From: Sphingobacterium sp. JB170
GTDB lineage: Bacteria; Bacteroidota; Bacteroidia; Sphingobacteriales; Sphingobacteriaceae
Reading direction: 5' to 3'
Length of the DNA: 64,000 nucleotides
Assembly: GCF_900163865.1 (NCBI RefSeq)
Contig: NZ_FUKU01000026.1
Coordinates: 310,001-374,000, forward strand
Shown: piece after piece, positions 1-64,000 of the stretch
How positions within the stretch are numbered: position 1 is the stretch's first letter
How the letters are laid out: every line of letters begins with the position of its first letter
The notes under the pieces: model-generated
The model's database searches: none
The model's input: the letters and a program-made list of their open reading frames with translations, nothing else
What the model was told of the DNA's origin: nothing
Position numbers and translations under genes: made by a program

Positions 1-629
1 AACGCAGCGACGACATAGGTCATTGCAGCCCATTTTAAAGCATCCTTAGCTCCATCATGCTCCTCAACTGAATGCGTAACCTGCGCGGTATTTAACCACG
101 CTAACGCCCGATTTGACGCATCAAATTCTACGGGAAGCGTGATGAATGAAAATAACGTTGTCAAAAACAATGCCCCTACACCGATGGCTAGTAATATTGG
201 ACTTTCGGCGGCAAACATCATGATCACCCCAGCTATCAACACCCATGAGGTTAATCGAGACGCGACACTAACAACCGGAACCATAGCTGAACGGAAAGAA
301 AGCCAGCCGTATGCTGTTGCATGTTGAACGGCATGCCCACATTCGTGTGCGGCAACTGCCGCGGCAGCAACACTGCGACCGTGATAAACTTCGGGGCTTA
401 AATTAACCGTTTTGTTCCCCGGATTATAATGATCCGAAAGTTGTCCCTGCTCAGCCACCAATACGTCAACATCATTAATACCATTTTCATGTAGCATTTT
501 TTGCGCTATTTCCGCACCGGATAAACCCGATGTTAACGGTATTTCAGAATAAGTCTTAAATTTGCTTTTGAATCTCGCTTGCACAATCCAACTTACCAAT
601 GCAATACCAATAAATATAATCCAATACAT
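1..629 (-). CDS. YugP-type neutral zinc metallopeptidase (3' end outside window)
   Basis: Membrane-bound zinc metallopeptidase of the YugP/DUF2300-like 'zinc metallopeptidase' family; the physiological substrate is not known. The minus-strand reading begins MYWIIFIGIALVSW, a hydrophobic N-terminal segment, and about 105 residues in carries HECGHAVQHA, the HExxH-type zinc site (here HECGH) typical of this family. Two further hydrophobic stretches follow the motif, as expected for these integral membrane enzymes. The start at 629 is chosen because it is the first ATG before the hydrophobic segment. The C-terminus lies beyond base 1, so the gene is partial. It is transcribed in the same direction as the sigma factor gene but is separated from it by a terminator. 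Confidence 0.85.
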   Translation of the reverse strand, partial: MYWIIFIGIALVSWIVQARFKSKFKTYSEIPLTSGLSGAEIAQKMLHENGINDVDVLVAEQGQLSDHYNPGNKTVNLSPEVYHGRSVAAAAVAAHECGHAVQHATAYGWLSFRSAMVPVVSVASRLTSWVLIAGVIMMFAAESPILLAIGVGALFLTTLFSFITLPVEFDASNRALAWLNTAQVTHSVEEHDGAKDALKWAAMTYVVAA

Positions 630-776
630 ATGTTTGTGTTTTTCGTTCTAATTTACATAAGGCTGCAGTTCAATTTCTGGTCCAGTACCTTATTTAGCGC
701 TTGAAGATACGAAATTGCATTCATTTTGGCAGTTACCAAGAGTTAATATCGTTTTGTTCTGACAATTTTTCATGAC

Positions 777-807
777 AATAAAAAACCATCCTCAATTCGA
801 GAATGGT
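777..807 (-). terminator. Intrinsic terminator after the sigma factor gene
   Basis: On the minus strand a 9-base arm pairs with its complement across a 5-base loop with one internal mismatch (arms at 785-793 and 799-807) and runs into a U-rich tract (777-784). It lies about 27 bases past the stop of the sigma factor gene and would end that transcript before the peptidase gene. Confidence 0.75.
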
Positions 808-833
808 CTAATATTTTGAATCTTAAGTATATC

Positions 834-1424
834 CTAACTTATGTTTAGCATCAGGTTATGCTCCTCAATCATTTTACGTAAGTTATTTAAAGCGTACCGC
901 ATTCTCCCGAGCGCGGTATTTATACTTACACCAGTAATATCGGCGATATCTTTAAAACTCATTTCACAAAAATGACGCATAATCAACACTTCTTTCTGAT
1001 CATCGGGCAAACGTTGAATAATTTTACGCAAATCAACGTCTCGTTGGTTGATCATTAACTTCGACTCTTGACTTTCATCGGCAAATTCCAATACACCAAA
1101 AATGTCATACCCCTCGCTACTTACTACCGTCGGGTTTCTTTTCTGCCTACGAAAATGATCAATAACCATATTCTGTGCAATTCGAATTACCCAAGGGAGA
1201 AACTTCCCCTCATCATTATAACGACCGGCTTTTAACGTTTTTATGACTTTTATAAACGTCTCTTGAAAAATATCTTCTGCGAGATACTCGTCTTTTACTT
1301 GCAGGTAAATGGAGGTATATATTTTTGACTTGTATCTGTTCAACAATTCCTCAACACCACTCTCATTCCCCGCTATATACGCTTGAATTAGTTCAAGATC
1401 ACTCTTTTCTTTTTGCATTTTCAT
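834..1424 (-). CDS. ECF-type RNA polymerase sigma factor
   Basis: A 196-residue extracytoplasmic-function sigma-70 factor that directs RNA polymerase to a specific promoter set. Region 2 is visible at about residues 25-95, with DIFQETFIKV (region 2.2) and the WVIRIAQNMVIDHFRR stretch (2.3/2.4). Region 4 occupies the C-terminal third, with LPDDQKEVLIMRHF and the helix-turn-helix SFKDIADITGVSINTALGRM. The start is preceded by a GGAG-type sequence nine bases upstream, unusual in this phylum, where Shine-Dalgarno motifs are weak. No FecR-like anti-sigma gene or SusC-type receptor sits beside it, so it is not one of the classic Bacteroidota FecI/FecR trios; its regulon cannot be inferred from context. 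Confidence 0.9.
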   Translation of the reverse strand: MKMQKEKSDLELIQAYIAGNESGVEELLNRYKSKIYTSIYLQVKDEYLAEDIFQETFIKVIKTLKAGRYNDEGKFLPWVIRIAQNMVIDHFRRQKRNPTVVSSEGYDIFGVLEFADESQESKLMINQRDVDLRKIIQRLPDDQKEVLIMRHFCEMSFKDIADITGVSINTALGRMRYALNNLRKMIEEHNLMLNIS

Positions 1425-1591
1425 AACAAATCTCCTAGATTTAGTTTGAATTATATTTTAAGAGTATAGTTTTCAATAGGCGTTCCCTTTTAGTTGATTT
1501 AATATTCCAAATCACGTTAAAAATTACGAATAATCAAATTTACGCAATGATTTTTAACATTTATTCACATTTAGTCACATTCCTGTTACAC

Positions 1592-1626
1592 CAAAGGGCC
1601 CAACAATTTAAATGAAGGGCCCTTTG
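1592..1626 (-). terminator. Hairpin downstream of glyA
   Basis: A perfect 10-bp inverted repeat (arms 1592-1601 and 1617-1626, core GGGCCC) with a 15-base loop lies 24 bases after the glyA stop. Its position fits a glyA terminator, but neither strand has a proper U tract after the stem, so intrinsic termination is uncertain. Confidence 0.5.
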
Positions 1627-1649
1627 TGAGATAATATTTAGTGTTATTT

Positions 1650-2921
1650 TTATTTGTACAACGGAAAATCAGCCATTAATGAACGTACTTTATCGTGAAT
1701 TTTTGCTAGCGCTGCATCATCAGCGCGACTCTTCAATGCTTCGTCAATTAACTCGCCGATTTGAAGGGTTTCGATTTCTTTAACACCTCTTGATGTTATT
1801 GCTGCTGTACCAAACCGAACTCCAGAGGTCACGAATGGTGAACGCGTATCAAAAGGAACCATGTTTTTATTCGTTGTAATTCCAGCCTTACCTAACACCG
1901 CTTCAGCTTCTTTACCTGAAATATCTTTGTTACGCAAGTCAACCAACATTAAGTGGTTGTCCGTACCCCCAGAAATAATTTTATAATCCTTCTCTACAAA
2001 AAACTGCGCTAACACAGAAGCGTTCGATTTAACCTGCTGAATGTAAGTTAAATACTCATCTGAAAGCGCCTCGCCGTATGCAATCGCTTTTGCCGCTATC
2101 GTGTGCTCTAAAGGGCCACCTTGCGTACCTGGAAAAACAGCTAGATCTAACAGCTGGGTAATCGTACGGATTTCACCTTTAGCCGTTTTAATGCCCCAAG
2201 GATTCTCGAAATCCTGACCAACCATAATCATTCCTCCACGTGGACCACGCAACGTTTTGTGCGTCGTTGTAGTAACGATATGACAATGTGGAAGTGGATC
2301 ATTTAACAAACCGCGAGCGATCAAACCTGCCGGATGAGAGATATCAGCGACAACCAAAGCGTTAATTTCGTCGGCCACCTTACGAATTCGCGCATAATCC
2401 CAGTCACGCGAATAAGCAGAGGCACCGCAGATTATAACTTTTGGTTTCTCCTGACGCGCAACCTCTTCAAGCTTTTCGTAGTCAATAAGACCTGTATCTT
2501 CTTTTACACCATAGAAAAAAGGTTGGTATAATTTACCAGAGAAATTCGCAGGAGAACCATGCGTTAAATGTCCTCCATGTGATAGGTCGAATCCTAAAAT
2601 CTTATCGCCAGGTTTTAAGATTGCTAAAAAAACGGCTGCGTTCGCTTGCGCACCCGAGTGCGGCTGAACATTAACCCATTGAGCACCGAATAGTTTTTTT
2701 GCGCGATCAATTGCAATTGTCTCAATTTCATCGACGACTTCGCAACCGCCATAATAGCGTTTTCCCGGCAAACCTTCAGCGTACTTATTAGTCAACACAG
2801 AACCTGCCGCCTCCATCACTTGTTTACTCACGAAGTTCTCTGAAGCGATTAACTCAATTCCTTCTTCCTGACGTTTCAACTCATCAGAAATTAGATTAAA
2901 AACGACCTGATCTCTTTCCAT
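1650..2921 (-). CDS. glyA: Serine hydroxymethyltransferase
   Basis: Cytosolic PLP enzyme that interconverts serine and glycine and supplies 5,10-methylenetetrahydrofolate for one-carbon metabolism. At 423 residues it has the normal bacterial length. Visible motifs are the N-terminal LIASENFVS, the [13 protein letters not shown] substrate/PLP region near residue 50, and [14 protein letters not shown] near residue 225, whose lysine forms the Schiff base with PLP. The C-terminus retains the [14 protein letters not shown] folate-binding region. It is a single-gene unit with a consensus -7 element 48 bases upstream of the ATG and a stable hairpin downstream. Confidence 0.98.
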
Positions 2922-2968
2922 TATTTTATAATTAAGAAGTATATGCTATTAATTTTCTAATTTCGACG

Positions 2969-2976
2969 CAAAGATA
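2969..2976 (-). promoter_or_regulatory. Probable -7 element of the glyA promoter
   Basis: On the minus strand this reads TATCTTTG, a full match to the Bacteroidota -7 consensus TAnnTTTG, 47 bases before the glyA ATG. A TTG at 3000-3002 gives a 23-base spacer, at the long end of the accepted range, so the -33 element is uncertain. Apart from this and the sufA-like promoter element, the intergenic stretch 2922-3312 holds nothing I recognise. Confidence 0.5.
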
Positions 2977-3274
2977 GTATAAATCAAACAAAAACACGTC
3001 AATCAAACCGGAATCTTTTCGAAAAACGGGCCTCATTTCCTCTACCAGCCAGCCTTCATCTAGATTCTCCACAAGCAATAGTGTACCAGAGGATCTCTCC
3101 AGCAAGCTAAGCAATACATATGTTAAATAAAAGGTTGACCTATGTCGATTCACCCCATTTCCCTACATAAAACTCCCATTCTATCGACGAGCTCCAGGCA
3201 GGGGGACTAACCGAATATTTTTTTCACTCCAATGTCAAAAATTATGTTCATCGATTATTATCGTTAAAAAAACG

Positions 3275-3282
3275 TAAATTTG
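3275..3282 (+). promoter_or_regulatory. Probable -7 element for the iron-sulfur carrier gene
   Basis: TAAATTTG matches the TAnnTTTG consensus, 30 bases before the ATG at 3313. I see no convincing TTG/TTTG at the -33 position. Confidence 0.4.
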
Positions 3283-3312
3283 TAATATCTAACAGGTTTT
3301 AAATAAAGTAAG

Positions 3313-3666
3313 ATGGGTATAGAAAGCACAACAGCAGTTGCTCCAGTAACATTAACCGCAGGAGCTGTGAACGAGCTAAGAAAATTAATTGATCAACAAG
3401 AAATTAGCAACGACTTCGGTTTACGCGTAGGTGTCGAAGGTGGTGGTTGCTCGGGTATGAGTTATATATTAGGTTTCGATCAAAAGAAAGACGGTGACAC
3501 GGAATATGAACTTGAAGGCATTCGTCTGTTCATGAACAAAGCTCACGGTCTCTATTTGGCCGGCATGGAGATTGATTTTAAAAACGGCTTAGAAGCTCGC
3601 GGATTCACTTTCAACAATCCGAATGCATCGAGCACTTGCGGATGCGGCAGCTCATTTGCAACATAA
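3313..3666 (+). CDS. HesB/IscA-family iron-sulfur cluster carrier
   Basis: A 117-residue A-type carrier that accepts Fe-S clusters from the scaffold and hands them to apoproteins. The three ligand cysteines are present: GGGCSGMSY near residue 48 and the C-terminal TCGCGSSF (residues 110-116). An adaptor domain with VNELRKLI precedes them. It is a lone gene; no suf or isc scaffold genes flank it here, so whether it is the ErpA, SufA or IscA type cannot be settled from context. A strong terminator follows the stop. Confidence 0.93.
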   Translation: MGIESTTAVAPVTLTAGAVNELRKLIDQQEISNDFGLRVGVEGGGCSGMSYILGFDQKKDGDTEYELEGIRLFMNKAHGLYLAGMEIDFKNGLEARGFTFNNPNASSTCGCGSSFAT

Positions 3667-3674
3667 TAAACGAC

Positions 3675-3708
3675 AAAAAAAAGAAGGATCTCATTTCCTT
3701 CTTTTTTT
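3675..3708 (+). terminator. Intrinsic terminator after the HesB/IscA gene
   Basis: The stem is built from an A-run plus GAAGGA and its complement, with a 7-base loop and a seven-T run. It starts a few bases after the stop at 3666. Confidence 0.85.
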
Positions 3709-3891
3709 AACCTTTACCCCACACCTACCGCCCGAAAATCCCCGACTCATAAAAAAATGCCCCATAATTTTTAACCGCATTTGGCGGAGTCTACCCCGTT
3801 TCTTAGAATCAAAAATCAATCGATTTTCCTTATTCTTTGTTAAAGATAAAATCGTTAAATTAGCGACCTTAATAAAACAGAGGAAATCCGG

Positions 3892-6800
3892 ATGTACAAG
3901 GAATATAAACAGTTAAATCTACCAGAAATAGGTAAGGAAATTTTAACAAGTTGGGAAGCAAATAACATCTTCGAAAAAAGTATTACCAATCGCCCTACGA
4001 GTAAACCATATTCGTTCTACGAGGGGCCTCCTTCGGCAAATGGAATGCCAGGGATCCACCACGTGATGGGTCGTTCCATCAAAGATATCTTCTGCCGCTA
4101 TAAAACACTTAAGGGTTTTCAGGTTAAACGTAAAGGTGGATGGGATACCCATGGTCTTCCTATCGAGCTCGCTGTTGAAAAAATGCTCGGTATCACGAAA
4201 GAAGATATTGGTAAAAAGATTTCTGTCAAGGACTACAACGATGCGTGCCGAAAAGAAGTAATGAAATACACGAATGTGTGGAATGACCTTACGCAAAAAA
4301 TGGGCTATTGGGTCGACCTAGAGAGTCCATATGTCACCTACCGCACCGAATACATCGAAACGCTTTGGTATTTACTTAAAGAGCTATATAAAAAAGATCT
4401 CCTGTATAAGGGATATACTATTCAACCTTATTCACCTGCTGCAGGCACCGGGCTAAGTTCGCATGAGCTAAACCAACCTGGCACGTATAAGGATGTGAAA
4501 GATACAACGATCGTTGCGGAATTTCGCCTCGATAAAACGCAAATCCACCCGGCATTGGACATCTTGCTCGAATCTGACGCTGAAGACGTTGTTTTTATTG
4601 CCTGGACAACTACGCCATGGACCCTTCCAAGTAATACTGCGCTCGTCGTTGGTAAAAACATTGAATATGTAAAAGTTAAAACGTTCAACCAATATACAGG
4701 AGCACCTGTATCAGTTGTACTTGCAAAAAACCTAATCAGCAAACATTTTAAAGCTGCTGGCGAAAACGCTTCTTTCCAAGACTTCAATGTCGGCAACAAA
4801 ATAGTCCCCTGGGAGCTCGTCGCTTCAATCAAAGGTGAACAACTTGTAGGCCTGCGCTATGAGCAGCTTCTTCCATATATCACAAATGAAGAGCTTCAAG
4901 AAAAAGCATTTCGTATAATTCCGGGAGATTTTGTTACCACTGAAGACGGAACAGGAATCGTACATGCTGCACCGACCTACGGAGCAGATGACTTTCGGGT
5001 GTGTAAAGAAAATGGCATACCAGGAATCCTCGTACGTGATGAAAATGGTAAAGAGGTACCCACCGTGGATCGCACAGGTCGTTTTATTAACGAGATTTCC
5101 GATTTCGCTGGTCGTTTTGTAAAGGAAGAATATTATAGTGACCTGGAACGAGAAGACAAAGAGTTTAAAGGTACCGATGTGCTTATTGCCATTAAATTGA
5201 AAGAGGAGAACAAAGCGTTTGACGTTAAAAAATATGAACATACCTACCCACATTGTTGGCGAACAGACAAACCCGTCCTCTACTACCCATTGGACAGTTG
5301 GTTTATCCGCACGACTGCAGTCAAGGAAAAGTTGGTCGAACTCAACCGAACAATTAACTGGAAACCGGAAACTACGGGGTCTGGACGTTTTGGAAATTGG
5401 CTTGAAAACTTAGTCGATTGGAATTTATCTCGCTCGCGCTATTGGGGTACGCCGCTGCCAATATGGCGCTCGGAGGACGAAAATGAAGAAGTCTGTGTTG
5501 GATCTCTTCCTGAATTACGCGCACTTTTGGAGCATTCCGTTTCTGCTGAGGCATTGAGCGATCAAGAGAAAAAGGTAAACCAAGCGTACCTCGAAAATTT
5601 CGACACAGATTCCTTCGACTTGCACCGTCCGTACGTAGATAATATTATACTTGTTTCGCCGAACGGTCAAAAAATGTTTCGGGAACCGGATTTAATTGAT
5701 GTTTGGTTCGATTCTGGTGCGATGCCGTACGCACAGTGGGGCTTGGATCACGAGAAGTTAGCACGTGGCGAACAAGCACCGTTTAAAGACGGATACAAAG
5801 AAGCATTTCCCGCAGATTTTATCGCCGAGGGGGTTGACCAAACAAGAGGATGGTTCTTCACACTTCACGCGATATCGACGATGTTTCAGGGATCCGTTGC
5901 CTTCAAAAATGTCGTTTCCAACGGACTCGTATTAGACAAGAACGGAAATAAAATGTCTAAACGCTTGGGTAATGGCGTGGATCCATTTGCTACGATCGAA
6001 AAATATAGTGCAGACGTTACACGCTGGTACATGATCAGTAACGCGGCCCCCTGGGACAATTTGAAATTTAACGAGGCAGGGCTCGATGAAGTACGACGCA
6101 AATTTTTCGGCACATTGTATAATACATACGCTTTCTTCGCGCTATATGCGAACATCGACAACTTTAATTATGCGGAGCCAGAAGTTGACGAACGTCCAGA
6201 AATCGACCGTTGGATAATTTCGCTGTTGAACAGCTTAACACAAGAGGTGGACACCTACTACGAAGATTATGAGCCAACCAAGGCATCGCGCGCAATCCAA
6301 AATTTTGTCGATGAACACTTGAGTAACTGGTATGTTCGTTTATCACGCCGCAGATTCTGGAAAGGAGACTATAGTATTGATAAAATTTCTGCCTATCAAA
6401 CCTTATATACATGTTTAAGTACCATAGCGAAACTTATATCACCAATATCACCATTCTTCTCTGATCGGTTATACTTAGACCTGAATTCGCAAACGGGAAA
6501 AGAACCCTTTGAATCGGTACATCTTGCTGACTTTCCAGTTTATGATAGCAAACTGGTCGACAAAAGTTTAGAAGAAAGAATGGGATTGGCTCAAGATATT
6601 TCTTCACTTACACTTTCCTTGCGCAAAAAGACAGGTATAAATGTTCGTCAGCCACTAAACAAGATTTTGGTTCCGGTACTTGATAGTTCGTTTCAATCAA
6701 AGGTAGAGACTGTTCAAGAGTTGATTTTATCGGAGACAAACATAAAACATATTGAGTTCATTAGCGATACGACCGGTATCATCAAAAAGAAGATTAAACC

Positions 6801-7299
6801 AAATTTTAAAGCATTGGGCGCAAAGGTGGGGAAAGATATGAAAATCGTTTCTGCGGCTATCCAAACGCTGAACGACGTGGACATTGATACCCTAGAAAAA
6901 GAGGGCAATTTCATGTTAGTCACAGGCCACCTGATAACCCCACAAGATGTTGAAATTATCGCCGAAGACGTTACTGGTTGGCAGGTCGCTAATCTAGGTA
7001 ACCTAACCGTAGCCCTAGATATAAACATCTCCGCAGACTTGAAAAAAGAAGGTTTGGCGAGAGAATTAGTGAATAGAATTCAAAATCTGCGCAAAGACAA
7101 AGGTTTTGAGGTTACCGATAAGATAATAGTCACATTATCTCAAAATACTGACATACAAGAAGCTATAAATCATAATTTGTCGTATATTTGCACGGAAATT
7201 CTAGCGGATTCTATAGACTTCAAAAACGATTTGCCAGATGATTTAGATGTAATAGAGATTGACAGCAACGAACTAAAGGTATTAATTGAGAAAATTTAA
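3892..7299 (+). CDS. ileS: Isoleucyl-tRNA synthetase
   Basis: Class I aminoacyl-tRNA synthetase, 1135 residues, which charges tRNA-Ile and edits valine. The HIGH-type motif appears as PGIHHVMGR near residue 54 and the KMSKS motif as NKMSKRLGN near residue 685. The editing domain (CP1) includes AWTTTPWTLPSN near residue 237 and GTGIVHAAPTYGADD. The C-terminal anticodon-binding region ends in a long extension, and the overall length and the HHVMGR variant match the eukaryote-like (type 2) IleRS common in Bacteroidota rather than the E. coli type. The two-base gap to the DksA-like gene, followed by lspA, reproduces an arrangement common in this phylum. Confidence 0.98.
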   Translation: MYKEYKQLNLPEIGKEILTSWEANNIFEKSITNRPTSKPYSFYEGPPSANGMPGIHHVMGRSIKDIFCRYKTLKGFQVKRKGGWDTHGLPIELAVEKMLGITKEDIGKKISVKDYNDACRKEVMKYTNVWNDLTQKMGYWVDLESPYVTYRTEYIETLWYLLKELYKKDLLYKGYTIQPYSPAAGTGLSSHELNQPGTYKDVKDTTIVAEFRLDKTQIHPALDILLESDAEDVVFIAWTTTPWTLPSNTALVVGKNIEYVKVKTFNQYTGAPVSVVLAKNLISKHFKAAGENASFQDFNVGNKIVPWELVASIKGEQLVGLRYEQLLPYITNEELQEKAFRIIPGDFVTTEDGTGIVHAAPTYGADDFRVCKENGIPGILVRDENGKEVPTVDRTGRFINEISDFAGRFVKEEYYSDLEREDKEFKGTDVLIAIKLKEENKAFDVKKYEHTYPHCWRTDKPVLYYPLDSWFIRTTAVKEKLVELNRTINWKPETTGSGRFGNWLENLVDWNLSRSRYWGTPLPIWRSEDENEEVCVGSLPELRALLEHSVSAEALSDQEKKVNQAYLENFDTDSFDLHRPYVDNIILVSPNGQKMFREPDLIDVWFDSGAMPYAQWGLDHEKLARGEQAPFKDGYKEAFPADFIAEGVDQTRGWFFTLHAISTMFQGSVAFKNVVSNGLVLDKNGNKMSKRLGNGVDPFATIEKYSADVTRWYMISNAAPWDNLKFNEAGLDEVRRKFFGTLYNTYAFFALYANIDNFNYAEPEVDERPEIDRWIISLLNSLTQEVDTYYEDYEPTKASRAIQNFVDEHLSNWYVRLSRRRFWKGDYSIDKISAYQTLYTCLSTIAKLISPISPFFSDRLYLDLNSQTGKEPFESVHLADFPVYDSKLVDKSLEERMGLAQDISSLTLSLRKKTGINVRQPLNKILVPVLDSSFQSKVETVQELILSETNIKHIEFISDTTGIIKKKIKPNFKALGAKVGKDMKIVSAAIQTLNDVDIDTLEKEGNFMLVTGHLITPQDVEIIAEDVTGWQVANLGNLTVALDINISADLKKEGLARELVNRIQNLRKDKGFEVTDKIIVTLSQNTDIQEAINHNLSYICTEILADSIDFKNDLPDDLDVIEIDSNELKVLIEKI

Positions 7300-7301
7300 T
7301 T

Positions 7302-7688
7302 ATGGAAACAAATAAACAAAAAACACGTTATAGTGACGCTGAGTTGCAAGAATTCAAAAATATCATATTAGAAAAAATTCGCGTTGCCAAAGAAGAGTTG
7401 GCTGCTCTAACTTCTACATTAAGTAACAGTGATGCCAATGGTACCGACGACACCGCTGGAACATACAAAACACTGGAAGATGGATCGGCAACTTTAGAAA
7501 AAGAGCAAGTAAATCAGCTAGCTGCTCGCCAAAAGAAGTTTATTGATAACCTTGATGCTGCCCTCGTGCGAATCGAAAACAAAACTTATGGCATTTGCCG
7601 CGAGACGGGAAAATTGATTCAAAAAGAACGCTTGAAGGCGGTACCGCATACCACCTTAAGTATTGAGGCAAAAAACAAACAATATTAA
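7302..7688 (+). CDS. TraR/DksA-family regulator with most zinc-finger cysteines missing
   Basis: A 128-residue member of the DksA/TraR family, which binds the RNA polymerase secondary channel and modulates initiation, often with ppGpp. A coiled-coil N-terminal half (residues 10-90) carries DANGTDDTAG at the tip, where DksA places acidic residues. The C-terminal block TYGICRETGKLIQKERLKAV has the shape of the DksA zinc finger but only one of the four zinc-binding cysteines remains; the others are Thr, Ser and Ala. The fold may be held without zinc, as in known C-minus DksA paralogues. It directly follows ileS and is followed by a terminator, so it is probably co-transcribed with ileS. Confidence 0.88.
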   Translation: METNKQKTRYSDAELQEFKNIILEKIRVAKEELAALTSTLSNSDANGTDDTAGTYKTLEDGSATLEKEQVNQLAARQKKFIDNLDAALVRIENKTYGICRETGKLIQKERLKAVPHTTLSIEAKNKQY

Positions 7689-7710
7689 TTAGAAACAAAA
7701 CCACTTTAAA

Positions 7711-7756
7711 TGGGCTGGTCTCAGAAAAACAAGTTTGAGACCAGCTCATTTTTTTA
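7711..7756 (+). terminator. Intrinsic terminator between the DksA-like gene and lspA
   Basis: A stem with the arm GCTGGTCTCA and its exact complement (second arm 7735-7745) is followed by a run of T. The hairpin rules out an lspA start upstream of 7761, because any earlier start would translate through the terminator. Confidence 0.85.
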
Positions 7757-7760
7757 CTAT

Positions 7761-8411
7761 ATGAAAGCATATACCAAACCTGTCCTGCTAATAACGATCA
7801 TCTTACTGATCGATCAGATTTCTAAGTTTTGGGTCAAACTCAATATGACCATCGGTCAAGATTTCAATGTTATAGGCAACAAAGTTCTAATCCATTTCAT
7901 TGAAAATAATGGCATGGCTTACGGAATGGAGTTCGGTGGCGAATTTGGTAAATTATTCTTAACATTATTTCGAATTATAGCGGTTGCTGGAATTGGCTAT
8001 GGCCTACATTTTATGGTCAAAAACAAATACCATCGCGGATTCATCATGAACGTTGCACTCATATTTGCAGGTGCAACCGGAAACATCATAGATTCAACTT
8101 TTTACGGCTTGATCTTCAGTGAAAGTACATTCTACCAACAGGCCATATTATTTCCGTCCGATGGAGGGTATGCTTCGTTTTTCCATGGTAAGGTAGTTGA
8201 TATGCTCTATTTCCCTTTGATTGAAGGTAATTTTCCGGAATGGCTCCCGATATGGGGTGGTGAACACTTTTTATTCTTCCGACCAGTATTCAACGTAGCG
8301 GATTCAGCAATATCAGTCGGTGTGGTATTAATACTGTTATTCCAACGCCGTTACTTCAAAGAGGAACATATTGAGAAGGAAAGCGTCAATAGCGAAATAC
8401 TCGAAGATTAA
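7761..8411 (+). CDS. lspA: Lipoprotein signal peptidase (signal peptidase II)
   Basis: Inner-membrane aspartic protease that removes signal peptides from prolipoproteins after lipidation. The 216-residue product has four hydrophobic segments and the two catalytic aspartate regions: GATGNIIDS followed by GKVVDM, and FNVADSAIS near the C-terminus. The start at 7761 is chosen because upstream codons lie inside a terminator hairpin. The protein is longer than the roughly 160-residue E. coli enzyme because of an insert of about 40 residues between the two aspartate motifs, a feature common in this phylum. It sits just after ileS and the DksA-like gene, and its stop region leads into the M28 peptidase gene. 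Confidence 0.95.
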   Translation: MKAYTKPVLLITIILLIDQISKFWVKLNMTIGQDFNVIGNKVLIHFIENNGMAYGMEFGGEFGKLFLTLFRIIAVAGIGYGLHFMVKNKYHRGFIMNVALIFAGATGNIIDSTFYGLIFSESTFYQQAILFPSDGGYASFFHGKVVDMLYFPLIEGNFPEWLPIWGGEHFLFFRPVFNVADSAISVGVVLILLFQRRYFKEEHIEKESVNSEILED

Positions 8412-8472
8412 AACTTCACGTCATGTGTTCTATTACGCATTTATAATCCCTTTGATTTGTATCTTTGATGAT

Positions 8473-9426
8473 ATGGAACAATATTCTTTTCTACGCAGCG
8501 GCCTGTTATTAGCTTTTACAATCCTTTATTTGGTAAAACCTGCGCACGCACAAGTCAGCACAGAGCAATTAAGAAAGCATATTTTTACTCTTGCTTCCGA
8601 CAAGATGAAAGGCCGTGGTACGGGATCTAAAGAAGTCAACAAGGCCGCTAAGTATATTGAGGATAAATTTCAAGAATATGCACTTCAGCCCAAAGGAGAA
8701 AATGGGTATAGGCAGTCCTTTGTTGCTAAGGTCACACGCGTGGCGGTAAAAGATAGTATCCGTCAGTCTGACAATATTATCGGCCTGATCGATAATGGTG
8801 CTCCTCACACAATTGTTATCGGTGCACACTACGACCATTTAGGCCAAGGATATCAAGGCAGCTCACTCGATTCACTAGGTGTCGGACAAATTCACAATGG
8901 TGCTGATGACAATGCTTCGGGAGTTGCGGGGCTTCTGGAACTCGCTCGCCACTATTCGAGCAATAATCTAACAGAAAAATTCAATCTCCTATTTATTGCC
9001 TTCGGCGCGGAAGAATTAGGCCTACTTGGTTCCAAATATTTCACAGAACATCCAACAGTGCTAGTAGAAAACATACATTGGATGTTAAACATGGACATGA
9101 TTGGACGCTATAACCCTAAAAATGGATTAGCGATAATTGGACACGGTACCAGTTCGAAATTTCCGGCAATTTTTGAGGGCCTAACAAGTGATATAAAGTT
9201 CTTCGTCAGTAAGGACGGAAACGGTGGATCAGACCAAACTTCATTCTATAAAAAGGACATACCGGTGCTCTTTTTCCATACTGGCGGACACGAAGATTAC
9301 CACAGGCCGGGTGACGATCCGGAGAAAATCGACTACGAATCATTGCGGGCAATCATAGAATTAGAAATAAAAGTAATCGATAGGTCGATGGAACAACCCA
9401 AAATGGATTTTATATGGACAAATTGA
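8473..9426 (+). CDS. Secreted M28-family zinc peptidase
   Basis: A 317-residue exported aminopeptidase-like enzyme of family M28. The start at 8473 gives a clean signal peptide (hydrophobic core LLLAFTILYLV, cleavage after AHA). The two-zinc site is complete: GAHYDHLG (first His/Asp), DDNASGVAG (bridging Asp), AEELGLLGS (catalytic Glu and zinc Glu), LNMDMIGR, and the final His in GGHEDYHRPGDD. The length is short for the family because there is no extra C-terminal domain. The next gene starts at or just beyond its stop, so the two are probably co-transcribed. The peptide substrate is unknown. Confidence 0.92.
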   Translation: MEQYSFLRSGLLLAFTILYLVKPAHAQVSTEQLRKHIFTLASDKMKGRGTGSKEVNKAAKYIEDKFQEYALQPKGENGYRQSFVAKVTRVAVKDSIRQSDNIIGLIDNGAPHTIVIGAHYDHLGQGYQGSSLDSLGVGQIHNGADDNASGVAGLLELARHYSSNNLTEKFNLLFIAFGAEELGLLGSKYFTEHPTVLVENIHWMLNMDMIGRYNPKNGLAIIGHGTSSKFPAIFEGLTSDIKFFVSKDGNGGSDQTSFYKKDIPVLFFHTGGHEDYHRPGDDPEKIDYESLRAIIELEIKVIDRSMEQPKMDFIWTN

Positions 9427-9437
9427 TCACCCAAGAC

Positions 9438-10343
9438 ATGCGTATACTAATAACCGGATCTAATGGATTTCTTGGACATAAACTAATCGAAAAATTAGCG
9501 AATAAACCGAGAGTATCGGTATTAGGCATATCGAAAAGTGAAAACCGAAATCCGGACCTTCCAGCGGACAATTTTCAACAAATAGATATTGCCGAGCTTG
9601 ATGCCCTTACCGGCATACTCGAAAGCTTTAAACCAAGCCACATTATACATACGGCAGCAATAACGAGCGTCGAGTCGTGTGAAAATAACCCAGAAAACTG
9701 TGAACTTGTGAATGTCCTTACGACAGAGATAATAGCGCAATACTGCAAGAAACAGGGATGTCACCTTACTTTTATTTCCACCGATTTTGTATTTGATGGT
9801 CATAATGGCCCCTATCGGGAAGACGATGCGACGAACCCGTGCAATGCCTACGGACGTAGCAAGCTTGAGGCCGAGCTGCGCATTATCCAGTCGGGGTGCC
9901 GACACGCCATACTTCGAACGATACTTGTTTACGGAGTCATTGCCGACAAAAATAGATCAAATATCGTGCTTTGGGCAAAAAATAAGTTAAGTGCTGGAGA
10001 GTCAATTTCTGTGGTGGACGACCAGTGGCGAATGCCTACGTGGGTGGACGACTTAGCAGATGCTTGTCTCTTATCCGTAGATAAAAATGGTCAAGGTATA
10101 TTTCATATATCAGGAAATCAATTATTTAGTATACTAGAATTTGTTCGGCAAGTTGCACAATTCTGGGCTTTGGACACTAAATTAATTACGGCAATTTCGG
10201 CGGAGGCAATCGGACAAGCCGACAACCGGCCGCCAAAGACAGGATTTATTTTGACAAAATCACGGCAGGAACTCGACTTCCAGCCGACGACAGTACTCCG
10301 TTCTTTTGAAATTATCGAACAACAATTAGAAACTTATGGATAA
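9438..10343 (+). CDS. NAD(P)-dependent sugar-nucleotide reductase/epimerase (RmlD-like SDR)
   Basis: A 301-residue extended short-chain dehydrogenase/reductase, closest in appearance to dTDP-4-dehydrorhamnose reductase (RmlD). The Rossmann motif GSNGFLGHKL is at the N-terminus, HTAAITSVESCE carries the conserved middle region, and the catalytic YxxxK is present as YGRSK. An in-frame ATG at 9414 would overlap the preceding gene; 9438 is preferred because it puts the Rossmann strand at residues 2-5. No other rhamnose-pathway genes (rmlA, B, C) are nearby, so the substrate is uncertain. The reading overlaps the next gene by eight bases. Confidence 0.88.
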   Translation: MRILITGSNGFLGHKLIEKLANKPRVSVLGISKSENRNPDLPADNFQQIDIAELDALTGILESFKPSHIIHTAAITSVESCENNPENCELVNVLTTEIIAQYCKKQGCHLTFISTDFVFDGHNGPYREDDATNPCNAYGRSKLEAELRIIQSGCRHAILRTILVYGVIADKNRSNIVLWAKNKLSAGESISVVDDQWRMPTWVDDLADACLLSVDKNGQGIFHISGNQLFSILEFVRQVAQFWALDTKLITAISAEAIGQADNRPPKTGFILTKSRQELDFQPTTVLRSFEIIEQQLETYG

Positions 10344-10860
10344 GAAATTTGCAAAGGAATCCTATACGGAAATGAACGAACTCGTGCTTCCTAACGACAC
10401 AAATACTTTCGGGAATTTAATGGGCGGTAGACTTTTATATTGGATGGATATTTGTGCCGCGATGGCGGCACAAAAACATTCAAACAGCCCCGTGGTAACA
10501 GTTTCTGTTGATAACGTATCCTTTAAAAGATCAATCAAAATCGGTGAAGTGGTGACCATACAAGCACAAGTCACCCGAGCCTTTTCTACCTCCATGGAGG
10601 TACGAATGGAGATCTTCGCACAAAATCTACCAAAAGGCACACGAGACAAATCGAATGAGGCGTATTATACCTTTGTCGCCATCGACAAAGAAAACGTTCC
10701 TACAAAAGTCCCCATGCTTATGCCGGAAACGGATCTTGAAAAAGAACTTTTTGAAAAAGCTTCCCAACGCCGTGAACTTCGACTAATATTAGGAGGAAAA
10801 CTTAGTGCGGAACATGCGATTAGCATTCAAAACCTGCTAAAAGTTGCGCAAAAAGGTTAA
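10336..10860 (+). CDS. Acyl-CoA thioesterase (hotdog fold)
   Basis: A 174-residue hotdog thioesterase of the YciA/BACH type that hydrolyses acyl-CoA to free acid and CoA. The signature stretch NTFGNLMGGRLLYWMD near residue 22 contains the family's conserved Asn and GG, and VTVSVDNVSFKRSIKIGE follows as the next beta-strand pair. Its start overlaps the end of the preceding reductase gene by eight bases, implying translational coupling. A convergent terminator lies right after the stop. Confidence 0.92.
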   Translation: MDKKFAKESYTEMNELVLPNDTNTFGNLMGGRLLYWMDICAAMAAQKHSNSPVVTVSVDNVSFKRSIKIGEVVTIQAQVTRAFSTSMEVRMEIFAQNLPKGTRDKSNEAYYTFVAIDKENVPTKVPMLMPETDLEKELFEKASQRRELRLILGGKLSAEHAISIQNLLKVAQKG

Positions 10861-10890
10861 TAAAAACAGGAGTCGAACTCCTATTTTTAT
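10861..10890. terminator. Bidirectional terminator between convergent genes
   Basis: The short stem CAGGAGT/ACTCCTA with a three-base loop is flanked by an A-run on the left and a T-run on the right, so it can stop transcripts from the thioesterase gene (plus) and the EVE gene (minus). It overlaps the EVE stop codon. Confidence 0.8.
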
Positions 10891-11297
10891 TCTTCGTTCC
10901 CTAATGCAACAATACGATCAAACTCTTCTACTTTTAAGGGCATGACCGATAATCTACCTTGACGAACTAATGCCACATCTTGTAAAAAATCATCAGCCTT
11001 TACCATCTCGAGCGTCACAGGCTTTTTAAACGTTTCAACGGGCGCTAGGTCAACAACAACCCAGCGCTCATCATCCGTGGTCGGATCTTGATAAAACTCC
11101 TTTACAACCTTAGCAAGTCCGACAACTTCTTTACCTTCGTTACTATGGTAAAAAAGCACTAGGTCACCTACTTTCATTGCCTTTAAATTGTTTCTCGCCT
11201 GGTAATTCCTGACTCCGTCCCAAAATGTTTGACCGTCTTCATTGAACTGTTCCCAGCTATATTTGAATGGTTCAGATTTGACTAAAAAATAATTCAT
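10887..11297 (-). CDS. EVE-domain protein
   Basis: A 136-residue protein consisting of a single EVE domain (PUA-like superfamily), proposed to bind modified bases in nucleic acid. The N-terminal FLVKSEPFKYSW and WDGVRNYQARNNLK are characteristic, followed by DLVLFYHSN and a C-terminal LPLKVEEF-like segment. It heads away from the thioesterase gene and is upstream-adjacent to gldC on the same strand. No restriction or DNA-modification genes flank it, so it looks like the housekeeping type rather than a defence component. Confidence 0.9.
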   Translation of the reverse strand: MNYFLVKSEPFKYSWEQFNEDGQTFWDGVRNYQARNNLKAMKVGDLVLFYHSNEGKEVVGLAKVVKEFYQDPTTDDERWVVVDLAPVETFKKPVTLEMVKADDFLQDVALVRQGRLSVMPLKVEEFDRIVALGNEE

Positions 11298-11327
11298 AAA
11301 ATCCGATTAAATAAAGATTAGAATAAC

Positions 11328-11681
11328 TTAGTTTGTTCCCTCTTCGATCACTTCCATTTTTTCAGCGAAATGGGCACAGTAATCACGAAGGTCTCCAATC
11401 AACTTTCCAGCCATCTCGTCACCGCCAGATGCTCTTTCAAAAGTGTCTCCAAGGGTTTGTAAAGTTTCGTAAAAGAATCGCTTCATCTCATCGTAAGGCA
11501 TATCTTTTGTCCATAGATCTATACGCAACGAATTTTTATACTGCGCGTCCCAAAGTGCTAGAAACATAGCTTTTGCAGGCATCTGATCAGAAGTCTCACC
11601 GTCAGTTGAAGTCCAATCGATAGACTCTGGAATATTCTGTTCGTCTAAGGTAACATTCAATTTTATTTCCGCTTTTTTCAT
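11328..11681 (-). CDS. gldC: Gliding motility protein GldC
   Basis: A 117-residue cytoplasmic protein of the GldC family, found across Bacteroidota and linked by genetics in Flavobacterium to gliding, although many non-gliding species keep it. It begins MKKAEIKLNVTLDEQNIPE and contains the conserved ESIDWTSTDG and FYETLQTLGDTFERA stretches. The start at 11681 is preferred over an upstream in-frame codon because MKKAEI is the usual family start. It follows the small membrane protein gene closely (five bases), so the two are probably one transcript. No other gld genes are nearby. Confidence 0.9.
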   Translation of the reverse strand: MKKAEIKLNVTLDEQNIPESIDWTSTDGETSDQMPAKAMFLALWDAQYKNSLRIDLWTKDMPYDEMKRFFYETLQTLGDTFERASGGDEMAGKLIGDLRDYCAHFAEKMEVIEEGTN

Positions 11682-11686
11682 ATACA

Positions 11687-11923
11687 CTATACAATTTTTA
11701 TTATCAATAACAGAATGCATGTCACTAGGATAAACCCAATCTCACCCATCCATAATTTTCCATTTTCTTTAAACATCATCCTAAAAAGAATGTCCACAAC
11801 AATTAACAACAGCACCAAGAGTACGACGCCCCATGCGGATAAATTCAGCTGTCCATTCCCCCATTCGGAGATAATCCAAGTCAACACACAAGCCAACGTA
11901 ATATTTAATGGTGTAACTTTCAT
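11687..11923 (-). CDS. Small membrane protein, function unknown
   Basis: A 78-residue protein with three hydrophobic segments at about residues 5-20, 31-48 and 60-77 and few charged residues. I do not recognise a family. It lies between the RhlE-type helicase gene (3 bases upstream) and gldC (5 bases downstream), all on the minus strand, so it is most likely part of the same transcript. Confidence 0.75.
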   Translation of the reverse strand: MKVTPLNITLACVLTWIISEWGNGQLNLSAWGVVLLVLLLIVVDILFRMMFKENGKLWMGEIGFILVTCILLLIIKIV

Positions 11924-11926
11924 TAA

Positions 11927-13255
11927 CTATCGCTTTTTGAACGCCTTACCTTTCCTCTTAATGCCAGTGGCGCCTTTCTTCGAAGTACCGACGTTCGACT
12001 TAGCTTTTCTCGGATGTTTCTTTTCGTGGAAAGCCCCTTTAAAATCGGGGTTCTCTTTTCGAATTTGCGCGTCGATATCACGCGCTATTTGTTGACGTTC
12101 CTCAAAACCAGTCGGCTCCATAAATACGCCTTCAGGCACCTCCAGTATTGGGATCGGCTGCCGAATTAACTTTTCGATTTTCCGAATATAATATTGTTCA
12201 CCCGGGTTACAAAACGTTATGGCGTCACCAATGTTCCGCGCCCTTCCAGTACGACCAATGCGGTGCACATAATCTTCAATGACAATCGGCACGTCAAAAT
12301 TAATCACATGACTCACATTAGAGACATCAAGCCCTCGCGCAGCGACATCGGTTGCGACTAAAATACGAATATTACCTTCTTTAAAAGCATTGATTGAATT
12401 GATTCTGGTATTCTGTCCCTTATTAGCATGGATAACCCGAACCTGCTCCTCACCATGTTTGCGTGCGAGGTAATGAAATACATTATCAGCCACAGTTTTC
12501 GTTTTGCAAAAAACCATGACCCGATGGAATGACTCATCATTCTTCAAGAGATGTTGTAAGAGATTTAACTTACTTTTCATGTTCGGCACATCGTATAGCG
12601 ACTGCGTTACCGTTGTCGCTGGCGTTGCTTGTTCGGTAACTTCGATGACGGTAGGAAATGCAAGAAAATCACCTGCAATTTTGCGAACCAGTTCTCCCAT
12701 CGTTGCAGAAAAAAGTAAGTTTTGGCGCTTACGTGGTACCACCTCCAGAATACGATGAATTTTACTAATAAACCCCATATCCATCATCTTGTCCGCCTCA
12801 TCCATGACCAGTACCTTCAATGATTTTGTGATTATATCACCTTCTAAGTATAAATCCAGAAAACGCCCCGGAGTGGTAACGATAATATCACAACCTTTAG
12901 CAAGTTGTTCCTTCTGGGTCTTTGGCCCTAAACCACCATATAACAATACGGTACGTAGGTCTAGATAAACCGAAAACAAACGAATATGCTCATCAATCTG
13001 CATCGCCAATTCACGCGTTGGCGATAAAATAAGCGCGCGAGGATCATTCCCTTGTGCATACTTAAGTTTCATTAACATCGGCAACACGAATGCAGCCGTC
13101 TTTCCGGTTCCAGTTTGAGCAACCCCCATTATATCTTGACCGGCCAATATAGGCATTATTGCTCTCTGCTGGATTTCAGTCGGTTCCTTGTATCCAGCTT
13201 CTGCAATTGCATCTTGCAATTGCTTATTTAACTTAAAATCTTCGAACGATGCCAT
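11927..13255 (-). CDS. RhlE-type DEAD-box RNA helicase
   Basis: A 442-residue ATP-dependent RNA helicase for ribosome assembly or mRNA turnover. All core motifs can be read: the Q motif EPTEIQQRA, motif I AQTGTGKT, Ia PTRELA, Ib TPGR, motif II DEAD, motif III SAT, IV VMVFCKT, V ATDVAARGLD and VI HRIGRTGR. The C-terminal tail from about residue 400 is rich in Lys and Arg, as in RhlE proteins that bind RNA there. The ATG at 13255 is preferred over an upstream TTG; a perfect -7 element ends six bases before it, which points to a leaderless or near-leaderless mRNA. Confidence 0.95.
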   Translation of the reverse strand: MASFEDFKLNKQLQDAIAEAGYKEPTEIQQRAIMPILAGQDIMGVAQTGTGKTAAFVLPMLMKLKYAQGNDPRALILSPTRELAMQIDEHIRLFSVYLDLRTVLLYGGLGPKTQKEQLAKGCDIIVTTPGRFLDLYLEGDIITKSLKVLVMDEADKMMDMGFISKIHRILEVVPRKRQNLLFSATMGELVRKIAGDFLAFPTVIEVTEQATPATTVTQSLYDVPNMKSKLNLLQHLLKNDESFHRVMVFCKTKTVADNVFHYLARKHGEEQVRVIHANKGQNTRINSINAFKEGNIRILVATDVAARGLDVSNVSHVINFDVPIVIEDYVHRIGRTGRARNIGDAITFCNPGEQYYIRKIEKLIRQPIPILEVPEGVFMEPTGFEERQQIARDIDAQIRKENPDFKGAFHEKKHPRKAKSNVGTSKKGATGIKRKGKAFKKR

Positions 13256-13261
13256 ATGAGG

Positions 13262-13269
13262 CAAAGATA
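13262..13269 (-). promoter_or_regulatory. -7 element directly before the RhlE-type helicase gene
   Basis: On the minus strand this is TATCTTTG, a full TAnnTTTG match, ending six bases before the ATG at 13255. The nearest TTG (13294-13296) gives a 24-base spacer, slightly long. Transcription would begin at or within a base or two of the start codon. Confidence 0.5.
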
Positions 13270-13461
13270 AAGAAAACCATCCACTTCATATTGCAATTTT
13301 TCTGTTGTTGAACGACAAGCCGGCACTGAAAAAAAAGACTGAACGCCAATAATTTTATATCCTATCGGCACCGTTCGAATACATCAGAGTGAAGTAAATC
13401 CGGTTTAATTTTGAATTAAGGAGGATTTAAATCAACTTTGCTCTATAAAATTTCGTTGATT

Positions 13462-15600
13462 ATGAAAAAAATATTTATTTGTATGCTCCTGAGTATTCTG
13501 AGCATGACCACGTTTGCCGACGAAGGTATGTGGTTCCTAATGCATATTAAGCGCCTAAACGAAGCCGATATGCAGAAAAAGGGCCTCCAATTAACGGCAG
13601 AAGAAATCTATAGCATTAATAATTCTTCATTAAAAGATGCTATAGTCCAATTTAATGGTGGCTGTACCGCCGAGATTGTGTCGGGGCAGGGCTTAGTATT
13701 CACGAACCATCACTGCGGTTATGGCGCTATTGCCGAACTATCCACACCTGAGAACGACCATTTGACGAATGGTTTTTGGGCAAAATCCCTGCAAGAAGAA
13801 TTAAAACCCAAATCCCTTTATGTACGTTTTTTCGTACGTATGGATGACGTCTCCAAACGTATTCTTGGACTCGTGAATGATCAGATGACAGAAAGGGAAC
13901 GCGAAAAAATCGTCAATCAAGAAATCGCAAAAATAGAACAAGAAAATAGCGAAGGCGGTAAATACACTGTATCGGTAAAATCATTCTACAATGGAAATGA
14001 ATATTACTACTTTGTTTACGAAGATTATACGGACGTAAGGTTAGTTGGTACGCCTCCCAACAGCATCGGCAAGTTTGGTGGAGATACGGACAATTGGGAA
14101 TGGCCGCGTCATACGGGAGATTTTTCAATATTTCGTGTTTACGGAGATAAAGACGGAAACCCTGCGGACTACTCGACTGGTAACGTACCGTTAAAACCTA
14201 AATATTCACTACCAATAAGCATTAAAGGGTTTCAAGAGGGAGACTTCTCGATGATTCTTGGTTACCCCGGCCGCACTAATCGCTGGATGCCGGCAGCCGG
14301 TATTGATCAAAATGTAAACTTCGCGTATCCCGCGTGGGTTGAAGCCTCCAAAGTTGGAATGGACGCGATGAAAAAACACATGGACCAAAATCAAGCTGTA
14401 AAATTAAATTACGCTTCTACCTATTCAGGTGTGGCCAACTATTGGAAGAACCGCCAAGGAATGATCGATGCATTAACAAAGCATCAGACGGCGCGCACAA
14501 AACGAAAAGAGGAAACTAAATTTCAAAAATGGGCAAACAAAAAAGCAAATCGCGACAAATATGGGGATGTATTAAAAACAATTAACACCTACTATGAAGC
14601 AACCAATCAAAAGGCACGACATGACAATTATCTCATCGGTATGTTACGTTCATCCACTTTCGCAGCAATGCCGTATAGCTTAGGAGCAGCGTTGAAGAAA
14701 TATGATGATGCGTCACAAGCAAAACGAGAGGAAATGCGCCCAACCTTACTTGCTCAGTTAGAGGAGCAATTTGGGAACTTATATCTCCCGCTAGAAATTG
14801 ATGTCCTAGCCGATGAATTGTCACTTTACGCAGAAAAAGGGGGGCGCATCGCACCGTACATTAAGGAGTTAGCAGATGCCAATAACGGCAACTTTCAGAC
14901 AGTTATAAAATCAGCATTTGCAAAAAGCATGTTTACTTCATTAGATCAGCTGAATGCCTACTTGGACAATCCTTCAGTCGACATCATTGAACAAGATCCC
15001 TTATACTTGATTTCAAAATCCTTAATGGACAAATACCGTGAATCAACACCCGAATCACAAGAACTGGCCGATCATTACCAAGCTGCATACAGAAAATACA
15101 TTGCTGGTAGGTTAGAAGCAAATCCGAAAAAGAAATATTACCCAGACGCAAATTCCACGCTACGGTTAACATACGGAACAATCAGGGCACTACCCAAAGA
15201 TCCACGCAACGATGCGGTTGTCAACAACTACACAACACTTAAAGGGACGATTGCAAAATACCAGCCTGGCGACGAAGAATTTGATCTACCTGTGCGTCTA
15301 AAAGAACTATACGAGGCAAATGATTTTGGACGGTATGCCGACAAAGCCGGTTACATGCCTGTAAATTTCCTAAGTGATCAAGATATTACTGGTGGTAACT
15401 CCGGTTCTCCTGTATTAAATGGAAACGGAGAACTAATCGGCCTAGCCTTTGACGGAAACATTGAAGCGATGGCCGGAGACGTCATTTTTGACCCAGTTTT
15501 ACAACGAACTATATCGGTCGATATCCGCTACGTACTGTTCATTATTGACAAATTTGCGAATGCGCAAAACATCATTGAAGAACTCAATATCGTCGAATAG
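13462..15600 (+). CDS. S46-family dipeptidyl-peptidase, DPP7-like
   Basis: Exported serine exopeptidase of 712 residues that cleaves dipeptides from the N-terminus of oligopeptides, used in peptide catabolism. A signal peptide (MKKIFICMLLSILSMTTFA) is followed by the chymotrypsin-like fold. FTNHHCGYGAI carries the catalytic His, GGDTDNWEWPRH lies in the Asp region, and GGNSGSPVLNG carries the catalytic Ser near residue 645. Eighteen residues after that Ser the sequence is FDGN, with Gly where the Asp/Glu-specific DPP11 has Arg, so hydrophobic P1 preference (DPP7 type) is predicted. The start at 13462 is the ATG that opens the signal peptide. It appears to be a single-gene unit. Confidence 0.93.
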   Translation: MKKIFICMLLSILSMTTFADEGMWFLMHIKRLNEADMQKKGLQLTAEEIYSINNSSLKDAIVQFNGGCTAEIVSGQGLVFTNHHCGYGAIAELSTPENDHLTNGFWAKSLQEELKPKSLYVRFFVRMDDVSKRILGLVNDQMTEREREKIVNQEIAKIEQENSEGGKYTVSVKSFYNGNEYYYFVYEDYTDVRLVGTPPNSIGKFGGDTDNWEWPRHTGDFSIFRVYGDKDGNPADYSTGNVPLKPKYSLPISIKGFQEGDFSMILGYPGRTNRWMPAAGIDQNVNFAYPAWVEASKVGMDAMKKHMDQNQAVKLNYASTYSGVANYWKNRQGMIDALTKHQTARTKRKEETKFQKWANKKANRDKYGDVLKTINTYYEATNQKARHDNYLIGMLRSSTFAAMPYSLGAALKKYDDASQAKREEMRPTLLAQLEEQFGNLYLPLEIDVLADELSLYAEKGGRIAPYIKELADANNGNFQTVIKSAFAKSMFTSLDQLNAYLDNPSVDIIEQDPLYLISKSLMDKYRESTPESQELADHYQAAYRKYIAGRLEANPKKKYYPDANSTLRLTYGTIRALPKDPRNDAVVNNYTTLKGTIAKYQPGDEEFDLPVRLKELYEANDFGRYADKAGYMPVNFLSDQDITGGNSGSPVLNGNGELIGLAFDGNIEAMAGDVIFDPVLQRTISVDIRYVLFIIDKFANAQNIIEELNIVE

Positions 15601-15722
15601 AAGCCGACAAAACATTTTTTTATTGTTTTAGATACAAAAATTATGCTTTACTTCGTTGTTTTTGTATATTTATGATATCTTAGAACAGTAGTTAATAGAA
15701 GTTAAAATTATATATTTAAAAA

Positions 15723-15905
15723 ATGGAAAATTACAACAAATTAAAAAGCTTAGTTGCGGGTATCGAAGCCGATGCTGACAAGTTCTACAACAATGGTAAT
15801 TCTGCTGCCGGTACGCGTGTACGTAAAGGTTTACAAGACATCAAAACACTAGCTCAAGAAATTCGTAACGAAGTAACGGCTAAGAAAAACGACGAGAAAA
15901 AATAG
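15723..15905 (+). CDS. Histone H1-like (Hc1-family) small basic protein
   Basis: A 60-residue protein beginning MENYNKLKSLVAGIEADADKF, recognisable as the small histone H1/Hc1-like family of Bacteroidota, probably a DNA-associated protein. It is predicted to be helical, with a Lys-rich C-terminal end (TAKKNDEKK). The gene is solitary, with a 122-base upstream region and a strong terminator immediately after, consistent with a short, well-expressed mRNA. DNA binding is family knowledge, not shown by the sequence itself. Confidence 0.85.
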   Translation: MENYNKLKSLVAGIEADADKFYNNGNSAAGTRVRKGLQDIKTLAQEIRNEVTAKKNDEKK

Positions 15906-15919
15906 TTTTAATATTGAAT

Positions 15920-15959
15920 CAACAAAAAGGGGCTATCGTCAGATAGCCCCTTTTTGTTG
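15920..15959. terminator. Strong bidirectional terminator
   Basis: A perfect 18-bp stem with a four-base loop (GTCA) has a GGGGCTATC core flanked by A-runs on the left and T-runs on the right. It sits between the convergent histone-like and GLPGLI genes and can serve both. Confidence 0.93.
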
Positions 15960-15970
15960 GTCCCCCCTCC

Positions 15971-16759
15971 CTAAAGGAACATGGGTGCAATAAACAAGTT
16001 AAATTGACGATCATTCATCCAACGACCTAATAAATCCTTAAACGTTTGGCGCACTTCTATGCGCGTCATAGGCTTATCCTTTTTCTTACCCGTTACAGCC
16101 TTTATCTCAGGCGCGGCTACACTTACTTTACTAGCGTAAATATTATAATGCTGCTCCGGAATTACAAGGCCCATAATCATTCCTGGAAGCCCATGTATCG
16201 TTCCCGGTCCGACAGAAATGGGAATCTGATCCGTATAAAAAGCGACCACATAGACGGAGTCTAGTACAACACCATTAGCCCTTCTACATTGATAACCCGC
16301 AATTTCCCGATATTCGTCTGTAATCTTCCATTTCACATCAAGGAGCGAATCTTGAATCAAAACGGTAGAACCCGAGATATCAAATTTTGATATGACTTGA
16401 TCCTTTTTCAAATCCTGGTATATCGCCGAACGAGAATCCAGCAGCCCACCATTCAACAAATTATTCACCAGCGGGGAATAGGTGCTATCGACGCTCTCTA
16501 GACTCATTTCATCCCCTCGAAAGGATAATTTCTTCTTAAACACAGTTTTTTCTTCTACTTTTTCTAAAATCTCCGAATAGTATTTTTTCGTAAAATCATC
16601 ATCCTTTAAAGTTCCTATATACCGTTGCAAAAGATTTTTCACGTGAACGGTCTTGTCATACTCAATCGTTCCTTCTTGCGGAAAAAAAGCATATTGCGCT
16701 TTTGCCGATACACCCAGCAAAACTAACATGAGCATCGCGAAATAGTGATAAAACCTCAT
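15971..16759 (-). CDS. GLPGLI-family secreted protein
   Basis: A 262-residue exported protein of the GLPGLI family, restricted to Bacteroidota and of unknown molecular role. A signal peptide (MRFYHYFAMLMLVLLGVSAKA) opens the reading, and the family signature is visible near residue 185 as GPGTIHGLPGMIMGL. The upstream half has EYDKTVHVKN and the DVKWKITDEYREIAGYQCRRA block. The start codon shares one base with the stop of the upstream receptor gene (TAATG), so the two are translationally coupled. GLPGLI proteins are regularly found beside this kind of outer-membrane beta-barrel receptor, implying a joint role. Confidence 0.9.
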   Translation of the reverse strand: MRFYHYFAMLMLVLLGVSAKAQYAFFPQEGTIEYDKTVHVKNLLQRYIGTLKDDDFTKKYYSEILEKVEEKTVFKKKLSFRGDEMSLESVDSTYSPLVNNLLNGGLLDSRSAIYQDLKKDQVISKFDISGSTVLIQDSLLDVKWKITDEYREIAGYQCRRANGVVLDSVYVVAFYTDQIPISVGPGTIHGLPGMIMGLVIPEQHYNIYASKVSVAAPEIKAVTGKKKDKPMTRIEVRQTFKDLLGRWMNDRQFNLFIAPMFL

Positions 16760-19539
16760 TATTGCCCTCCTCCTTTCATCGTTGTAAAATCCCAACTTAC
16801 CTTCAACATGAAATAACGTGAAATCGTGTTGTATGTGTTCTGTGTTATCATATTTCCTGATTGATATCTTCTAAAACCGACATTCTCATTAAAAATGTCA
16901 TTAACATAAAAATCTACGACCAAACTTTCATCTTTTAAAAATTTGCGCGAAATGCCCGGTTTAAACAACACCCTTTCAAATTTTTCGTCAAAGGCTTTCG
17001 TAGGTGCTTCATAATCGTAACTAAGATCGCCGTAAAGACTAATTTTTAATGGTAGATGCCAACTGTACCATAAGCTCGATTGATATGTAAAACCTGAACT
17101 GTTAAATTCGGGCTGTAGCGATGTTTCGATTTTTCGCCAGCCCGGCACAAAGCTCAATCTAAAATCGATATTCTTCGTTGTATTTTTTCGCACGCTAAAA
17201 TCAAAACCATAATCGAAGTTAGTGTTTTCATTTAGATCGCTATTGATAAAATTGTAATTATTACGATAATTTGCATTAACACCTACGCTCCCTTTGATCT
17301 TGTGCTTTTTTATTAAATCAAATCCCATTCCTGCCCATGCCCAGCCATTGTTATCAACATAATCCTCCAGGTTTTGGTATGTCAAATAACGCACACCCGT
17401 TTGGGGATCAATATCGACATTTTGTTGAATTGAATTTCTCGTTTGCCGCCAGCCCCCATTCACATATAGATAAAAGCCTTTCAACATATTATAATTGTTA
17501 AAATAGAGACTATAGTTATCGGTATTTGACGGTGTTAAGGATTCGTTACCGATAATTATGTTTAGCGGGTCCGTGTTTTGTTTCAAAGGCTGTATTTGAG
17601 AAAGCGAAGGTAAATTATTGTATCTGGAGTAATTCCCGCCAATCGATTTGTTTTTCGTAATATTATATGTTATACGTACATTCGGGTTGTATGTGAAAAA
17701 GTCCCTATTAACAGAAATGCCCTCGTAATTGTTTTCTTGAAACATATTGTCATTGCGAAACGAATTGTTAAAGGTTACATCTATTTTCTCCACTTTGTAT
17801 TTGAGCGTTAAATTTACCGCATTACGAATCGTCCGGTAATCGAAATCATTACTAAATTCCGTATCGAATTCGGTGTAATTCCCGTCATTGTCTTGGTTGT
17901 AGGAGTCGTTCGAGGAGCTTGAGCGAGAGTTATTATATTCATAGCCGAGCGACGAGCTTAAAGCTTTTGTCAATGGTTCGGTGTAAGTCGCCGAAGTGCG
18001 TAGATTATTGGAATTACTCTTTATATCTTTTAGTTGATCGATCGTAGTCGAAGTAGAGTCTTGACCGCTCTCATAAAAAGAAGTCAACGATTGCAATAAA
18101 CTTTCCCCGTCATCATCGGTGTGGTTTCCCGCTAAACGTAAGGATAACGATCGTCCCGCTTTTTTAAATTTTCGGGTATAGTACGTGTCGTATGAAACAT
18201 TCGAATTTTCAGATGTCGTGCTTTGTGCCCGCTGATTAGTATTGACAAGATCCATATCGGCGTTCATCGTCGAGGCGAAGGTATTCTCATTGACCTCTAG
18301 CTTTCCGGTGGAACCAGAGACTTTAAACGTTATAGTACTCAATGAGTCGATCTTCCAGTCATACTTGCCATTAAAACGATGTTTCTCCAGGTCGGAATGA
18401 CGATCGGTCGAATTCGTCGTATTTATCTGTCCACTTTCTAAATTATTTTGCGCAATATTCCCCTCCTCAAGCTGATTTTCAATGGTACCATATTTGTACC
18501 CAATATTTATTTTATGTTTACCATCATCTAAGTTATCATTGAAGTTAAAGCCGGTATTTAGCGCTTTAGGACTCCCCCGTCCATCCCACCTACTGAATTC
18601 ATCCCACGATCCACCGGTAAAATATACCCCTCCATCTTCGGAAACCTGCAAATTATCACCTGATAATCCAAATTTTTCTTCTTCGGCCCAGTCCAGTCCC
18701 ACATTACCATCATTCGCCACTAGGAAGAAAGCTCCAATTTTTTGACTTCCATTAAACTTATTTATAGCAAGTTTTCCAAGATATCGGTCTTCCTGTTTGT
18801 CTTTACCCGCGGCCCCTTCTACTTTCCCAAATATCCCCTTCTTTGCATCCTCTTTGAGTGTTACATTGATTGTTTGTGTCCTTGAACCGTCGTCTACTCC
18901 CGTCCGCTCAGCCTCTTCTGATTTCTTTTCATAAACCTGTACCTTATCAACCATATCCGATCGGATATTTCGTGTAACAAGGGTAGGGTCGTCGCCGAAA
19001 AACTCTTCGCCATCTACCAATACCTTCTCCACTGTCTTACCTTGGGCAGTAATTTTTCCGTCAGCATCAACCGAAAGTCCAGGTAAAACTTTTAACAGGT
19101 CTTCCACTTTCGCATTTTTTTCTACAGTAAAGCTAGACGCGTCATATTCGATCGTATCGCCTTTTATCACAACAGGAACTTTCCCCGTAACTATAACCTC
19201 CTCGATTAAATGATCAACACTCGATAAAGCTATTTGGCCAATATTAACGTCTCCAGGCTCTGAAAATTCCTGATAGAAACTTCCGAATTTAGGGTAGGTC
19301 ACAATTAATAAGCTCGCGGTAGTATCGGGTATAGCTATTGAAAATTTTCCATTCTCATCTGCTCTTGTAAAATCAAGTAAGATCGAATCTTTTGCGTTTA
19401 ATAGTACAATTGAAGCATTCGACAACTTTTTTGTTATATCGCCTCCTTCGACGACTTCGCCCTTTATTAAAGATTGAGCATTGAGGTGCTGCTGCACAAA
19501 AAATAGGCATACGGATAATACGAAAAGGATCTTATTCAT
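16759..19539 (-). CDS. Outer-membrane beta-barrel receptor with carboxypeptidase-like regulatory domain
   Basis: A 926-residue outer-membrane protein of the TonB-receptor-related beta-barrel family. It has a signal peptide (to about residue 21), then a CarboxypepD-regulatory-like beta-sandwich (about 25-105), a plug domain (IEEVIVTGKVPVV, VLPGLSVDADGKI, VLVDGEEFFGDDP) and a barrel ending in a terminal aromatic-rich strand (MLKVSWDFTT) near the C-terminus. I see no classical TonB box, so energy coupling is uncertain. It is encoded with a GLPGLI protein and has a good upstream promoter. The ligand cannot be predicted from the sequence. Confidence 0.9.
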   Translation of the reverse strand: MNKILFVLSVCLFFVQQHLNAQSLIKGEVVEGGDITKKLSNASIVLLNAKDSILLDFTRADENGKFSIAIPDTTASLLIVTYPKFGSFYQEFSEPGDVNIGQIALSSVDHLIEEVIVTGKVPVVIKGDTIEYDASSFTVEKNAKVEDLLKVLPGLSVDADGKITAQGKTVEKVLVDGEEFFGDDPTLVTRNIRSDMVDKVQVYEKKSEEAERTGVDDGSRTQTINVTLKEDAKKGIFGKVEGAAGKDKQEDRYLGKLAINKFNGSQKIGAFFLVANDGNVGLDWAEEEKFGLSGDNLQVSEDGGVYFTGGSWDEFSRWDGRGSPKALNTGFNFNDNLDDGKHKINIGYKYGTIENQLEEGNIAQNNLESGQINTTNSTDRHSDLEKHRFNGKYDWKIDSLSTITFKVSGSTGKLEVNENTFASTMNADMDLVNTNQRAQSTTSENSNVSYDTYYTRKFKKAGRSLSLRLAGNHTDDDGESLLQSLTSFYESGQDSTSTTIDQLKDIKSNSNNLRTSATYTEPLTKALSSSLGYEYNNSRSSSSNDSYNQDNDGNYTEFDTEFSNDFDYRTIRNAVNLTLKYKVEKIDVTFNNSFRNDNMFQENNYEGISVNRDFFTYNPNVRITYNITKNKSIGGNYSRYNNLPSLSQIQPLKQNTDPLNIIIGNESLTPSNTDNYSLYFNNYNMLKGFYLYVNGGWRQTRNSIQQNVDIDPQTGVRYLTYQNLEDYVDNNGWAWAGMGFDLIKKHKIKGSVGVNANYRNNYNFINSDLNENTNFDYGFDFSVRKNTTKNIDFRLSFVPGWRKIETSLQPEFNSSGFTYQSSLWYSWHLPLKISLYGDLSYDYEAPTKAFDEKFERVLFKPGISRKFLKDESLVVDFYVNDIFNENVGFRRYQSGNMITQNTYNTISRYFMLKVSWDFTTMKGGGQ

Positions 19540-19588
19540 TGGTCTATTCGGGTCAAATCAAGTTAACATGTAGTATAGTACTAAACTA

Positions 19589-19616
19589 CAAAAATAATCA
19601 ATCAAAATAGAAACAA
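19589..19616 (-). promoter_or_regulatory. Promoter of the beta-barrel receptor/GLPGLI unit
   Basis: On the minus strand the -7 element TATTTTTG (19589-19596) is preceded by TTG (19614-19616) with a 17-base spacer, within the range for Bacteroidota promoters. It lies 49 bases before the receptor ATG. Confidence 0.55.
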
Positions 19617-19711
19617 TATAACACTATTTAACATTTATTGCGCCTTGGTAATTGTGCGTTAACGCAATTCGAGCACGTATTAAGCTGCCGAGAAGATTAA
19701 ATTTTAATTGG

Positions 19712-19719
19712 TAGCTTTG
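19712..19719 (+). promoter_or_regulatory. Probable -7 element of the M20 peptidase gene
   Basis: TAGCTTTG matches TAnnTTTG, 15 bases before the ATG at 19735. No TTTG is visible at the expected -33 position. Confidence 0.4.
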
Positions 19720-19734
19720 TAAAAACACAACAAC

Positions 19735-21105
19735 ATGCAAACAATACAAGAATATGTCCAATCCAATAAGGATAGATTTTTAGAAGAGTTATTCGCGTTG
19801 CTACGATTCCCGTCCGTGAGCGCAGATCCTCAATTCAAAAACGATATCATCAAAACTGCTGATTTTGTTGCAGAAAAATTAAGATCTGCTGGGGCCGATA
19901 TTGTGGAGGTATGTCCAACAGCTGGCAATCCGATTATTTATGGTGAAAAAATAATCGATCCGACCCTGCCGACTGTATTGATATACGGGCATTACGATGT
20001 CCAACCCGCCGACCCCCTCGAACTATGGGATACCCCCCCCTTTGAACCGACAATTCGCGAAGGTAAAATATATGCGCGCGGAGCGGCCGATGATAAAGGG
20101 CAGTTTTATATGCACGTTAAAGCTTTCGAATATATGACGGCTAACGACGCATTAAGTTGTAACGTTAAATTCATGATTGAAGGTGAGGAAGAAGTCGGTT
20201 CAGTAAACCTAGGGACGTTCGTTAAAGAAAACCGTGAGCGTTTAAAAAATGACGTAATCGTAATCTCGGACACCTCTATGATAAGCCTGGAACAACCATC
20301 GCTAGAAACGGGTTTACGAGGGCTCTCATACGTCGAAGTTGAAGTAACCGGACCAAATCGAGACCTACATTCGGGTGTGTACGGTGGGGCTGTTGCAAAC
20401 CCCGCTACGATACTCGCAAAACTAATCGCCTCGCTGCATGACCAAAACAATCACATTGCGATTCCCGGTTTTTATGATGATGTGGTCGAACTAAGTCAAA
20501 AAGAACGCGTGGCGTTAAACCAAGCGCCATTTGACGTTCAAACGTATAAAGAAGATTTAGGGGTAGCGGAACTTTGGGGCGAAGATGGCTATACCACAAT
20601 TGAACGCACCGGTATTCGCCCTACTTTAGAAGTTAATGGAATGTGGGGAGGTTACATTGGTGAAGGAGCTAAAACGGTATTACCGTCAAGCGCTTTTGCA
20701 AAGATCTCCATGCGTCTGGTTCCCAATCAAGATTCGCATCGAATTACCGAACTTTTCAAAAATCACTTTGAGAAAACTGCTCCAAAATATGTTACGGTGA
20801 AAGTAACACCGCATCATGGCGGCGAACCTGTTGTAACGCCAACGGATAGTATCGCATACAAAGCGGCTGAGAAAGCGCTTGAAGAAGCTTTTGGAAAAAA
20901 ACCTATCCCTACCCGTGGTGGAGGCTCCATTCCAATTGTAGCGCTATTCGAAAAAGAATTAAACGTAAAAACGGTCTTGTTAGGATTCGGTCTCGATAGT
21001 GACAACCTTCATTCTCCAAATGAAAAATATGGTGTCGAAAATTACCTTATGGGTATTCAAACAATCCCTGCATTTTTCAAATATTACGCCGAATTAAGTA
21101 AATAA
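19735..21105 (+). CDS. M20-family metallo-dipeptidase
   Basis: A 456-residue cytosolic dinuclear zinc dipeptidase of the M20 family. The metal-binding motifs are GHYDVQP (His), GAADDKG (bridging Asp), EGEEEVGS (catalytic and metal Glu), SDTSM (Asp) and LHSPNEKY (C-terminal His). The dimerisation domain lies between about residues 195 and 330. There is no signal peptide. The gene is single, ends in a strong terminator, and has a -7 element shortly upstream. The exact dipeptide specificity is not readable. Confidence 0.93.
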   Translation: MQTIQEYVQSNKDRFLEELFALLRFPSVSADPQFKNDIIKTADFVAEKLRSAGADIVEVCPTAGNPIIYGEKIIDPTLPTVLIYGHYDVQPADPLELWDTPPFEPTIREGKIYARGAADDKGQFYMHVKAFEYMTANDALSCNVKFMIEGEEEVGSVNLGTFVKENRERLKNDVIVISDTSMISLEQPSLETGLRGLSYVEVEVTGPNRDLHSGVYGGAVANPATILAKLIASLHDQNNHIAIPGFYDDVVELSQKERVALNQAPFDVQTYKEDLGVAELWGEDGYTTIERTGIRPTLEVNGMWGGYIGEGAKTVLPSSAFAKISMRLVPNQDSHRITELFKNHFEKTAPKYVTVKVTPHHGGEPVVTPTDSIAYKAAEKALEEAFGKKPIPTRGGGSIPIVALFEKELNVKTVLLGFGLDSDNLHSPNEKYGVENYLMGIQTIPAFFKYYAELSK

Positions 21106-21110
21106 TTTTC

Positions 21111-21147
21111 AAGGCATTACAAGCTATTCGCTTGTAATGCCTTTTTT
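21111..21147 (+). terminator. Intrinsic terminator after the M20 peptidase gene
   Basis: A perfect 14-bp stem (core GCATTACAAGC) with a five-base loop is followed by a T-run. Confidence 0.9.
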
Positions 21148-21197
21148 AATTTATTCGCGCAAACACAAACCAAGATACCGCGATTTGGAATGCCTAT

Positions 21198-21935
21198 ATG
21201 AAAAAACTACTTAAGAATCTTCATCGGTTGTTATACCTAGGATCCGTTTTCATTGTGTTCTGCTGCTGCTTCCCCGTATTATATTTTCTCGCGAAAAACC
21301 CGGTAAAGCACTTCGAAAAGATTGCATCGATTCGTCGCTTTCTATGCATACGAAGCCTTTCTTTTGTAGGCTTCAAAATTGAAGTCGAATACGAGCAACC
21401 AATCGATTGGAATCAAACTTATGTGCTCTGCCCTAATCACACTTCACTACTCGACATTGCAATTATACCTTTCCTCTGCCATGCCCCAATATCATTTATG
21501 GGTAAGGAGGAATTGCTGCAGAATCCAGTGACGCGGGTATTCTTTAAAACGATTGATATTCCTGTGAAACGTGGCAGTAAAATGTCTTCATTCCGAGCCT
21601 ACAAAAAAGCTAGTGAACACCTACAAGACAACAAATCGGTGGTAATTTTTCCCGAAGGCAAGATCGACGATGGATTTCCGCCGAATTTACATCCGTTCAA
21701 ATCCGGAGCGTTTCGTTTAGCAACAGAAAACAAGATTCCGATCCTTCCTATTGTGATCCAAGATGCATGGAAAATATTATGGGACGACGGTAAAAAACAT
21801 GGTTCCAAACCGGGAACGATACACGTAAAAGTACTTTCCCCACTAGAGGTAAAAGAGTATGACAAACAGAGTAATACTGCATTGGAGCGATCCGTTTTTT
21901 TGCGCATGAAGGAAGTTTGGGATAAAAATAACTAA
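21198..21935 (+). CDS. plsC: 1-acyl-sn-glycerol-3-phosphate acyltransferase
   Basis: A 245-residue membrane-associated enzyme that acylates lysophosphatidic acid to phosphatidic acid in phospholipid synthesis. One hydrophobic segment lies at about residues 13-32. The PlsC motifs are NHTSLLDIA (HxxxxD, motif I), GKEELLQ and PVKRGS (motif II region), and VIFPEGKI (motif III, substrate binding). The length is usual for the family. It follows the M20 gene's terminator, so it has its own transcription unit, possibly shared with the downstream ABC ATPase 80 bases away. Confidence 0.92.
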   Translation: MKKLLKNLHRLLYLGSVFIVFCCCFPVLYFLAKNPVKHFEKIASIRRFLCIRSLSFVGFKIEVEYEQPIDWNQTYVLCPNHTSLLDIAIIPFLCHAPISFMGKEELLQNPVTRVFFKTIDIPVKRGSKMSSFRAYKKASEHLQDNKSVVIFPEGKIDDGFPPNLHPFKSGAFRLATENKIPILPIVIQDAWKILWDDGKKHGSKPGTIHVKVLSPLEVKEYDKQSNTALERSVFLRMKEVWDKNN

Positions 21936-22015
21936 TATACGCAAACACGAATTTAGAAAGGAGAGAGCTTTTCGCAATATTTTTGTAACTTCATCGCAGT
22001 TATATTCCCAATCAA

Positions 22016-22765
22016 ATGGACAACAGCTTTTTAATAGAAATTGAAGATATTGGCAGAGAATACATTATTGGTTCTGAAAAAATTCACGCCCTTAAATCCG
22101 TTTCCCTGCAAATCAAAAAAGGAGAATTCGTAGCCTTAATGGGCCCTTCAGGTTCAGGAAAGTCTACATTAATGAATCTTTTAGGCTGTCTTGACACCCC
22201 TACGAGTGGTTCCTATACACTGAACGGAATTAATGTTTCGGAAATGACCGAAGATGAACTTGCCGAAGTACGCAACAAAGAAATCGGATTCGTGTTTCAG
22301 ACATTCAACCTCTTGCCCAAAAGTACGGCACTGGAAAATGTTGCACTCCCTTTAATTTATGCTGGATTTAACAAAGCCACGCGCGGAAAACGTGCGATGA
22401 TAGCATTAGAAAATGTCGGCCTAGGTAACCGAGTTGATCACCGTCCTAACGAACTGTCTGGTGGTCAGCGGCAACGCGTCGCGGTCGCACGCGCACTTAT
22501 CAATGACCCCTCTATTATTTTGGCCGATGAGCCTACAGGAAACCTCGACACGAAGACTTCGATTGAGATCATGGGCTTACTCGAAGATATCCACACAAAA
22601 GGCAATACCATTATTTTGGTTACCCATGAAGAAGATATTGCACAACATGCTCACCGCATCGTTCGCATGCGCGACGGTCTGATTGAAGACGATTATCCCA
22701 ACCCGTCAATCAAATCGATCGTTCCCCGCCTAGATCCACTAAAGGAAAAGGGATCCGATTTTTAA
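22016..22765 (+). CDS. ABC transporter ATPase, MacB/LolD type
   Basis: A 249-residue nucleotide-binding subunit of an ABC transporter of the MacB/LolD group (lipoprotein release or substrate efflux). Walker A is GPSGSGKST, the Q-loop is in [11 protein letters not shown], the ABC signature is [15 protein letters not shown], Walker B is [11 protein letters not shown] and the switch His is in VTHEED. The C-terminal tail from about residue 220 is longer than in LolD. No permease gene is adjacent, so its partner must be encoded elsewhere. A TATTTTTG element at 21978-21985 precedes it, with only a weak -33 partner. Confidence 0.9.
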
Positions 22766-22834
22766 AAATTATAATTTTAAACAACTTATAACCAGCAATT
22801 TAAAAATACACCAATTTCATAACATTGTTTTGAC

Positions 22835-22864
22835 TTGTTTTATTTAATAATTATGTTATTTTTG
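22835..22864 (+). promoter_or_regulatory. Promoter of the DUF2795 gene
   Basis: TTG (22835-22837), a 19-base spacer and TATTTTTG (22857-22864) match the Bacteroidota -33/-7 consensus, leaving a leader of roughly 25 bases before the ATG at 22895. Confidence 0.6.
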
Positions 22865-22894
22865 CGGAAAATAGCAATTTAAATAAATTAGAGT

Positions 22895-23116
22895 ATGTAT
22901 TGGACACTAGAATTGGCATCTCATTTAGAAGATGCTCCATGGCCTGCAACCAAAGATGAGTTAATCGATTATGCTATTCGTTCCGGCGCTCCTGTTGAAG
23001 TGATTGAAAACCTTCAAGCACTTGAAGATGATGGGGAGCCTTATGAAAACATCGAAGAGATCTGGCCAGACTATCCTACAAAGGATGACTTCTTTTTCAA
23101 CGAAGACGAATATTAA
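22895..23116 (+). CDS. DUF2795 small acidic protein
   Basis: A 73-residue acidic protein that matches DUF2795-type sequences: LELASHLEDAPWPATKDELIDYAIRSGAP, followed by VIENLQALEDDGEPYENIEEIWPDY. The motif WPATKDELIDYA is diagnostic. Its function is unknown. The gene is monocistronic, with a recognisable promoter and a terminator just after the stop, consistent with separate and perhaps abundant expression. Confidence 0.9.
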   Translation: MYWTLELASHLEDAPWPATKDELIDYAIRSGAPVEVIENLQALEDDGEPYENIEEIWPDYPTKDDFFFNEDEY

Positions 23117-23153
23117 AAAATAAAAAGCGCCCACGAAGGCGTTTTTTATTTTT
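23116..23153 (+). terminator. Intrinsic terminator after the DUF2795 gene
   Basis: A 16-bp stem (one G:U pair, GC core at its apex) with a six-base loop ends in a long T-rich tract. Confidence 0.85.
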
Positions 23154-23315
23154 AACGGCCTTCCACACGCCCACTGGGCCTACTTTATATAATTATCTAC
23201 CAAAAACAGGCAAAAAAATTAGGCTGTCCTGCTGTACGCCGGCCGCAATTGTTATTAAAAAAATAGCAAATTAATCCTTAGGACATTTTTCGTGTCTTAT
23301 TTTTAAAGGAATGAC

Positions 23316-23774
23316 ATGAACAAAATACTATTCGCGCTTGCACTGATAATTCTCCTCGTTTCGTCAAGTAATGCGCAGCAAGAACAAACAAGTAAAGATG
23401 ACGTTCTCATTGTGAAAGCGTTTCTCAATGATATCGCAGTCCCAGAAACTAGAGCCGATGTCATCCTAGCGAAACACGTTCAAATCGAAAAATCACTTAC
23501 GAACGAAGAATATGATTACTTGGAAGCGAGTATCGACGAAATACGCTTAAATCTACAAACCAAAAATATAGAAACGATCGACTACGTCCCATTTGATAAG
23601 CTCTCTCGTAGGGACAAACGTGATATCGATCCGGAAGGCAAACCGACGAGTAAAATGTATTTCCTTTACTACAACGACCGGCTAATGCTTGCCGTATATT
23701 TAGAAAACGGTAAGATCGGTTCGTTTACACTAGTATCTAAAGGGAACAACCTCGCTCATTTCGTAACCTATTAA
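23316..23774 (+). CDS. Secreted protein of unknown function
   Basis: A 152-residue protein with a clear signal peptide (MNKILFALALIILLVSSSNA, cleavage before QQEQ). The mature part is mixed alpha/beta with several charged segments (EEYDYLEASIDEIRLNLQ, RRDKRDIDPEGKP) and no motif I recognise. It is transcribed toward the trp leader, but nothing links it to tryptophan synthesis and the trp promoter lies after its stop. Confidence 0.75.
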   Translation: MNKILFALALIILLVSSSNAQQEQTSKDDVLIVKAFLNDIAVPETRADVILAKHVQIEKSLTNEEYDYLEASIDEIRLNLQTKNIETIDYVPFDKLSRRDKRDIDPEGKPTSKMYFLYYNDRLMLAVYLENGKIGSFTLVSKGNNLAHFVTY

Positions 23775-23788
23775 TTTTTTGATAAATA

Positions 23789-23820
23789 TTTGGAGCTAAG
23801 TAATAAATATTGTTAATTTG
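23789..23820 (+). promoter_or_regulatory. Promoter of the trp operon leader
   Basis: TTTG (23789-23792), a 20-base spacer and TTAATTTG (23813-23820, one mismatch to TAnnTTTG) give a plausible promoter about 18 bases before the leader peptide start. Confidence 0.55.
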
Positions 23821-23837
23821 TCACTAACAGAAAAATA

Positions 23838-23885
23838 ATGAATTTAATAATGAAAAATAAAGCGTGGTGGTGGCACAACAATTAA
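23838..23885 (+). CDS. trp leader peptide
   Basis: A 15-codon reading, MNLIMKNKAWWWHNN followed by TAA, contains three consecutive Trp codons; an internal in-frame ATG at 23850 would give an 11-residue form. It lies between a probable promoter and a terminator hairpin, 97 bases before trpD. A run of tandem Trp codons in a tiny reading just before trp genes is the hallmark of ribosome-mediated attenuation. It is far too short to act as a protein; translation itself would be the signal. Confidence 0.85.
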   Translation: MNLIMKNKAWWWHNN

Positions 23886-23962
23886 TGTTGTGGCAAAAAC
23901 CTATTGCTTGATTTTTTTCATCTCAAAGAATAGTGGCTTGCCTAAATTAGGCAAGCTTTTTT
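23874..23962 (+). promoter_or_regulatory. trp attenuator: pause hairpin, antiterminator and terminator
   Basis: Three mutually competing structures can be drawn. Hairpin 1:2 pairs CACAACA (23874-23880, just after the Trp codons) with TGTTGTG (23886-23892). The antiterminator pairs GGCAA (23892-23896) with TTGCC (23938-23942) and CTATT (23901-23905) with AATAG (23929-23933). The terminator 3:4 pairs GCTTGCCT (23936-23943) with AGGCAAGC (23949-23956), followed by six T. A ribosome stalled on Trp codons would cover the 1:2 arm, favour the antiterminator and allow read-through into trpD. The pairing is by inspection only. Confidence 0.8.
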
Positions 23963-23981
23963 ATTTTAGTCCATCAAAGTC

Positions 23982-24971
23982 ATGAAGAAGATATTAGCAC
24001 ATTTATTTGAATACAAAACATTTACTCAAGAGGAAGCATATAAGATATTAACAAATATTACGACAGGAAAATACGATTCCCATCAGATTGCAGCCTTTAT
24101 GTCAATCTACGGCATGCGTAGTATTCGGGTGGAAGAACTCAGCGGGTTCCGGCAGGCAATGTATGATCTGTGTAATAAAGTCGAATTACCGGGTTATGAT
24201 CTAATCGATTTATGCGGCACAGGAGGCGATGGCAAAAATACATTCAACATTTCGACACTCGCATCGTTCATAGTTGCTGGTGCAGGCTATCAGGTTGCAA
24301 AACATGGTAACGTCGGCGTTTCCTCTGGCTGTGGCTCGTCCAACGTAATGGAATATCTGGGATACAAATTCACCACTAATGTGAGTGAGCTACGTCGTCA
24401 GCTGGACGAAACAAATATTTGTTTCCTTCATGCTCCTTTGTTCCATCCTGCGATGAAAACTGTAGCACCTATACGCCGAGCACTTGGTGTAAAAACATTC
24501 TTTAATATGTTGGGACCATTAACAAATCCAGCAAGCCCCAAGTATCAGGCTGTCGGTGTATTTAGTTTAGAGCTTGCCAGACTATATAATTATTTATACC
24601 AAAGCACCGACAAACAATACAGTATAATTCACGCCTTAGACGGTTACGACGAAATTTCTTTAACCGGTGATTTCAAAATCATCGACAATCAAGGAGAAAA
24701 GTATTATAAAGTGGAAGATCTTGAGCTCAAACCCATTCAGGCAGCTTCGCTCGCCGGGGGCGATACCGTTGAAGAAGCGGCAAAGATATTCCACACAATA
24801 ATCCATGGGGAGGGAAACGATATTCAAAATAAAGTCGTGTCTACAAACGCGGCTTTTGCGATAAAAACGATACACCCCGAGAAGAGCTTTAGTGATTGTT
24901 ACGCTAAAGCACAAGATTCACTAATGGGGTTGAAAGCGCTATCAAGTTTCCAAAAATTAATAAAAAACTAA
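23982..24971 (+). CDS. trpD: Anthranilate phosphoribosyltransferase
   Basis: A 329-residue enzyme that transfers phosphoribose from PRPP to anthranilate, the second committed step of tryptophan synthesis. The glycine-rich PRPP site DLCGTGGDGKNTFNIST starts near residue 73, and KHGNVGVSSGCGSSNVME and FFNMLGPLTNPA are the other conserved blocks. The length is standard for the stand-alone, non-TrpG-fused form. It begins just after the attenuator terminator and leads the operon; trpF starts one base after its stop. Confidence 0.97.
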   Translation: MKKILAHLFEYKTFTQEEAYKILTNITTGKYDSHQIAAFMSIYGMRSIRVEELSGFRQAMYDLCNKVELPGYDLIDLCGTGGDGKNTFNISTLASFIVAGAGYQVAKHGNVGVSSGCGSSNVMEYLGYKFTTNVSELRRQLDETNICFLHAPLFHPAMKTVAPIRRALGVKTFFNMLGPLTNPASPKYQAVGVFSLELARLYNYLYQSTDKQYSIIHALDGYDEISLTGDFKIIDNQGEKYYKVEDLELKPIQAASLAGGDTVEEAAKIFHTIIHGEGNDIQNKVVSTNAAFAIKTIHPEKSFSDCYAKAQDSLMGLKALSSFQKLIKN

Positions 24972-24972
24972 C

Positions 24973-25593
24973 ATGGCTTTACAAATTAAAGTCTGTGGCA
25001 TGAAAGATGCCGATAACATTTGCGAGCTCGCAAAACTACCGATTGATTACATTGGTTTTATTTTCTATAACCAGTCACAGCGATGCGTTAAACAAATGCC
25101 AGAGGTAGAGATACCGACGTCAATCCGAAAGGTAGGCGTCTTTGTTAACCAGACGGTAACCGAGATTCAGAAAAAAATAAAGGAAGCAGGATTACAGCTC
25201 GTGCAGCTGCATGGTGCGGAAAACCCGGAAATTTGTGAACAAGTCCGCCATATGGGCGTTCAAGTTATTAAAGCATTTGGTATTCACGAAGATTTCGATT
25301 GGGAGAAATTAACACAATACTCCACGCACGTAGACTATTTTCTCTTCGATACCGAAAGTAAGCAGTATGGGGGAACTGGCCGGACATTTGACTGGGAAAT
25401 ATTAAAAGGTTATAATCTATCCACACCGTATTTTTTGAGCGGCGGATTGTCAACTGAAAATATTCGTTCGGCAAGCCTGATCACAGACAATAGGTTAATT
25501 GGCCTGGATCTAAATTCCAGATTTGAAATAACGCCCGGATTAAAAAATATTAAAGAACTACAAAAAGCACTGAATCGAATAGTTTATGAATAA
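24973..25593 (+). CDS. trpF: Phosphoribosylanthranilate isomerase
   Basis: A 206-residue TIM-barrel enzyme that performs the Amadori rearrangement of phosphoribosylanthranilate. The N-terminal KVCGMKD contains the catalytic Cys, VQLHGAE is conserved, and [19 protein letters not shown] contains the catalytic Asp. The phosphate-binding end is [11 protein letters not shown]. It is encoded separately from trpC (in E. coli the two are fused). It overlaps trpB by eight bases (ATGAATAA), so translation is coupled. Confidence 0.97.
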
Positions 25594-26770
25594 GTACCAA
25601 GTAAATAAAAAAGGCTATTACGGACCTTTTGGAGGAGCCTATATTCCCGAAATGCTCTATCCTAACGTGGAAGAGCTCCAAGGGAAATACCTTGAAATCA
25701 TACAGGAAGAAAGCTTCCAACAAGAATTCAATGAATTATTACACGATTATGTAGGACGCCCTTCTCCGTTATACCTAGCAAAACGCCTTTCACAGCGCTA
25801 CGGTGTAAATATCTATTTAAAACGCGAAGATCTTAACCATACAGGAGCACATAAAATAAACAATACGGTCGGACAAATCCTACTCGCTGAACGGTTAGGA
25901 AAGAAGCGAATCATCGCTGAAACGGGTGCCGGCCAACACGGTGTTGCTACCGCTACAGTCTGCGCGTTAAAAGGGCTTGAATGCGTTGTCTACATGGGCG
26001 AAGTAGATATCGCTCGTCAAGCACCAAATGTGGCACGCATGAAGATGATGGGCGCAAAAGTTGTCGCGGCACAATCTGGTAGCCGTACACTAAAGGATGC
26101 GACAAATGAAGCGCTACGAGATTGGATAAATAACCCAGTAGACACACACTATATTATAGGGTCCGTTGTAGGTCCGCACCCTTACCCAGATATGGTAGCG
26201 AAATTCCAGTCGATTATTTCCCAAGAAACAAAAAGACAACTTTTAGAAAAAACACAAAATGATTCCCCAGATTATGTCTTAGCCTGTGTGGGCGGGGGAT
26301 CGAATGCTGCGGGTATGTTTTACCATTTCCTCGATCAAGAGGACGTAAAACTGATAGCCGTTGAAGCTGCGGGCCATGGCGTAGAAAGTGGAGAATCTGC
26401 CGCGACCACGGCGCTGGGCAAAGAAGGAGTTCTCCACGGTAGTCGATCGCTTCTCATGCAGACTGCTGATGGACAAGTAATAGAACCGTATTCTATTTCT
26501 GCCGGACTAGACTATCCCGGTATCGGGCCGCAGCACGCTTGGTTGTTTAAAAGTGGTCGTGGAACCTATGTTAGCATAACCGATGATGAGGCAATGCAAG
26601 CCGGTTTACGATTGACGCAGCTCGAAGGGATTATACCGGCCATAGAAAGTTCGCATGCATTAGCCTACCTGGAAAAAATGAGTTTTAGAGGCGGAGAAAC
26701 GGTCGTCGTCTGCTTATCAGGTCGAGGTGACAAAGACCTTGACAATTACACAAAATATTTTGGACTTTAA
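25586..26770 (+). CDS. trpB: Tryptophan synthase beta subunit
   Basis: A 394-residue PLP enzyme that condenses indole with serine in the TrpAB complex. The N-terminus [15 protein letters not shown] is typical of TrpB1. The PLP lysine lies in HTGAHKINN near residue 90, [10 protein letters not shown] contains the conserved indole-site residues, and the phosphate loop is GGGSNAAG. Its start overlaps trpF and its stop lies four bases before trpA. Confidence 0.98.
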
Positions 26771-26774
26771 GAAA

Positions 26775-27554
26775 ATGCAAAAAGAAAACATAATCAACAC
26801 AGGCACCGATAAGCGTTTATTATCTATTTATTACACCGCAGGCTACCCCACATTAGATTCAACCTTAGATATCGCAGAACAACTAGAAAGATCTGGAGTT
26901 GATTTCCTAGAGATAGGCGTCCCTTACTCCGACCCTGTAGCCGATGGTCCGGTTATTCAACGAAGCTCTCAAACAGCACTGGAGAATGGAATGACTGTAC
27001 AAACTCTATTCGATCAATTACAAGAATTATCCACCCGTGTAACGATCCCTGTTTTTTTGATGGGGTACTTCAATCCTGTTCTTCAATTTGGAGTAGAAAA
27101 TTTTTGTAAATCATGCCGTGAAGTCGGCGTCACGGGGGTTATCATCCCGGACTTACCACTGTATGAGTACGAAGAACTGTATCAAGAAACGTTCATGAAA
27201 TACGGCATTAGCAATGTCTTTTTAGTTACACCACAAACATCGGATGAGCGAATTCGAAAAATAGACAACTTATCGAATAGCTTTATTTATCTTCTATCTT
27301 CGAATGCAACTACTGGTAAAAATCTTCACGTAAATAACCAAGCGGAATTATATTTCGAGCGTTTAAAATCCATGAAGTTAAAAAGTCCGCTAGTCATCGG
27401 TTTTGGTATATCCGATGCCAAGACTTTTCAAAAAGCAACTGATTACGCCACTGGCGCTATCATAGGCACTGCATTCGTAAACATACTTGGACAACAAAAT
27501 TATCAGGATAAGATCGAAGGTTTCATCAATAATATTATCTTCCCGGCTCCTTAG
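26775..27554 (+). CDS. trpA: Tryptophan synthase alpha subunit
   Basis: A 259-residue TIM-barrel enzyme that cleaves indole-3-glycerol phosphate and channels indole to TrpB. FLEIGVPYSDPVADGPVIQ holds the catalytic Glu and Asp, and the phosphate-binding end is IGFGISDA with GAIIGTAFVN. The start at 26775 is preferred because it lies four bases after the trpB stop and just before the first barrel strand. It closes the operon and a terminator follows. Confidence 0.97.
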   Translation: MQKENIINTGTDKRLLSIYYTAGYPTLDSTLDIAEQLERSGVDFLEIGVPYSDPVADGPVIQRSSQTALENGMTVQTLFDQLQELSTRVTIPVFLMGYFNPVLQFGVENFCKSCREVGVTGVIIPDLPLYEYEELYQETFMKYGISNVFLVTPQTSDERIRKIDNLSNSFIYLLSSNATTGKNLHVNNQAELYFERLKSMKLKSPLVIGFGISDAKTFQKATDYATGAIIGTAFVNILGQQNYQDKIEGFINNIIFPAP

Positions 27555-27598
27555 TGAAAAGGCAGAACAAAGGAACGCACAAAGAATCTTCTAGTACC

Positions 27599-27640
27599 AA
27601 TACAAAAAGCGCAATTATCAGTGATAGCGTTTTTTGTATT
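27599..27640 (+). terminator. Terminator of the trp operon
   Basis: A 14-bp inverted repeat (arms 27599-27612 and 27627-27640) with one G:U pair and a T-rich right arm starts 45 bases after the trpA stop. Its A-rich left arm could also allow termination on the minus strand. Confidence 0.75.
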
Positions 27641-27674
27641 ACTATAGCAAAGACAATTAACAAATGCCTTGTAG

Positions 27675-27797
27675 CTACCGGAACATTTTGTGATGTTTAA
27701 CAAATTTAGAGTATACTCGAAACACCACAACAGCGGAAACAAGAAGTATCACTGCAAAAGCTAAAGAGATCTCTGGTTCAAAAAGTAATTTTTCCAT
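27675..27797 (-). CDS. Possible 40-residue single-pass membrane protein
   Basis: A short reading opens MEKLLFEPEISLAFAVILLV and continues with a second half ending SKFVKHHKMFR. It therefore has one hydrophobic helix (about residues 11-27) followed by a basic tail, a positive-inside pattern typical of real small membrane proteins. The region 27641-27927 holds no other gene. I recognise no family and no clear promoter, so it may be spurious. Confidence 0.4.
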   Translation of the reverse strand: MEKLLFEPEISLAFAVILLVSAVVVFRVYSKFVKHHKMFR

Positions 27798-27927
27798 AAC
27801 GGTACGGTTTATTTAGTTAAGTATAAATGTATTTAAACTTAAGCTCCCGTAAAAATTTATTTTTCCACAATCCACAATCTATTTTGATATTTTCAACGTT
27901 GCCTCCAGAGAACAGCGGTTCAACAAG

Positions 27928-27958
27928 TTGAATAAATACATTTTCTTTACTACCTTTG
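27928..27958 (+). promoter_or_regulatory. Promoter of the HYC protein/TonB receptor unit
   Basis: TTG (27928-27930), a 20-base spacer and TACCTTTG (27951-27958) give a full consensus promoter. The -7 element ends five bases before the ATG at 27964, so the mRNA would start at or next to the start codon. Confidence 0.65.
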
Positions 27959-27963
27959 CGTAC

Positions 27964-28407
27964 ATGCGCGGACTAATTGCATATATCCTCTTATTCTTTT
28001 ATACGGTAACGTGTTCAGGAGCGACTGTATATATGCATTTTTGTCACGGCACGCCTGTTCTTAGTATCCAAGAACAAGAGTCCATCGCGGCGCACAAGCA
28101 ATGCCCCATGTGCGCAGAACATCCAGGCCATGCTACTGAATCCCACGAAAACCATAATTGTGACACAACGGGGCAACATGACTGTTGCAAGGACGTCAAA
28201 ATTGAACTAAAGAAGCTTAAAGCTGAGAATTCGGCCACGGCACTTTCTTTTTTAAACTTCTCCCCTGCGATCACGTCTGTTTATTGGGTATCGCTGTTTC
28301 AACAATTTATTGGCACGCACAGCCCCGGGAACAAACCGGAATTACCAAAGCTCCTTGCTTGGCATCATCCACCAACTTACCTTATTCATTGTAATTTCAG
28401 AATTTGA
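27964..28407 (+). CDS. HYC_CC_PP-family secreted protein
   Basis: A 147-residue exported protein of the small Bacteroidota family named for its motifs: an N-terminal MHFCHG (here HFC in place of HYC), a central CC (HDCCKD) and a C-terminal PP (WHHPPTYL). It has a signal-type hydrophobic N-terminus (MRGLIAYILLFFYTVTCSGA) and a His/Cys-rich middle (KQCPMCAEHPGHATESHENH) consistent with metal binding. It directly precedes a TonB receptor with metal-binding domains, so metal handling, probably copper, is inferred. The start at 27964 is chosen because upstream codons lie inside the promoter. Confidence 0.8.
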   Translation: MRGLIAYILLFFYTVTCSGATVYMHFCHGTPVLSIQEQESIAAHKQCPMCAEHPGHATESHENHNCDTTGQHDCCKDVKIELKKLKAENSATALSFLNFSPAITSVYWVSLFQQFIGTHSPGNKPELPKLLAWHHPPTYLIHCNFRI

Positions 28408-28481
28408 TTTCTCGTAGATTTTAGTCACTTGTGGGGGACTACCTCCTTAATAATGGACAATTTACTTGAATTTCAAATAAT

Positions 28482-31355
28482 ATGAAACATCTCTTAAGAC
28501 TGACTTTATCTGTGTTGTCTTTGTTTTTAATACTATCAACATATGCGCAAACAGAAACCAATATATCTTTTAAAGTCGCAGGAAACTGTGGCCTTTGCAA
28601 ACAGCGAATTGAAAAAGCTGCAAAGATAAAAGGCGTTGCCTCGGCAGAATGGACCGCAGCGACCCAAATGGCAAACATTCAATTCGATTCATCAAAAACT
28701 ACCGCTACCGCTATTAAACAAGCTATTGCCGAAGCCGGGCATGACACCGATGAGATACGTGCGGAAAACGACGTTTATGAAAAGCTTCACGAATGCTGTC
28801 TGTATGAACGTTTACCACGGAATGACCATACCGGGATGGCACTTGGTGTTTCAAGCACAGGCATCCAAACGATTTCATTTCCTACCAGTGGGGTATGCAA
28901 AATGTGTAAAAAACGCATCGAAGAATCAGCACGTATCGATGGGGTTAAAGAAGTCGAATGGGAGCTAACAAACGGCATAACAACCGTCACATTTGACGGC
29001 TCGACAACAAATGCCTCGCAAATAAAACAAGCCATCGCTCAACAAGGTCATGATACAGACGATTTCAAAGCACCTGACGACACCTATCTCGCCTTACCAG
29101 ACTGCTGCAAATACCAACGAGAAGGCGCTGCAGCAAATGAGCACCCTACAGAACATAGCGATCACGAACACATGTTACGTGGTGTGGTTGTAAAAGAAAA
29201 CGATAAAGCCGAGTTAACCCCAATCCCCGGTGTCAATATCAGCTGGCTTGAAAACCCAAATATTACAATTCAATCAAATCAAAGTGGTGTGTTCGAGCTT
29301 AAACATGAACCGGGATTCGAGACCATTGTAGTCAGTTTTGTAGGAATGCAGGCCGATACAATAACTGTAAAAAACTTACACGATATTCTCGTAATCCATG
29401 CAAAGGATAACGTGCTTGAAGAGGTCGTCGTTTCTAGCGCGCAGAGAACAAACTACATTTCTAAACTCAACACCAATCGCGTTGAGACGATCACTGCAAA
29501 GGAACTCTTCAAAGCCGCGTGTTGTGACCTAAGTGAGAGCTTCGAAACAAATGGATCCGTTGACGTTGTCAATAGTGACGCTGTCACCGGAAGCAAGCAA
29601 ATCCAGCTGCTGGGGTTAAGCGGCGTTTATACGCAACTAACTGTTGAAAACATGCCAGGACCACGTGGTTTTGCCGGACCACTCGGGTTAAACAGCATGG
29701 CGGGCCCCTGGATTGAATCTATCCAAATCAGCAAAGGAATGGGCTCTGTTGCGAATGGATTTGAAAGTATGTCTGGGCAAATTAATGTGGAACTTAAGAA
29801 GCCTAATAACACGGACCAGCTTCACTTTAATTTGTATGCAAACAATATGGGCCGTGGTGATGTCAACCTAAACCTAGCGCATAAAATAAATGATAAATGG
29901 TCGGTAGGCATGCTACTACACGACAATTTTATGTTCAAAAAAGATGTAAACTTTAGTGATAACGGCTATAGAGATATTCCCGCAGGTAATGTTTTCTCTG
30001 GAGTAAATCGCTGGACATACGAAAATGGGCAGGGACTGATCGCACAATTTGGAGTAAAATACCTTCGCGATGATCGCACCGGCGGCGAGATTGATTTCAA
30101 TGAAAACACCGATAAATTGACGACCAACCGCTATGGACTTGGCTTTGATATTAAGCGTGTAGAAGGATTTGCCAAGATTGGGTATATTTTCCCCAATCAC
30201 CGCTTACGCAGCATCGGACTTCAACTTTCGGGATCACACTACGAGCAGGATAGCTATTTTGGGTTGACCACATACGATAATGAGCAGCAGAGTGGTTACG
30301 CCAACTTCTTATATCAGGATGTAATCGGTAGTGTAAAACATAAATATAGAGCCGGGTTATCTGTTTCCTACGACAAATACAATGAATCGATTCTAAATAA
30401 TCGCTTTAAAAGGACGGAAACTGTTTCCGGTGCATTTGCGGAATATACGTACGCGCCAACCGAAAATTTCGATGCCATCCTCGGCCTTCGCCAAGACTAC
30501 AATAGCATCTATGGATGGTTTACCACACCAAGAGCTGTCGTCCGCTACGCCCCCACCACGGGGATGACACTTCGTTTAAGTTCAGGAAGAGGACAACGTA
30601 CGGCGAATATATTTGCCGAAAACATGGGGATATTTGCTTCGAGTCGATCGATCAATCTAACAGAGCTGTCAACCACAGATGGTACCGCATATGGACTCGA
30701 TCCAGAAGTTTCGTGGAATACTGGAATTACGGCCGACCAAGAATTTCAGCTACTGGGACGGCAAGCAGGAATTTCAGTTGAATTATTTCACAACCGTTTC
30801 AGCAACCAAGTATTAGTCGATCTAGAAGATCCCAGCGCAGTTTCTTTTTATAACTTAACCGGAAAATCATATTCCAATAGTCTTCAAACGGATTTCCGGT
30901 TTATGCCCGTAGCGCATCTAGAAGCCCGTTTTGCTTACCGATTACTGGACGTGAAGACCGATTATCAAAAAGGACGTTTACAAAAAGCGTTAACAGCAAA
31001 GCACCGCGGTTTCATGAATCTAGCATATAATCTACACACAGGCTGGAGCTTTGATTACACACTCAATGCTGTTGGTAAAAAAAGGCTTCCGTCCACGCAA
31101 GGGAATCCCGAACGGTACCAGTTATCCGATTATTCGGATAGTTATCTCACAATGAATGCCCAGGTAAGCAAATCACTGGGCGCGAGCAAAAACTTCACTG
31201 TGTATGTCGGTGGGGAAAACTTAACAAACTTTTACCAAAAAGATCCTATTCTAGCTTTCGATGACCCTTTTGGCGACTATTTCGACACGAACTTGTTGTG
31301 GGGACCTATTTCTGGAAGACTATTTTATGCAGGAATACGCTATACGATCAAATAA
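28482..31355 (+). CDS. TonB-dependent receptor with two N-terminal HMA metal-binding domains
   Basis: A 957-residue outer-membrane receptor. Domains in order: signal peptide (to residue 22), HMA domain 1 (about 25-95, metal motif GNCGLC), a CC motif (HECCLYER), HMA domain 2 (about 125-200, motif GVCKMC), a second CC motif (DCCKYQR), a carboxypeptidase-like beta-sandwich (about 225-300), the plug (VLEEVVVSSAQR, GLSGVYTQLTVENMPGPRG) and a barrel ending in GIRYTIK. Both HMA units keep the CxxC pair and are followed by the same CC motif, so they look like a duplicated module. In the cell they would face the periplasm. The upstream HYC protein supports a heavy-metal role; copper import or a copper-binding siderophore is plausible but not proven. 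Confidence 0.9.
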   Translation: MKHLLRLTLSVLSLFLILSTYAQTETNISFKVAGNCGLCKQRIEKAAKIKGVASAEWTAATQMANIQFDSSKTTATAIKQAIAEAGHDTDEIRAENDVYEKLHECCLYERLPRNDHTGMALGVSSTGIQTISFPTSGVCKMCKKRIEESARIDGVKEVEWELTNGITTVTFDGSTTNASQIKQAIAQQGHDTDDFKAPDDTYLALPDCCKYQREGAAANEHPTEHSDHEHMLRGVVVKENDKAELTPIPGVNISWLENPNITIQSNQSGVFELKHEPGFETIVVSFVGMQADTITVKNLHDILVIHAKDNVLEEVVVSSAQRTNYISKLNTNRVETITAKELFKAACCDLSESFETNGSVDVVNSDAVTGSKQIQLLGLSGVYTQLTVENMPGPRGFAGPLGLNSMAGPWIESIQISKGMGSVANGFESMSGQINVELKKPNNTDQLHFNLYANNMGRGDVNLNLAHKINDKWSVGMLLHDNFMFKKDVNFSDNGYRDIPAGNVFSGVNRWTYENGQGLIAQFGVKYLRDDRTGGEIDFNENTDKLTTNRYGLGFDIKRVEGFAKIGYIFPNHRLRSIGLQLSGSHYEQDSYFGLTTYDNEQQSGYANFLYQDVIGSVKHKYRAGLSVSYDKYNESILNNRFKRTETVSGAFAEYTYAPTENFDAILGLRQDYNSIYGWFTTPRAVVRYAPTTGMTLRLSSGRGQRTANIFAENMGIFASSRSINLTELSTTDGTAYGLDPEVSWNTGITADQEFQLLGRQAGISVELFHNRFSNQVLVDLEDPSAVSFYNLTGKSYSNSLQTDFRFMPVAHLEARFAYRLLDVKTDYQKGRLQKALTAKHRGFMNLAYNLHTGWSFDYTLNAVGKKRLPSTQGNPERYQLSDYSDSYLTMNAQVSKSLGASKNFTVYVGGENLTNFYQKDPILAFDDPFGDYFDTNLLWGPISGRLFYAGIRYTIK

Positions 31356-31364
31356 GAACAATTA

Positions 31365-31404
31365 GGCGCAATGCCCTTGATTACTAATGTGATCAGGCGT
31401 TGCG
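31365..31404 (+). terminator. Long hairpin after the TonB receptor gene
   Basis: An inverted repeat with GCGCAA arms and a two-base bulge can form a stem of about 15 bp. No T-run follows, so it may be a Rho-linked or structural 3' end rather than an intrinsic terminator. In the remaining gap up to 31588 I see nothing. Confidence 0.45.
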
Positions 31405-31588
31405 CTGTATCGAGAGGTCCCAAAACCGCTGCACCCGGCTAACACTTTTTCTTTCCCCGAATCATGTGGAGTTAATATTTGAATACCGGGATCCCCCTAA
31501 TTACACGTAGATTCTTGGTGAAGCTTACAAACGATTTGAGTAACAGACAGTCTATCGAATCAAATCGGTAAGTAGGATTACGGACTCT

Positions 31589-32176
31589 TCAAGATAAAAT
31601 GTCTTTTAATTCTTGATACAACCGCGCCGTGGGAAGTCCAACGACATTCTCATAGGAGCCATCGATACGTTTAATACCAATCAGTCCTATCCAATCTTGA
31701 ATTCCATAGGATCCAGCTTTATCTAAAGGTGCAAATGTTTCTATATAATATTGGATCTCCAGGTCCGAGAGCGGGTAAAACTCAACTATAGTTTCCTCTA
31801 GAAAAGTACGTGTTTTCGCCCGATAGGCTAATGCAACTGCCGTGTAAACGGTATGCGTTTGTCCCTGCATAGGTTTTAGGGTAGCGAAGGCATCATCGGC
31901 ATCATTAGGCTTACCCAGAAGCGCATTTTTATGAACCACGGCCGTATCGGCGGTAATAACTAATGATTCAAAAAATTCCTCGCCACGAAACATTTCTAAC
32001 TTCTTTTGAGCGATATCAACCACAACCTCTTCAGATGATAACGTAGGATTGACAAATTCGTCGGTTTCGGCGACCAATACTTGAAAATCTATTCCTAATT
32101 TTGCTAATAGCTCTTTTCGGCGAGGCGATTTCGACCCCAATACCACCCGTATATTTTTTAATGCTTCCAAAATCAT
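31589..32176 (-). CDS. Maf-family nucleotide pyrophosphatase
   Basis: A 195-residue cytosolic enzyme that hydrolyses non-canonical or excess nucleoside triphosphates (Maf/YhdE type). The N-terminal VVLGSKSPRRKELLAKLG contains the signature SxSPRR, and VITADTAVVHKNALLGKPND carries the conserved Asp and the K/P/D block. It lies five bases after the end of the KdsC-like gene on the same strand, implying one transcript. Confidence 0.94.
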   Translation of the reverse strand: MILEALKNIRVVLGSKSPRRKELLAKLGIDFQVLVAETDEFVNPTLSSEEVVVDIAQKKLEMFRGEEFFESLVITADTAVVHKNALLGKPNDADDAFATLKPMQGQTHTVYTAVALAYRAKTRTFLEETIVEFYPLSDLEIQYYIETFAPLDKAGSYGIQDWIGLIGIKRIDGSYENVVGLPTARLYQELKDILS

Positions 32177-32181
32177 ATCCC

Positions 32182-32700
32182 TTAAATACTTTTAATACCC
32201 AACCCATTTGACCATAAATCCTGTAGCCGAAGCATTTTTTCGATCACATCACGCACGCAACCTCCCCCACCCGGAAACGGCGAAACATAGGCTGCAACCC
32301 GTTTGATATCTTCAACTGCATCTTGGGGACATAGTGCCAGACCAACATATTGCATACATTGGAGATCTGGAATATCATCGCCCATAAAAGCAACTTGTTC
32401 CAAACGGAATGATCGTTCCTGCAATATTTCTTTCATCAGTTGAAATTTGTCACCCACGCCTAAATAAATATTGGTTAATCCGAGTCCCCTAAGTCTATGT
32501 TTTACCCCTTGCGATCTACCGCCACTGATTACAATTATTTCCAGTCCCGCCTTGATCGCAAGTTGCATGGCATAGCCATCTTTTATCGAAAACGCGCGCA
32601 ATTGTTCTCCTTGCTCAGTAACCATCACCCTGCCGTCGGTTAGTACGCCGTCAACGTCGAGAAACAACATTTTAATCTGTTCGAATTTTTTTAAAACCAT
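32182..32700 (-). CDS. KdsC-like HAD phosphatase
   Basis: A 172-residue HAD-IIIA phosphatase resembling KDO-8-phosphate phosphatase, which releases KDO for lipopolysaccharide. Motif I is MLFLDVDGVLTDG with both aspartates, motif II is the VISGG Ser, and motifs III/IV are seen in MGDDIPDLQCM. There is no cap domain, as expected for the tetrameric C0 type. The start at 32700 is preferred because a consensus -7 element ends five bases before it and a more distant in-frame start would need a promoter inside the reading. KDO is likely, but the family has other substrates. Confidence 0.88.
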   Translation of the reverse strand: MVLKKFEQIKMLFLDVDGVLTDGRVMVTEQGEQLRAFSIKDGYAMQLAIKAGLEIIVISGGRSQGVKHRLRGLGLTNIYLGVGDKFQLMKEILQERSFRLEQVAFMGDDIPDLQCMQYVGLALCPQDAVEDIKRVAAYVSPFPGGGGCVRDVIEKMLRLQDLWSNGLGIKSI

Positions 32701-32705
32701 ATCAT

Positions 32706-32738
32706 CAAAAATAAATAAAAAGACGCAAACACACGCAA
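32706..32738 (-). promoter_or_regulatory. Promoter before the KdsC-like/Maf unit
   Basis: On the minus strand TTG (32736-32738), a 22-base spacer and TATTTTTG (32706-32713) end five bases before the ATG. Confidence 0.5.
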
Positions 32739-32845
32739 CATGTTTATACACTTAATTCAATTCCGTCACTTTCTTATCAGTTCTAGCCATAATATCAGTA
32801 AAATGTCAGAAAGTAGTTGTGCGGGAAACTATATTAGACAAAACG

Positions 32846-32876
32846 TTTGACAATGTCGCTAATTGATGTACCTTTG
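32846..32876 (+). promoter_or_regulatory. Consensus promoter of a candidate small RNA
   Basis: TTTG (32846-32849), a 19-base spacer and TACCTTTG (32869-32876) are an exact match to the Bacteroidota -33/-7 consensus. No protein-coding gene follows on this strand for about 1.7 kb. Confidence 0.65.
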
Positions 32877-32882
32877 TATTGT

Positions 32883-32987
32883 ATTCAATGATTCATCACT
32901 GGGTACGTATAAAATTGTCTTTTCATAATTTAGGTTTATAATTGGTTAGTAGCAAACCCTGGCGCCCATCGTCAGGGTTTTGTTTTT
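32883..32987 (+). ncRNA. Candidate small RNA of about 105 nt
   Basis: The transcript would start around 32883 and end at an intrinsic terminator (32954-32987: AAACCCTG and its complement around an 11-base C-rich loop, then a T-rich tail). Only a 17-codon reading (MIHHWVRIKLSFHNLGL, starting at 32888) lies inside. The region is not part of any adjacent gene. I recognise no RNA family; it lacks the hallmark sequences of 4.5S, tmRNA and RNase P. The rest of the gap to 33245 shows nothing I can support. Confidence 0.5.
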
Positions 32988-33245
32988 ACAACAACTTTAT
33001 TACAAACAGAAGGCACACCATTCATTTCCAAGGCTTTAAACGAAAACCAGAATCTAAACACGTCTATTACGCATTTTTAAGTACAACTCAGACATCAAAC
33101 ACGCATAAATACGCACCCCTTCGATCGTTCACTTCTTCTTTCTGCGATGCATTTCCTCTGTTTTCTAATCCTAATAAAGTCGCTTTTAGTCGCGAAAAAG
33201 CACGCGGCAATCCACACCACACGTTGCTATTGTCAATAATGTTCA

Positions 33246-33280
33246 TAAAAAAACCGATTGACTTGTTAAAATCAATCGGC
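33246..33280 (-). terminator. Intrinsic terminator after floA
   Basis: On the minus strand an 8-bp stem (CCGATTGA and its complement) with a 10-base loop is followed by a run of T, 24 bases after the floA stop. Confidence 0.85.
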
Positions 33281-33304
33281 CTTCGTATAAATAATAAAAT
33301 CACA

Positions 33305-34291
33305 CTACGATTTATCTTTATTGCTACCACCTTGCGGCTTCGCAATTGAGCCACGCATTTCCGTGTCCGATTGAATATTCTGCATCTTGTAATAATCCAT
33401 GATACCCAAATTTCCATTTCTAAACGCCTCAGCCATTGCTAACGGCACTTGCGATTCTGCTTCAATCACTTTAGCTCTGGCTTCCTGAGCCTTGGAACGC
33501 ATCTCCTGCTCCGTCGCTACAGCCATCGCACGCCGTTCCTCAGCTCTTGCATTTGCAACTTTAAGATCGGCTTCTGCCTGATCCGTTTGCAGCTTCGCTC
33601 CTACATTCTCCCCAATATCAATATCTGCAATATCTATGGACAAAATCTCGAACGCGGTACCCGAGTCGAGACCTTTCGACAGCACCGTCTTAGAAATGCC
33701 ATCGGGATTTTCAAGAACAGCTTTGTGGTCCACCGCTGAACCTATCGTGGTTACAATACCTTCACCAACACGAGCTAATATCGTTTCCTCACCAGCACCA
33801 CCAACAAGTTGGTTAATGTTTGCACGTACCGTCACACGAGCCTTTGCTATAAGTTGAATCCCGTCTTTTGCAACTGCAGCAACGGGCGGCGTATTAATTA
33901 CTTGCGGGTTAACGGACAATTGAACCGCGTCAAACACATCGCGCCCAGCCAGATCGATAGCCGTCGCTAATTTAAAATCTAACGGTATATTCGCTTTGTC
34001 TGCCGAAATAAGCGCTTTAATCACTTTGTTCACATTTCCACCAGCCAAATAATGTGTTTCAATTTCATTCGAGGTTAACCGGAGTCCTGCTTTGGAAGAA
34101 ATAATCATTGCATTGGTAACAAGGGAGGGCGGCACTTTACGCAAACGCATTAACACCAAATTTAACAAACTTATTTTTACGTTGGAAAGTTGCGCGGTAA
34201 ACCAAAGGTTAACCGGTAACAGGTAAAGCAACAGAAAAAATGCAACCACACCACCAACGATAATCAATATCAAACTAATTCCTGGATCCAT
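33305..34291 (-). CDS. floA: Flotillin-like membrane protein FloA
   Basis: A 328-residue SPFH-superfamily protein that organises membrane microdomains. The N-terminus carries a hydrophobic segment (residues 5-27) and a second hydrophobic stretch around [11 protein letters not shown], then the SPFH core ([26 protein letters not shown]) and a coiled-coil region rich in Ala, Glu and Arg ([17 protein letters not shown], residues 245-285). In many bacteria a membrane NfeD-type protein is encoded beside it; none is adjacent here. The gene is a single unit with its own terminator. Confidence 0.93.
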
Positions 34292-34589
34292 AAATTTACG
34301 GTTTTAAGTAATAGGCTAAAGATAAAATTTTTATCCCAATAATCCGCATTTCATTAACCGTAATCCCAAATTAAATTTCAGGTTATTGTGGATAATTCCT
34401 TCCCCTTCACCCTTTCTTTGTGTTAGTCCGATAAAAGAACTTCTGTCCCGCCATTATTAATTTTTTATGCATGGAGCCCCCCCTTCCCTAAAAAGTCGTA
34501 CAAATCATTAAATTTATGATTACCAAGGAAGAACTTTCTTTAAAAGAACTTTGTATCTTCGATTAACAAGGATGTAATTTTTTATTGAC

Positions 34590-37500
34590 ATGAAACTAAA
34601 AAACGAATCAATCCTAAAGTGGGAATTGTTCATAGGAGTCATTATAGCCTATTTATTTATAATTGGTACTACGATATATTTTTTCAATAACGTATCAACA
34701 GAACTTAAAAAACTCGAATTCGAGCGCCAACGTTTCCACAAAATCGAGCATGCGGTTGACGTAATAGATGCAGATATTTTTACCGGGATTCAAACCAAAA
34801 CGAGCTATCTATTAAACCATTCGCAAGTCGATTTAACAGCCCTCACAAGACTTAGCGCGCAAATTCAACAATCCTTTACCAATCTAAAAGCGAATATCGA
34901 CTCCAACAGTAGTCTATTAAGTGATCTTCAGTCGTTACAGCATATCACCGAAGAGTCCCTACGTGTCGATTCTGTCCAAAACACAGACCTGCAGCAAACC
35001 CAGAATAAGATCCTTCGAGAACGTTCAGAAATCAACAAATCCTTTTTGTCTTTGCAAACGAGTATTACCCGTGAGCGAAATAACATGACTACCGATGTCA
35101 CCCAACAGATCGCACGGTTAAAAATGCGATGTTTTATTTTCGTAGCACTCCCCTTATTGATCTTTTTATATATCTACAACCGCATTATACGCGCTGTTAG
35201 AGAGTTAACCAAGCGAGCAAAAGAAACATCAAAACTCAATATCGATATACAGCGCACGAAAAAAGATATCGAAAGTTTCAATTGGGTGCTTGCCGAGTCA
35301 AGTAAACTAAATGAAGAAATCCAGGGAGTGGACAAGGAAACCAAAATTGGTGAGGTCGCATTCGCTACGGTGAAACAATCCTTAGACTTTTACGCTGGCA
35401 TATTATATATTCGAAAATTTGACTCCGACACCTACCACTTAGAACAACAAATTGGCGTTGATCACGCAATCGCGATCCCGCAAACTTTTAACGAGGGCGA
35501 AGGACTCATGGGAAATGTAACCAAAACGCAAATAACGAAAATTATTGGCCGCGATGAGAATCCCCCACTCCACTCCTCGAGCGCATTACTAAAAAATCAA
35601 ATAAACACGTATTTTCTTGCTCCGCTAGTATATGAAAATTACACTTTCGGCTTCTTAGAAATTGGAGGAGATTATCCACAGGCGGACCATTCTCGAATTC
35701 TGGCGTATATAGAGCGAATTTCACGCACCATCGCTATGTCGATTAAATTTGGGCAAAGTCACACGCTTGTTGAAACATTGCTTGAAGAAACACAACAGCA
35801 AACGTCAGAACTCGAAGCGCAGCAGGAGGAATTACGCATCACCAATGAAGAACTACTTCATAAAACAAATTTACTCGAGGCGTCCGAAGAAGAGCTACGC
35901 GTGCAACAAGAGGAGCTACAGCAAGCAAATACCGAACTGACAACAAAAGCAAAACTGTTAGAAAAGAGCAATGAAGAGCTTTCCGTTTCCCAACATCAAG
36001 TGAATCAAAAAATTCGGGAGGTGGAGCAAGCGAGTAAGTATAAATCAGAATTTATGGCAAACATGAGCCATGAACTACGCACCCCCCTGAATAGCATCCT
36101 CATCTTAGCAAAATTACTACAAGATAACAAAGGAAAAAACCTCAACACTGATCAAGTAAAATATGCCGCAGTCATTCATGACGCCGGAAGCGATCTCCTT
36201 GAATTAATTAATGATGTTTTGGATTTAGCGAAAATAGAGGCTGGGAAAATCGAGTTAAATTATGAGACTATAAATATCAATACGTTTACCGAAACGCTTG
36301 CAAATTTATTCACCGTTTCCGCCCAACAAAAAGGAATAGAATTTACGGTAAACGTCGATAATCAGGTGCCAACATTTTTCATTAGTGATGAAACACGAAT
36401 AGAACAGGTCCTCAAAAACTTTCTTTCCAATGCGCTGAAATTTACAAACAAAAATGGGCATGTAGGGCTAGAAATTAGTGCGGACAATGACCATTTCAAG
36501 TTCACCGTCATCGATGACGGAAAAGGTATATCCGAAGAAAAGCAACAGCTCATATTCGACGCTTTCAGGCAAGAGGACGGCTCTACGAGCAGAAAGTACG
36601 GCGGGACAGGGCTTGGCCTTTCCATCTCGAAGGAAATAGCAAGCCTCCTAGGTGGACGCATCATCTTAGAAAGCGAACCGACCAAGGGAAGTTCCTTTAC
36701 ACTCCTTATCCCCTACAAACAGACTCCGCAAGTAGAACAGGACCCAAATATTGTCTCCTTTGATTCCAAAAAAGCCTCGCTAGCAAGTGAAACCGATGGC
36801 ACCCAAAATCCCATCAGCGAGCACGTTGCTAACCTCGAAGCTGCAGAAACAGGGAACCACCTACTAATTGTCGAAGACGACCTGACCTTCGCACTTATCC
36901 TTCGCGACTTCGCAGAAGGGCGTGGTTTCCAAGTTATGCTCGCGCACGATGGTACGGACGCCATTCAGAAAGCATTACAATTTAAACCCGACGCGATCAT
37001 CCTCGATGTAATGCTCCCGACCACGGACGGCTGGGAAGTATTAAAAACGTTAAAAGCCGACATGCAAACCAAACACATCCCTATACATATGATGTCAGCG
37101 GCAAATTACAATCAGCGTGAATTTATTGAACACGGCGCAATTGGATTCATTTCCAAACCAGTATCGGAGTCCTCGTTAAATTCAGCTTTTAAAAATATCA
37201 ACCTAAATATTAGCAAAAACATCAAGAAAGTACTGTTAGTCGAAGACGAAGAATTTCAAAGCGAAATTATAAAATCAGCTTTTGCCGAGCGGCAGATCAA
37301 TGTGCTGCAAGCCTTCACTGGGCAACATGCACTATCACAACTGGCCATCGAGGAGAATATCGACTGTATTATTCTCGACGTAAAACTTCCGGATTCTGAC
37401 GGTATAGAAATACTTGATAAAATAAAGGAAAACCCCAAATACCGAGAAACACCGATCATTATCAACACGGCGTACGACCTTTCTAAAAAGCAGATCGACC

Positions 37501-38036
37501 ATATCCGACAATATACTAAAGCGATGGTGCTGAAATCCGAAAAAAGCACCAACAGACTAATTGACGAGGTCACTTTATTTCTAAACAAACTTAGCACAGA
37601 TGGTTATAGCACGAGCAATTCGCGGCCTCACCTATCGAATATTAAAAATCAACCCGATAGCTTAAAAGGAAAGAAAGTCTTGATTGCCGATGACGATATG
37701 CGAAATATTTTCGCGCTTACTAATACGCTTCAGGAGCTCGAGATGGACGTTGAAATCGCAAATAACGGATTCGAAGCAGTTGACATCGCTAATCGAGACC
37801 CCAAGAACATCGATATCGTACTCATGGATATTATGATGCCCCAAATGGATGGCTTCGAAGCCATAGCAAAAATTAGAGCGAATAAAAAAAACAGCAACCT
37901 CCCAATTATTGCAGTTACCGCCAAAGCAATGAAGGGTGATCGCGAAAAAACAATTCAATCGGGGGCGAATGACTATATTAGTAAACCAATTGACGTAGAC
38001 AAATTAGTCTCACTCTTGCGCGTATGGTTAAGCTAA
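34590..38036 (+). CDS. Hybrid histidine kinase with three receiver domains
   Basis: A 1148-residue membrane kinase. Order: transmembrane helix (about 10-30), a helical periplasmic CHASE3-like region (about 35-175), a second transmembrane helix (about 180-200), a GAF-like sensor (about 235-385), a Gln/Glu-rich coiled coil (about 390-480), HisKA with MANMSHELRTPLNS (phosphorylated His near 493), HATPase with the N box NFLSNALKF and G boxes DDGKGIS and GGTGLGLSI, then receivers with Asp in ILDVMLP, ILDVKLP and LMDIMMP. The three tandem receivers and the coiled coil are the notable features. It overlaps cheR by 13 bases and starts a four-gene signalling operon. Confidence 0.93.
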   Translation: MKLKNESILKWELFIGVIIAYLFIIGTTIYFFNNVSTELKKLEFERQRFHKIEHAVDVIDADIFTGIQTKTSYLLNHSQVDLTALTRLSAQIQQSFTNLKANIDSNSSLLSDLQSLQHITEESLRVDSVQNTDLQQTQNKILRERSEINKSFLSLQTSITRERNNMTTDVTQQIARLKMRCFIFVALPLLIFLYIYNRIIRAVRELTKRAKETSKLNIDIQRTKKDIESFNWVLAESSKLNEEIQGVDKETKIGEVAFATVKQSLDFYAGILYIRKFDSDTYHLEQQIGVDHAIAIPQTFNEGEGLMGNVTKTQITKIIGRDENPPLHSSSALLKNQINTYFLAPLVYENYTFGFLEIGGDYPQADHSRILAYIERISRTIAMSIKFGQSHTLVETLLEETQQQTSELEAQQEELRITNEELLHKTNLLEASEEELRVQQEELQQANTELTTKAKLLEKSNEELSVSQHQVNQKIREVEQASKYKSEFMANMSHELRTPLNSILILAKLLQDNKGKNLNTDQVKYAAVIHDAGSDLLELINDVLDLAKIEAGKIELNYETININTFTETLANLFTVSAQQKGIEFTVNVDNQVPTFFISDETRIEQVLKNFLSNALKFTNKNGHVGLEISADNDHFKFTVIDDGKGISEEKQQLIFDAFRQEDGSTSRKYGGTGLGLSISKEIASLLGGRIILESEPTKGSSFTLLIPYKQTPQVEQDPNIVSFDSKKASLASETDGTQNPISEHVANLEAAETGNHLLIVEDDLTFALILRDFAEGRGFQVMLAHDGTDAIQKALQFKPDAIILDVMLPTTDGWEVLKTLKADMQTKHIPIHMMSAANYNQREFIEHGAIGFISKPVSESSLNSAFKNINLNISKNIKKVLLVEDEEFQSEIIKSAFAERQINVLQAFTGQHALSQLAIEENIDCIILDVKLPDSDGIEILDKIKENPKYRETPIIINTAYDLSKKQIDHIRQYTKAMVLKSEKSTNRLIDEVTLFLNKLSTDGYSTSNSRPHLSNIKNQPDSLKGKKVLIADDDMRNIFALTNTLQELEMDVEIANNGFEAVDIANRDPKNIDIVLMDIMMPQMDGFEAIAKIRANKKNSNLPIIAVTAKAMKGDREKTIQSGANDYISKPIDVDKLVSLLRVWLS

Positions 38037-38854
38037 ACAGTGCCCACATCACATTCCAGGAACTAGAGACCGTTGTTGAATTGCTCTCACATATTTCCGG
38101 ATTCGATCTTTCCGGGTATAGCAAATCTTCCCTCAAGCGTCGTGTCCAACGGCTCATGGATTTAGAAAAGTTGAATCTCCATGAACTGAAAGATGCCATC
38201 ATCAATTTGGAAGGATTTCAAACCTACTTCATGGATCAAGTTACCGTAAACGTGACCGAAATATTTCGAGATCCGAATTATTACGCAGCAGTTCGGGATC
38301 TGGTATTTCCCTACTTAGAAACATTCCCCCAATTGAAGTTTTGGAGTGCAGGTTGTTCTACCGGTGAAGAAGTATACTCGTTAACTATTTTGCTCACTGA
38401 AGCCGGCTTGTATAACCGTAGTTTTATATATGGCACTGATATCAATCTCAGTGTAATTGAAACCGCAAAGAAAGCAATTTATCCGATACGAAAAATGAAG
38501 CAGTATTCGGAAAACTACCTTATTTCAGGCGGCAAGAATAGCTTATCGGATTATTACACGGCTATGTACGAGTCGGCGATAATCCACAGCGATTTACGCC
38601 GCAACATATTCTTTTCACAACATAACCTAGTAACAGACTCTGTATTCAATGAATTTAATTTCATTTCGTGTAGGAACGTGTTAATCTACTTTGATTTAGA
38701 GCTCCAAAATCGGGTAATTAAACTACTCTACGAATCGTTATGCGAATTCGGCTTTTTATGTTTGGGCGCAAAAGAAACATTATTTAATCGAGAAATGATG
38801 GCAAACTTTAAATTGATAAACCAAACCTATAACATCTACCAAAAGATTAAATGA
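38024..38854 (+). CDS. CheR-type methyltransferase
   Basis: A 276-residue S-adenosylmethionine-dependent glutamate methyltransferase of the CheR family. An N-terminal helical domain (SGYSKSSLKRRVQRLM) is followed by the methyltransferase domain with the SAM-binding FWSAGCSTGEEVYSLTI, the acidic TDIN and the SCRNVLIYFD motif. It acts on chemoreceptor-type glutamates in classical systems, but no chemoreceptor gene is present here. It overlaps both neighbours (13 bases and an ATGA junction), so it must be co-translated with the kinase and the methylesterase. Confidence 0.94.
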   Translation: MVKLNSAHITFQELETVVELLSHISGFDLSGYSKSSLKRRVQRLMDLEKLNLHELKDAIINLEGFQTYFMDQVTVNVTEIFRDPNYYAAVRDLVFPYLETFPQLKFWSAGCSTGEEVYSLTILLTEAGLYNRSFIYGTDINLSVIETAKKAIYPIRKMKQYSENYLISGGKNSLSDYYTAMYESAIIHSDLRRNIFFSQHNLVTDSVFNEFNFISCRNVLIYFDLELQNRVIKLLYESLCEFGFLCLGAKETLFNREMMANFKLINQTYNIYQKIK

Positions 38855-39420
38855 TGGTCAAAGCAAAAAAAATAATATTAATCGGTGGTAGTGCAGGTGC
38901 CTATGAACTAATGATAGAGATTTTCAATGCACTGCCTAAAATGTTTAAAGCGGCAATTGTCGTTATACTGCACAGAAACGAACGCTTTAGTACACAGATA
39001 GAAGAAACCCTTTCGCAGCAGCTCGGTCGCGAAATCCATCAAGCTGCGGATAAGGAGGAAATATCCGGCGGGAATATATACTTTGCCCCCCCAGGTTATC
39101 ACTTACTAATTGAGCCTAACTATGTCTTTTCGCTAGACGTTTCCGAGCGCGTCCAGTTTTCTCGACCTTCTATTGATGTCTTGTTCGAAACCGCGGCAGA
39201 GGTCTATAGGAACAAATGCACCGCATTTCTTCTTTCTGGGGCCAACAAAGATGGTAGTGATGGACTTCAATTCGTACATGCTTTAGGTGGCAACGCGATC
39301 GTTCAGCTACCCGAAAATGCGCGAATGTCGTTTATGCCCAAACATGCGATTCACTCCAATGAAAAATTCGAAATCTATAGCAACACTCAAATTATCATGT
39401 TTTTTAAAAGTCTAAAATAG
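38851..39420 (+). CDS. CheB-type methylesterase without receiver domain
   Basis: A 189-residue CheB catalytic domain only; the usual N-terminal receiver is absent. The catalytic triad can be read as Ser in IGGSAGAYE, His in VILHRN and Asp in GANKDGSDG. Stand-alone CheB domains reverse CheR methylation or deamidate glutamines. With no attached receiver, phosphorylation control would need to come from the neighbouring hybrid kinases. It is followed six bases later by the second kinase gene. Confidence 0.93.
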   Translation: MMVKAKKIILIGGSAGAYELMIEIFNALPKMFKAAIVVILHRNERFSTQIEETLSQQLGREIHQAADKEEISGGNIYFAPPGYHLLIEPNYVFSLDVSERVQFSRPSIDVLFETAAEVYRNKCTAFLLSGANKDGSDGLQFVHALGGNAIVQLPENARMSFMPKHAIHSNEKFEIYSNTQIIMFFKSLK

Positions 39421-39425
39421 CAACT

Positions 39426-41030
39426 ATGCAAAAAATAAACCTTCTGATTTTAGATGATAAAAAGGAAAATATAATCAGTCTAACAGCGCTACTGCAGGAC
39501 TTAGAATACGTAAACATCATTAGCTCGACAGACCCAAATGAAGCATTAAAAATTTGTTGGAAAGATGGAATCTCTATTGCATTGGTCGATGTACAAATGC
39601 CCGAGATAAATGGTTTTGAATTCGTCTCGTTTTTAAAATCAAACCCAAAAACGAGCCATATAATTGCAATTATGGTCACTGCAATATCCAAAGAAGATAA
39701 ATATTTACTCAAAGGTTTAGAAAGTGGTGCTGTCGATTATTTGTATAAACCCCTAAATCCGGAAATTACTATTGCTAAAGTAAAATCCTTTGTCAAGCAA
39801 CTCTATATACAAGAAGAATTAAAACTCAAAAACTCGGCACTTGAAGAATCAAAAAAAGAATTGATCCGACTAAACCAAGCGGCCGAAGAAGCCAAGAAAT
39901 CCAAAGAAATATTTTTAGCAAATATGAGTCATGAAATCCGCACGCCAATTAATGGGATTGTCGGCATCATTCATATGCTACGCGGTTCACAATTGACGAG
40001 CGAGCAACGTGACTGGATTAGTCGGCTGGATATCGCGTCAAACTCCCTAATACTCATTATCAACGACATTCTTGACATATCAAAAATTGATTCTGGAATG
40101 ATGAAAATTGAGGAGGAAAGTTTCTCTATTCGCCAGAAACTTGAAAATATTAGCCATATTTTTAAAAATAAGGCTGAACAAAAAAACTTAGCCTTTATCC
40201 TAGAAATTGACCCGAAGTTACCTAAATTCATCAAAACCGACTCGTTACGCGTACAGCAAATCATCAACAATTTCATCTCAAACAGTATAAAATTCACGGA
40301 ATCGGGCAAGATTATTTTAAAAGCAGAAGTAACCGATCAGGTAGACAAAAATATCACTATAAAATTCTCGGTTGTCGATACTGGGATTGGGATTCAAGAA
40401 GACGCCATAGAAAAAGTATTTTTAGCGTTCGAACAAGGCGACGACGGCATCACTAAAAAATATGGGGGTACGGGACTGGGGCTAGCGATTGTGAAGAAGC
40501 TCGCGGAACTACTAAAAGGCGAGATCACCGTCAAGAGCGAATATGGAAAGGGTTCTGAATTTGCATTTATAGCAACTTTCCAAGAAGTAGACGACATGGG
40601 GCGGCACAAAAAAGATCAACATGACAAAATTGATAACCTAGAAGCTTTGGGAGCGTTAAAAGTGCTTGTTGCCGAAGACAACGATCTCAACAGTTTCATG
40701 CTTGCTCATATTTTAAAATCCTGGGGATGCCAGGTAGATCTTGTAAAGAACGGACGTCAAGCCGTGGATCACGTCAGTCAAGAGAATTATGATTTGATCT
40801 TAATGGACACACATATGCCTGTGCTATCCGGCTTTGAGGCGATACGCGAAATCAAAAAGATGAACCATACGCAAAAGTCTTATATCCCAATCATAACGAT
40901 CTCTGCATCCGTACTCGAACACGAACAGGCCGCGGCATATGAAGCTGGTGCCGACGGCGTGATCGGAAAACCATTCGACCCCTCGGACTTGCATAAGCAA
41001 ATACGAGCAATACTGGGCAAGAGTGGCTAG
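39426..41030 (+). CDS. Hybrid histidine kinase with receivers at both ends
   Basis: A 534-residue soluble kinase. It begins with a receiver (Asp in LVDVQMP near residue 57), then a coiled coil, HisKA with ANMSHEIRTPING (His near 169), HATPase with NFISNSIKF, DTGIGI and GGTGLGLAI, and a C-terminal receiver (Asp in LMDTHMP near 464). There is no membrane segment or sensor domain, so its input is probably the N-terminal receiver. Being encoded with CheR, CheB and the larger membrane kinase suggests one phosphorelay. Confidence 0.94.
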   Translation: MQKINLLILDDKKENIISLTALLQDLEYVNIISSTDPNEALKICWKDGISIALVDVQMPEINGFEFVSFLKSNPKTSHIIAIMVTAISKEDKYLLKGLESGAVDYLYKPLNPEITIAKVKSFVKQLYIQEELKLKNSALEESKKELIRLNQAAEEAKKSKEIFLANMSHEIRTPINGIVGIIHMLRGSQLTSEQRDWISRLDIASNSLILIINDILDISKIDSGMMKIEEESFSIRQKLENISHIFKNKAEQKNLAFILEIDPKLPKFIKTDSLRVQQIINNFISNSIKFTESGKIILKAEVTDQVDKNITIKFSVVDTGIGIQEDAIEKVFLAFEQGDDGITKKYGGTGLGLAIVKKLAELLKGEITVKSEYGKGSEFAFIATFQEVDDMGRHKKDQHDKIDNLEALGALKVLVAEDNDLNSFMLAHILKSWGCQVDLVKNGRQAVDHVSQENYDLILMDTHMPVLSGFEAIREIKKMNHTQKSYIPIITISASVLEHEQAAAYEAGADGVIGKPFDPSDLHKQIRAILGKSG

Positions 41031-41056
41031 GACTCGCAATTATGGTAATTTTTTAT

Positions 41057-41064
41057 TAAGTTTG
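41057..41064 (+). promoter_or_regulatory. Probable -7 element of the azurin gene
   Basis: TAAGTTTG matches TAnnTTTG, 20 bases before the ATG at 41085; the -33 side is weak. It gives azurin its own promoter after the signalling operon. Confidence 0.45.
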
Positions 41065-41084
41065 CTTAAAGCAAAATAAAACAA

Positions 41085-41609
41085 ATGAAAAAATTATTCA
41101 CACTTCCTGCGATCGCCGTTGCGCTGACATTCGCAGCATGTGGTGGTGGTTCAGAAAACAACACCACCGCGGAAACGACAGAACAGTCTACAACTACTTC
41201 AACCGAAACAGTACCAGGTATTGAAAATGTAGAATCTTCCAACACAATAACTGTCGAAGCAAATGACCAAATGAAATTTGACACGGAGCTACTGAAGGTT
41301 AAAGCCGGTGAGCCTGTTGAATTAACGCTTAAAAATGTTGGTACACTTCCAAAAGAGTCGATGGGCCATAACTTTATCATAGTTAAGCCAGGTGTAGATG
41401 TTGCTACTTTCGCAAGTGAAGCAGTTGCTGCTGTCGATGCAGACTATTTACCGAAAACATCTTTATCATCGGTTGCTGCCCATACAAAGTTATTGGGTCC
41501 TGGTGAAGAAGATAAAATAACCTTCACACTTGAAGCCGGTGTTTATACATTCCTTTGTAGTTTCCCCGGACATTATGGCGTGATGCAAGGTAAAATCGTT
41601 GCTGAATAA
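41085..41609 (+). CDS. Azurin-type blue copper lipoprotein
   Basis: A 174-residue exported lipoprotein: the signal segment MKKLFTLPAIAVALTFAACG ends in a lipobox Cys. A Thr/Ser/Glu-rich linker follows, then an azurin domain with the type-1 copper ligands: His in MGHNFII, and Cys, His and Met in CSFPGHYGVM (spacing Cys+5 His, +9 Met, as in azurin). It would be anchored at the membrane and carry electrons. It sits between the signalling operon and lpdA as a single unit with a terminator. Confidence 0.93.
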   Translation: MKKLFTLPAIAVALTFAACGGGSENNTTAETTEQSTTTSTETVPGIENVESSNTITVEANDQMKFDTELLKVKAGEPVELTLKNVGTLPKESMGHNFIIVKPGVDVATFASEAVAAVDADYLPKTSLSSVAAHTKLLGPGEEDKITFTLEAGVYTFLCSFPGHYGVMQGKIVAE

Positions 41610-41633
41610 ACGTCAATTCGATTAAAAAAATAT

Positions 41634-41663
41634 AAAGGCACTTGCAACACAACAAGTGCCTTT
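41634..41663 (+). terminator. Intrinsic terminator after the azurin gene
   Basis: An 11-bp stem (AAAGGCACTTG and its complement) around an 8-base loop is followed by a T-rich tail. Confidence 0.85.
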
Positions 41664-41754
41664 CTTGATATAAAACCGTCCATTTTTACAAATGGAATAC
41701 TATTAAGTTTGTTTAATTAATTAACTTTGGAATCGAAACTTTATTAATAATTCT

Positions 41755-43161
41755 ATGCAATACGACGTAATCGTTATTGGAAGTGGCCCAGGTGGTTATG
41801 TAGCCGCTATCCGATGTGCGCAGCTAGGACTTAAAACGGCTGTTATCGAAAAATATAGCACTTTTGGGGGTACCTGTTTAAATGTAGGTTGTATCCCATC
41901 AAAAGCTCTTTTAGACAGTTCTGAGCATTTCCACAATGCAGCACACAACTTTGAAGCGCACGGAATCGCTTTGAGTAGCTTAAAAATTGATGTCAAGAAA
42001 ATGATCGATCGTAAAAACGATGTGATTGCACAAAACACTTCCGGTATTACTTACCTATTTAAGAAAAATAAGATCGACACGGTTGAGGGTGTAGGTTCAT
42101 TTATCGACAAGACTACAATCAAAGTAACAAAAACTGATGGTTCGATAGAAGAGTTAAAAACCAAAAACGTCATCATCGCAACTGGATCCAAGCCCACTGC
42201 TTTACCATTCCTCCCAATCGACAAAACCAGAATCATCACTTCAACTGAAGCGCTTAACCTTCAAGAAGTACCAAAACATCTTATCGTGATCGGAGGCGGA
42301 GTAATCGGTCTTGAATTGGGTTCCGTCTACGCGCGTTTAGGGGCCAAAGTATCCGTCGTAGAATACGCTAAGTCAATCATCGCAACAATGGATGGTGGTC
42401 TTGGCAAAGAGTTACAACGTGTGCTTAAGAAAAATTTAGGCATAGAATTCTTCACAAATCATAAAGTGACAGGTGCTACGGCTAAAGGCAAAAAGGTAAC
42501 GGTTACTGCCGAGGACGCAAAAGGTCAAAACGTCCAGTTGGAAGGCGATTACTGCATAGTCGCTGTTGGTAGGTCTGCCTATACCAACGGACTAGGATTA
42601 GAAAACATCGGAATCACGCCAGAAGAACGTGGAAATAAAATCGCCGTTAATGAACACATGCAAACATCTGTCGAGGGTGTTTACGCTATCGGCGATGTCG
42701 TTAGAGGCGCTATGTTAGCTCATAAAGCAGAAGACGAAGGAATCTATGTTGCTGAACATATTGTGGGGCAAAAACCACACATTGACTACAACCTAATTCC
42801 TGGTGTGGTTTATACTTGGCCTGAAGTTGCATCCGTAGGTAAAACCGAGGAGCAACTTAAAGAAGCTGGTGTGAAGTATAAATCCGGTTCGTTTTCATTT
42901 AAGGCATCCGGTCGTGCGAAAGCCTCAGGCGATACTGACGGCTTTGTTAAAGTATTAGCAGATGCAAATACGGACGAAGTTCTAGGTGTGCATATGATTG
43001 GTCCACGGGCAGCTGATATGATTGCCGAATGTGTGGTAGCAATGGAATACCGTGCTTCAGCAGAAGATATCGGTAGAATTTGTCATGCGCATCCAACATT
43101 TACCGAGGCAACCAGAGAAGCGGCTTTAGCAGCTTCAGCAAACAGAGCGATCCACGCATAA
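41755..43161 (+). CDS. lpdA: Dihydrolipoyl dehydrogenase (first copy)
   Basis: A 468-residue FAD/NAD flavoenzyme, the E3 component of 2-oxoacid dehydrogenase complexes. The FAD-binding IGSGPGGYVAAIRC is at the N-terminus, the redox disulfide lies in GGTCLNVGCIPSKALL, the NAD fold contains IGGGVIGLELGS, and the C-terminal active base is His in HAHPTFTE. No E1 or E2 genes are adjacent. A second copy lies about 1 kb downstream. It is followed by a terminator. Confidence 0.96.
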   Translation: MQYDVIVIGSGPGGYVAAIRCAQLGLKTAVIEKYSTFGGTCLNVGCIPSKALLDSSEHFHNAAHNFEAHGIALSSLKIDVKKMIDRKNDVIAQNTSGITYLFKKNKIDTVEGVGSFIDKTTIKVTKTDGSIEELKTKNVIIATGSKPTALPFLPIDKTRIITSTEALNLQEVPKHLIVIGGGVIGLELGSVYARLGAKVSVVEYAKSIIATMDGGLGKELQRVLKKNLGIEFFTNHKVTGATAKGKKVTVTAEDAKGQNVQLEGDYCIVAVGRSAYTNGLGLENIGITPEERGNKIAVNEHMQTSVEGVYAIGDVVRGAMLAHKAEDEGIYVAEHIVGQKPHIDYNLIPGVVYTWPEVASVGKTEEQLKEAGVKYKSGSFSFKASGRAKASGDTDGFVKVLADANTDEVLGVHMIGPRAADMIAECVVAMEYRASAEDIGRICHAHPTFTEATREAALAASANRAIHA

Positions 43162-43172
43162 AAAATACACTT

Positions 43173-43204
43173 AAAAAGCAGGCCACATTTCAGGCTTGCT
43201 TTTT
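43173..43204 (+). terminator. Intrinsic terminator after lpdA copy 1
   Basis: A 12-bp stem with one G:U pair (arms AAAAAGCAGGCC and GGCTTGCTTTTT) is followed by T residues. Confidence 0.8.
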
Positions 43205-43236
43205 CATTTTCTCCAACCTAACCCAACCAGAAACAT

Positions 43237-43635
43237 ATGAATTTTTATACACGTAAATGGATAAAACCCGAAGACTTAAACCCTAATGGAACTCTATTCG
43301 GAGGAACACTTTTACGCTGGATAGACGAAGAAGCAGTTATATACGCTATTATACAACTTGGCAATCCATACATTGTCACAAAATACATCTCGGAAATAAA
43401 CTTTGTTAGTTCAGCTGTTCAAGGTGATATTATTGAAATGGGAATTGAAGCGCTCGATTTTGGTCGGACGTCGCTGACGATGCGATGCGAGGTCCGTAAT
43501 AAAATCACCCGAAAAACGATTCTATCAATAGATAGGTTAGTCTTCGTCAATTTGGATAAAGACGGCTCCCCGACTCCACACAATAAAACTGAAATTACAT
43601 ACGCCTACATGGGGATTGACCGTACGACCAAATAA
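43237..43635 (+). CDS. Acyl-CoA thioesterase (hotdog fold)
   Basis: A 132-residue hotdog thioesterase. NPNGTLFGGTLLRWIDEEA near residue 20 carries the conserved Asn, GG and Asp/Glu of the YciA-type family. It is shorter than the other thioesterase of this window and only distantly similar. Its stop codon abuts the stop codon of the convergent DUF3817 gene (TAATTA). Confidence 0.9.
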   Translation: MNFYTRKWIKPEDLNPNGTLFGGTLLRWIDEEAVIYAIIQLGNPYIVTKYISEINFVSSAVQGDIIEMGIEALDFGRTSLTMRCEVRNKITRKTILSIDRLVFVNLDKDGSPTPHNKTEITYAYMGIDRTTK

Positions 43636-43929
43636 TTAGATTTTCTGGTGGTGCACCAACTTTTTCACATCCCGTTCAACCCAAAATGATACGATCGGGA
43701 TTAACGAAATTACAAGATATTTCGCAACGCGTGAGAAGGGCCACTTGTATTCGCGCCAACATAGAATAAGCAATAAGACGAAAACAACAACTAAAAACCC
43801 ATGTATAGAGCCCACTGCTTGTACCGCTTCGGGAACTCCACCAAAATATTTCAATGGCATGGCAACGAAAAATAAGATCACTGTCGAAATCGCTTCCCAT
43901 AGCGCAACTTGTTGAAAAATACGTAGCAT
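43636..43929 (-). CDS. DUF3817 membrane protein
   Basis: A 97-residue integral membrane protein of the DUF3817 family. It begins MLRIFQQVALWEAISTVILF, contains the MPLKYFGGVPEAVQAVGSIHGFLVV block typical of the family, and has three hydrophobic segments. Function unknown. The start at 43929 is chosen because MLRIFQ is the usual family start. Confidence 0.88.
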   Translation of the reverse strand: MLRIFQQVALWEAISTVILFFVAMPLKYFGGVPEAVQAVGSIHGFLVVVFVLLLILCWREYKWPFSRVAKYLVISLIPIVSFWVERDVKKLVHHQKI

Positions 43930-44065
43930 AAAATCGATAAAAAGATGTGCTGGCAAAAATACATGCAAAAACGTAAAGCCGGGTATTTAATTAATCAATT
44001 GACGGAAGTTTGACAACTCTACCGAAATACCTTTGAAAATAACGTGCTATCAAAAAAAGCGTTAC

Positions 44066-44093
44066 TTGAAACCCAAAAAAATATGTATTTTTG
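44066..44093 (+). promoter_or_regulatory. Promoter of lpdA copy 2, overlapped by an inverted repeat
   Basis: TTG (44066-44068), a 17-base spacer and TATTTTTG (44086-44093) make a plausible promoter. The right arm of an inverted repeat (44073-44096, CCCAAAAA and TTTTTGGG) covers the -7 element, as an operator would. Confidence 0.5.
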
Positions 44094-44201
44094 GGATGTT
44101 ATCATACTAAGAACAAAAGTCTGAACTACAAATATTTTATAATCATCTTTTCTAGGCTTCATCAGCCGAAAAAAACATGACCATCAAAAAAAACAATATT
44201 T

Positions 44202-45590
44202 ATGAATTACGACATCATTGTAATCGGTAGCGGTCCTGGAGGGTATGTTGCAGCGATTCGCGCATCCCAATTAGGTTTCAAAACTGCAATCATCGAGCGA
44301 GAATCGCTAGGTGGTATCTGTTTGAATTGGGGCTGTATCCCTACCAAAGCATTACTAAAAAGCGCTCAGGTATTTGAATATTTAAACCATGCTGAAGAAT
44401 ATGGTATCAAAGTACAAGGTGGAGAAGCGGACTTCCCTGCTATTGTAAAACGAAGCCGTGGTGTAGCAGATGGAATGAGCAAAGGTATCCAGTTTTTAAT
44501 GAAGAAAAACAAGATCGATGTGATCATGGGTACGGCACAGGTAAAAAAAGGCGGCAAGATTGACGTTAAAACTGCAGATGGTTCGGTAAAAGAGTATACT
44601 GCAAAACACACAATCTTGGCAACAGGAGCACGTTCGCGCGAATTGCCTAACCTGCCACAAGATGGGAAAAAGATTATAGGTTACCGAGAAGCTATGAGCC
44701 TTGAACAACAACCTAAATCATTGGTTGTTGTTGGATCTGGAGCCATCGGAGTTGAGTTCGCCTATTTTTATAATGCAATTGGAACAAAAGTGACAATCGT
44801 TGAATTCATGGATAGAATTGTTCCAGTTGAAGACGAGGAAGTATCCAAGCAGCTAGAAAAATCATTAAAAAAGGCCGGGATCAATATCCTTACTAAGTCC
44901 GAGGTTCAATCTGTAGATACGGCAGGCTCGCTTAGCAAAGTATCAATTAAAACTGCCAAAGGAACCGAAACAATCGAAGCAGAAGTTGTTTTATCGGCGG
45001 TGGGTATCGCTCCAAATATCGAAAACTTAGGGCTGGAAGAAACCGGTATTAAGACGGAAAAAGGACGCGTTTTAGTAGATGATTTCTATAAGACAAATGT
45101 TGACGGCGTATATGCTATTGGTGACATTGTCAAAGGACAAGCACTTGCGCATGTCGCTTCGGCCGAGGGTATCACCTGTGTTGAGAAGATCAAAGGCTTA
45201 CACGTGGAACCAATCGATTATAATAACATTCCAGGATGTACGTATTGTTCGCCAGAGATTGCATCTGTGGGGTATACCGAGAAAGCCGCTAAAGAAGCGG
45301 GCCATGAAGTTAAAGTTGGTAAATTCCCCTTTTCTGCTTCCGGTAAAGCGTCCGCTTCGGGTGCAAAAGATGGTTTCGTTAAATTAGTATTTGACGCCAA
45401 ATATGGAGAATTATTAGGTGCTCACTTAATTGGCTCAAACGTAACGGAAATGATTGCTGAAATTGTTGTAGCAAGAAAACTTGAAACTACTGGGCACGAG
45501 ATAATAAAATCCGTTCACCCTCATCCAACAATGAGTGAGGCGATTATGGAAGCAGCAGCAGATGCATACGGTGAAGTAATTCACTTATAA
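44202..45590 (+). CDS. lpdA: Dihydrolipoyl dehydrogenase (second copy)
   Basis: A 462-residue E3 flavoenzyme. It keeps IGSGPGGYVAAIRA (FAD), GGICLNWGCIPTKALL (redox disulfide), VGSGAIGVEFAYF (NAD) and HPHPTMSE (active base). The differences from copy 1 in the disulfide region (NWGCIPT against NVGCIPS) suggest they belong to different E3 subgroups rather than a recent duplication. No complex partners are adjacent, so which copy serves pyruvate, 2-oxoglutarate or branched-chain complexes is not evident. Confidence 0.96.
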   Translation: MNYDIIVIGSGPGGYVAAIRASQLGFKTAIIERESLGGICLNWGCIPTKALLKSAQVFEYLNHAEEYGIKVQGGEADFPAIVKRSRGVADGMSKGIQFLMKKNKIDVIMGTAQVKKGGKIDVKTADGSVKEYTAKHTILATGARSRELPNLPQDGKKIIGYREAMSLEQQPKSLVVVGSGAIGVEFAYFYNAIGTKVTIVEFMDRIVPVEDEEVSKQLEKSLKKAGINILTKSEVQSVDTAGSLSKVSIKTAKGTETIEAEVVLSAVGIAPNIENLGLEETGIKTEKGRVLVDDFYKTNVDGVYAIGDIVKGQALAHVASAEGITCVEKIKGLHVEPIDYNNIPGCTYCSPEIASVGYTEKAAKEAGHEVKVGKFPFSASGKASASGAKDGFVKLVFDAKYGELLGAHLIGSNVTEMIAEIVVARKLETTGHEIIKSVHPHPTMSEAIMEAAADAYGEVIHL

Positions 45591-45607
45591 ATATAAGCAG
45601 CAGCATT

Positions 45608-45648
45608 AAAAAAATGGGATGTGGCCTAGCGGTACATCCCATTTTTTT
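45608..45648. terminator. Bidirectional terminator after lpdA copy 2
   Basis: A 15-bp stem (AAAAAAATGGGATGT and its complement) with an 11-base loop has A- and T-runs on both sides. It can serve lpdA and the convergent LacI-type gene. Confidence 0.9.
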
Positions 45649-45677
45649 ATAAAAAGTTGGCCTCGAGATTTACGCTT

Positions 45678-46682
45678 CTACTTTAAAACTAATTTCGACT
45701 TAAATACGACCGTTTGGGGAGCTGTATCTTCTTTCGCCCCAATTTGTTCAAATAAGATCTCGGCAGCCTTGCGGGCTTGTTTATCTGGATCCTGCTCGAT
45801 ACTGCCCATTGGTGGGTTCTCCATATATTTCCACAGGGGGTAATTCGCATAACTGATAAAATAGATATCTTTCTTTTGTACGAGACCTTTCTGCCGCACG
45901 TATTTCATTATATCCAGCGTCACAAAGTCGTTAAACGAGACAATCGCCGAAGGCCGATCAGGAACGGCTAATAACTTTTCAATAGCGTCAATGTTACCCC
46001 GCTCAGTCAGATCCGTACTCACGACATATTTGTCGTCATATTGCAGCGATTCACTTTCTAAAGCGGTACGGTAAGCACTATCCCGATCTTGGGATGCTAG
46101 GAGATTTTCAGGCCCGTTTATCAACGCGATATTTTGATGCCCAATAGAAGCAAATGCTTGAATCGCTTCTTTCATTCCTGAGGAGAGATCACTATAGACT
46201 TTATTTACGGCTTCAATCTTGGGGACGCAATCGAAAAACACGATGGGTATTTCCGATTCGCTCAACATTTCAACAAAACTAAGGTCTTCGGTATTTTTAC
46301 CCAGAGACATAAGAATACCATCTACACGGTGTTTTCTAAATGTATGAATAATTTGAAGCTCCCGTGCAGCGTCATCATGGGACTGCCCCATTAACACGGT
46401 GTAGTTCTGGTCTGCCGCTACATTCTCAATCTCACTGATTGCTGAAGAAAAAAAAGGTTCCGACAAACTTGGCAAAATAACGCCGATCGTAAAAGTACGC
46501 CGCTGTTTAAAAAAGATTGCGGTTTGATTCGGCTCATAATTGAGCTCCTCGGCGACTTTCTTTACACGCATAGTGGTTACCAGACCAATGCTTGGATGAT
46601 CATTCAAAGCGCGAGAAACGGTCGACGGTGAGATCTTTAATTTCCGCGCTATTTCCTTTATTGTAGCTGGTTTCTTCTTCAT
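45678..46682 (-). CDS. LacI-family transcriptional regulator
   Basis: A 334-residue repressor-type regulator. The DNA-binding head has the canonical helix-turn-helix TIKEIARKLKISPSTVSRAL, the hinge is near residues 45-60 (LNYEPNQTAIFF), and the rest is a periplasmic-binding-protein fold for a sugar or similar effector (GVILPSLSEPFF). No sugar-utilisation genes flank it, so the regulated operon and the effector are unknown. Confidence 0.92.
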   Translation of the reverse strand: MKKKPATIKEIARKLKISPSTVSRALNDHPSIGLVTTMRVKKVAEELNYEPNQTAIFFKQRRTFTIGVILPSLSEPFFSSAISEIENVAADQNYTVLMGQSHDDAARELQIIHTFRKHRVDGILMSLGKNTEDLSFVEMLSESEIPIVFFDCVPKIEAVNKVYSDLSSGMKEAIQAFASIGHQNIALINGPENLLASQDRDSAYRTALESESLQYDDKYVVSTDLTERGNIDAIEKLLAVPDRPSAIVSFNDFVTLDIMKYVRQKGLVQKKDIYFISYANYPLWKYMENPPMGSIEQDPDKQARKAAEILFEQIGAKEDTAPQTVVFKSKLVLK

Positions 46683-46709
46683 GCGTCATATTAATTTAAT
46701 TAAGTAATT

Positions 46710-48257
46710 CTATTTTAATTTCATTTCCGACTTGGAAAATTTATACATCCCATTTTTAGAACGATTTTGATCGATCGAACGCGTAAATTTAGCCTTGTTT
46801 GGTCGGATTTGGCCGTTACGTGCGGCTACAAGTTTTGATGCACTTAGATCAAAACTACCCGTTTTTATATGCTGAAGCACTGCCGCTAGCATACTTTCAT
46901 CCTTATCGCCAAAATCCTCGAAACTATTGAATTCCCATACGTTGTCATCCACTTCTAGCCCTTCGAAATAATCGCCTTCTCCTTGTGCATTTTGTGTCTT
47001 AAAAGAGGATACATAGAGTTCTATATCATCATCCATTATCGGCAGCCCAAAAAAACCAACCGGCTTACCGAAGGTTTTCTCAGCGACCTGTTGATTGTTA
47101 TTATCCACTGAATAGGTACTTAATAACTTCACATCCATATACGGTCTTAATGAGTTTATAAGCAGCTCACTTGCCGAGGCAGTCGAGGAACTCACAATAA
47201 AATAAACGCGAGGCAGATTAATTGTCCCACGTTTACGATAATGAACGGGACCAAAAGCGGAGTCTTGTTCGAGCCACTGCCAATCGTCGTCTAATAAGGT
47301 ATTAGTCTTGTACTCGTACATAAGTTGTTTGTCCGCAGAAATTGGCGCAATTCGATCGGCCAAGTATTCTGAGGTAACCACTGCCCCCCCACCATTGTAG
47401 CGCATATCAATAACCAACTCATCGATCCCTTCATTTTGAAAACCATTAAATATATCTTCAAAACGGCGGTACATTGTGGTAAATGCTCCTTGGTCACTTA
47501 TGGTGGAGACAAACGAACTGAAGGCTAGATATCCGATCTTTTTACCTTCTTGCGTAATGACCTGGTGATCCAGGATAGGATCAAAATCATATTGCACGCT
47601 TCCGACTTCTTTTTCTTCTACCGTGCCGTCTGCCTTCACAAATTTTAACTGAAGACTACTCGCATTTAAATATTCATTAATTTTTCTAAAATCTTGAGCA
47701 AATTGCGTATCGTAATCAATATTGGTATCTCCATCAATACTGAGTATCCTAGTACCACGGCGTATACCAGCATTATAAGCCGGCGATTTATAATCGACCA
47801 TTTGTACATATAAATCTGCATTTTCCCCCGAACTCTCTGTCTGAAGAAAGAAAACATACATTCCAAAGCTAGTTGCCACTGCATCTTGGATCTCACCGCT
47901 TACGACTCCTTGGCGATCTAAGAAACTATACCAGTCATAGTTTTTTCCTGTCGAACCGGCCCGTGTTAGATCCTTCAACCATTCTAATACATCCTCCGCG
48001 GATTCATAATCTCGGGTGTATGACCGTACAAGTTCTTCGTCTTCAATATCATTCAAGTTACGAGGAGGCAAATAATCTTGCCAGAGTGACAACAATTTAG
48101 TGTAATAAAAAACGGAATCTTTTAATGTGTCCTCTTTTACTAGAATTTCATCTTTATCTTCATCAGTTCCTGGTCCTGGAGCTGTGCTATCCTTCTTACA
48201 CGCTGAGAAACTCATCAAAACGAGCATCAAAACGGTAACTGGAATATATTTCTTCAT
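46710..48257 (-). CDS. Lipoprotein S41-family C-terminal-processing protease
   Basis: A 515-residue serine protease of the tail-specific type. The signal ends in the lipobox LMSFSAC, so the protein is membrane-anchored. A PDZ-like region with YKSPAYNAGIRRGTRI is followed by the catalytic domain: LVIDMRYNGGG, the serine in SSSTASASELL and the partner lysine in FGKPVGF. It is last in a four-gene minus-strand unit (lolD, pre-ATP-grasp, HAD, S41). Start 48257 is the ATG of the lipoprotein signal. Confidence 0.9.
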   Translation of the reverse strand: MKKYIPVTVLMLVLMSFSACKKDSTAPGPGTDEDKDEILVKEDTLKDSVFYYTKLLSLWQDYLPPRNLNDIEDEELVRSYTRDYESAEDVLEWLKDLTRAGSTGKNYDWYSFLDRQGVVSGEIQDAVATSFGMYVFFLQTESSGENADLYVQMVDYKSPAYNAGIRRGTRILSIDGDTNIDYDTQFAQDFRKINEYLNASSLQLKFVKADGTVEEKEVGSVQYDFDPILDHQVITQEGKKIGYLAFSSFVSTISDQGAFTTMYRRFEDIFNGFQNEGIDELVIDMRYNGGGAVVTSEYLADRIAPISADKQLMYEYKTNTLLDDDWQWLEQDSAFGPVHYRKRGTINLPRVYFIVSSSTASASELLINSLRPYMDVKLLSTYSVDNNNQQVAEKTFGKPVGFFGLPIMDDDIELYVSSFKTQNAQGEGDYFEGLEVDDNVWEFNSFEDFGDKDESMLAAVLQHIKTGSFDLSASKLVAARNGQIRPNKAKFTRSIDQNRSKNGMYKFSKSEMKLK

Positions 48258-48267
48258 AATTTTTCGA

Positions 48268-48834
48268 TTAGTAAAGTTGACGTAAAACAAGAATATCAGT
48301 GGCTTTAACGCCATATTCCAGTCCAATATAATCAATAGGATTGATATTTCTAAATCTTAACTCTTGTACAAAATACACTTTAAGCGACGACAAGTAGGAA
48401 GTAAATTCTCCCCAATCGATATGTTTCAACTTATTGAGCTGCTCGATCGGATTCCCGTCGGTAAGAATCGTAACAACCTTGCCCGTCGCTATTATTTCTT
48501 TAAATAATAACTTCGCTTGGGGTGTTAAAAAGAGCTTCAACGGAAGTGTAGCGTTAGCGCGCAAACGCTCAAAATTCTCCAAATAGCTCACCGGCAGTTC
48601 AAAGTGAGCCAAAGTTTCTTTCACGACATCTACCCCAACGTTATCTTCGTCTCGCTCATAGGCGGCTTTCATAAAGTCTACCAGCGATGAGGCACGACTG
48701 GTGCCCTCGGTATAATCGACAAAATTTGCAAAAAGATAATAGACCTGTAATATATATTCCCGCCTGGGAAACAACACATCATCGATTTCAAACGCGTATA
48801 CTGAATGCCCTTGACTCAAAATACTGTTAGACAT
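48268..48834 (-). CDS. Degenerate HAD-superfamily protein
   Basis: A 188-residue protein with HAD-like features. Motif I reads FEIDDVLFPRREY: the position of the nucleophilic Asp is Glu (the family pattern is FDLDD), although the second Asp remains. Motif II is TILTDGNP, with Thr. The usual motif III/IV Lys and GDxxxD are not evident; the protein ends EYGVKATDILVLRQLY. It is therefore probably not a phosphatase and may bind or regulate. It lies between the pre-ATP-grasp gene and the S41 protease gene, ten bases from each. Confidence 0.7.
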   Translation of the reverse strand: MSNSILSQGHSVYAFEIDDVLFPRREYILQVYYLFANFVDYTEGTSRASSLVDFMKAAYERDEDNVGVDVVKETLAHFELPVSYLENFERLRANATLPLKLFLTPQAKLLFKEIIATGKVVTILTDGNPIEQLNKLKHIDWGEFTSYLSSLKVYFVQELRFRNINPIDYIGLEYGVKATDILVLRQLY

Positions 48835-48843
48835 GTAAAAATA

Positions 48844-49311
48844 TTAGGTTAAACATAAAACGATTGCCTCTTGATCGTCCGACTGTATTCCGACACCTGA
48901 AAAATCTGAATTAGGCAGTTTTATACCGGTAACAAGATCCTCTCCTTTGCTAAATACTTGAAGCAGTAAACCAGGTGCTGGATCTTCAACACCCGTCGTT
49001 TCTTCTAAGCTTTCCGGTATTAAAACATGTATTCCGTATTCCGCAAATAAAACGCGTGCTTGATGGAGTCCGGCTAGTTCCTGTTTTGAAAGTGGCAAAA
49101 CAAATTGACAGCCTTCATCTAAACACAACTTAAGGAGTTCATGGGCGAAAGTGGGATTACGACCTGTTGGAATTTTTCGATAACCCGTTTTCAGCAAGAC
49201 ATCGGGAAACACTTCACTACTTCCAAAAAGCACCGTGTATTTAAAGCTTAGCAACTTACTAACGCGTTGTGCAAATGGCCTCGTCCCGCATGTAATTAAT
49301 ATTTTTTCCAT
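48844..49311 (-). CDS. Orphan pre-ATP-grasp domain protein
   Basis: A 155-residue protein resembling only the N-terminal pre-ATP-grasp region of ligases such as CarB-like proteins: a beta-alpha-beta nucleotide-type start (EKILITCGTRPFAQRVSKLL) and the FVLPLSKQELAGLHQARVLF stretch. The ATP-grasp catalytic half is missing, so ligase activity is unlikely. It lies four bases after lolD and ten before the HAD gene. The role is unknown; the assignment is from pattern recognition only. Confidence 0.55.
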   Translation of the reverse strand: MEKILITCGTRPFAQRVSKLLSFKYTVLFGSSEVFPDVLLKTGYRKIPTGRNPTFAHELLKLCLDEGCQFVLPLSKQELAGLHQARVLFAEYGIHVLIPESLEETTGVEDPAPGLLLQVFSKGEDLVTGIKLPNSDFSGVGIQSDDQEAIVLCLT

Positions 49312-49315
49312 ACAA

Positions 49316-49969
49316 TTAACTAATCATACCATCTCTCATGTGTATCGTTCGATCTGAGATTCCGGCAAGTTCTTCATTATGTGTAACGATTATGAAAGTC
49401 TGATGTAAAGACTCGCGTAATTCAAAAAAAAGTTGGTGTAAAGAGGTTGCATTTTCTGAATCTAGATTTCCCGATGGTTCATCCGCTAATATCAGCGAAG
49501 GGTTATTCACTAGTGCACGTGCGACAGAAACACGTTGTTGCTCGCCTCCAGACATTTCCGAAGGCTTATGGTGAGCACGATTTTCAACACCTAGACGCGC
49601 TAAAAGCTCCATTGCTCGGCTTTCGGCTTGCTTTTTATTTATACCATTGATAAATGCCGGTATACAAACATTTTCTAGTGCCGAAAATTCAGGAAGAAGG
49701 TGATGAAATTGAAACACAAATCCGATGTGTTGATTGCGAAATAAGCTCAGTTTTCTCTCACCCAAGCCCGCTATATTCACATCGTTGATAATCAAATCAC
49801 CACTATCGGGCTTATCAAGCGTCCCTATTATGTGCAGAAACGTGCTCTTCCCCGCACCGGAGGCTCCAACTATCGAAACGATTTCCCCCTTTTCCACCGA
49901 CAGGTTTACGTCACGTAAAATTGGCAACTTTCCAAATGATTTATTAATATGACTTGCTTTCAATATCAT
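49316..49969 (-). CDS. lolD: Lipoprotein-release ABC ATPase (LolD type)
   Basis: A 217-residue ATPase that would power release of outer-membrane lipoproteins with LolC/E-type permeases. Walker A is GASGAGKST, the Q-loop lies in [12 protein letters not shown], the signature is [15 protein letters not shown], Walker B is [11 protein letters not shown] and the switch His is in VTHNEEL. LolD is distinguished by FHHLLPEF. The start at 49969 is preferred because [13 protein letters not shown] matches the family start; a near-consensus -7 (TACCTTCG) ends four bases upstream. First gene of a four-gene unit; no permease gene is nearby. Confidence 0.9.
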
Positions 49970-50109
49970 AATGCGAAGGTAATGAAAATGCCACAAAAAC
50001 TTCAGCAATACTTATGCAGTCATTAAAGGCGGATTGTTCTCATTATTTTACCTACAATTTACTTGCCCCTTCCATTAAAAAATGCTAATTTTACCACAAA
50101 TTTTTTAAG

Positions 50110-51303
50110 ATGAACATTCACGAATATCAAGCAAAAGAAATACTTAAAGGTTTTGGCGTAAGAGTTCAAGAAGGATTTCTTGCAGAAACTCCGGAGCAGG
50201 CTGTACAGGCTGCCCAAACGTTGAAACAAGATCTTAACTCTGACTGGGTTGTGATTAAAGCACAGATCCACGCTGGTGGCCGAGGCAAGGGTGGTGGTGT
50301 AAAATTAGCTAAAAACCACGATGAGGTATTACAACGTGCTACCGACATTATTGGTATGCAGTTGGTCACTCCACAAACGGGCCCCGAAGGCAAGAAAGTG
50401 CATAAAGTATTAGTTGCACAAGATGTTTACTACCCTGGAGAAAGTGAGACAAAAGAATTCTACGTTTCTGTATTGTTAGATCGTGCAAAAGGCCGCGACA
50501 TCATCATGTACTCTACCGAAGGTGGAATGGACATTGAGGAAGTAGCTGAAAAAACACCACACTTAATCTTTAAAGAAGAAATCGACCCTAAGGCTGGATT
50601 ACAAGGTTTTCAAGCACGCAAAATCGCATTCAATTTAGGCTTACAAGGTGCTGCACAAAAAGACATGGTGAAATTTATCATTTCACTGTACAAAGCATAC
50701 GATAGCATCGATGCATCGCTGTTTGAAATCAACCCTGTACTTAAAACTTCAGACGATAAAATACTCGCCGTTGACGCGAAAGTAAATTTCGACGAAAACG
50801 CATTGTACCGCCACAAAGACTATGCTGCATTACGTGACATATTGGAAGAAGATCCTACGGAAGTTGAAGCAGGCGAATCAAACCTAAACTATGTTAAACT
50901 TGACGGTAACGTTGGGTGTATGGTAAACGGTGCTGGTTTAGCCATGGCGACAATGGATATCATTAAAATAGCCGGTGGTGAGCCAGCTAACTTTTTAGAT
51001 GTCGGCGGTACAGCTAACGCAGAGACGGTAAAAGCAGGTTTCAACATTATCTTGAAAGATCCAAACGTAAAAGCAATACTCATTAACATTTTTGGTGGTA
51101 TCGTCCGCTGTGACCGTGTTGCTCAGGGGGTAATCGACGCTTACCAAGAGATTGGAAATATTCCAGTTCCAATTATTGTACGACTTCAAGGAACAAATGC
51201 TGCTGAAGCTAAAACATTAATTGACGAATCAGGCTTACAGGTATACTCGGCTATCCAACTTAAAGAGGCTGCCGAACTTGTAACAAAAGTTTTAAACGAC
51301 TAA
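50110..51303 (+). CDS. sucC: Succinyl-CoA synthetase beta subunit
   Basis: A 397-residue ADP/GDP-forming subunit of the citric-acid-cycle enzyme that makes succinate and ATP/GTP from succinyl-CoA. The N-terminal ATP-grasp domain opens [17 protein letters not shown], contains [19 protein letters not shown], and has FEINPVL and [14 protein letters not shown] in the CoA-binding C-terminal part. The alpha subunit gene sucD is not adjacent. A perfect terminator follows. Confidence 0.97.
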
Positions 51304-51321
51304 TATTTTTATTAGGATATT

Positions 51322-51354
51322 AAAAAGCCTTTGGAAATTTCCAAAGGCTTTTTT
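51322..51354 (+). terminator. Intrinsic terminator after sucC
   Basis: A nearly perfect 16-bp palindrome with core AAGCCTTTGGAAA is followed by a T-run. The rest of the gap to 51469 shows nothing else. Confidence 0.9.
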
Positions 51355-51469
51355 AATTTGCAATAATACGCTATTGTTAGCCTATGGCCCGCTTAAACCA
51401 AGAAATAAAATCGGGCAGCTTTGATTTGCATTTAGCGGATTTAGGTGTCGGATTTAGCAAATAATACGC

Positions 51470-51477
51470 TATTTTTG
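51470..51477 (+). promoter_or_regulatory. -7 element of the asnS promoter
   Basis: TATTTTTG matches TAnnTTTG, 42 bases before the preferred asnS start at 51520 and six bases before another in-frame ATG at 51484. The -33 element is unclear. Confidence 0.5.
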
Positions 51478-51519
51478 TAACCGATGTTTCAAGAACATCA
51501 ACGAATATTATTATTAAAA

Positions 51520-52965
51520 ATGGAACACACACGTATTAAAGAATTATTACAGTCAGATAAGTTTGACAATGATGTAATTGTTAAAGGTTGGGTAAGAACT
51601 TTCAGAAACAATCAATTTATTGCGATTAACGATGGCTCTACAATTCACAACATACAAGCAGTGGTTGATTTTGAACAGACCGATGACTCGCTATTAAAGC
51701 GTATTACTACGGGTGCTGCAGTACGCGTCGAAGGTAAGTTGATCGAATCCTTAGGAAAAGGTCAACGCGTAGAAATTAAGGTTACGGATTTACAAATTTT
51801 AGGCGATTCAGATCCCGAAAAATACCCGCTTCAACCCAAAAAACACAGCCTCGAGTTCTTACGCGAAATAGCGCATTTGCGATTCAGAACAGGAACATTC
51901 AACGCGATTTTCAAAATCCGTCATGCACTATCGTTCGCTGTGCATCAATTCTTCAACGAACGCGAATTTGTCTATTTGCACACTCCCATCATCACCGGGT
52001 CCGATGCAGAGGGTGCTGGTGAAATGTTCCGTGTGACGACGCTAGATCTTGACAATTTGCCACGCACCGATTCTGGTGAGATTGACTTCAAAGAAGACTT
52101 CTTCGGCAAATCAACAAATCTTACTGTATCCGGTCAGCTTGAGGGTGAGTTAGCAGCGATGGCTTTTGGAAATATTTATACTTTTGGCCCGACCTTTCGC
52201 GCCGAGAATTCGAATACAACTCGCCATCTTGCTGAGTTTTGGATGATCGAACCAGAGATGGCTTTCTATGAACTCGAAGATAACATGGATCTGGCTGAAG
52301 CCTTACTGAAATATGTAATCAATTATGCGCTGGAGCATTGTCCTGATGAAATCGAGCTACTGAAAACAAGATTATTCGAGGAGGAAAAAACTAAACCACA
52401 GAACGAACGCTCTGCGCTAAACTTGGTTGAAAAACTAAACTTCGTAATAGAAAACAATTTTGAACGCGTTTCCTACACAGATGCCATCGAAATTCTTAAA
52501 CGCAGCAAGCCTAATCAAAAGAAACAGTTTAAATACTTAATCGATGAATGGGGCGCAGACTTGCAGTCTGAACATGAGCGTTATCTTGTGGAGAAACACT
52601 TTAAAAAGCCCGTGATCTTAACCGATTACCCGCGTGAAATCAAATCTTTCTACATGAAACAGAACGAGCCTGATGCGCAGGGACGCCACACCGTTCGTGC
52701 TATGGACATTTTGTTCCCTGGAATCGGCGAAATGGTTGGTGGATCTCAACGCGAGGAAAGCCTTGATAAACTGTTAGCTAGAATGGCCGAGGTCGGAATC
52801 CCCGAGGAAGAAATAGATTGGTTCTTAGATACGCGTCGTTTTGGCTCCGCACCGCATTCGGGTTTCGGAGTCGGGTTTGAAAGGCTTATTCTTTTCGTGA
52901 CCGGAATGACAAACATAAGAGATGTTATTCCGTTCCCCCGAACACCTAAAAACGCAGAATTTTAG
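51520..52965 (+). CDS. asnS: Asparaginyl-tRNA synthetase
   Basis: A 481-residue class II synthetase that charges tRNA-Asn. The N-terminal anticodon-binding OB domain includes [20 protein letters not shown]. Motif 2 is in [25 protein letters not shown] and motif 3 in [11 protein letters not shown]. The start at 51520 ([10 protein letters not shown]) is the usual Bacteroidota form; the upstream ATG at 51484 would add 12 residues. It is a single unit with its own promoter and terminator. Confidence 0.97.
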
Positions 52966-52982
52966 TAGACAATAAGCGCAAC

Positions 52983-53019
52983 AAAAAATCCTCATAAAAA
53001 CACTTTCATGAGGATTTTT
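52983..53019 (+). terminator. Intrinsic terminator after asnS
   Basis: A stem of ATCCTCAT and its complement, extended by A/T pairs, with a 12-base loop, is followed by TTTTTG and more T. Confidence 0.85.
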
Positions 53020-53042
53020 GTTTATATAGAAAACACCTAATC

Positions 53043-53663
53043 ATGCTGATAAGAATATACGAAGACAATCCTAACGCCAAAGCCATAACAGAGGCCGTGA
53101 ACGTTTTAAAAAAAGGTGGTGTAATTATCTACCCCACCGATACTGTATATGGTATCGGCTGCGATATCACAAACCACAGGGCTATTGAACGACTATGTCA
53201 AATACGCGGGTTGAACCCTGCAAAATCAAACCTTTCTTTCATCTGTCACGATCTCACTGCGATATCTAACTTCACCAGGCCATTTGATACCGCTGTATTC
53301 CGCGTTTTAAAGAAAGCGTTACCAGGCCCCTTTACTTTTATTTTTAATGCAAGTGGCCAAGTACCAAAGCTTCTAAGTTCAAAGAAGAAAACGGTCGGAA
53401 TCCGTGTCCCAAACAATAATATCGTACGGGCTATAGTACAGGAATTGGGTAACCCAATTATCACTTCCTCTATTCATGACGAAGATGAAATTATAGAATA
53501 CTCTACGGACCCGGAACTTATACACGAAAAATATGAAGATCTCGTCGACCTTGTTATCGACGGCGGCTACGGTGATAATGTTGCTTCAACGATAATTGAC
53601 CTTACCAATGGTGAATTTGAGGTTGTGCGCGAGGGAAAAGGTGATATCGAGGATTATATATAA
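53043..53663 (+). CDS. L-threonylcarbamoyladenylate synthase (Sua5/YciO/YrdC type)
   Basis: A 206-residue member of the YrdC/Sua5 family, which makes threonylcarbamoyl-AMP for the t6A modification of ANN-decoding tRNAs. The KxR/Sxx pattern is present: GGVIIYPTDTVYGIGCD, the KSNLSFICHD segment, PGPFTFI and SSIHDEDEII. It is about 200 residues, so it lacks the extra Sua5 C-terminal domain. YciO-type proteins of similar length exist, so the exact role carries some doubt. Confidence 0.9.
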   Translation: MLIRIYEDNPNAKAITEAVNVLKKGGVIIYPTDTVYGIGCDITNHRAIERLCQIRGLNPAKSNLSFICHDLTAISNFTRPFDTAVFRVLKKALPGPFTFIFNASGQVPKLLSSKKKTVGIRVPNNNIVRAIVQELGNPIITSSIHDEDEIIEYSTDPELIHEKYEDLVDLVIDGGYGDNVASTIIDLTNGEFEVVREGKGDIEDYI

Positions 53664-53718
53664 CCGTGTTATCTTCGCGCGCGACTAGCGGGATCCTGTG
53701 GCCTGCTGATTCAGTTAG

Positions 53719-54033
53719 TTATAAAATGATAAACTCTTCGACAATGACATGGCCGACGTACTCGTTCACACGTCCTATGATTTGTCTGCGCATCATGGCA
53801 AGTTCATTTTTTATTACCGCAGACTCGACTTTAACAAAAAGCTTTTTCTCGTGAATATATATTTTTTTTGTTCGGTTAGCGATTGCATTTCCGATAATAT
53901 CGGGCCAAGCACGCACGATCGACGATTCGTCAAATTTCGAACGTAAACGGTAGACATCAATCCACTTCTCAATTGCCACTTTAATTCCGATATCATCCCG
54001 CGTGGGTATTTCGTCAAATTTCTTTTTATACAT
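53719..54033 (-). CDS. DciA-like DUF721 protein
   Basis: A 104-residue DUF721 protein. DUF721 includes DciA, which helps load the replicative helicase in bacteria without DnaC. AWPDIIGNAIANRTKKIYIHEKK resembles the family's conserved WxxIxG block, and a compact C-terminal alpha/beta domain (AVIKNELAMMRRQII) follows. The ATG at 54033 overlaps the end of recF by eight bases, so translation is coupled. Co-occurrence with recF is common in this phylum. Confidence 0.85.
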   Translation of the reverse strand: MYKKKFDEIPTRDDIGIKVAIEKWIDVYRLRSKFDESSIVRAWPDIIGNAIANRTKKIYIHEKKLFVKVESAVIKNELAMMRRQIIGRVNEYVGHVIVEEFIIL

Positions 54034-55129
54034 CGACCGCACCTCCTTTAACTTCAAAAATACGAATTGGCTTTGCTATTTCATCAAAAATTCGTTCAAT
54101 TCTTTTTCCATCCGTGTCAGTTAGAAAAATTTGTCCAAATTGATCTTCAGAAACAAGCTGCATGAGCTTCTTAGTACGACATTCATCGAGCTTATCAAAA
54201 ATATCATCTAATAACAATAGTGGTTTGGTTTTTTTCTTTTGAGCCAAATAACTGTATTGTGCAAGTTTTAATCCGATTAAAAATGATTTTTGTTGCCCCT
54301 GAGACCCAAACTTTTTAAGTGGCATGCCATCGTGAATCGCAAACAATAGATCATCTTTATGTATTCCTTGAGAGGTTCTCTCCAATGCACGGTCCTTTTC
54401 CAAATTAATGCGAAGAAGGGTTTCCATATCATTCTCCATAAGCGGAGATTCATAAGATAAATTCACTATTTCCGCATCGGCACTCAGGTACTGGTAATAA
54501 CGTTGGAATTCAGGCAAAAACTCCATCATGAACTGCTTTCTACGATGAAAAATACGTTCACCAGCGTCCGTGAGTTGAATGTTCAATACCTCAAGTACGC
54601 CCATATCTAACACCCCCTTTTCACGCACCTGCTTTAATAAAGTGTTACGCTGCAACATGATCTTATTATACTGTATCAGAATATCTAGATACAAGTTGTC
54701 CGTCTGGGAAATTACATTATCAATAAATTTACGGCGTTCCTCACTCCCATCGTTAATAATGGACGTATCATTTGGCGAGATCATAACAATCGGAAATTGT
54801 CCGATATGGTCGGCAAGACGGCTATAATCCTTTTTATTCTTCTTGAATTGTTTTTTTTGATTCCGCTTTAAGCTACAAGCGACGGTATCGGAGGAGTGCT
54901 CCTTTTCGAAAACCCCCTGAACCATAAACCAGTCTAAACCTTTTTTTATATGTTGGGAATCAATCGGATTGAAATAAGACTTACAAAGGGCTAAATAATG
55001 AATTGCGTCCAATAGATTGGTTTTTCCCGCCCCGTTCGCACCGGCAAATGCATTTACTTGAGGTAAAAATTCAAGAAAAGATTCGGAATAATTTTTAAAA
55101 TTTAATACAGAGAGTTGCTTCAACCACAT
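54026..55129 (-). CDS. recF: DNA replication and repair protein RecF
   Basis: A 367-residue SMC-like ATPase that helps RecOR load RecA at gaps and stalled forks. Walker A is FAGANGAGKTN near residue 32, the signature region is GSQGQQKSFLIGLKLA near 300, and Walker B is LLLLDDIFDKLD. N-terminal LSVLNFKNY is the usual start. dnaA, dnaN and gyrB are not adjacent, in contrast to the classic E. coli order. It overlaps the DciA-like gene and is probably co-transcribed with it. Confidence 0.96.
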   Translation of the reverse strand: MWLKQLSVLNFKNYSESFLEFLPQVNAFAGANGAGKTNLLDAIHYLALCKSYFNPIDSQHIKKGLDWFMVQGVFEKEHSSDTVACSLKRNQKKQFKKNKKDYSRLADHIGQFPIVMISPNDTSIINDGSEERRKFIDNVISQTDNLYLDILIQYNKIMLQRNTLLKQVREKGVLDMGVLEVLNIQLTDAGERIFHRRKQFMMEFLPEFQRYYQYLSADAEIVNLSYESPLMENDMETLLRINLEKDRALERTSQGIHKDDLLFAIHDGMPLKKFGSQGQQKSFLIGLKLAQYSYLAQKKKTKPLLLLDDIFDKLDECRTKKLMQLVSEDQFGQIFLTDTDGKRIERIFDEIAKPIRIFEVKGGAVDV

Positions 55130-55215
55130 GGTGCGCCAAGATAAGTACCAAAATTAACAAATGTATAGCACAATTTATGACTTAAGTACAAATAGCGACA
55201 CCTATAACAAATCGT

Positions 55216-55527
55216 TTACTTTACTTCCTCAAAGTCAATGAACTCCCCTGCCTTACCAGTACCTTTACGCGGTTTAGTATCCACCCCAGGTATATAGTGA
55301 ACGTGGATTTCGCCTTCATCTTTGGGTTGAGTTTGCTGCCTAAATTGGCTGAACGGATCTTGATTCGCATGGCGATTTTGTCCAGCACTGGCCGATGCGT
55401 GCTGCTGCGCAGTACGCATTAGCCGTTCAGATACCTTACGCAATGCAAAGGGCATTACCAACCGTAGCAAAAAACGAACTGCGTAAAATATAATAAAAAA
55501 AATCGCTATAAATTTCAAAAATGCCAT
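55216..55527 (-). CDS. DUF4834 membrane protein
   Basis: A 103-residue protein of DUF4834, restricted to Bacteroidota. One N-terminal transmembrane helix (MAFLKFIAIFFIIFYAVRFL), a basic short middle, a low-complexity linker (ASASAGQNRHANQDPF) and a conserved C-terminus ending GEFIDFEEVK. Function unknown. The same-direction gap to recF is 86 bases, and a TATTTTTG element precedes the ATG. Confidence 0.85.
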   Translation of the reverse strand: MAFLKFIAIFFIIFYAVRFLLRLVMPFALRKVSERLMRTAQQHASASAGQNRHANQDPFSQFRQQTQPKDEGEIHVHYIPGVDTKPRKGTGKAGEFIDFEEVK

Positions 55528-55667
55528 ATCTAAAAACCTTTAAACCAAAAATAATAAAAATTTAATAGAAATTCCGTCAACAAAATGTCAGCAAGAAGTC
55601 GGTTAACATTAATTAACCCTCATAACAGGAATAATACGATTAAAATGACTCTAAATGCAGATAAAAG

Positions 55668-56159
55668 CTAATTCGTTAATTTTCTAACAGCTTCCTGCAC
55701 GGCTCGCGCCAGTTCCTCTGCTTTATGAGATCCAATAATATACACCAGTCCATCCTTATCCGTTAACCAAATAGCATCCTTTCCTCCCGAATAAAAACGA
55801 ATCTTCCCATTTTTATGCAAGTTATAAACGGGATTATTAAAAATGAACGTACTATATGGTTTGAGCTCCACTTTCTTGATATTAAAGAGATCAATCTTCA
55901 CCAACTTTGAAGACCAAAGACCACTAAGTATCAAAAACTTGCCATCGACAACTGTTTTATAATGCACCATATATATCATTATCATCGAAACGATAATGAC
56001 TCCCACCCCCACAATAAAAAACAACTGTTGAGAGGGAAGATGTTCAATATTCAAATAGCTTGCAATAAAACAAAACAACACCAATATTAACCGAACACTA
56101 ATCCATGTCGCATCGCGTCCCAAATACTGTTTTTCCTGAAAAAGATAATGTCCACCCAT
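55668..56159 (-). CDS. Membrane protein with PH-like domain, function unknown
   Basis: A 163-residue protein. Two hydrophobic segments (about 22-40 and 45-66) are followed by a soluble part (about 70-160) that looks beta-rich and PH-like (VDGKFLILSGLWSSKLVKID, IRFYSGGKDAIWLTDK). I do not recognise a named family with certainty. It starts five bases after the end of tilS on the same strand, so it is probably co-transcribed with it. Confidence 0.7.
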   Translation of the reverse strand: MGGHYLFQEKQYLGRDATWISVRLILVLFCFIASYLNIEHLPSQQLFFIVGVGVIIVSMIMIYMVHYKTVVDGKFLILSGLWSSKLVKIDLFNIKKVELKPYSTFIFNNPVYNLHKNGKIRFYSGGKDAIWLTDKDGLVYIIGSHKAEELARAVQEAVRKLTN

Positions 56160-56164
56160 AGTGC

Positions 56165-57490
56165 TTAATTGGATTCTATAATATATACTTTCTTTGTGTT
56201 TTCCGTAACGCGGTATCGATTGTCTAATCTATAATTAGCAATCCATATTAAATCACCATTTCCATTGACTAATATCGGAACACGCTTCTTCTGAAACAAA
56301 TTTACCTTCTGTTGAATAAAAAAATCACTGACCTTTTTCTTACCAGCCATCCCTAAAGGATAAAAAACATCTCCTCGTTGCCATAGCCGTAAATGTAGTG
56401 GAAAAATTAAAAGATCAAAATCAACTTGCGCCTTCGTCACGTCCTTATAAATATGTAAGTCGGTACTCGTATGCATCGAAAAACTACCGCCCTGGAAACT
56501 AACAGATTCCATATCTAACTGTAAATTAGTCACCGCATCTTGTATGCGCGTTATTTCTCGAGGACGTAGACATAACGTCTGCCGATCAAGTAACATTTCA
56601 AAACTAGCAGATTGAAAAACCTTGCCCGCGGTACTATTAAAATTAGCTTGTAAGTCGGACAACACTTCAACGGTGAAGCCATACTCTCGGAACAATTCGT
56701 ACAACAACGGCACATTCTCTATATACTCGCTTATCGCCTTCTTGTTAATCACCAGCATCTCTCCCTCCTGCTGAAAGAGTTTATCTCTAATTGGTTTGAC
56801 AAAGAAATCTAAAAGTTCTGCAGTCTGGCGAAATCGATCCATATTTTCCACCATGATCTTATCGAATTCAGATGTAAGTTCTTTGAACTTCGGCAAAATA
56901 TCGAGTCGTAGCTTATTTCGCACATATTTCGTGGAGAAATTTGACTGGTCATCCCGATAAGGGATCGCCAAGCGATTAACTTCTTCCGTAATCTCTTGGG
57001 ACCCGGCAAACAACAAAGGACGAATAATATGTCCTCGCCGTGGCAAGATACCCTGCAGCCCCGTAATACCCGTTCCGCGAGATAAATTTAAAAAAGCCGT
57101 CTCAATATGATCGTTTTGATGCTGGCCTACAGCAATACAATCTGCCTCGAGCGCTATACGTTTTTGTTCAAACCAGCTGTATCGTAAATCCCGAGCAGCC
57201 ATCTGTATAGACACCTGATTTTTCTCAGCATACTGCTGGGTATCAAAATGTTCAACCACACAAGGCACTCCGCGACCCGCAGCAAAAGCAACTACTAACT
57301 GCTCATCTAAATCCGATTCGGCTCCGCGCAAATGGAAATTGCAATGCAAAATCACACAATTATATCCGGCCTCCAAAAAAAGGTAAGCCATAAGCATGGA
57401 ATCGCGACCACCGCTGACGGCAAGCAAAACCTTGTCTTGAAAACGCACCGAAAGTGGGTTTTGGAGGTATTCCTGGAAACGGTCAATCAT
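56165..57490 (-). CDS. tilS: tRNA(Ile)-lysidine synthetase
   Basis: A 441-residue enzyme that converts the C34 of the tRNA-Ile(CAU) anticodon to lysidine so it reads AUA. The PP-loop motif is LLAVSGGRDSMLM near residue 25. The core includes VILHCNFHLRG, AVGQHQNDHIETAFLNLSRG and GLQGI, and the C-terminal extension is typical of the longer TilS. The alternative ATG at 57496 would add two residues (MH). A full-match -7 element ends four bases before that upstream ATG and ten before 57490. Confidence 0.95.
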   Translation of the reverse strand: MIDRFQEYLQNPLSVRFQDKVLLAVSGGRDSMLMAYLFLEAGYNCVILHCNFHLRGAESDLDEQLVVAFAAGRGVPCVVEHFDTQQYAEKNQVSIQMAARDLRYSWFEQKRIALEADCIAVGQHQNDHIETAFLNLSRGTGITGLQGILPRRGHIIRPLLFAGSQEITEEVNRLAIPYRDDQSNFSTKYVRNKLRLDILPKFKELTSEFDKIMVENMDRFRQTAELLDFFVKPIRDKLFQQEGEMLVINKKAISEYIENVPLLYELFREYGFTVEVLSDLQANFNSTAGKVFQSASFEMLLDRQTLCLRPREITRIQDAVTNLQLDMESVSFQGGSFSMHTSTDLHIYKDVTKAQVDFDLLIFPLHLRLWQRGDVFYPLGMAGKKKVSDFFIQQKVNLFQKKRVPILVNGNGDLIWIANYRLDNRYRVTENTKKVYIIESN

Positions 57491-57500
57491 GTGCATAAAC

Positions 57501-57508
57501 CAAAGTTA
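57501..57508 (-). promoter_or_regulatory. -7 element directly before tilS
   Basis: On the minus strand TAACTTTG matches TAnnTTTG, four bases from the ATG at 57496 and ten from the one at 57490. A -33 TTTG at 57524-57527 gives a short 15-base spacer. Confidence 0.45.
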
Positions 57509-57579
57509 AAACTTTAATTTGAGCAAAAGTATTTCCAATGAAAATTTATCCTTTAACAAAAATTTGCTAATTAATTAAC

Positions 57580-57587
57580 TATTTTTG
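57580..57587 (+). promoter_or_regulatory. -7 element directly before the OstA-like gene
   Basis: TATTTTTG matches TAnnTTTG and ends five bases before the GTG at 57593. The mRNA would start at or near the start codon. The -33 side is unclear. Confidence 0.45.
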
Positions 57588-57592
57588 CCGTC

Positions 57593-60061
57593 GTGAAGCG
57601 CTATATACTATCGGTACTCAGCATATGTTGTATTTTCTTTGCATATGCACAAAACCCTGTCGGACGACAATCCGGTGGACAAGAGGATCGTTTGACGCTT
57701 ATCTCCTCTCGCAACGTGATCATTAACTCCCAATCCGGAAGAACAATCTACTATAACGGTGTTTTTGAACATAAGGGGAGCACCTTATCAGCAGACAGCA
57801 GTTACATGTATGAAGATGAGCTAAAGAGGCAGTTTTTCGAGGCGTTTGGAAACGTAGTTATTACACAACCTTCAGGAACGCTTATTTATTCGGATAAATT
57901 GCATTATAATGCCACGCCGCAAATCGCGACATTGGTCAATAACGTCCGAATGGTTGATGAAGGGTCAATACTGACGACGAACCATCTGGTATATAAAATG
58001 CGTGACCAGATTGGAACATACACCGATGGTGGACGTATCATCACAGGTACGGACACGATAACCTCGAAAAATGGCTATTATTTTGAGCGGTCGCAGGATG
58101 CCTATTTCCGAAACAAAGTTGTTGTCCGTTCACCCGATGTAAAGATCTACACCGATACCATGCGTTATAATTCCACACTGCGGACTACCTATTTTTTCGG
58201 GCCTACAGATATTAAGGGAAATGCAGGTGAGAATCTCTATACTGAAAAAGGCAACTACCAGACTGAAAACGGTATCGCTAAATTTTCCTTAAATAACTTG
58301 TACAATAGTGAGTCGAAATTTCTTAAGGGCGATAGCTTATACTATGACCGTGCCTCCGGAATTGGTAAAGCGTACAACAATGTCGTCTTTGTAGACACCC
58401 TCGACAAGTTCTACGCCTATGGAGGATACGGGCTATATGACCAGAGAACGGAATCTATCACGATGACGGACAAACCGTTGATCGTAACGATAGTAAAAAA
58501 CGATTCAACCAAAACCGATTCCGTCGAAACCGACTCGACGCAAAACAAAATCGTAAAGGTAGAAGGCGCTGCTGTTGACACGCTAAAAACAGTAAAAGAA
58601 GATCCAAGCCAACTGGCGGAATTTACCGCAGATAGCGTTGTCGCAACCGATTCTTTATTACAACCTCCCCTAAAAGACACAGCTCCTCTGGTTGACTCCG
58701 TTTATATGACCGCCGACACTCTGTTTTCACAGATGATCTTTTTAAAAGACTATAAGGCACTCAACTTTAATCTCGACAGAGATGGTGGAGCAATAGAAGT
58801 CGAACCAGAGATTGATTACGGAGACGAAGAGGATTATGGCGATTTCCAAGATGATAGTACCACTGCGATCTCCGGGACTGTGGATACCGATAGAACGCTG
58901 CTTAATGATAGCGTTCGTTTAGATGCGGATCTTCCAGAGGCCATCTCTGATTTACCTCCTGACAGCACAGAAAAACCCAACAAGAAGCAGCGCATCAAAA
59001 AGGCCGTCTCACCACTATCACCGGCCGAAAAGGACAGTGCAAACATGATTAACTCAACGATGGAACAAGACTCCATTATCCGTATGAAAGCGGTTATCCC
59101 GAGTGCAGCGCAAGCCGATAGCATTATCAACAACGCACTAACCGCTGCGCAGACCACAGATACGACGAGCAAAGATACTAGTAACACCGCCTATCTCGAT
59201 ACTGCACGCACCAGAATAGTAAAAGCTTACTACAATGTCCGGATGTTCAAGTCGGACCTGCAGGCTGTGGCTGATTCTGTTTATTACGGTATGGCCGATT
59301 CCATGTTCCGTTTTATGGGTAAACCGATGATCTGGACCGAAGGTTCACAAATTTCATCCGACACCATTTACTTGCAAGCATTAAACCAACGGCTAGACAA
59401 TGCATTATTGGTCGGAAATGCATTTATGGTAAACGCTGTACTGGACACGCTCAAATTTAACCAACTGAAAGGTCGAAAAATCACCGCCTTTTTTGCAAAT
59501 AATTCGATAGATCGAATGTACGTAGACGGAAATGCAGAGAATCTGGTCTTTTCTACGAATGACTCGACCAATACCATTACGGAAATGTTTCACGACCGAG
59601 GTGCGCGGATCAAAATTAAGATGGAAGGCAAGAAAATCATTGATTATATAACAATTCGCAAAGTTGATCAACGCGTTTATCCATTTAGACTGGTCACACA
59701 AGAGAATGAAGTGTTACCAGGGTTTACTTGGCGGCCGCAAGACAGGCCGACCTCTAAAGAGGATATGATCAGTCGTAAACGAGACAGTGGAAGCGCTTCG
59801 GTAGAGCAGAATGCAGACAGTACTGTAAATGAGATTAATCGCCCGACGAGCTTGAATAAACAGGAGCCTGATGAATCCCTAGAACCTGCGGTAAAGGAAA
59901 ACAACACGCAAACACCAGAGATTAATGCACTTGACCCCGTCTTGCCAAAGGAGCCCCTAGAAGCCTCCCCCATTATTGAAAAACCAGAAAAAAAAGAGTT
60001 TGAAACCCCTGTAAATCAAAGCACTCTTCCCAAAAATATATCCGAGAAAAAAGACCGTTAA
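57593..60061 (+). CDS. OstA-like outer-membrane LPS transport protein (GTG start)
   Basis: An 822-residue exported protein whose N-terminal part (about 30-290) contains repeated OstA/LptA-like beta segments (SADSSYMYEDELKRQFFEAF, YSDKLHYNATPQIATLVNNV), pointing to the LPS transport bridge between membranes. The signal peptide MKRYILSVLSICCIFFAYAQ begins at a GTG codon; no ATG is available nearby. The middle (about 300-520) is low in complexity and rich in Ser, Asp and Thr; another beta region (about 540-710) is followed by a Pro/Glu-rich tail. A perfect -7 element ends five bases before the GTG. Confidence 0.85.
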   Translation: MKRYILSVLSICCIFFAYAQNPVGRQSGGQEDRLTLISSRNVIINSQSGRTIYYNGVFEHKGSTLSADSSYMYEDELKRQFFEAFGNVVITQPSGTLIYSDKLHYNATPQIATLVNNVRMVDEGSILTTNHLVYKMRDQIGTYTDGGRIITGTDTITSKNGYYFERSQDAYFRNKVVVRSPDVKIYTDTMRYNSTLRTTYFFGPTDIKGNAGENLYTEKGNYQTENGIAKFSLNNLYNSESKFLKGDSLYYDRASGIGKAYNNVVFVDTLDKFYAYGGYGLYDQRTESITMTDKPLIVTIVKNDSTKTDSVETDSTQNKIVKVEGAAVDTLKTVKEDPSQLAEFTADSVVATDSLLQPPLKDTAPLVDSVYMTADTLFSQMIFLKDYKALNFNLDRDGGAIEVEPEIDYGDEEDYGDFQDDSTTAISGTVDTDRTLLNDSVRLDADLPEAISDLPPDSTEKPNKKQRIKKAVSPLSPAEKDSANMINSTMEQDSIIRMKAVIPSAAQADSIINNALTAAQTTDTTSKDTSNTAYLDTARTRIVKAYYNVRMFKSDLQAVADSVYYGMADSMFRFMGKPMIWTEGSQISSDTIYLQALNQRLDNALLVGNAFMVNAVLDTLKFNQLKGRKITAFFANNSIDRMYVDGNAENLVFSTNDSTNTITEMFHDRGARIKIKMEGKKIIDYITIRKVDQRVYPFRLVTQENEVLPGFTWRPQDRPTSKEDMISRKRDSGSASVEQNADSTVNEINRPTSLNKQEPDESLEPAVKENNTQTPEINALDPVLPKEPLEASPIIEKPEKKEFETPVNQSTLPKNISEKKDR

Positions 60062-60127
60062 TACGTTCGCGCGCGCCTAAGCGCCAGGGATTTTGCAAAC
60101 CGAGTGTAACCCTCGGCTGTTAAATTA

Positions 60128-60703
60128 TTAAAATTTCTTCAGAAAATCCGCCAATTTACCAACCGCAATCGAGCGGTGACTAATACTATTTTTCTGCTCG
60201 TTAGACATTTCTGCAAATGTTCTATCGTATCCATTAGGAATAAAAATAGGATCGTATCCAAATCCAGAAGTCCCCCGCAGTTCATCAATAATTACCCCTT
60301 CAATAGCCCCTTCAAAAAAGTGCTGTTTTTCATTCAGATACAAAGAAATTATTGTTTTAAATCGCGCAGTTCTTTCGTTAACTCCTGCTAGTTTGGATAA
60401 TACGAGTTCAATATTCTTCTCCATATCACGCGATCCAGAATACCGAGCGGAATAAACGCCGGGCTCACCATTTAACGCATCTATTTCAAGGCCCGAGTCA
60501 TCACCAAAACAGTATAATCCGTATTTATTCGCTAAATAATCGGTCTTTTGTTTCGCATTTTCGGCAAAGGTTTCGCCAGTCTCGGGAATATCGTCCGTAC
60601 ATCCGATATCCTTCAATGATTTTAAAACAAAATTATCATTGACCATTGCCTGGACTTCCTCAAGCTTATGAGCGTTATTTGTTGCGAATACTAATTCGAG
60701 CAT
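60128..60703 (-). CDS. rdgB: XTP/dITP diphosphatase (RdgB/HAM1 type)
   Basis: A 191-residue house-cleaning enzyme that hydrolyses ITP, dITP and XTP to monophosphates. FATNNAHKLEEV is the conserved N-terminal start, and ETFAENAKQKTDYLANKYG, GDDSGLEIDALNGEPGVYSARYSG and SGFGYDPIFIP are family signatures. It lies 58 bases downstream of the gene starting at 61264 on the same strand. Confidence 0.96.
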   Translation of the reverse strand: MLELVFATNNAHKLEEVQAMVNDNFVLKSLKDIGCTDDIPETGETFAENAKQKTDYLANKYGLYCFGDDSGLEIDALNGEPGVYSARYSGSRDMEKNIELVLSKLAGVNERTARFKTIISLYLNEKQHFFEGAIEGVIIDELRGTSGFGYDPIFIPNGYDRTFAEMSNEQKNSISHRSIAVGKLADFLKKF

Positions 60704-60760
60704 TAATTTGGGATTTAATAATGATATTACTTTTTTGTCACTACCCGCAAGCTGCGGAGG

Positions 60761-61264
60761 CTATGTTCCAATAAATGTTTTAAATTCATTCCAGAAAAGC
60801 TTCTTTTTAGCGACATCAGAAAACATTTCTTCAAAACTAAACGTGTTAAAAACGACGGCCCTCCGGCCTTTCATGTAGGAATTATGTGCGATCAATGGTA
60901 GTTTTAACGATGCGGGTTCAACACCAAGTAGCGTAACTTTCTTAGGTTTAAAAAACTCCATTATCAATTTCCAATCATTGGGGTTTTTGGGGTTCGCCAA
61001 ATTAACAATAGCGACGTTAGCTTTCGATAAATCCAGCGCACCAATGGTTTTCTCGAAGGCATCCTCAGCTTGCGGAGAAAAGTATGGATATTCCGGATAA
61101 CGAAGAATAAACAACACGCCAGTTGTCTTATCGCCCTGATATTCGAAAATATTCGTACCCAATGATTCCGCAGCGGGGTACACTGGCGCTCGCTCTCCGA
61201 TTGAATACATCGTTTCATTCATTAATGTCTGAAGGGCTACAGGATTTTTTGTTGTCAGATTCAT
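60761..61264 (-). CDS. Conserved protein of unknown function
   Basis: A 167-residue soluble protein with no signal or membrane segment. A Rossmann-like alternation of short strands and helices is suggested (VLFILRYPE, VAIVNLANP, VTLLGVEP, AVVFNTFSF). It may belong to a conserved Bacteroidota family with the fold of the DNA polymerase III psi subunit or uracil-DNA glycosylase, but I cannot prove this. It lies between rdgB and the deoxyhypusine-synthase-like gene, separated from the latter by a bidirectional hairpin. Confidence 0.7.
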   Translation of the reverse strand: MNLTTKNPVALQTLMNETMYSIGERAPVYPAAESLGTNIFEYQGDKTTGVLFILRYPEYPYFSPQAEDAFEKTIGALDLSKANVAIVNLANPKNPNDWKLIMEFFKPKKVTLLGVEPASLKLPLIAHNSYMKGRRAVVFNTFSFEEMFSDVAKKKLFWNEFKTFIGT

Positions 61265-61285
61265 CGATCAATTGCTTTTTCGAAA

Positions 61286-61328
61286 AGAAGCTCCTTAGTG
61301 CATGGAATAGTGCCTAAGAAGCTTTTTT
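61286..61328. terminator. Hairpin terminator between minus-strand genes
   Basis: An inverted repeat (AAGAAGCTCCTTAGTGC and its near complement) has T- and A-runs on its flanks. On the minus strand it would end the deoxyhypusine-synthase-like transcript before the next gene. Confidence 0.7.
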
Positions 61329-61340
61329 ACTTTATAAATA

Positions 61341-62321
61341 TTATTGGCCTAGTATATAAGCAAACATCAATGGCGCAACAATTGTCGCATCAGATTCTAT
61401 CATAAATTTTGGGGTATCGATATCTAATTTACCCCATGTAATTTTTTCATTTGGTACTGCGCCTGAATAAGAGCCATACGATGTCGTCGAATCAGAAATC
61501 TGGCAGAAGTAGGCCCAAAACGGAACATCTTCCCACTCTAAATCCTGGTACATCATCGGCACTACACAAATAGGGAAGTCTCCTGAAATACCACCAGCAA
61601 TTTGAAAGAATCCTACGCCTCTATCACCTGAATTTTCACGATACCATTCAGTTAAGTAAATCATATACTCGATACCCGACTTGACGGTACTCGCTTTCAA
61701 TTTACCTTTAATAACGTTCGAGGCAAAGATGTTACCCGTTGTGGAGTCTTCCCATCCTGGACATACGATTGGCAAATTTTTCTCTGCTGCAGCGACTATC
61801 CAGGAGTCTTTCGGATCAATCTCATAGTATTGCTCGAGTACACCGGAGTTTACTACTTGATAAAGAAATTCATGCGGAAGGTATCGCTCCCCTTTCTGTT
61901 CAGCAGTATGCCACACATCTTCCAAGTGTTTCTGTAAACGGCGAAACGCCTCTTCTTCTGGGATACAAGTATCCGTTACGCGATTGTAATGCTGATCGAG
62001 CAGTTCACGTTCTTGCTCTGGTGTCAAATCACGGTAATTGGGTACACGCTTATAATGCGAGTGGGCTACTAGGTTCATCACATCCTCTTCCAGATTGGCC
62101 CCTGTACAAGAAATAATATGAACTTTATCTTGACGAATCATTTCAGCAAGTGAAATTCCCAATTCTGCCGTGCTCATTGCACCACCTAACGAGATTAACA
62201 TCTTTCCACCTTCTAATATGTGGGTTTCATATCCTTTAGCCGCATCAACCATTGCAGCAGCATTGAAATGTCGATAATTTTTCTCCAAAAATTGGGAAAT
62301 AGGGCCTTTTTGTGTACTCAT
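61341..62321 (-). CDS. Deoxyhypusine-synthase-like protein
   Basis: A 326-residue member of the deoxyhypusine synthase family, which binds NAD and moves an aminobutyl group from spermidine to a lysine or amine. Visible motifs: ISLGGAMSTAELG and SCTGANLEEDVMNLVAHSHYK in the N-terminal half, GWEDSTTGNIFAS, and ITWGKLD with the conserved lysine used for the enzyme-imine intermediate. Bacteria lack the eIF5A acceptor, so bacterial homologues are thought to act on polyamines (homospermidine-type reactions). Which reaction this one performs cannot be read from the sequence. Confidence 0.9.
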   Translation of the reverse strand: MSTQKGPISQFLEKNYRHFNAAAMVDAAKGYETHILEGGKMLISLGGAMSTAELGISLAEMIRQDKVHIISCTGANLEEDVMNLVAHSHYKRVPNYRDLTPEQERELLDQHYNRVTDTCIPEEEAFRRLQKHLEDVWHTAEQKGERYLPHEFLYQVVNSGVLEQYYEIDPKDSWIVAAAEKNLPIVCPGWEDSTTGNIFASNVIKGKLKASTVKSGIEYMIYLTEWYRENSGDRGVGFFQIAGGISGDFPICVVPMMYQDLEWEDVPFWAYFCQISDSTTSYGSYSGAVPNEKITWGKLDIDTPKFMIESDATIVAPLMFAYILGQ

Positions 62322-62345
62322 AGTTTTAAATTTTCTATTCTAGAA

Positions 62346-62353
62346 CAAAGATA
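62346..62353 (-). promoter_or_regulatory. Probable -7 element of the deoxyhypusine-synthase-like gene
   Basis: TATCTTTG (minus strand) is a full TAnnTTTG match 24 bases before the ATG; no good -33 is visible. Confidence 0.4.
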
Positions 62354-62456
62354 CATAATCGGAACGATTTGCCATACAGTACAACGTTGCACAATCGTTA
62401 TCAAACAGCTATAATCAACGGTATAAACATTCAATACAATTAACTAATAAACAACC

Positions 62457-63554
62457 TTATACGACCCATGACTCACATTTATCAAGGAAAGACTGTTCGA
62501 TATCCGCGCCTATCCCTGGTGCATCTGAAACGCTCACATGATAGCCGTTATATTGTACACCACCAATTACCGGATCTTCCAGGTGACCAACCATACAGGT
62601 ATCTAAATCAAAAAACTTCACGTTATCTGCCGCATACGCAAAATGAACTTTTGCCGACAAAGCTAGGCGTGATTCAAGCATACCACCGATCATACAAGCA
62701 ATATTATACTCCGATGCTACCGCTTGTATTTTCATCGATTCAGCGATACCCGTCGATTTAGAAAATTTGATATTGATCAAATCACATGCATCTTGCCGAC
62801 AGAGACGTTCGGCGTCATGAGAAGTGTATACCGATTCATCGGCCATAATCGGAACAATAGTTTGTGTACGGAGTTCGGGCAGCCGGTGATCATCATAGGT
62901 ACGCATCGGCTGTTCACAAAACTGAATCTTAAAAGGCTCTAGCCCTTGAAGAGCTTCAATAGCACGATCGAATGACCAGCCCTGGTTGGCATCAATACGA
63001 ATAGGAATATCAAATCCTACAGCCTTACGAATTTCGCGAACACGGGCGATATCATCTCCTGGAGCCTTACCAAGCTTCACTTTCAACGATTCCGCTCCGT
63101 GCTCCTTCAATTGTAACGCTTTTTGAGCCATCACTAATGGCTCGTCAATACCCAATGTAATATCAGTAATAATCTCACGCGGACTTCCTGCTAAGAATCG
63201 ATATAACGGCATTTGCACATTTTTAGCCGCCAGATCATATAAAGCCATATCGAAAGCCGATTTAATTGTGCTATTTCCGGCAATGTACATGTTCAATTCC
63301 GCCATCCGCGCAGGGATATCTAGGGGGTTCTTTCCTTTCCATATTTTAGCAAAGTCTCGGGCCAAAACTAGACAGGTATCCTGCGTCTCCCCTACGATCA
63401 TTGGAAAAGCGGAGCATTCGCCTACGCCATAATGCTCCGTATCGGTGAATACCTGTATAAATGTGTTTTGCGCATAATCCATTGTGCCCGTGGCAATAAC
63501 AAATGGTTCCATTGGGATGCTTAAACGAAAGATTTTAATATCGGTTATTTTCAT
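62457..63554 (-). CDS. Dipeptide epimerase (enolase superfamily)
   Basis: A 365-residue muconate-lactonizing-type enolase-superfamily enzyme, most like L-Ala-D/L-Glu epimerase, which interconverts dipeptide stereoisomers in murein recycling. The barrel carries the paired base KVKLG (first Lys pair), the metal ligands in RIDANQGW, EQP and ADESV, and the second base region INIKFSKSTGI. The C-terminal DLDT motif is typical of dipeptide epimerases. Metal-dependent; the precise dipeptide is uncertain. Other muconate-lactonizing-family activities are possible. Confidence 0.88.
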   Translation of the reverse strand: MKITDIKIFRLSIPMEPFVIATGTMDYAQNTFIQVFTDTEHYGVGECSAFPMIVGETQDTCLVLARDFAKIWKGKNPLDIPARMAELNMYIAGNSTIKSAFDMALYDLAAKNVQMPLYRFLAGSPREIITDITLGIDEPLVMAQKALQLKEHGAESLKVKLGKAPGDDIARVREIRKAVGFDIPIRIDANQGWSFDRAIEALQGLEPFKIQFCEQPMRTYDDHRLPELRTQTIVPIMADESVYTSHDAERLCRQDACDLINIKFSKSTGIAESMKIQAVASEYNIACMIGGMLESRLALSAKVHFAYAADNVKFFDLDTCMVGHLEDPVIGGVQYNGYHVSVSDAPGIGADIEQSFLDKCESWVV

Positions 63555-63686
63555 AAAAAATTATTCATTCTACGAGTCTGTTCGAAGAGCTAATATAGTT
63601 ATAAGTTTTATAGAATTCTATCGTACTTAACTTTAGTCGCGTCACCGCAAACAATTAACTAGTTAGCTTTACATTCGCTAAGCAAC

Positions 63687-64000
63687 TCAGTTATAGAGAG
63701 CATTAACGCATACTTTCTCGATATTTTTAGCTGAATTTTGGTCTCAGTAGTGAATCTCTCCACACGCTTGACAAGCCCCGTTTCTATCTGCTAATTTTAA
63801 GTCTTGCTTCATGTAACCACAGGAGCCACAAGTTTCTGATTTCGGGTATCATCTGCCGATTTCGACAAGAGTTTGCCCCGTATCATACACACTTTTATCT
63901 CAACATCCCCCCAGAAGCATCGGATATGGATTCTGACTATCTTCTATTTTAACCCATTCCCGCCACATTTAGGCTTTATCTTGCAATGATATCGGATTCA
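63687..64000 (-). pseudogene. Decayed TnpB (IS605/IS607-family OrfB) relic
   Basis: Reading the minus strand in shifting frames gives the C-terminal part of TnpB. From N to C it shows LNVAGM, SISDAS, GQTLVEIGR, the zinc ribbon TCGSCGY followed by CQACGEIH, and DQNSAKNI, in canonical order. The relic carries in-frame stops (TGA after IGR; TGA where HDRD would be; TAA and TAG further upstream) and at least one frameshift, so it cannot encode protein. The 5' part continues beyond the window. No transposase TnpA and no element ends are evident. The stretch 63555-63686 on its 3' side holds nothing I can support. Confidence 0.8.

Follow-up and report, generated by a model that had tools for sequence, protein, structure and literature searches.

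A predicted tryptophan leader-peptide attenuator before trpD in Sphingobacterium sp. JB170, and a second one before trpE

The trpD-trpF-trpB-trpA genes of Sphingobacterium sp. JB170 are preceded by a short structured region, which raises the question of how the expression of these genes is adjusted to the supply of tryptophan. The genes lie on the forward strand of the 64,000-nucleotide stretch of DNA that was analysed (the window, to which coordinates refer unless another locus is named). Three of them match their families well above the cut-offs: trpD (anthranilate phosphoribosyltransferase, 23982–24971; TIGR01245, 301.6 bits, cut-off 199.05), trpB (tryptophan synthase beta, 25586–26770; TIGR00263, 583.8 bits, cut-off 392.45) and trpA (tryptophan synthase alpha, 26775–27554, scanned from 26769 and with an uncertain start codon; TIGR00262, 225.6 bits, cut-off 102.35). 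The best match of trpF (phosphoribosylanthranilate isomerase, 24973–25593) is NF002298 with 173.3 bits, under the cut-off of 215, and all 13 NCBIfam families that it matched are TrpF or TrpF fusions. Neither TrpR (PF01371) nor TRAP (PF02081) has a match anywhere in the genome, and no Rfam family reaches its gathering score within the window, so that these searches do not point to T-box, TRAP or TrpR control. The expression of the four genes is very probably set by a leader-peptide attenuator, through the speed at which a ribosome passes over three Trp codons.

Judged from its letters and predicted folds, the forward strand between 23789 and 23962 contains all the parts of a leader-peptide transcription attenuator. 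The leader ORF (23838–23885, ATG at 23838) has 15 codons, which read MNLIMKNKAWWWHNN, and a stop codon at 23883, and it contains three consecutive Trp codons (23865–23873), the putative regulatory codons. These are followed by hairpin 1:2, the presumed anti-antiterminator, with a core at 23874–23892 (CACAACA at 23874–23880, loop ATTAA, TGTTGTG at 23886–23892) and an outer extension at 23850–23921 predicted in the minimum free energy fold. The 5′ side of the predicted antiterminator, segment 2 (GGCAA...CCUAUU..UUGA, 23892–23911), has its partner in segment 3 (23923–23942), which overlaps the 5′ arm of a predicted intrinsic terminator hairpin (GGCTTGCCTA/TAGGCAAGCT, 23935–23957, 10 pairs with a loop of 3). 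The six-T tract of this terminator (23957–23962) ends 19 nt before the trpD ATG at 23982. In this arrangement, a short ORF with Trp codons stands 5′ of biosynthetic genes, with an intrinsic terminator between the ORF and the first gene. An earlier note on this DNA had described the 15-codon ORF, the Trp triplet, the hairpin after it, the alternative pairing, the six-T terminator and the 19-base gap, and each was recovered exactly to the base.

The region from 23827 to 23965 folds with −39.3 kcal/mol (z −4.21), which none of 200 dinucleotide shuffles equalled, and it holds two terminator-like sites (mean 0.2), which are one hairpin read on either strand. There are two occurrences of the motif TGGTGGTGG in the 64 kb window, with 0.18 expected; the second, at 41141, lies close to where another reading frame begins and is, by eye, out of that frame. 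Genome-wide, the pattern ATG-N(6-36)-TGGTGGTGG has 30 matches, compared with 18 for a reversed control pattern, and six of the 30, at five places, are in frame and stop-free. The trpD and trpE leaders account for two of these places, and the remaining three lie within longer open frames of at least 177 codons. A 17-codon in-frame ORF with three Trp codons on contig C30 was considered as a third leader and dropped, because a longer open frame on that strand encloses it.

The near-consensus promoter claimed by the earlier note holds in one form only. Sigma-70 hexamers gave chance-level matches, and we adopted instead the −33/−7 motif of Bacteroidota, which we take to fit TTTG (23789–23792) and TTAATTTG (23813–23820), separated by a spacer of 20 on the forward strand. 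The position of these elements predicts a transcription start near 23825–23830. The promoter test covered the 27 closest of 76 trpD leaders. The pattern NTTG-N20-NNNNTTTG, picked after inspection of the sequences, ends 5–35 nt upstream of the leader ATG in 25 of these 27, against 15 of 5400 mononucleotide shuffles. A looser promoter score of at least 8 separates less well, since it is reached by 25/27 of the same leaders and by about 23% of shuffles.

Directly 5′ of the leader promoter is a 152-aa ORF (23316–23774) with a signal-peptide-like start and no NCBIfam match. Because a scan of 23700–24060 revealed no terminator between this ORF and the leader, read-through from the one into the other is possible. 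Further upstream, an acidic ORF of 73 codons (22895–23116, coordinates read by eye), which resembles those of the DUF2795 kind, is followed by a short hairpin with T's.

The effect of a ribosome on the fold was computed with a mask that began 15 nt upstream of the first base of the A-site codon and ended 12 nt downstream of it, the downstream extent being in agreement with a passage in PMC4833913. In RNA reaching up to the terminator 5′ arm and free of ribosomes, hairpin 1:2 has a computed probability of 0.98. A mask over the Trp codons abolishes this hairpin and the antiterminator appears (−11.7 kcal/mol), in which GGCAA pairs with UUGCC, and CCUAUU with AAUAG and a G. A mask at the stop codon covers the start of the antiterminator, which then does not form. 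The terminator (23933–23962) has −14.8 kcal/mol, and it is favoured at every ribosome position in the full leader transcript (P 0.95–0.96). The comparison of folds with and without masked Trp codons, which the earlier note had suggested, is borne out in part: in RNA that ends with the terminator 5′ arm, the antiterminator is computed to exclude the terminator and to be freed only by a ribosome on the Trp codons, but at equilibrium the full transcript keeps the terminator. As the terminator wins in every state of the full transcript, an equilibrium reading predicts no switch, and the switch must be kinetic, with the antiterminator forming before the terminator 3′ arm is made. In E. coli attenuation, timing is accepted as what decides the choice of fold.

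We propose that, when charged tRNA-Trp is ample, the ribosome translating the leader would reach the stop codon at 23883 and cover segment 2 from its start to about 23895; the nascent terminator (23935–23962) would then form and the transcript would end before trpD. With charged tRNA-Trp scarce, the ribosome would stall at 23865–23873 and cover the 5′ arm of hairpin 1:2, so that the freed GGCAA...CCUAUU could pair with the terminator 5′ arm and the polymerase would continue into trpD. If the leader were not translated, hairpin 1:2 would form and the terminator would win.

To compare relatives, contigs were searched with a TrpD profile and the best 80 loci of a longer list were used. A short ORF with Trp codons lies within 700 nt upstream of trpD in 75 of these best 80 loci, with three consecutive Trp codons in 73 and two in 2, which answers the question of conservation posed by the earlier note. 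Among the five loci lacking such a leader, two are on contigs that stop short, with 183 and 204 nt of sequence before trpD. The other three (L099, L104 and L114, from Algoriphagus or Cyclobacteriaceae) have a leader with WWWH before an ORF with a TrpE start motif, and between this ORF and trpD an ORF with a TrpG-like start, to which L114 adds one ORF more. The same script found a terminator hairpin with T's between the ORF and trpD in 76/76 leaders. For alignment A1, 19 of the 76 were picked by hand, from Sphingobacterium, Parapedobacter and one Sphingobacteriaceae, close duplicates and the leader L037, which has two Trp codons, being omitted; the three Trp codons are invariant in all 19.

The masking computation was extended to the 76 leaders. 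On average, the terminator 5′ arm pairs with RNA upstream of it with a probability of 0.42 without a ribosome, 0.78 with a ribosome on the Trp codons and 0.37 with one at the stop, and the corresponding means of spacer-shuffled leaders are 0.51, 0.51–0.52 and 0.47. The best Trp position exceeds the stop position by 0.1 in 73/76 leaders, compared with 155/380 spacer shuffles, and the Trp-stalled state exceeds the ribosome-free state by the same margin in 66/76, the margin not being reached in 10/76. The E. coli trpL leader, used as a control, gave 0.00 when ribosome-free, 0.09, 0.35 and 0.32 at the three codons from the first Trp codon, and 0.00 at the stop.

These values bear on the alternative that survives best, although we consider it improbable, namely that the hairpin is a fixed, unregulated terminator, or a stop for upstream read-through, and that the Trp-rich ORF is a gene for a small protein with its own role. 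The stability of the terminator in the complete transcript, whatever the position of the ribosome, is what such a fixed element would show, and in Sinorhizobium a trp leader peptide is described as having a role in trans (PMC7298713). However, the difference between Trp-stalled and stop-stalled folds in 73/76 leaders would not be expected of a fixed terminator, nor would the presence of such a leader before each of the genome's two trp transcription units. Against a small-protein gene, the peptide outside the Trp triplet varies between genera, whereas ORF, hairpin and terminator stay in register. Still less probable is that a stalled ribosome acts on translation or on the access of Rho, and not on an intrinsic terminator. 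The T tract is only 19 nt from trpD, and structure near the start could matter; yet over the 76 leaders the distance from the terminator to trpD ranges from 6 to 397 nt and is not conserved, while the hairpin with its T's is always there. Direct sensing of Trp or tRNA by RNA or protein (a riboswitch, a T-box or a TRAP-like system) without a translating ribosome, which the strong structure of the region might suggest, is very unlikely in view of the family searches described above and of Trp codons that are in frame after an ATG and never vary in A1. Leader-peptide attenuation before trpD-trpF-trpB-trpA, as claimed by the earlier note, is thus the best explanation of the sequence, in which the named parts are all present and conserved in relatives.

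Covariation of the stems, which the earlier note had also proposed to examine, gave a mixed result: hairpin 1:2 has compensatory changes, but the terminator of the trpD leaders has one-sided changes only and the signal in the antiterminator is weak. In A1, three of the seven pairs of hairpin 1:2 have changes on both sides, and 94.7% of cells are paired. Taken together, hairpin 1:2 and the terminator have seven double-change cells, a number reached by none of 500 shuffles; three pairs with such changes are reached by 24/500. The antiterminator is paired in 86.7% of cells over the 19 leaders and its core GGCAA/UUGCC in 97.9%, with little covariation; its covariation score is reached by 24/500 shuffles, and a partner slid by three columns scores higher (0.150 vs 0.135).

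Segments 2 and 3 were also swapped between leaders, and a leader's own pairing is better than the cross-clade mean in only 57/76. With types named by their terminator arm, segment 2 of the GGUUGCU type gives −8.6 kcal/mol on GGCUUGCC arms and the reverse combination −9.1 kcal/mol, compared with −11.3 and −12.6 kcal/mol within type. The GGUUGCC and GGCUUGCC types fit each other (−13.5 and −11.0 kcal/mol), and segment 2 of the GGUUGCU type gives −12.6 kcal/mol on GGUUGCC-type arms. Swapping therefore answers the question of covariation only in part, because two of the types share GGCAA/UUGCC and the segment 2 of one type prefers the segment 3 of another.

A model built from the 19 leaders of A1 (R1) matches 92/121 genomes of the family and 13/13 of the genus. 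Second matches of R1 occur in six genomes, and five of them (L146–L149 and L152) are trpE leaders. The sixth, L150, was rejected as a leader, as it has no ORF with two adjacent Trp codons and no TrpE or TrpD motif; matches of R1 near or under 40 bits are therefore not all real, and a few of the lowest-scoring matches among the 92 genomes may be of this kind.

The tryptophan pathway of JB170 is split, with the TrpE gene and trpC on another contig and a second chorismate-binding gene on a third. At the trpE locus (L115), trpE, trpG and trpC run in the same direction, and upstream of them are an ORF reading MTITNLHTSWWWLEANSVGN, again with three consecutive Trp codons, and a terminator, the T tract of which is interrupted (CCTTTCGTTTATA). 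The genome thus holds a second Trp leader, and a common signal likely tunes the two halves of the split pathway. The predicted antiterminator of the trpE leader is different from that of the trpD leader: CGUCGGG, inside the Ser-Val-Gly codons, pairs with CCCGACG. The effect of masking on this leader is small (0.71 without a ribosome, 0.77 on the Trp codons, 0.50 at the stop).

A survey of trpE covered 30 of the 80 genomes, chosen for spread, of which one (G415) has no TrpE match at E 1e-120. The 29 relatives with a match all have a Trp-rich ORF and a terminator as found by script, with three consecutive Trp codons in 21, two in 4 and the form WxW in 4; the WxW leaders (WLW, WQW) are those of Pedobacter L137, L138, L142 and L144. 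The Trp position exceeds the stop position by more than 0.1 in 21/30 trpE leaders, a weaker result than in the trpD set. Alignment A2 comprises 18 of the 30 trpE leaders, with L120, L125 and L131 omitted as near to kept ones and L136–L144 as belonging to other genera. In A2, the terminator has four pairs with double changes. At one pair of the antiterminator, four sequences have AU in place of GC, and 20/500 shuffles score as high. Between the trpE leader ORF and its terminator, on the minus strand of L115 (5113–5132), there is a box, ATAATCAACCAAAACCAT, which is almost identical in most of the 18 leaders of A2, beyond what pairing in the fold explains.

A model built from these 18 leaders (R2) matches 112/121 family genomes; as it also matches trpD leaders, this figure counts Trp leaders of either type. 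The best matches of R1 and R2 are different loci in 13/13 genomes of the genus, and the cross-matching of the two models makes a common descent of the trpD and trpE leaders possible.

The closest described RNA is the Bacteroid-trp family of Rfam, RF01692. In a permissive scan of 241 bases, the leader before trpD aligned with the whole model (1–131 of 131) with 48.7 bits and E 3.7e-5, in front of trp genes (trpD-F-B-A). The gathering score is 49 bits, and we describe the leader, 0.3 below it, as a close relative just under the line and not as a listed member. The leader before trpE reaches 31.3 bits (E 0.076). Both RF01692 and the trpD leader lie before trp genes in Bacteroidota, and in both the 5′ side of a long hairpin contains a short ORF that includes Trp codons; they differ in that 27 of 30 RF01692 loci from other genomes precede an ORF with a TrpE motif, whereas the leader described here precedes trpD of a split pathway. 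The other three loci (L002, L008 and L031) precede an ORF with a TrpB-like start, which from this start sequence we take to be TrpB, so that the position of such leaders seems to depend on which trp gene comes first in a unit.

RF01692 matches 46/392 genomes of the phylum sample, 41 of them over the cut-off. Among the 12 Sphingobacteriaceae of this sample, three match at E 0.001 (48.7, 48.0 and 46.5 bits) and none passes, while R1 matches 92/121 family genomes, which reveals a blind spot of RF01692 in this family. In a separate sample of 35 genomes from the phylum, 12 have a TrpE match at 1e-90, JB170 included, and a Trp-rich ORF lies within about 250 nt upstream of it in 11 of the 12, including 3 of 4 genomes from other classes. 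In the remaining genome (G013, L164), the ORF criterion alone gave no acceptable Trp-rich ORF upstream of the TrpE match.

The idea of attenuation is not new to the phylum. RF01692 was listed by Weinberg et al. in 2010 (PMC2864571, Table 1). PMC6414381 likens its structure to that of the E. coli trp leader and describes it as conserved 5′ of the F. psychrophilum trp operon. For the same species, passages of a 2021 transcriptome study (PMC9723704) give strong indications of leader-peptide attenuation before operons for amino-acid biosynthesis and note that flavobacteria lack Shine-Dalgarno sites, and PMC7366714 describes long 5′ UTRs in Bacteroides thetaiotaomicron with short ORFs reminiscent of leader peptides. 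The clues in Flavobacterium psychrophilum come from mapped 5′ transcribed regions in the same phylum, although those passages name amino-acid operons and not trp (PMC9723704). The novelty for Bacteroidota hinted at by the earlier note is accordingly not supported, but its narrower statement, that it was aware of no well-characterised example, may stand: the literature searched yielded no mutational test of a leader attenuator in Bacteroidota. Among the matches listed, mostly from non-subscription literature, we recognised no case of two trp attenuators in one Bacteroidota genome. A 2010 study by Lopatovskaya et al., cited in PMC4833913, may treat Bacteroidetes.

The trpD leader resembles E. 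coli trpL in its short leader with Trp codons, its antiterminator, its terminator with a T tract and the qualitative outcome of masking. No sequence relation between the two emerged, and the genomes differ in that E. coli has a Trp repressor of PF01371, which has no match in JB170. E. coli has one attenuator for one trp operon.

The trpD leader is, by its anatomy in the sequence, a conserved and well-formed Trp leader attenuator of a kind already known. The new points are modest: a pair of attenuators on a split pathway, a trpE-type leader under the Rfam cut-off, and a Bacteroidota promoter at a near-fixed distance. The findings lend sequence-level support to a well-established mechanism in a phylum that is known for lacking Shine-Dalgarno sites. 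We lean towards the view that, in Sphingobacteriaceae, the split of the trp genes went together with a doubling of the attenuator, so that each half-operon has its own Trp leader, with a distinct antiterminator (GGCAA/UUGCC for trpD and CGUCGGG/CCCGACG for trpE), and that the trpE type is an RNA family left unresolved by Rfam. Two leader peptides would then, without TrpR or TRAP, keep seven enzymes in step with the charging of tRNA-Trp. With two Trp leaders and no match to either regulator, JB170 offers a clean genome for asking how split operons stay coordinated.
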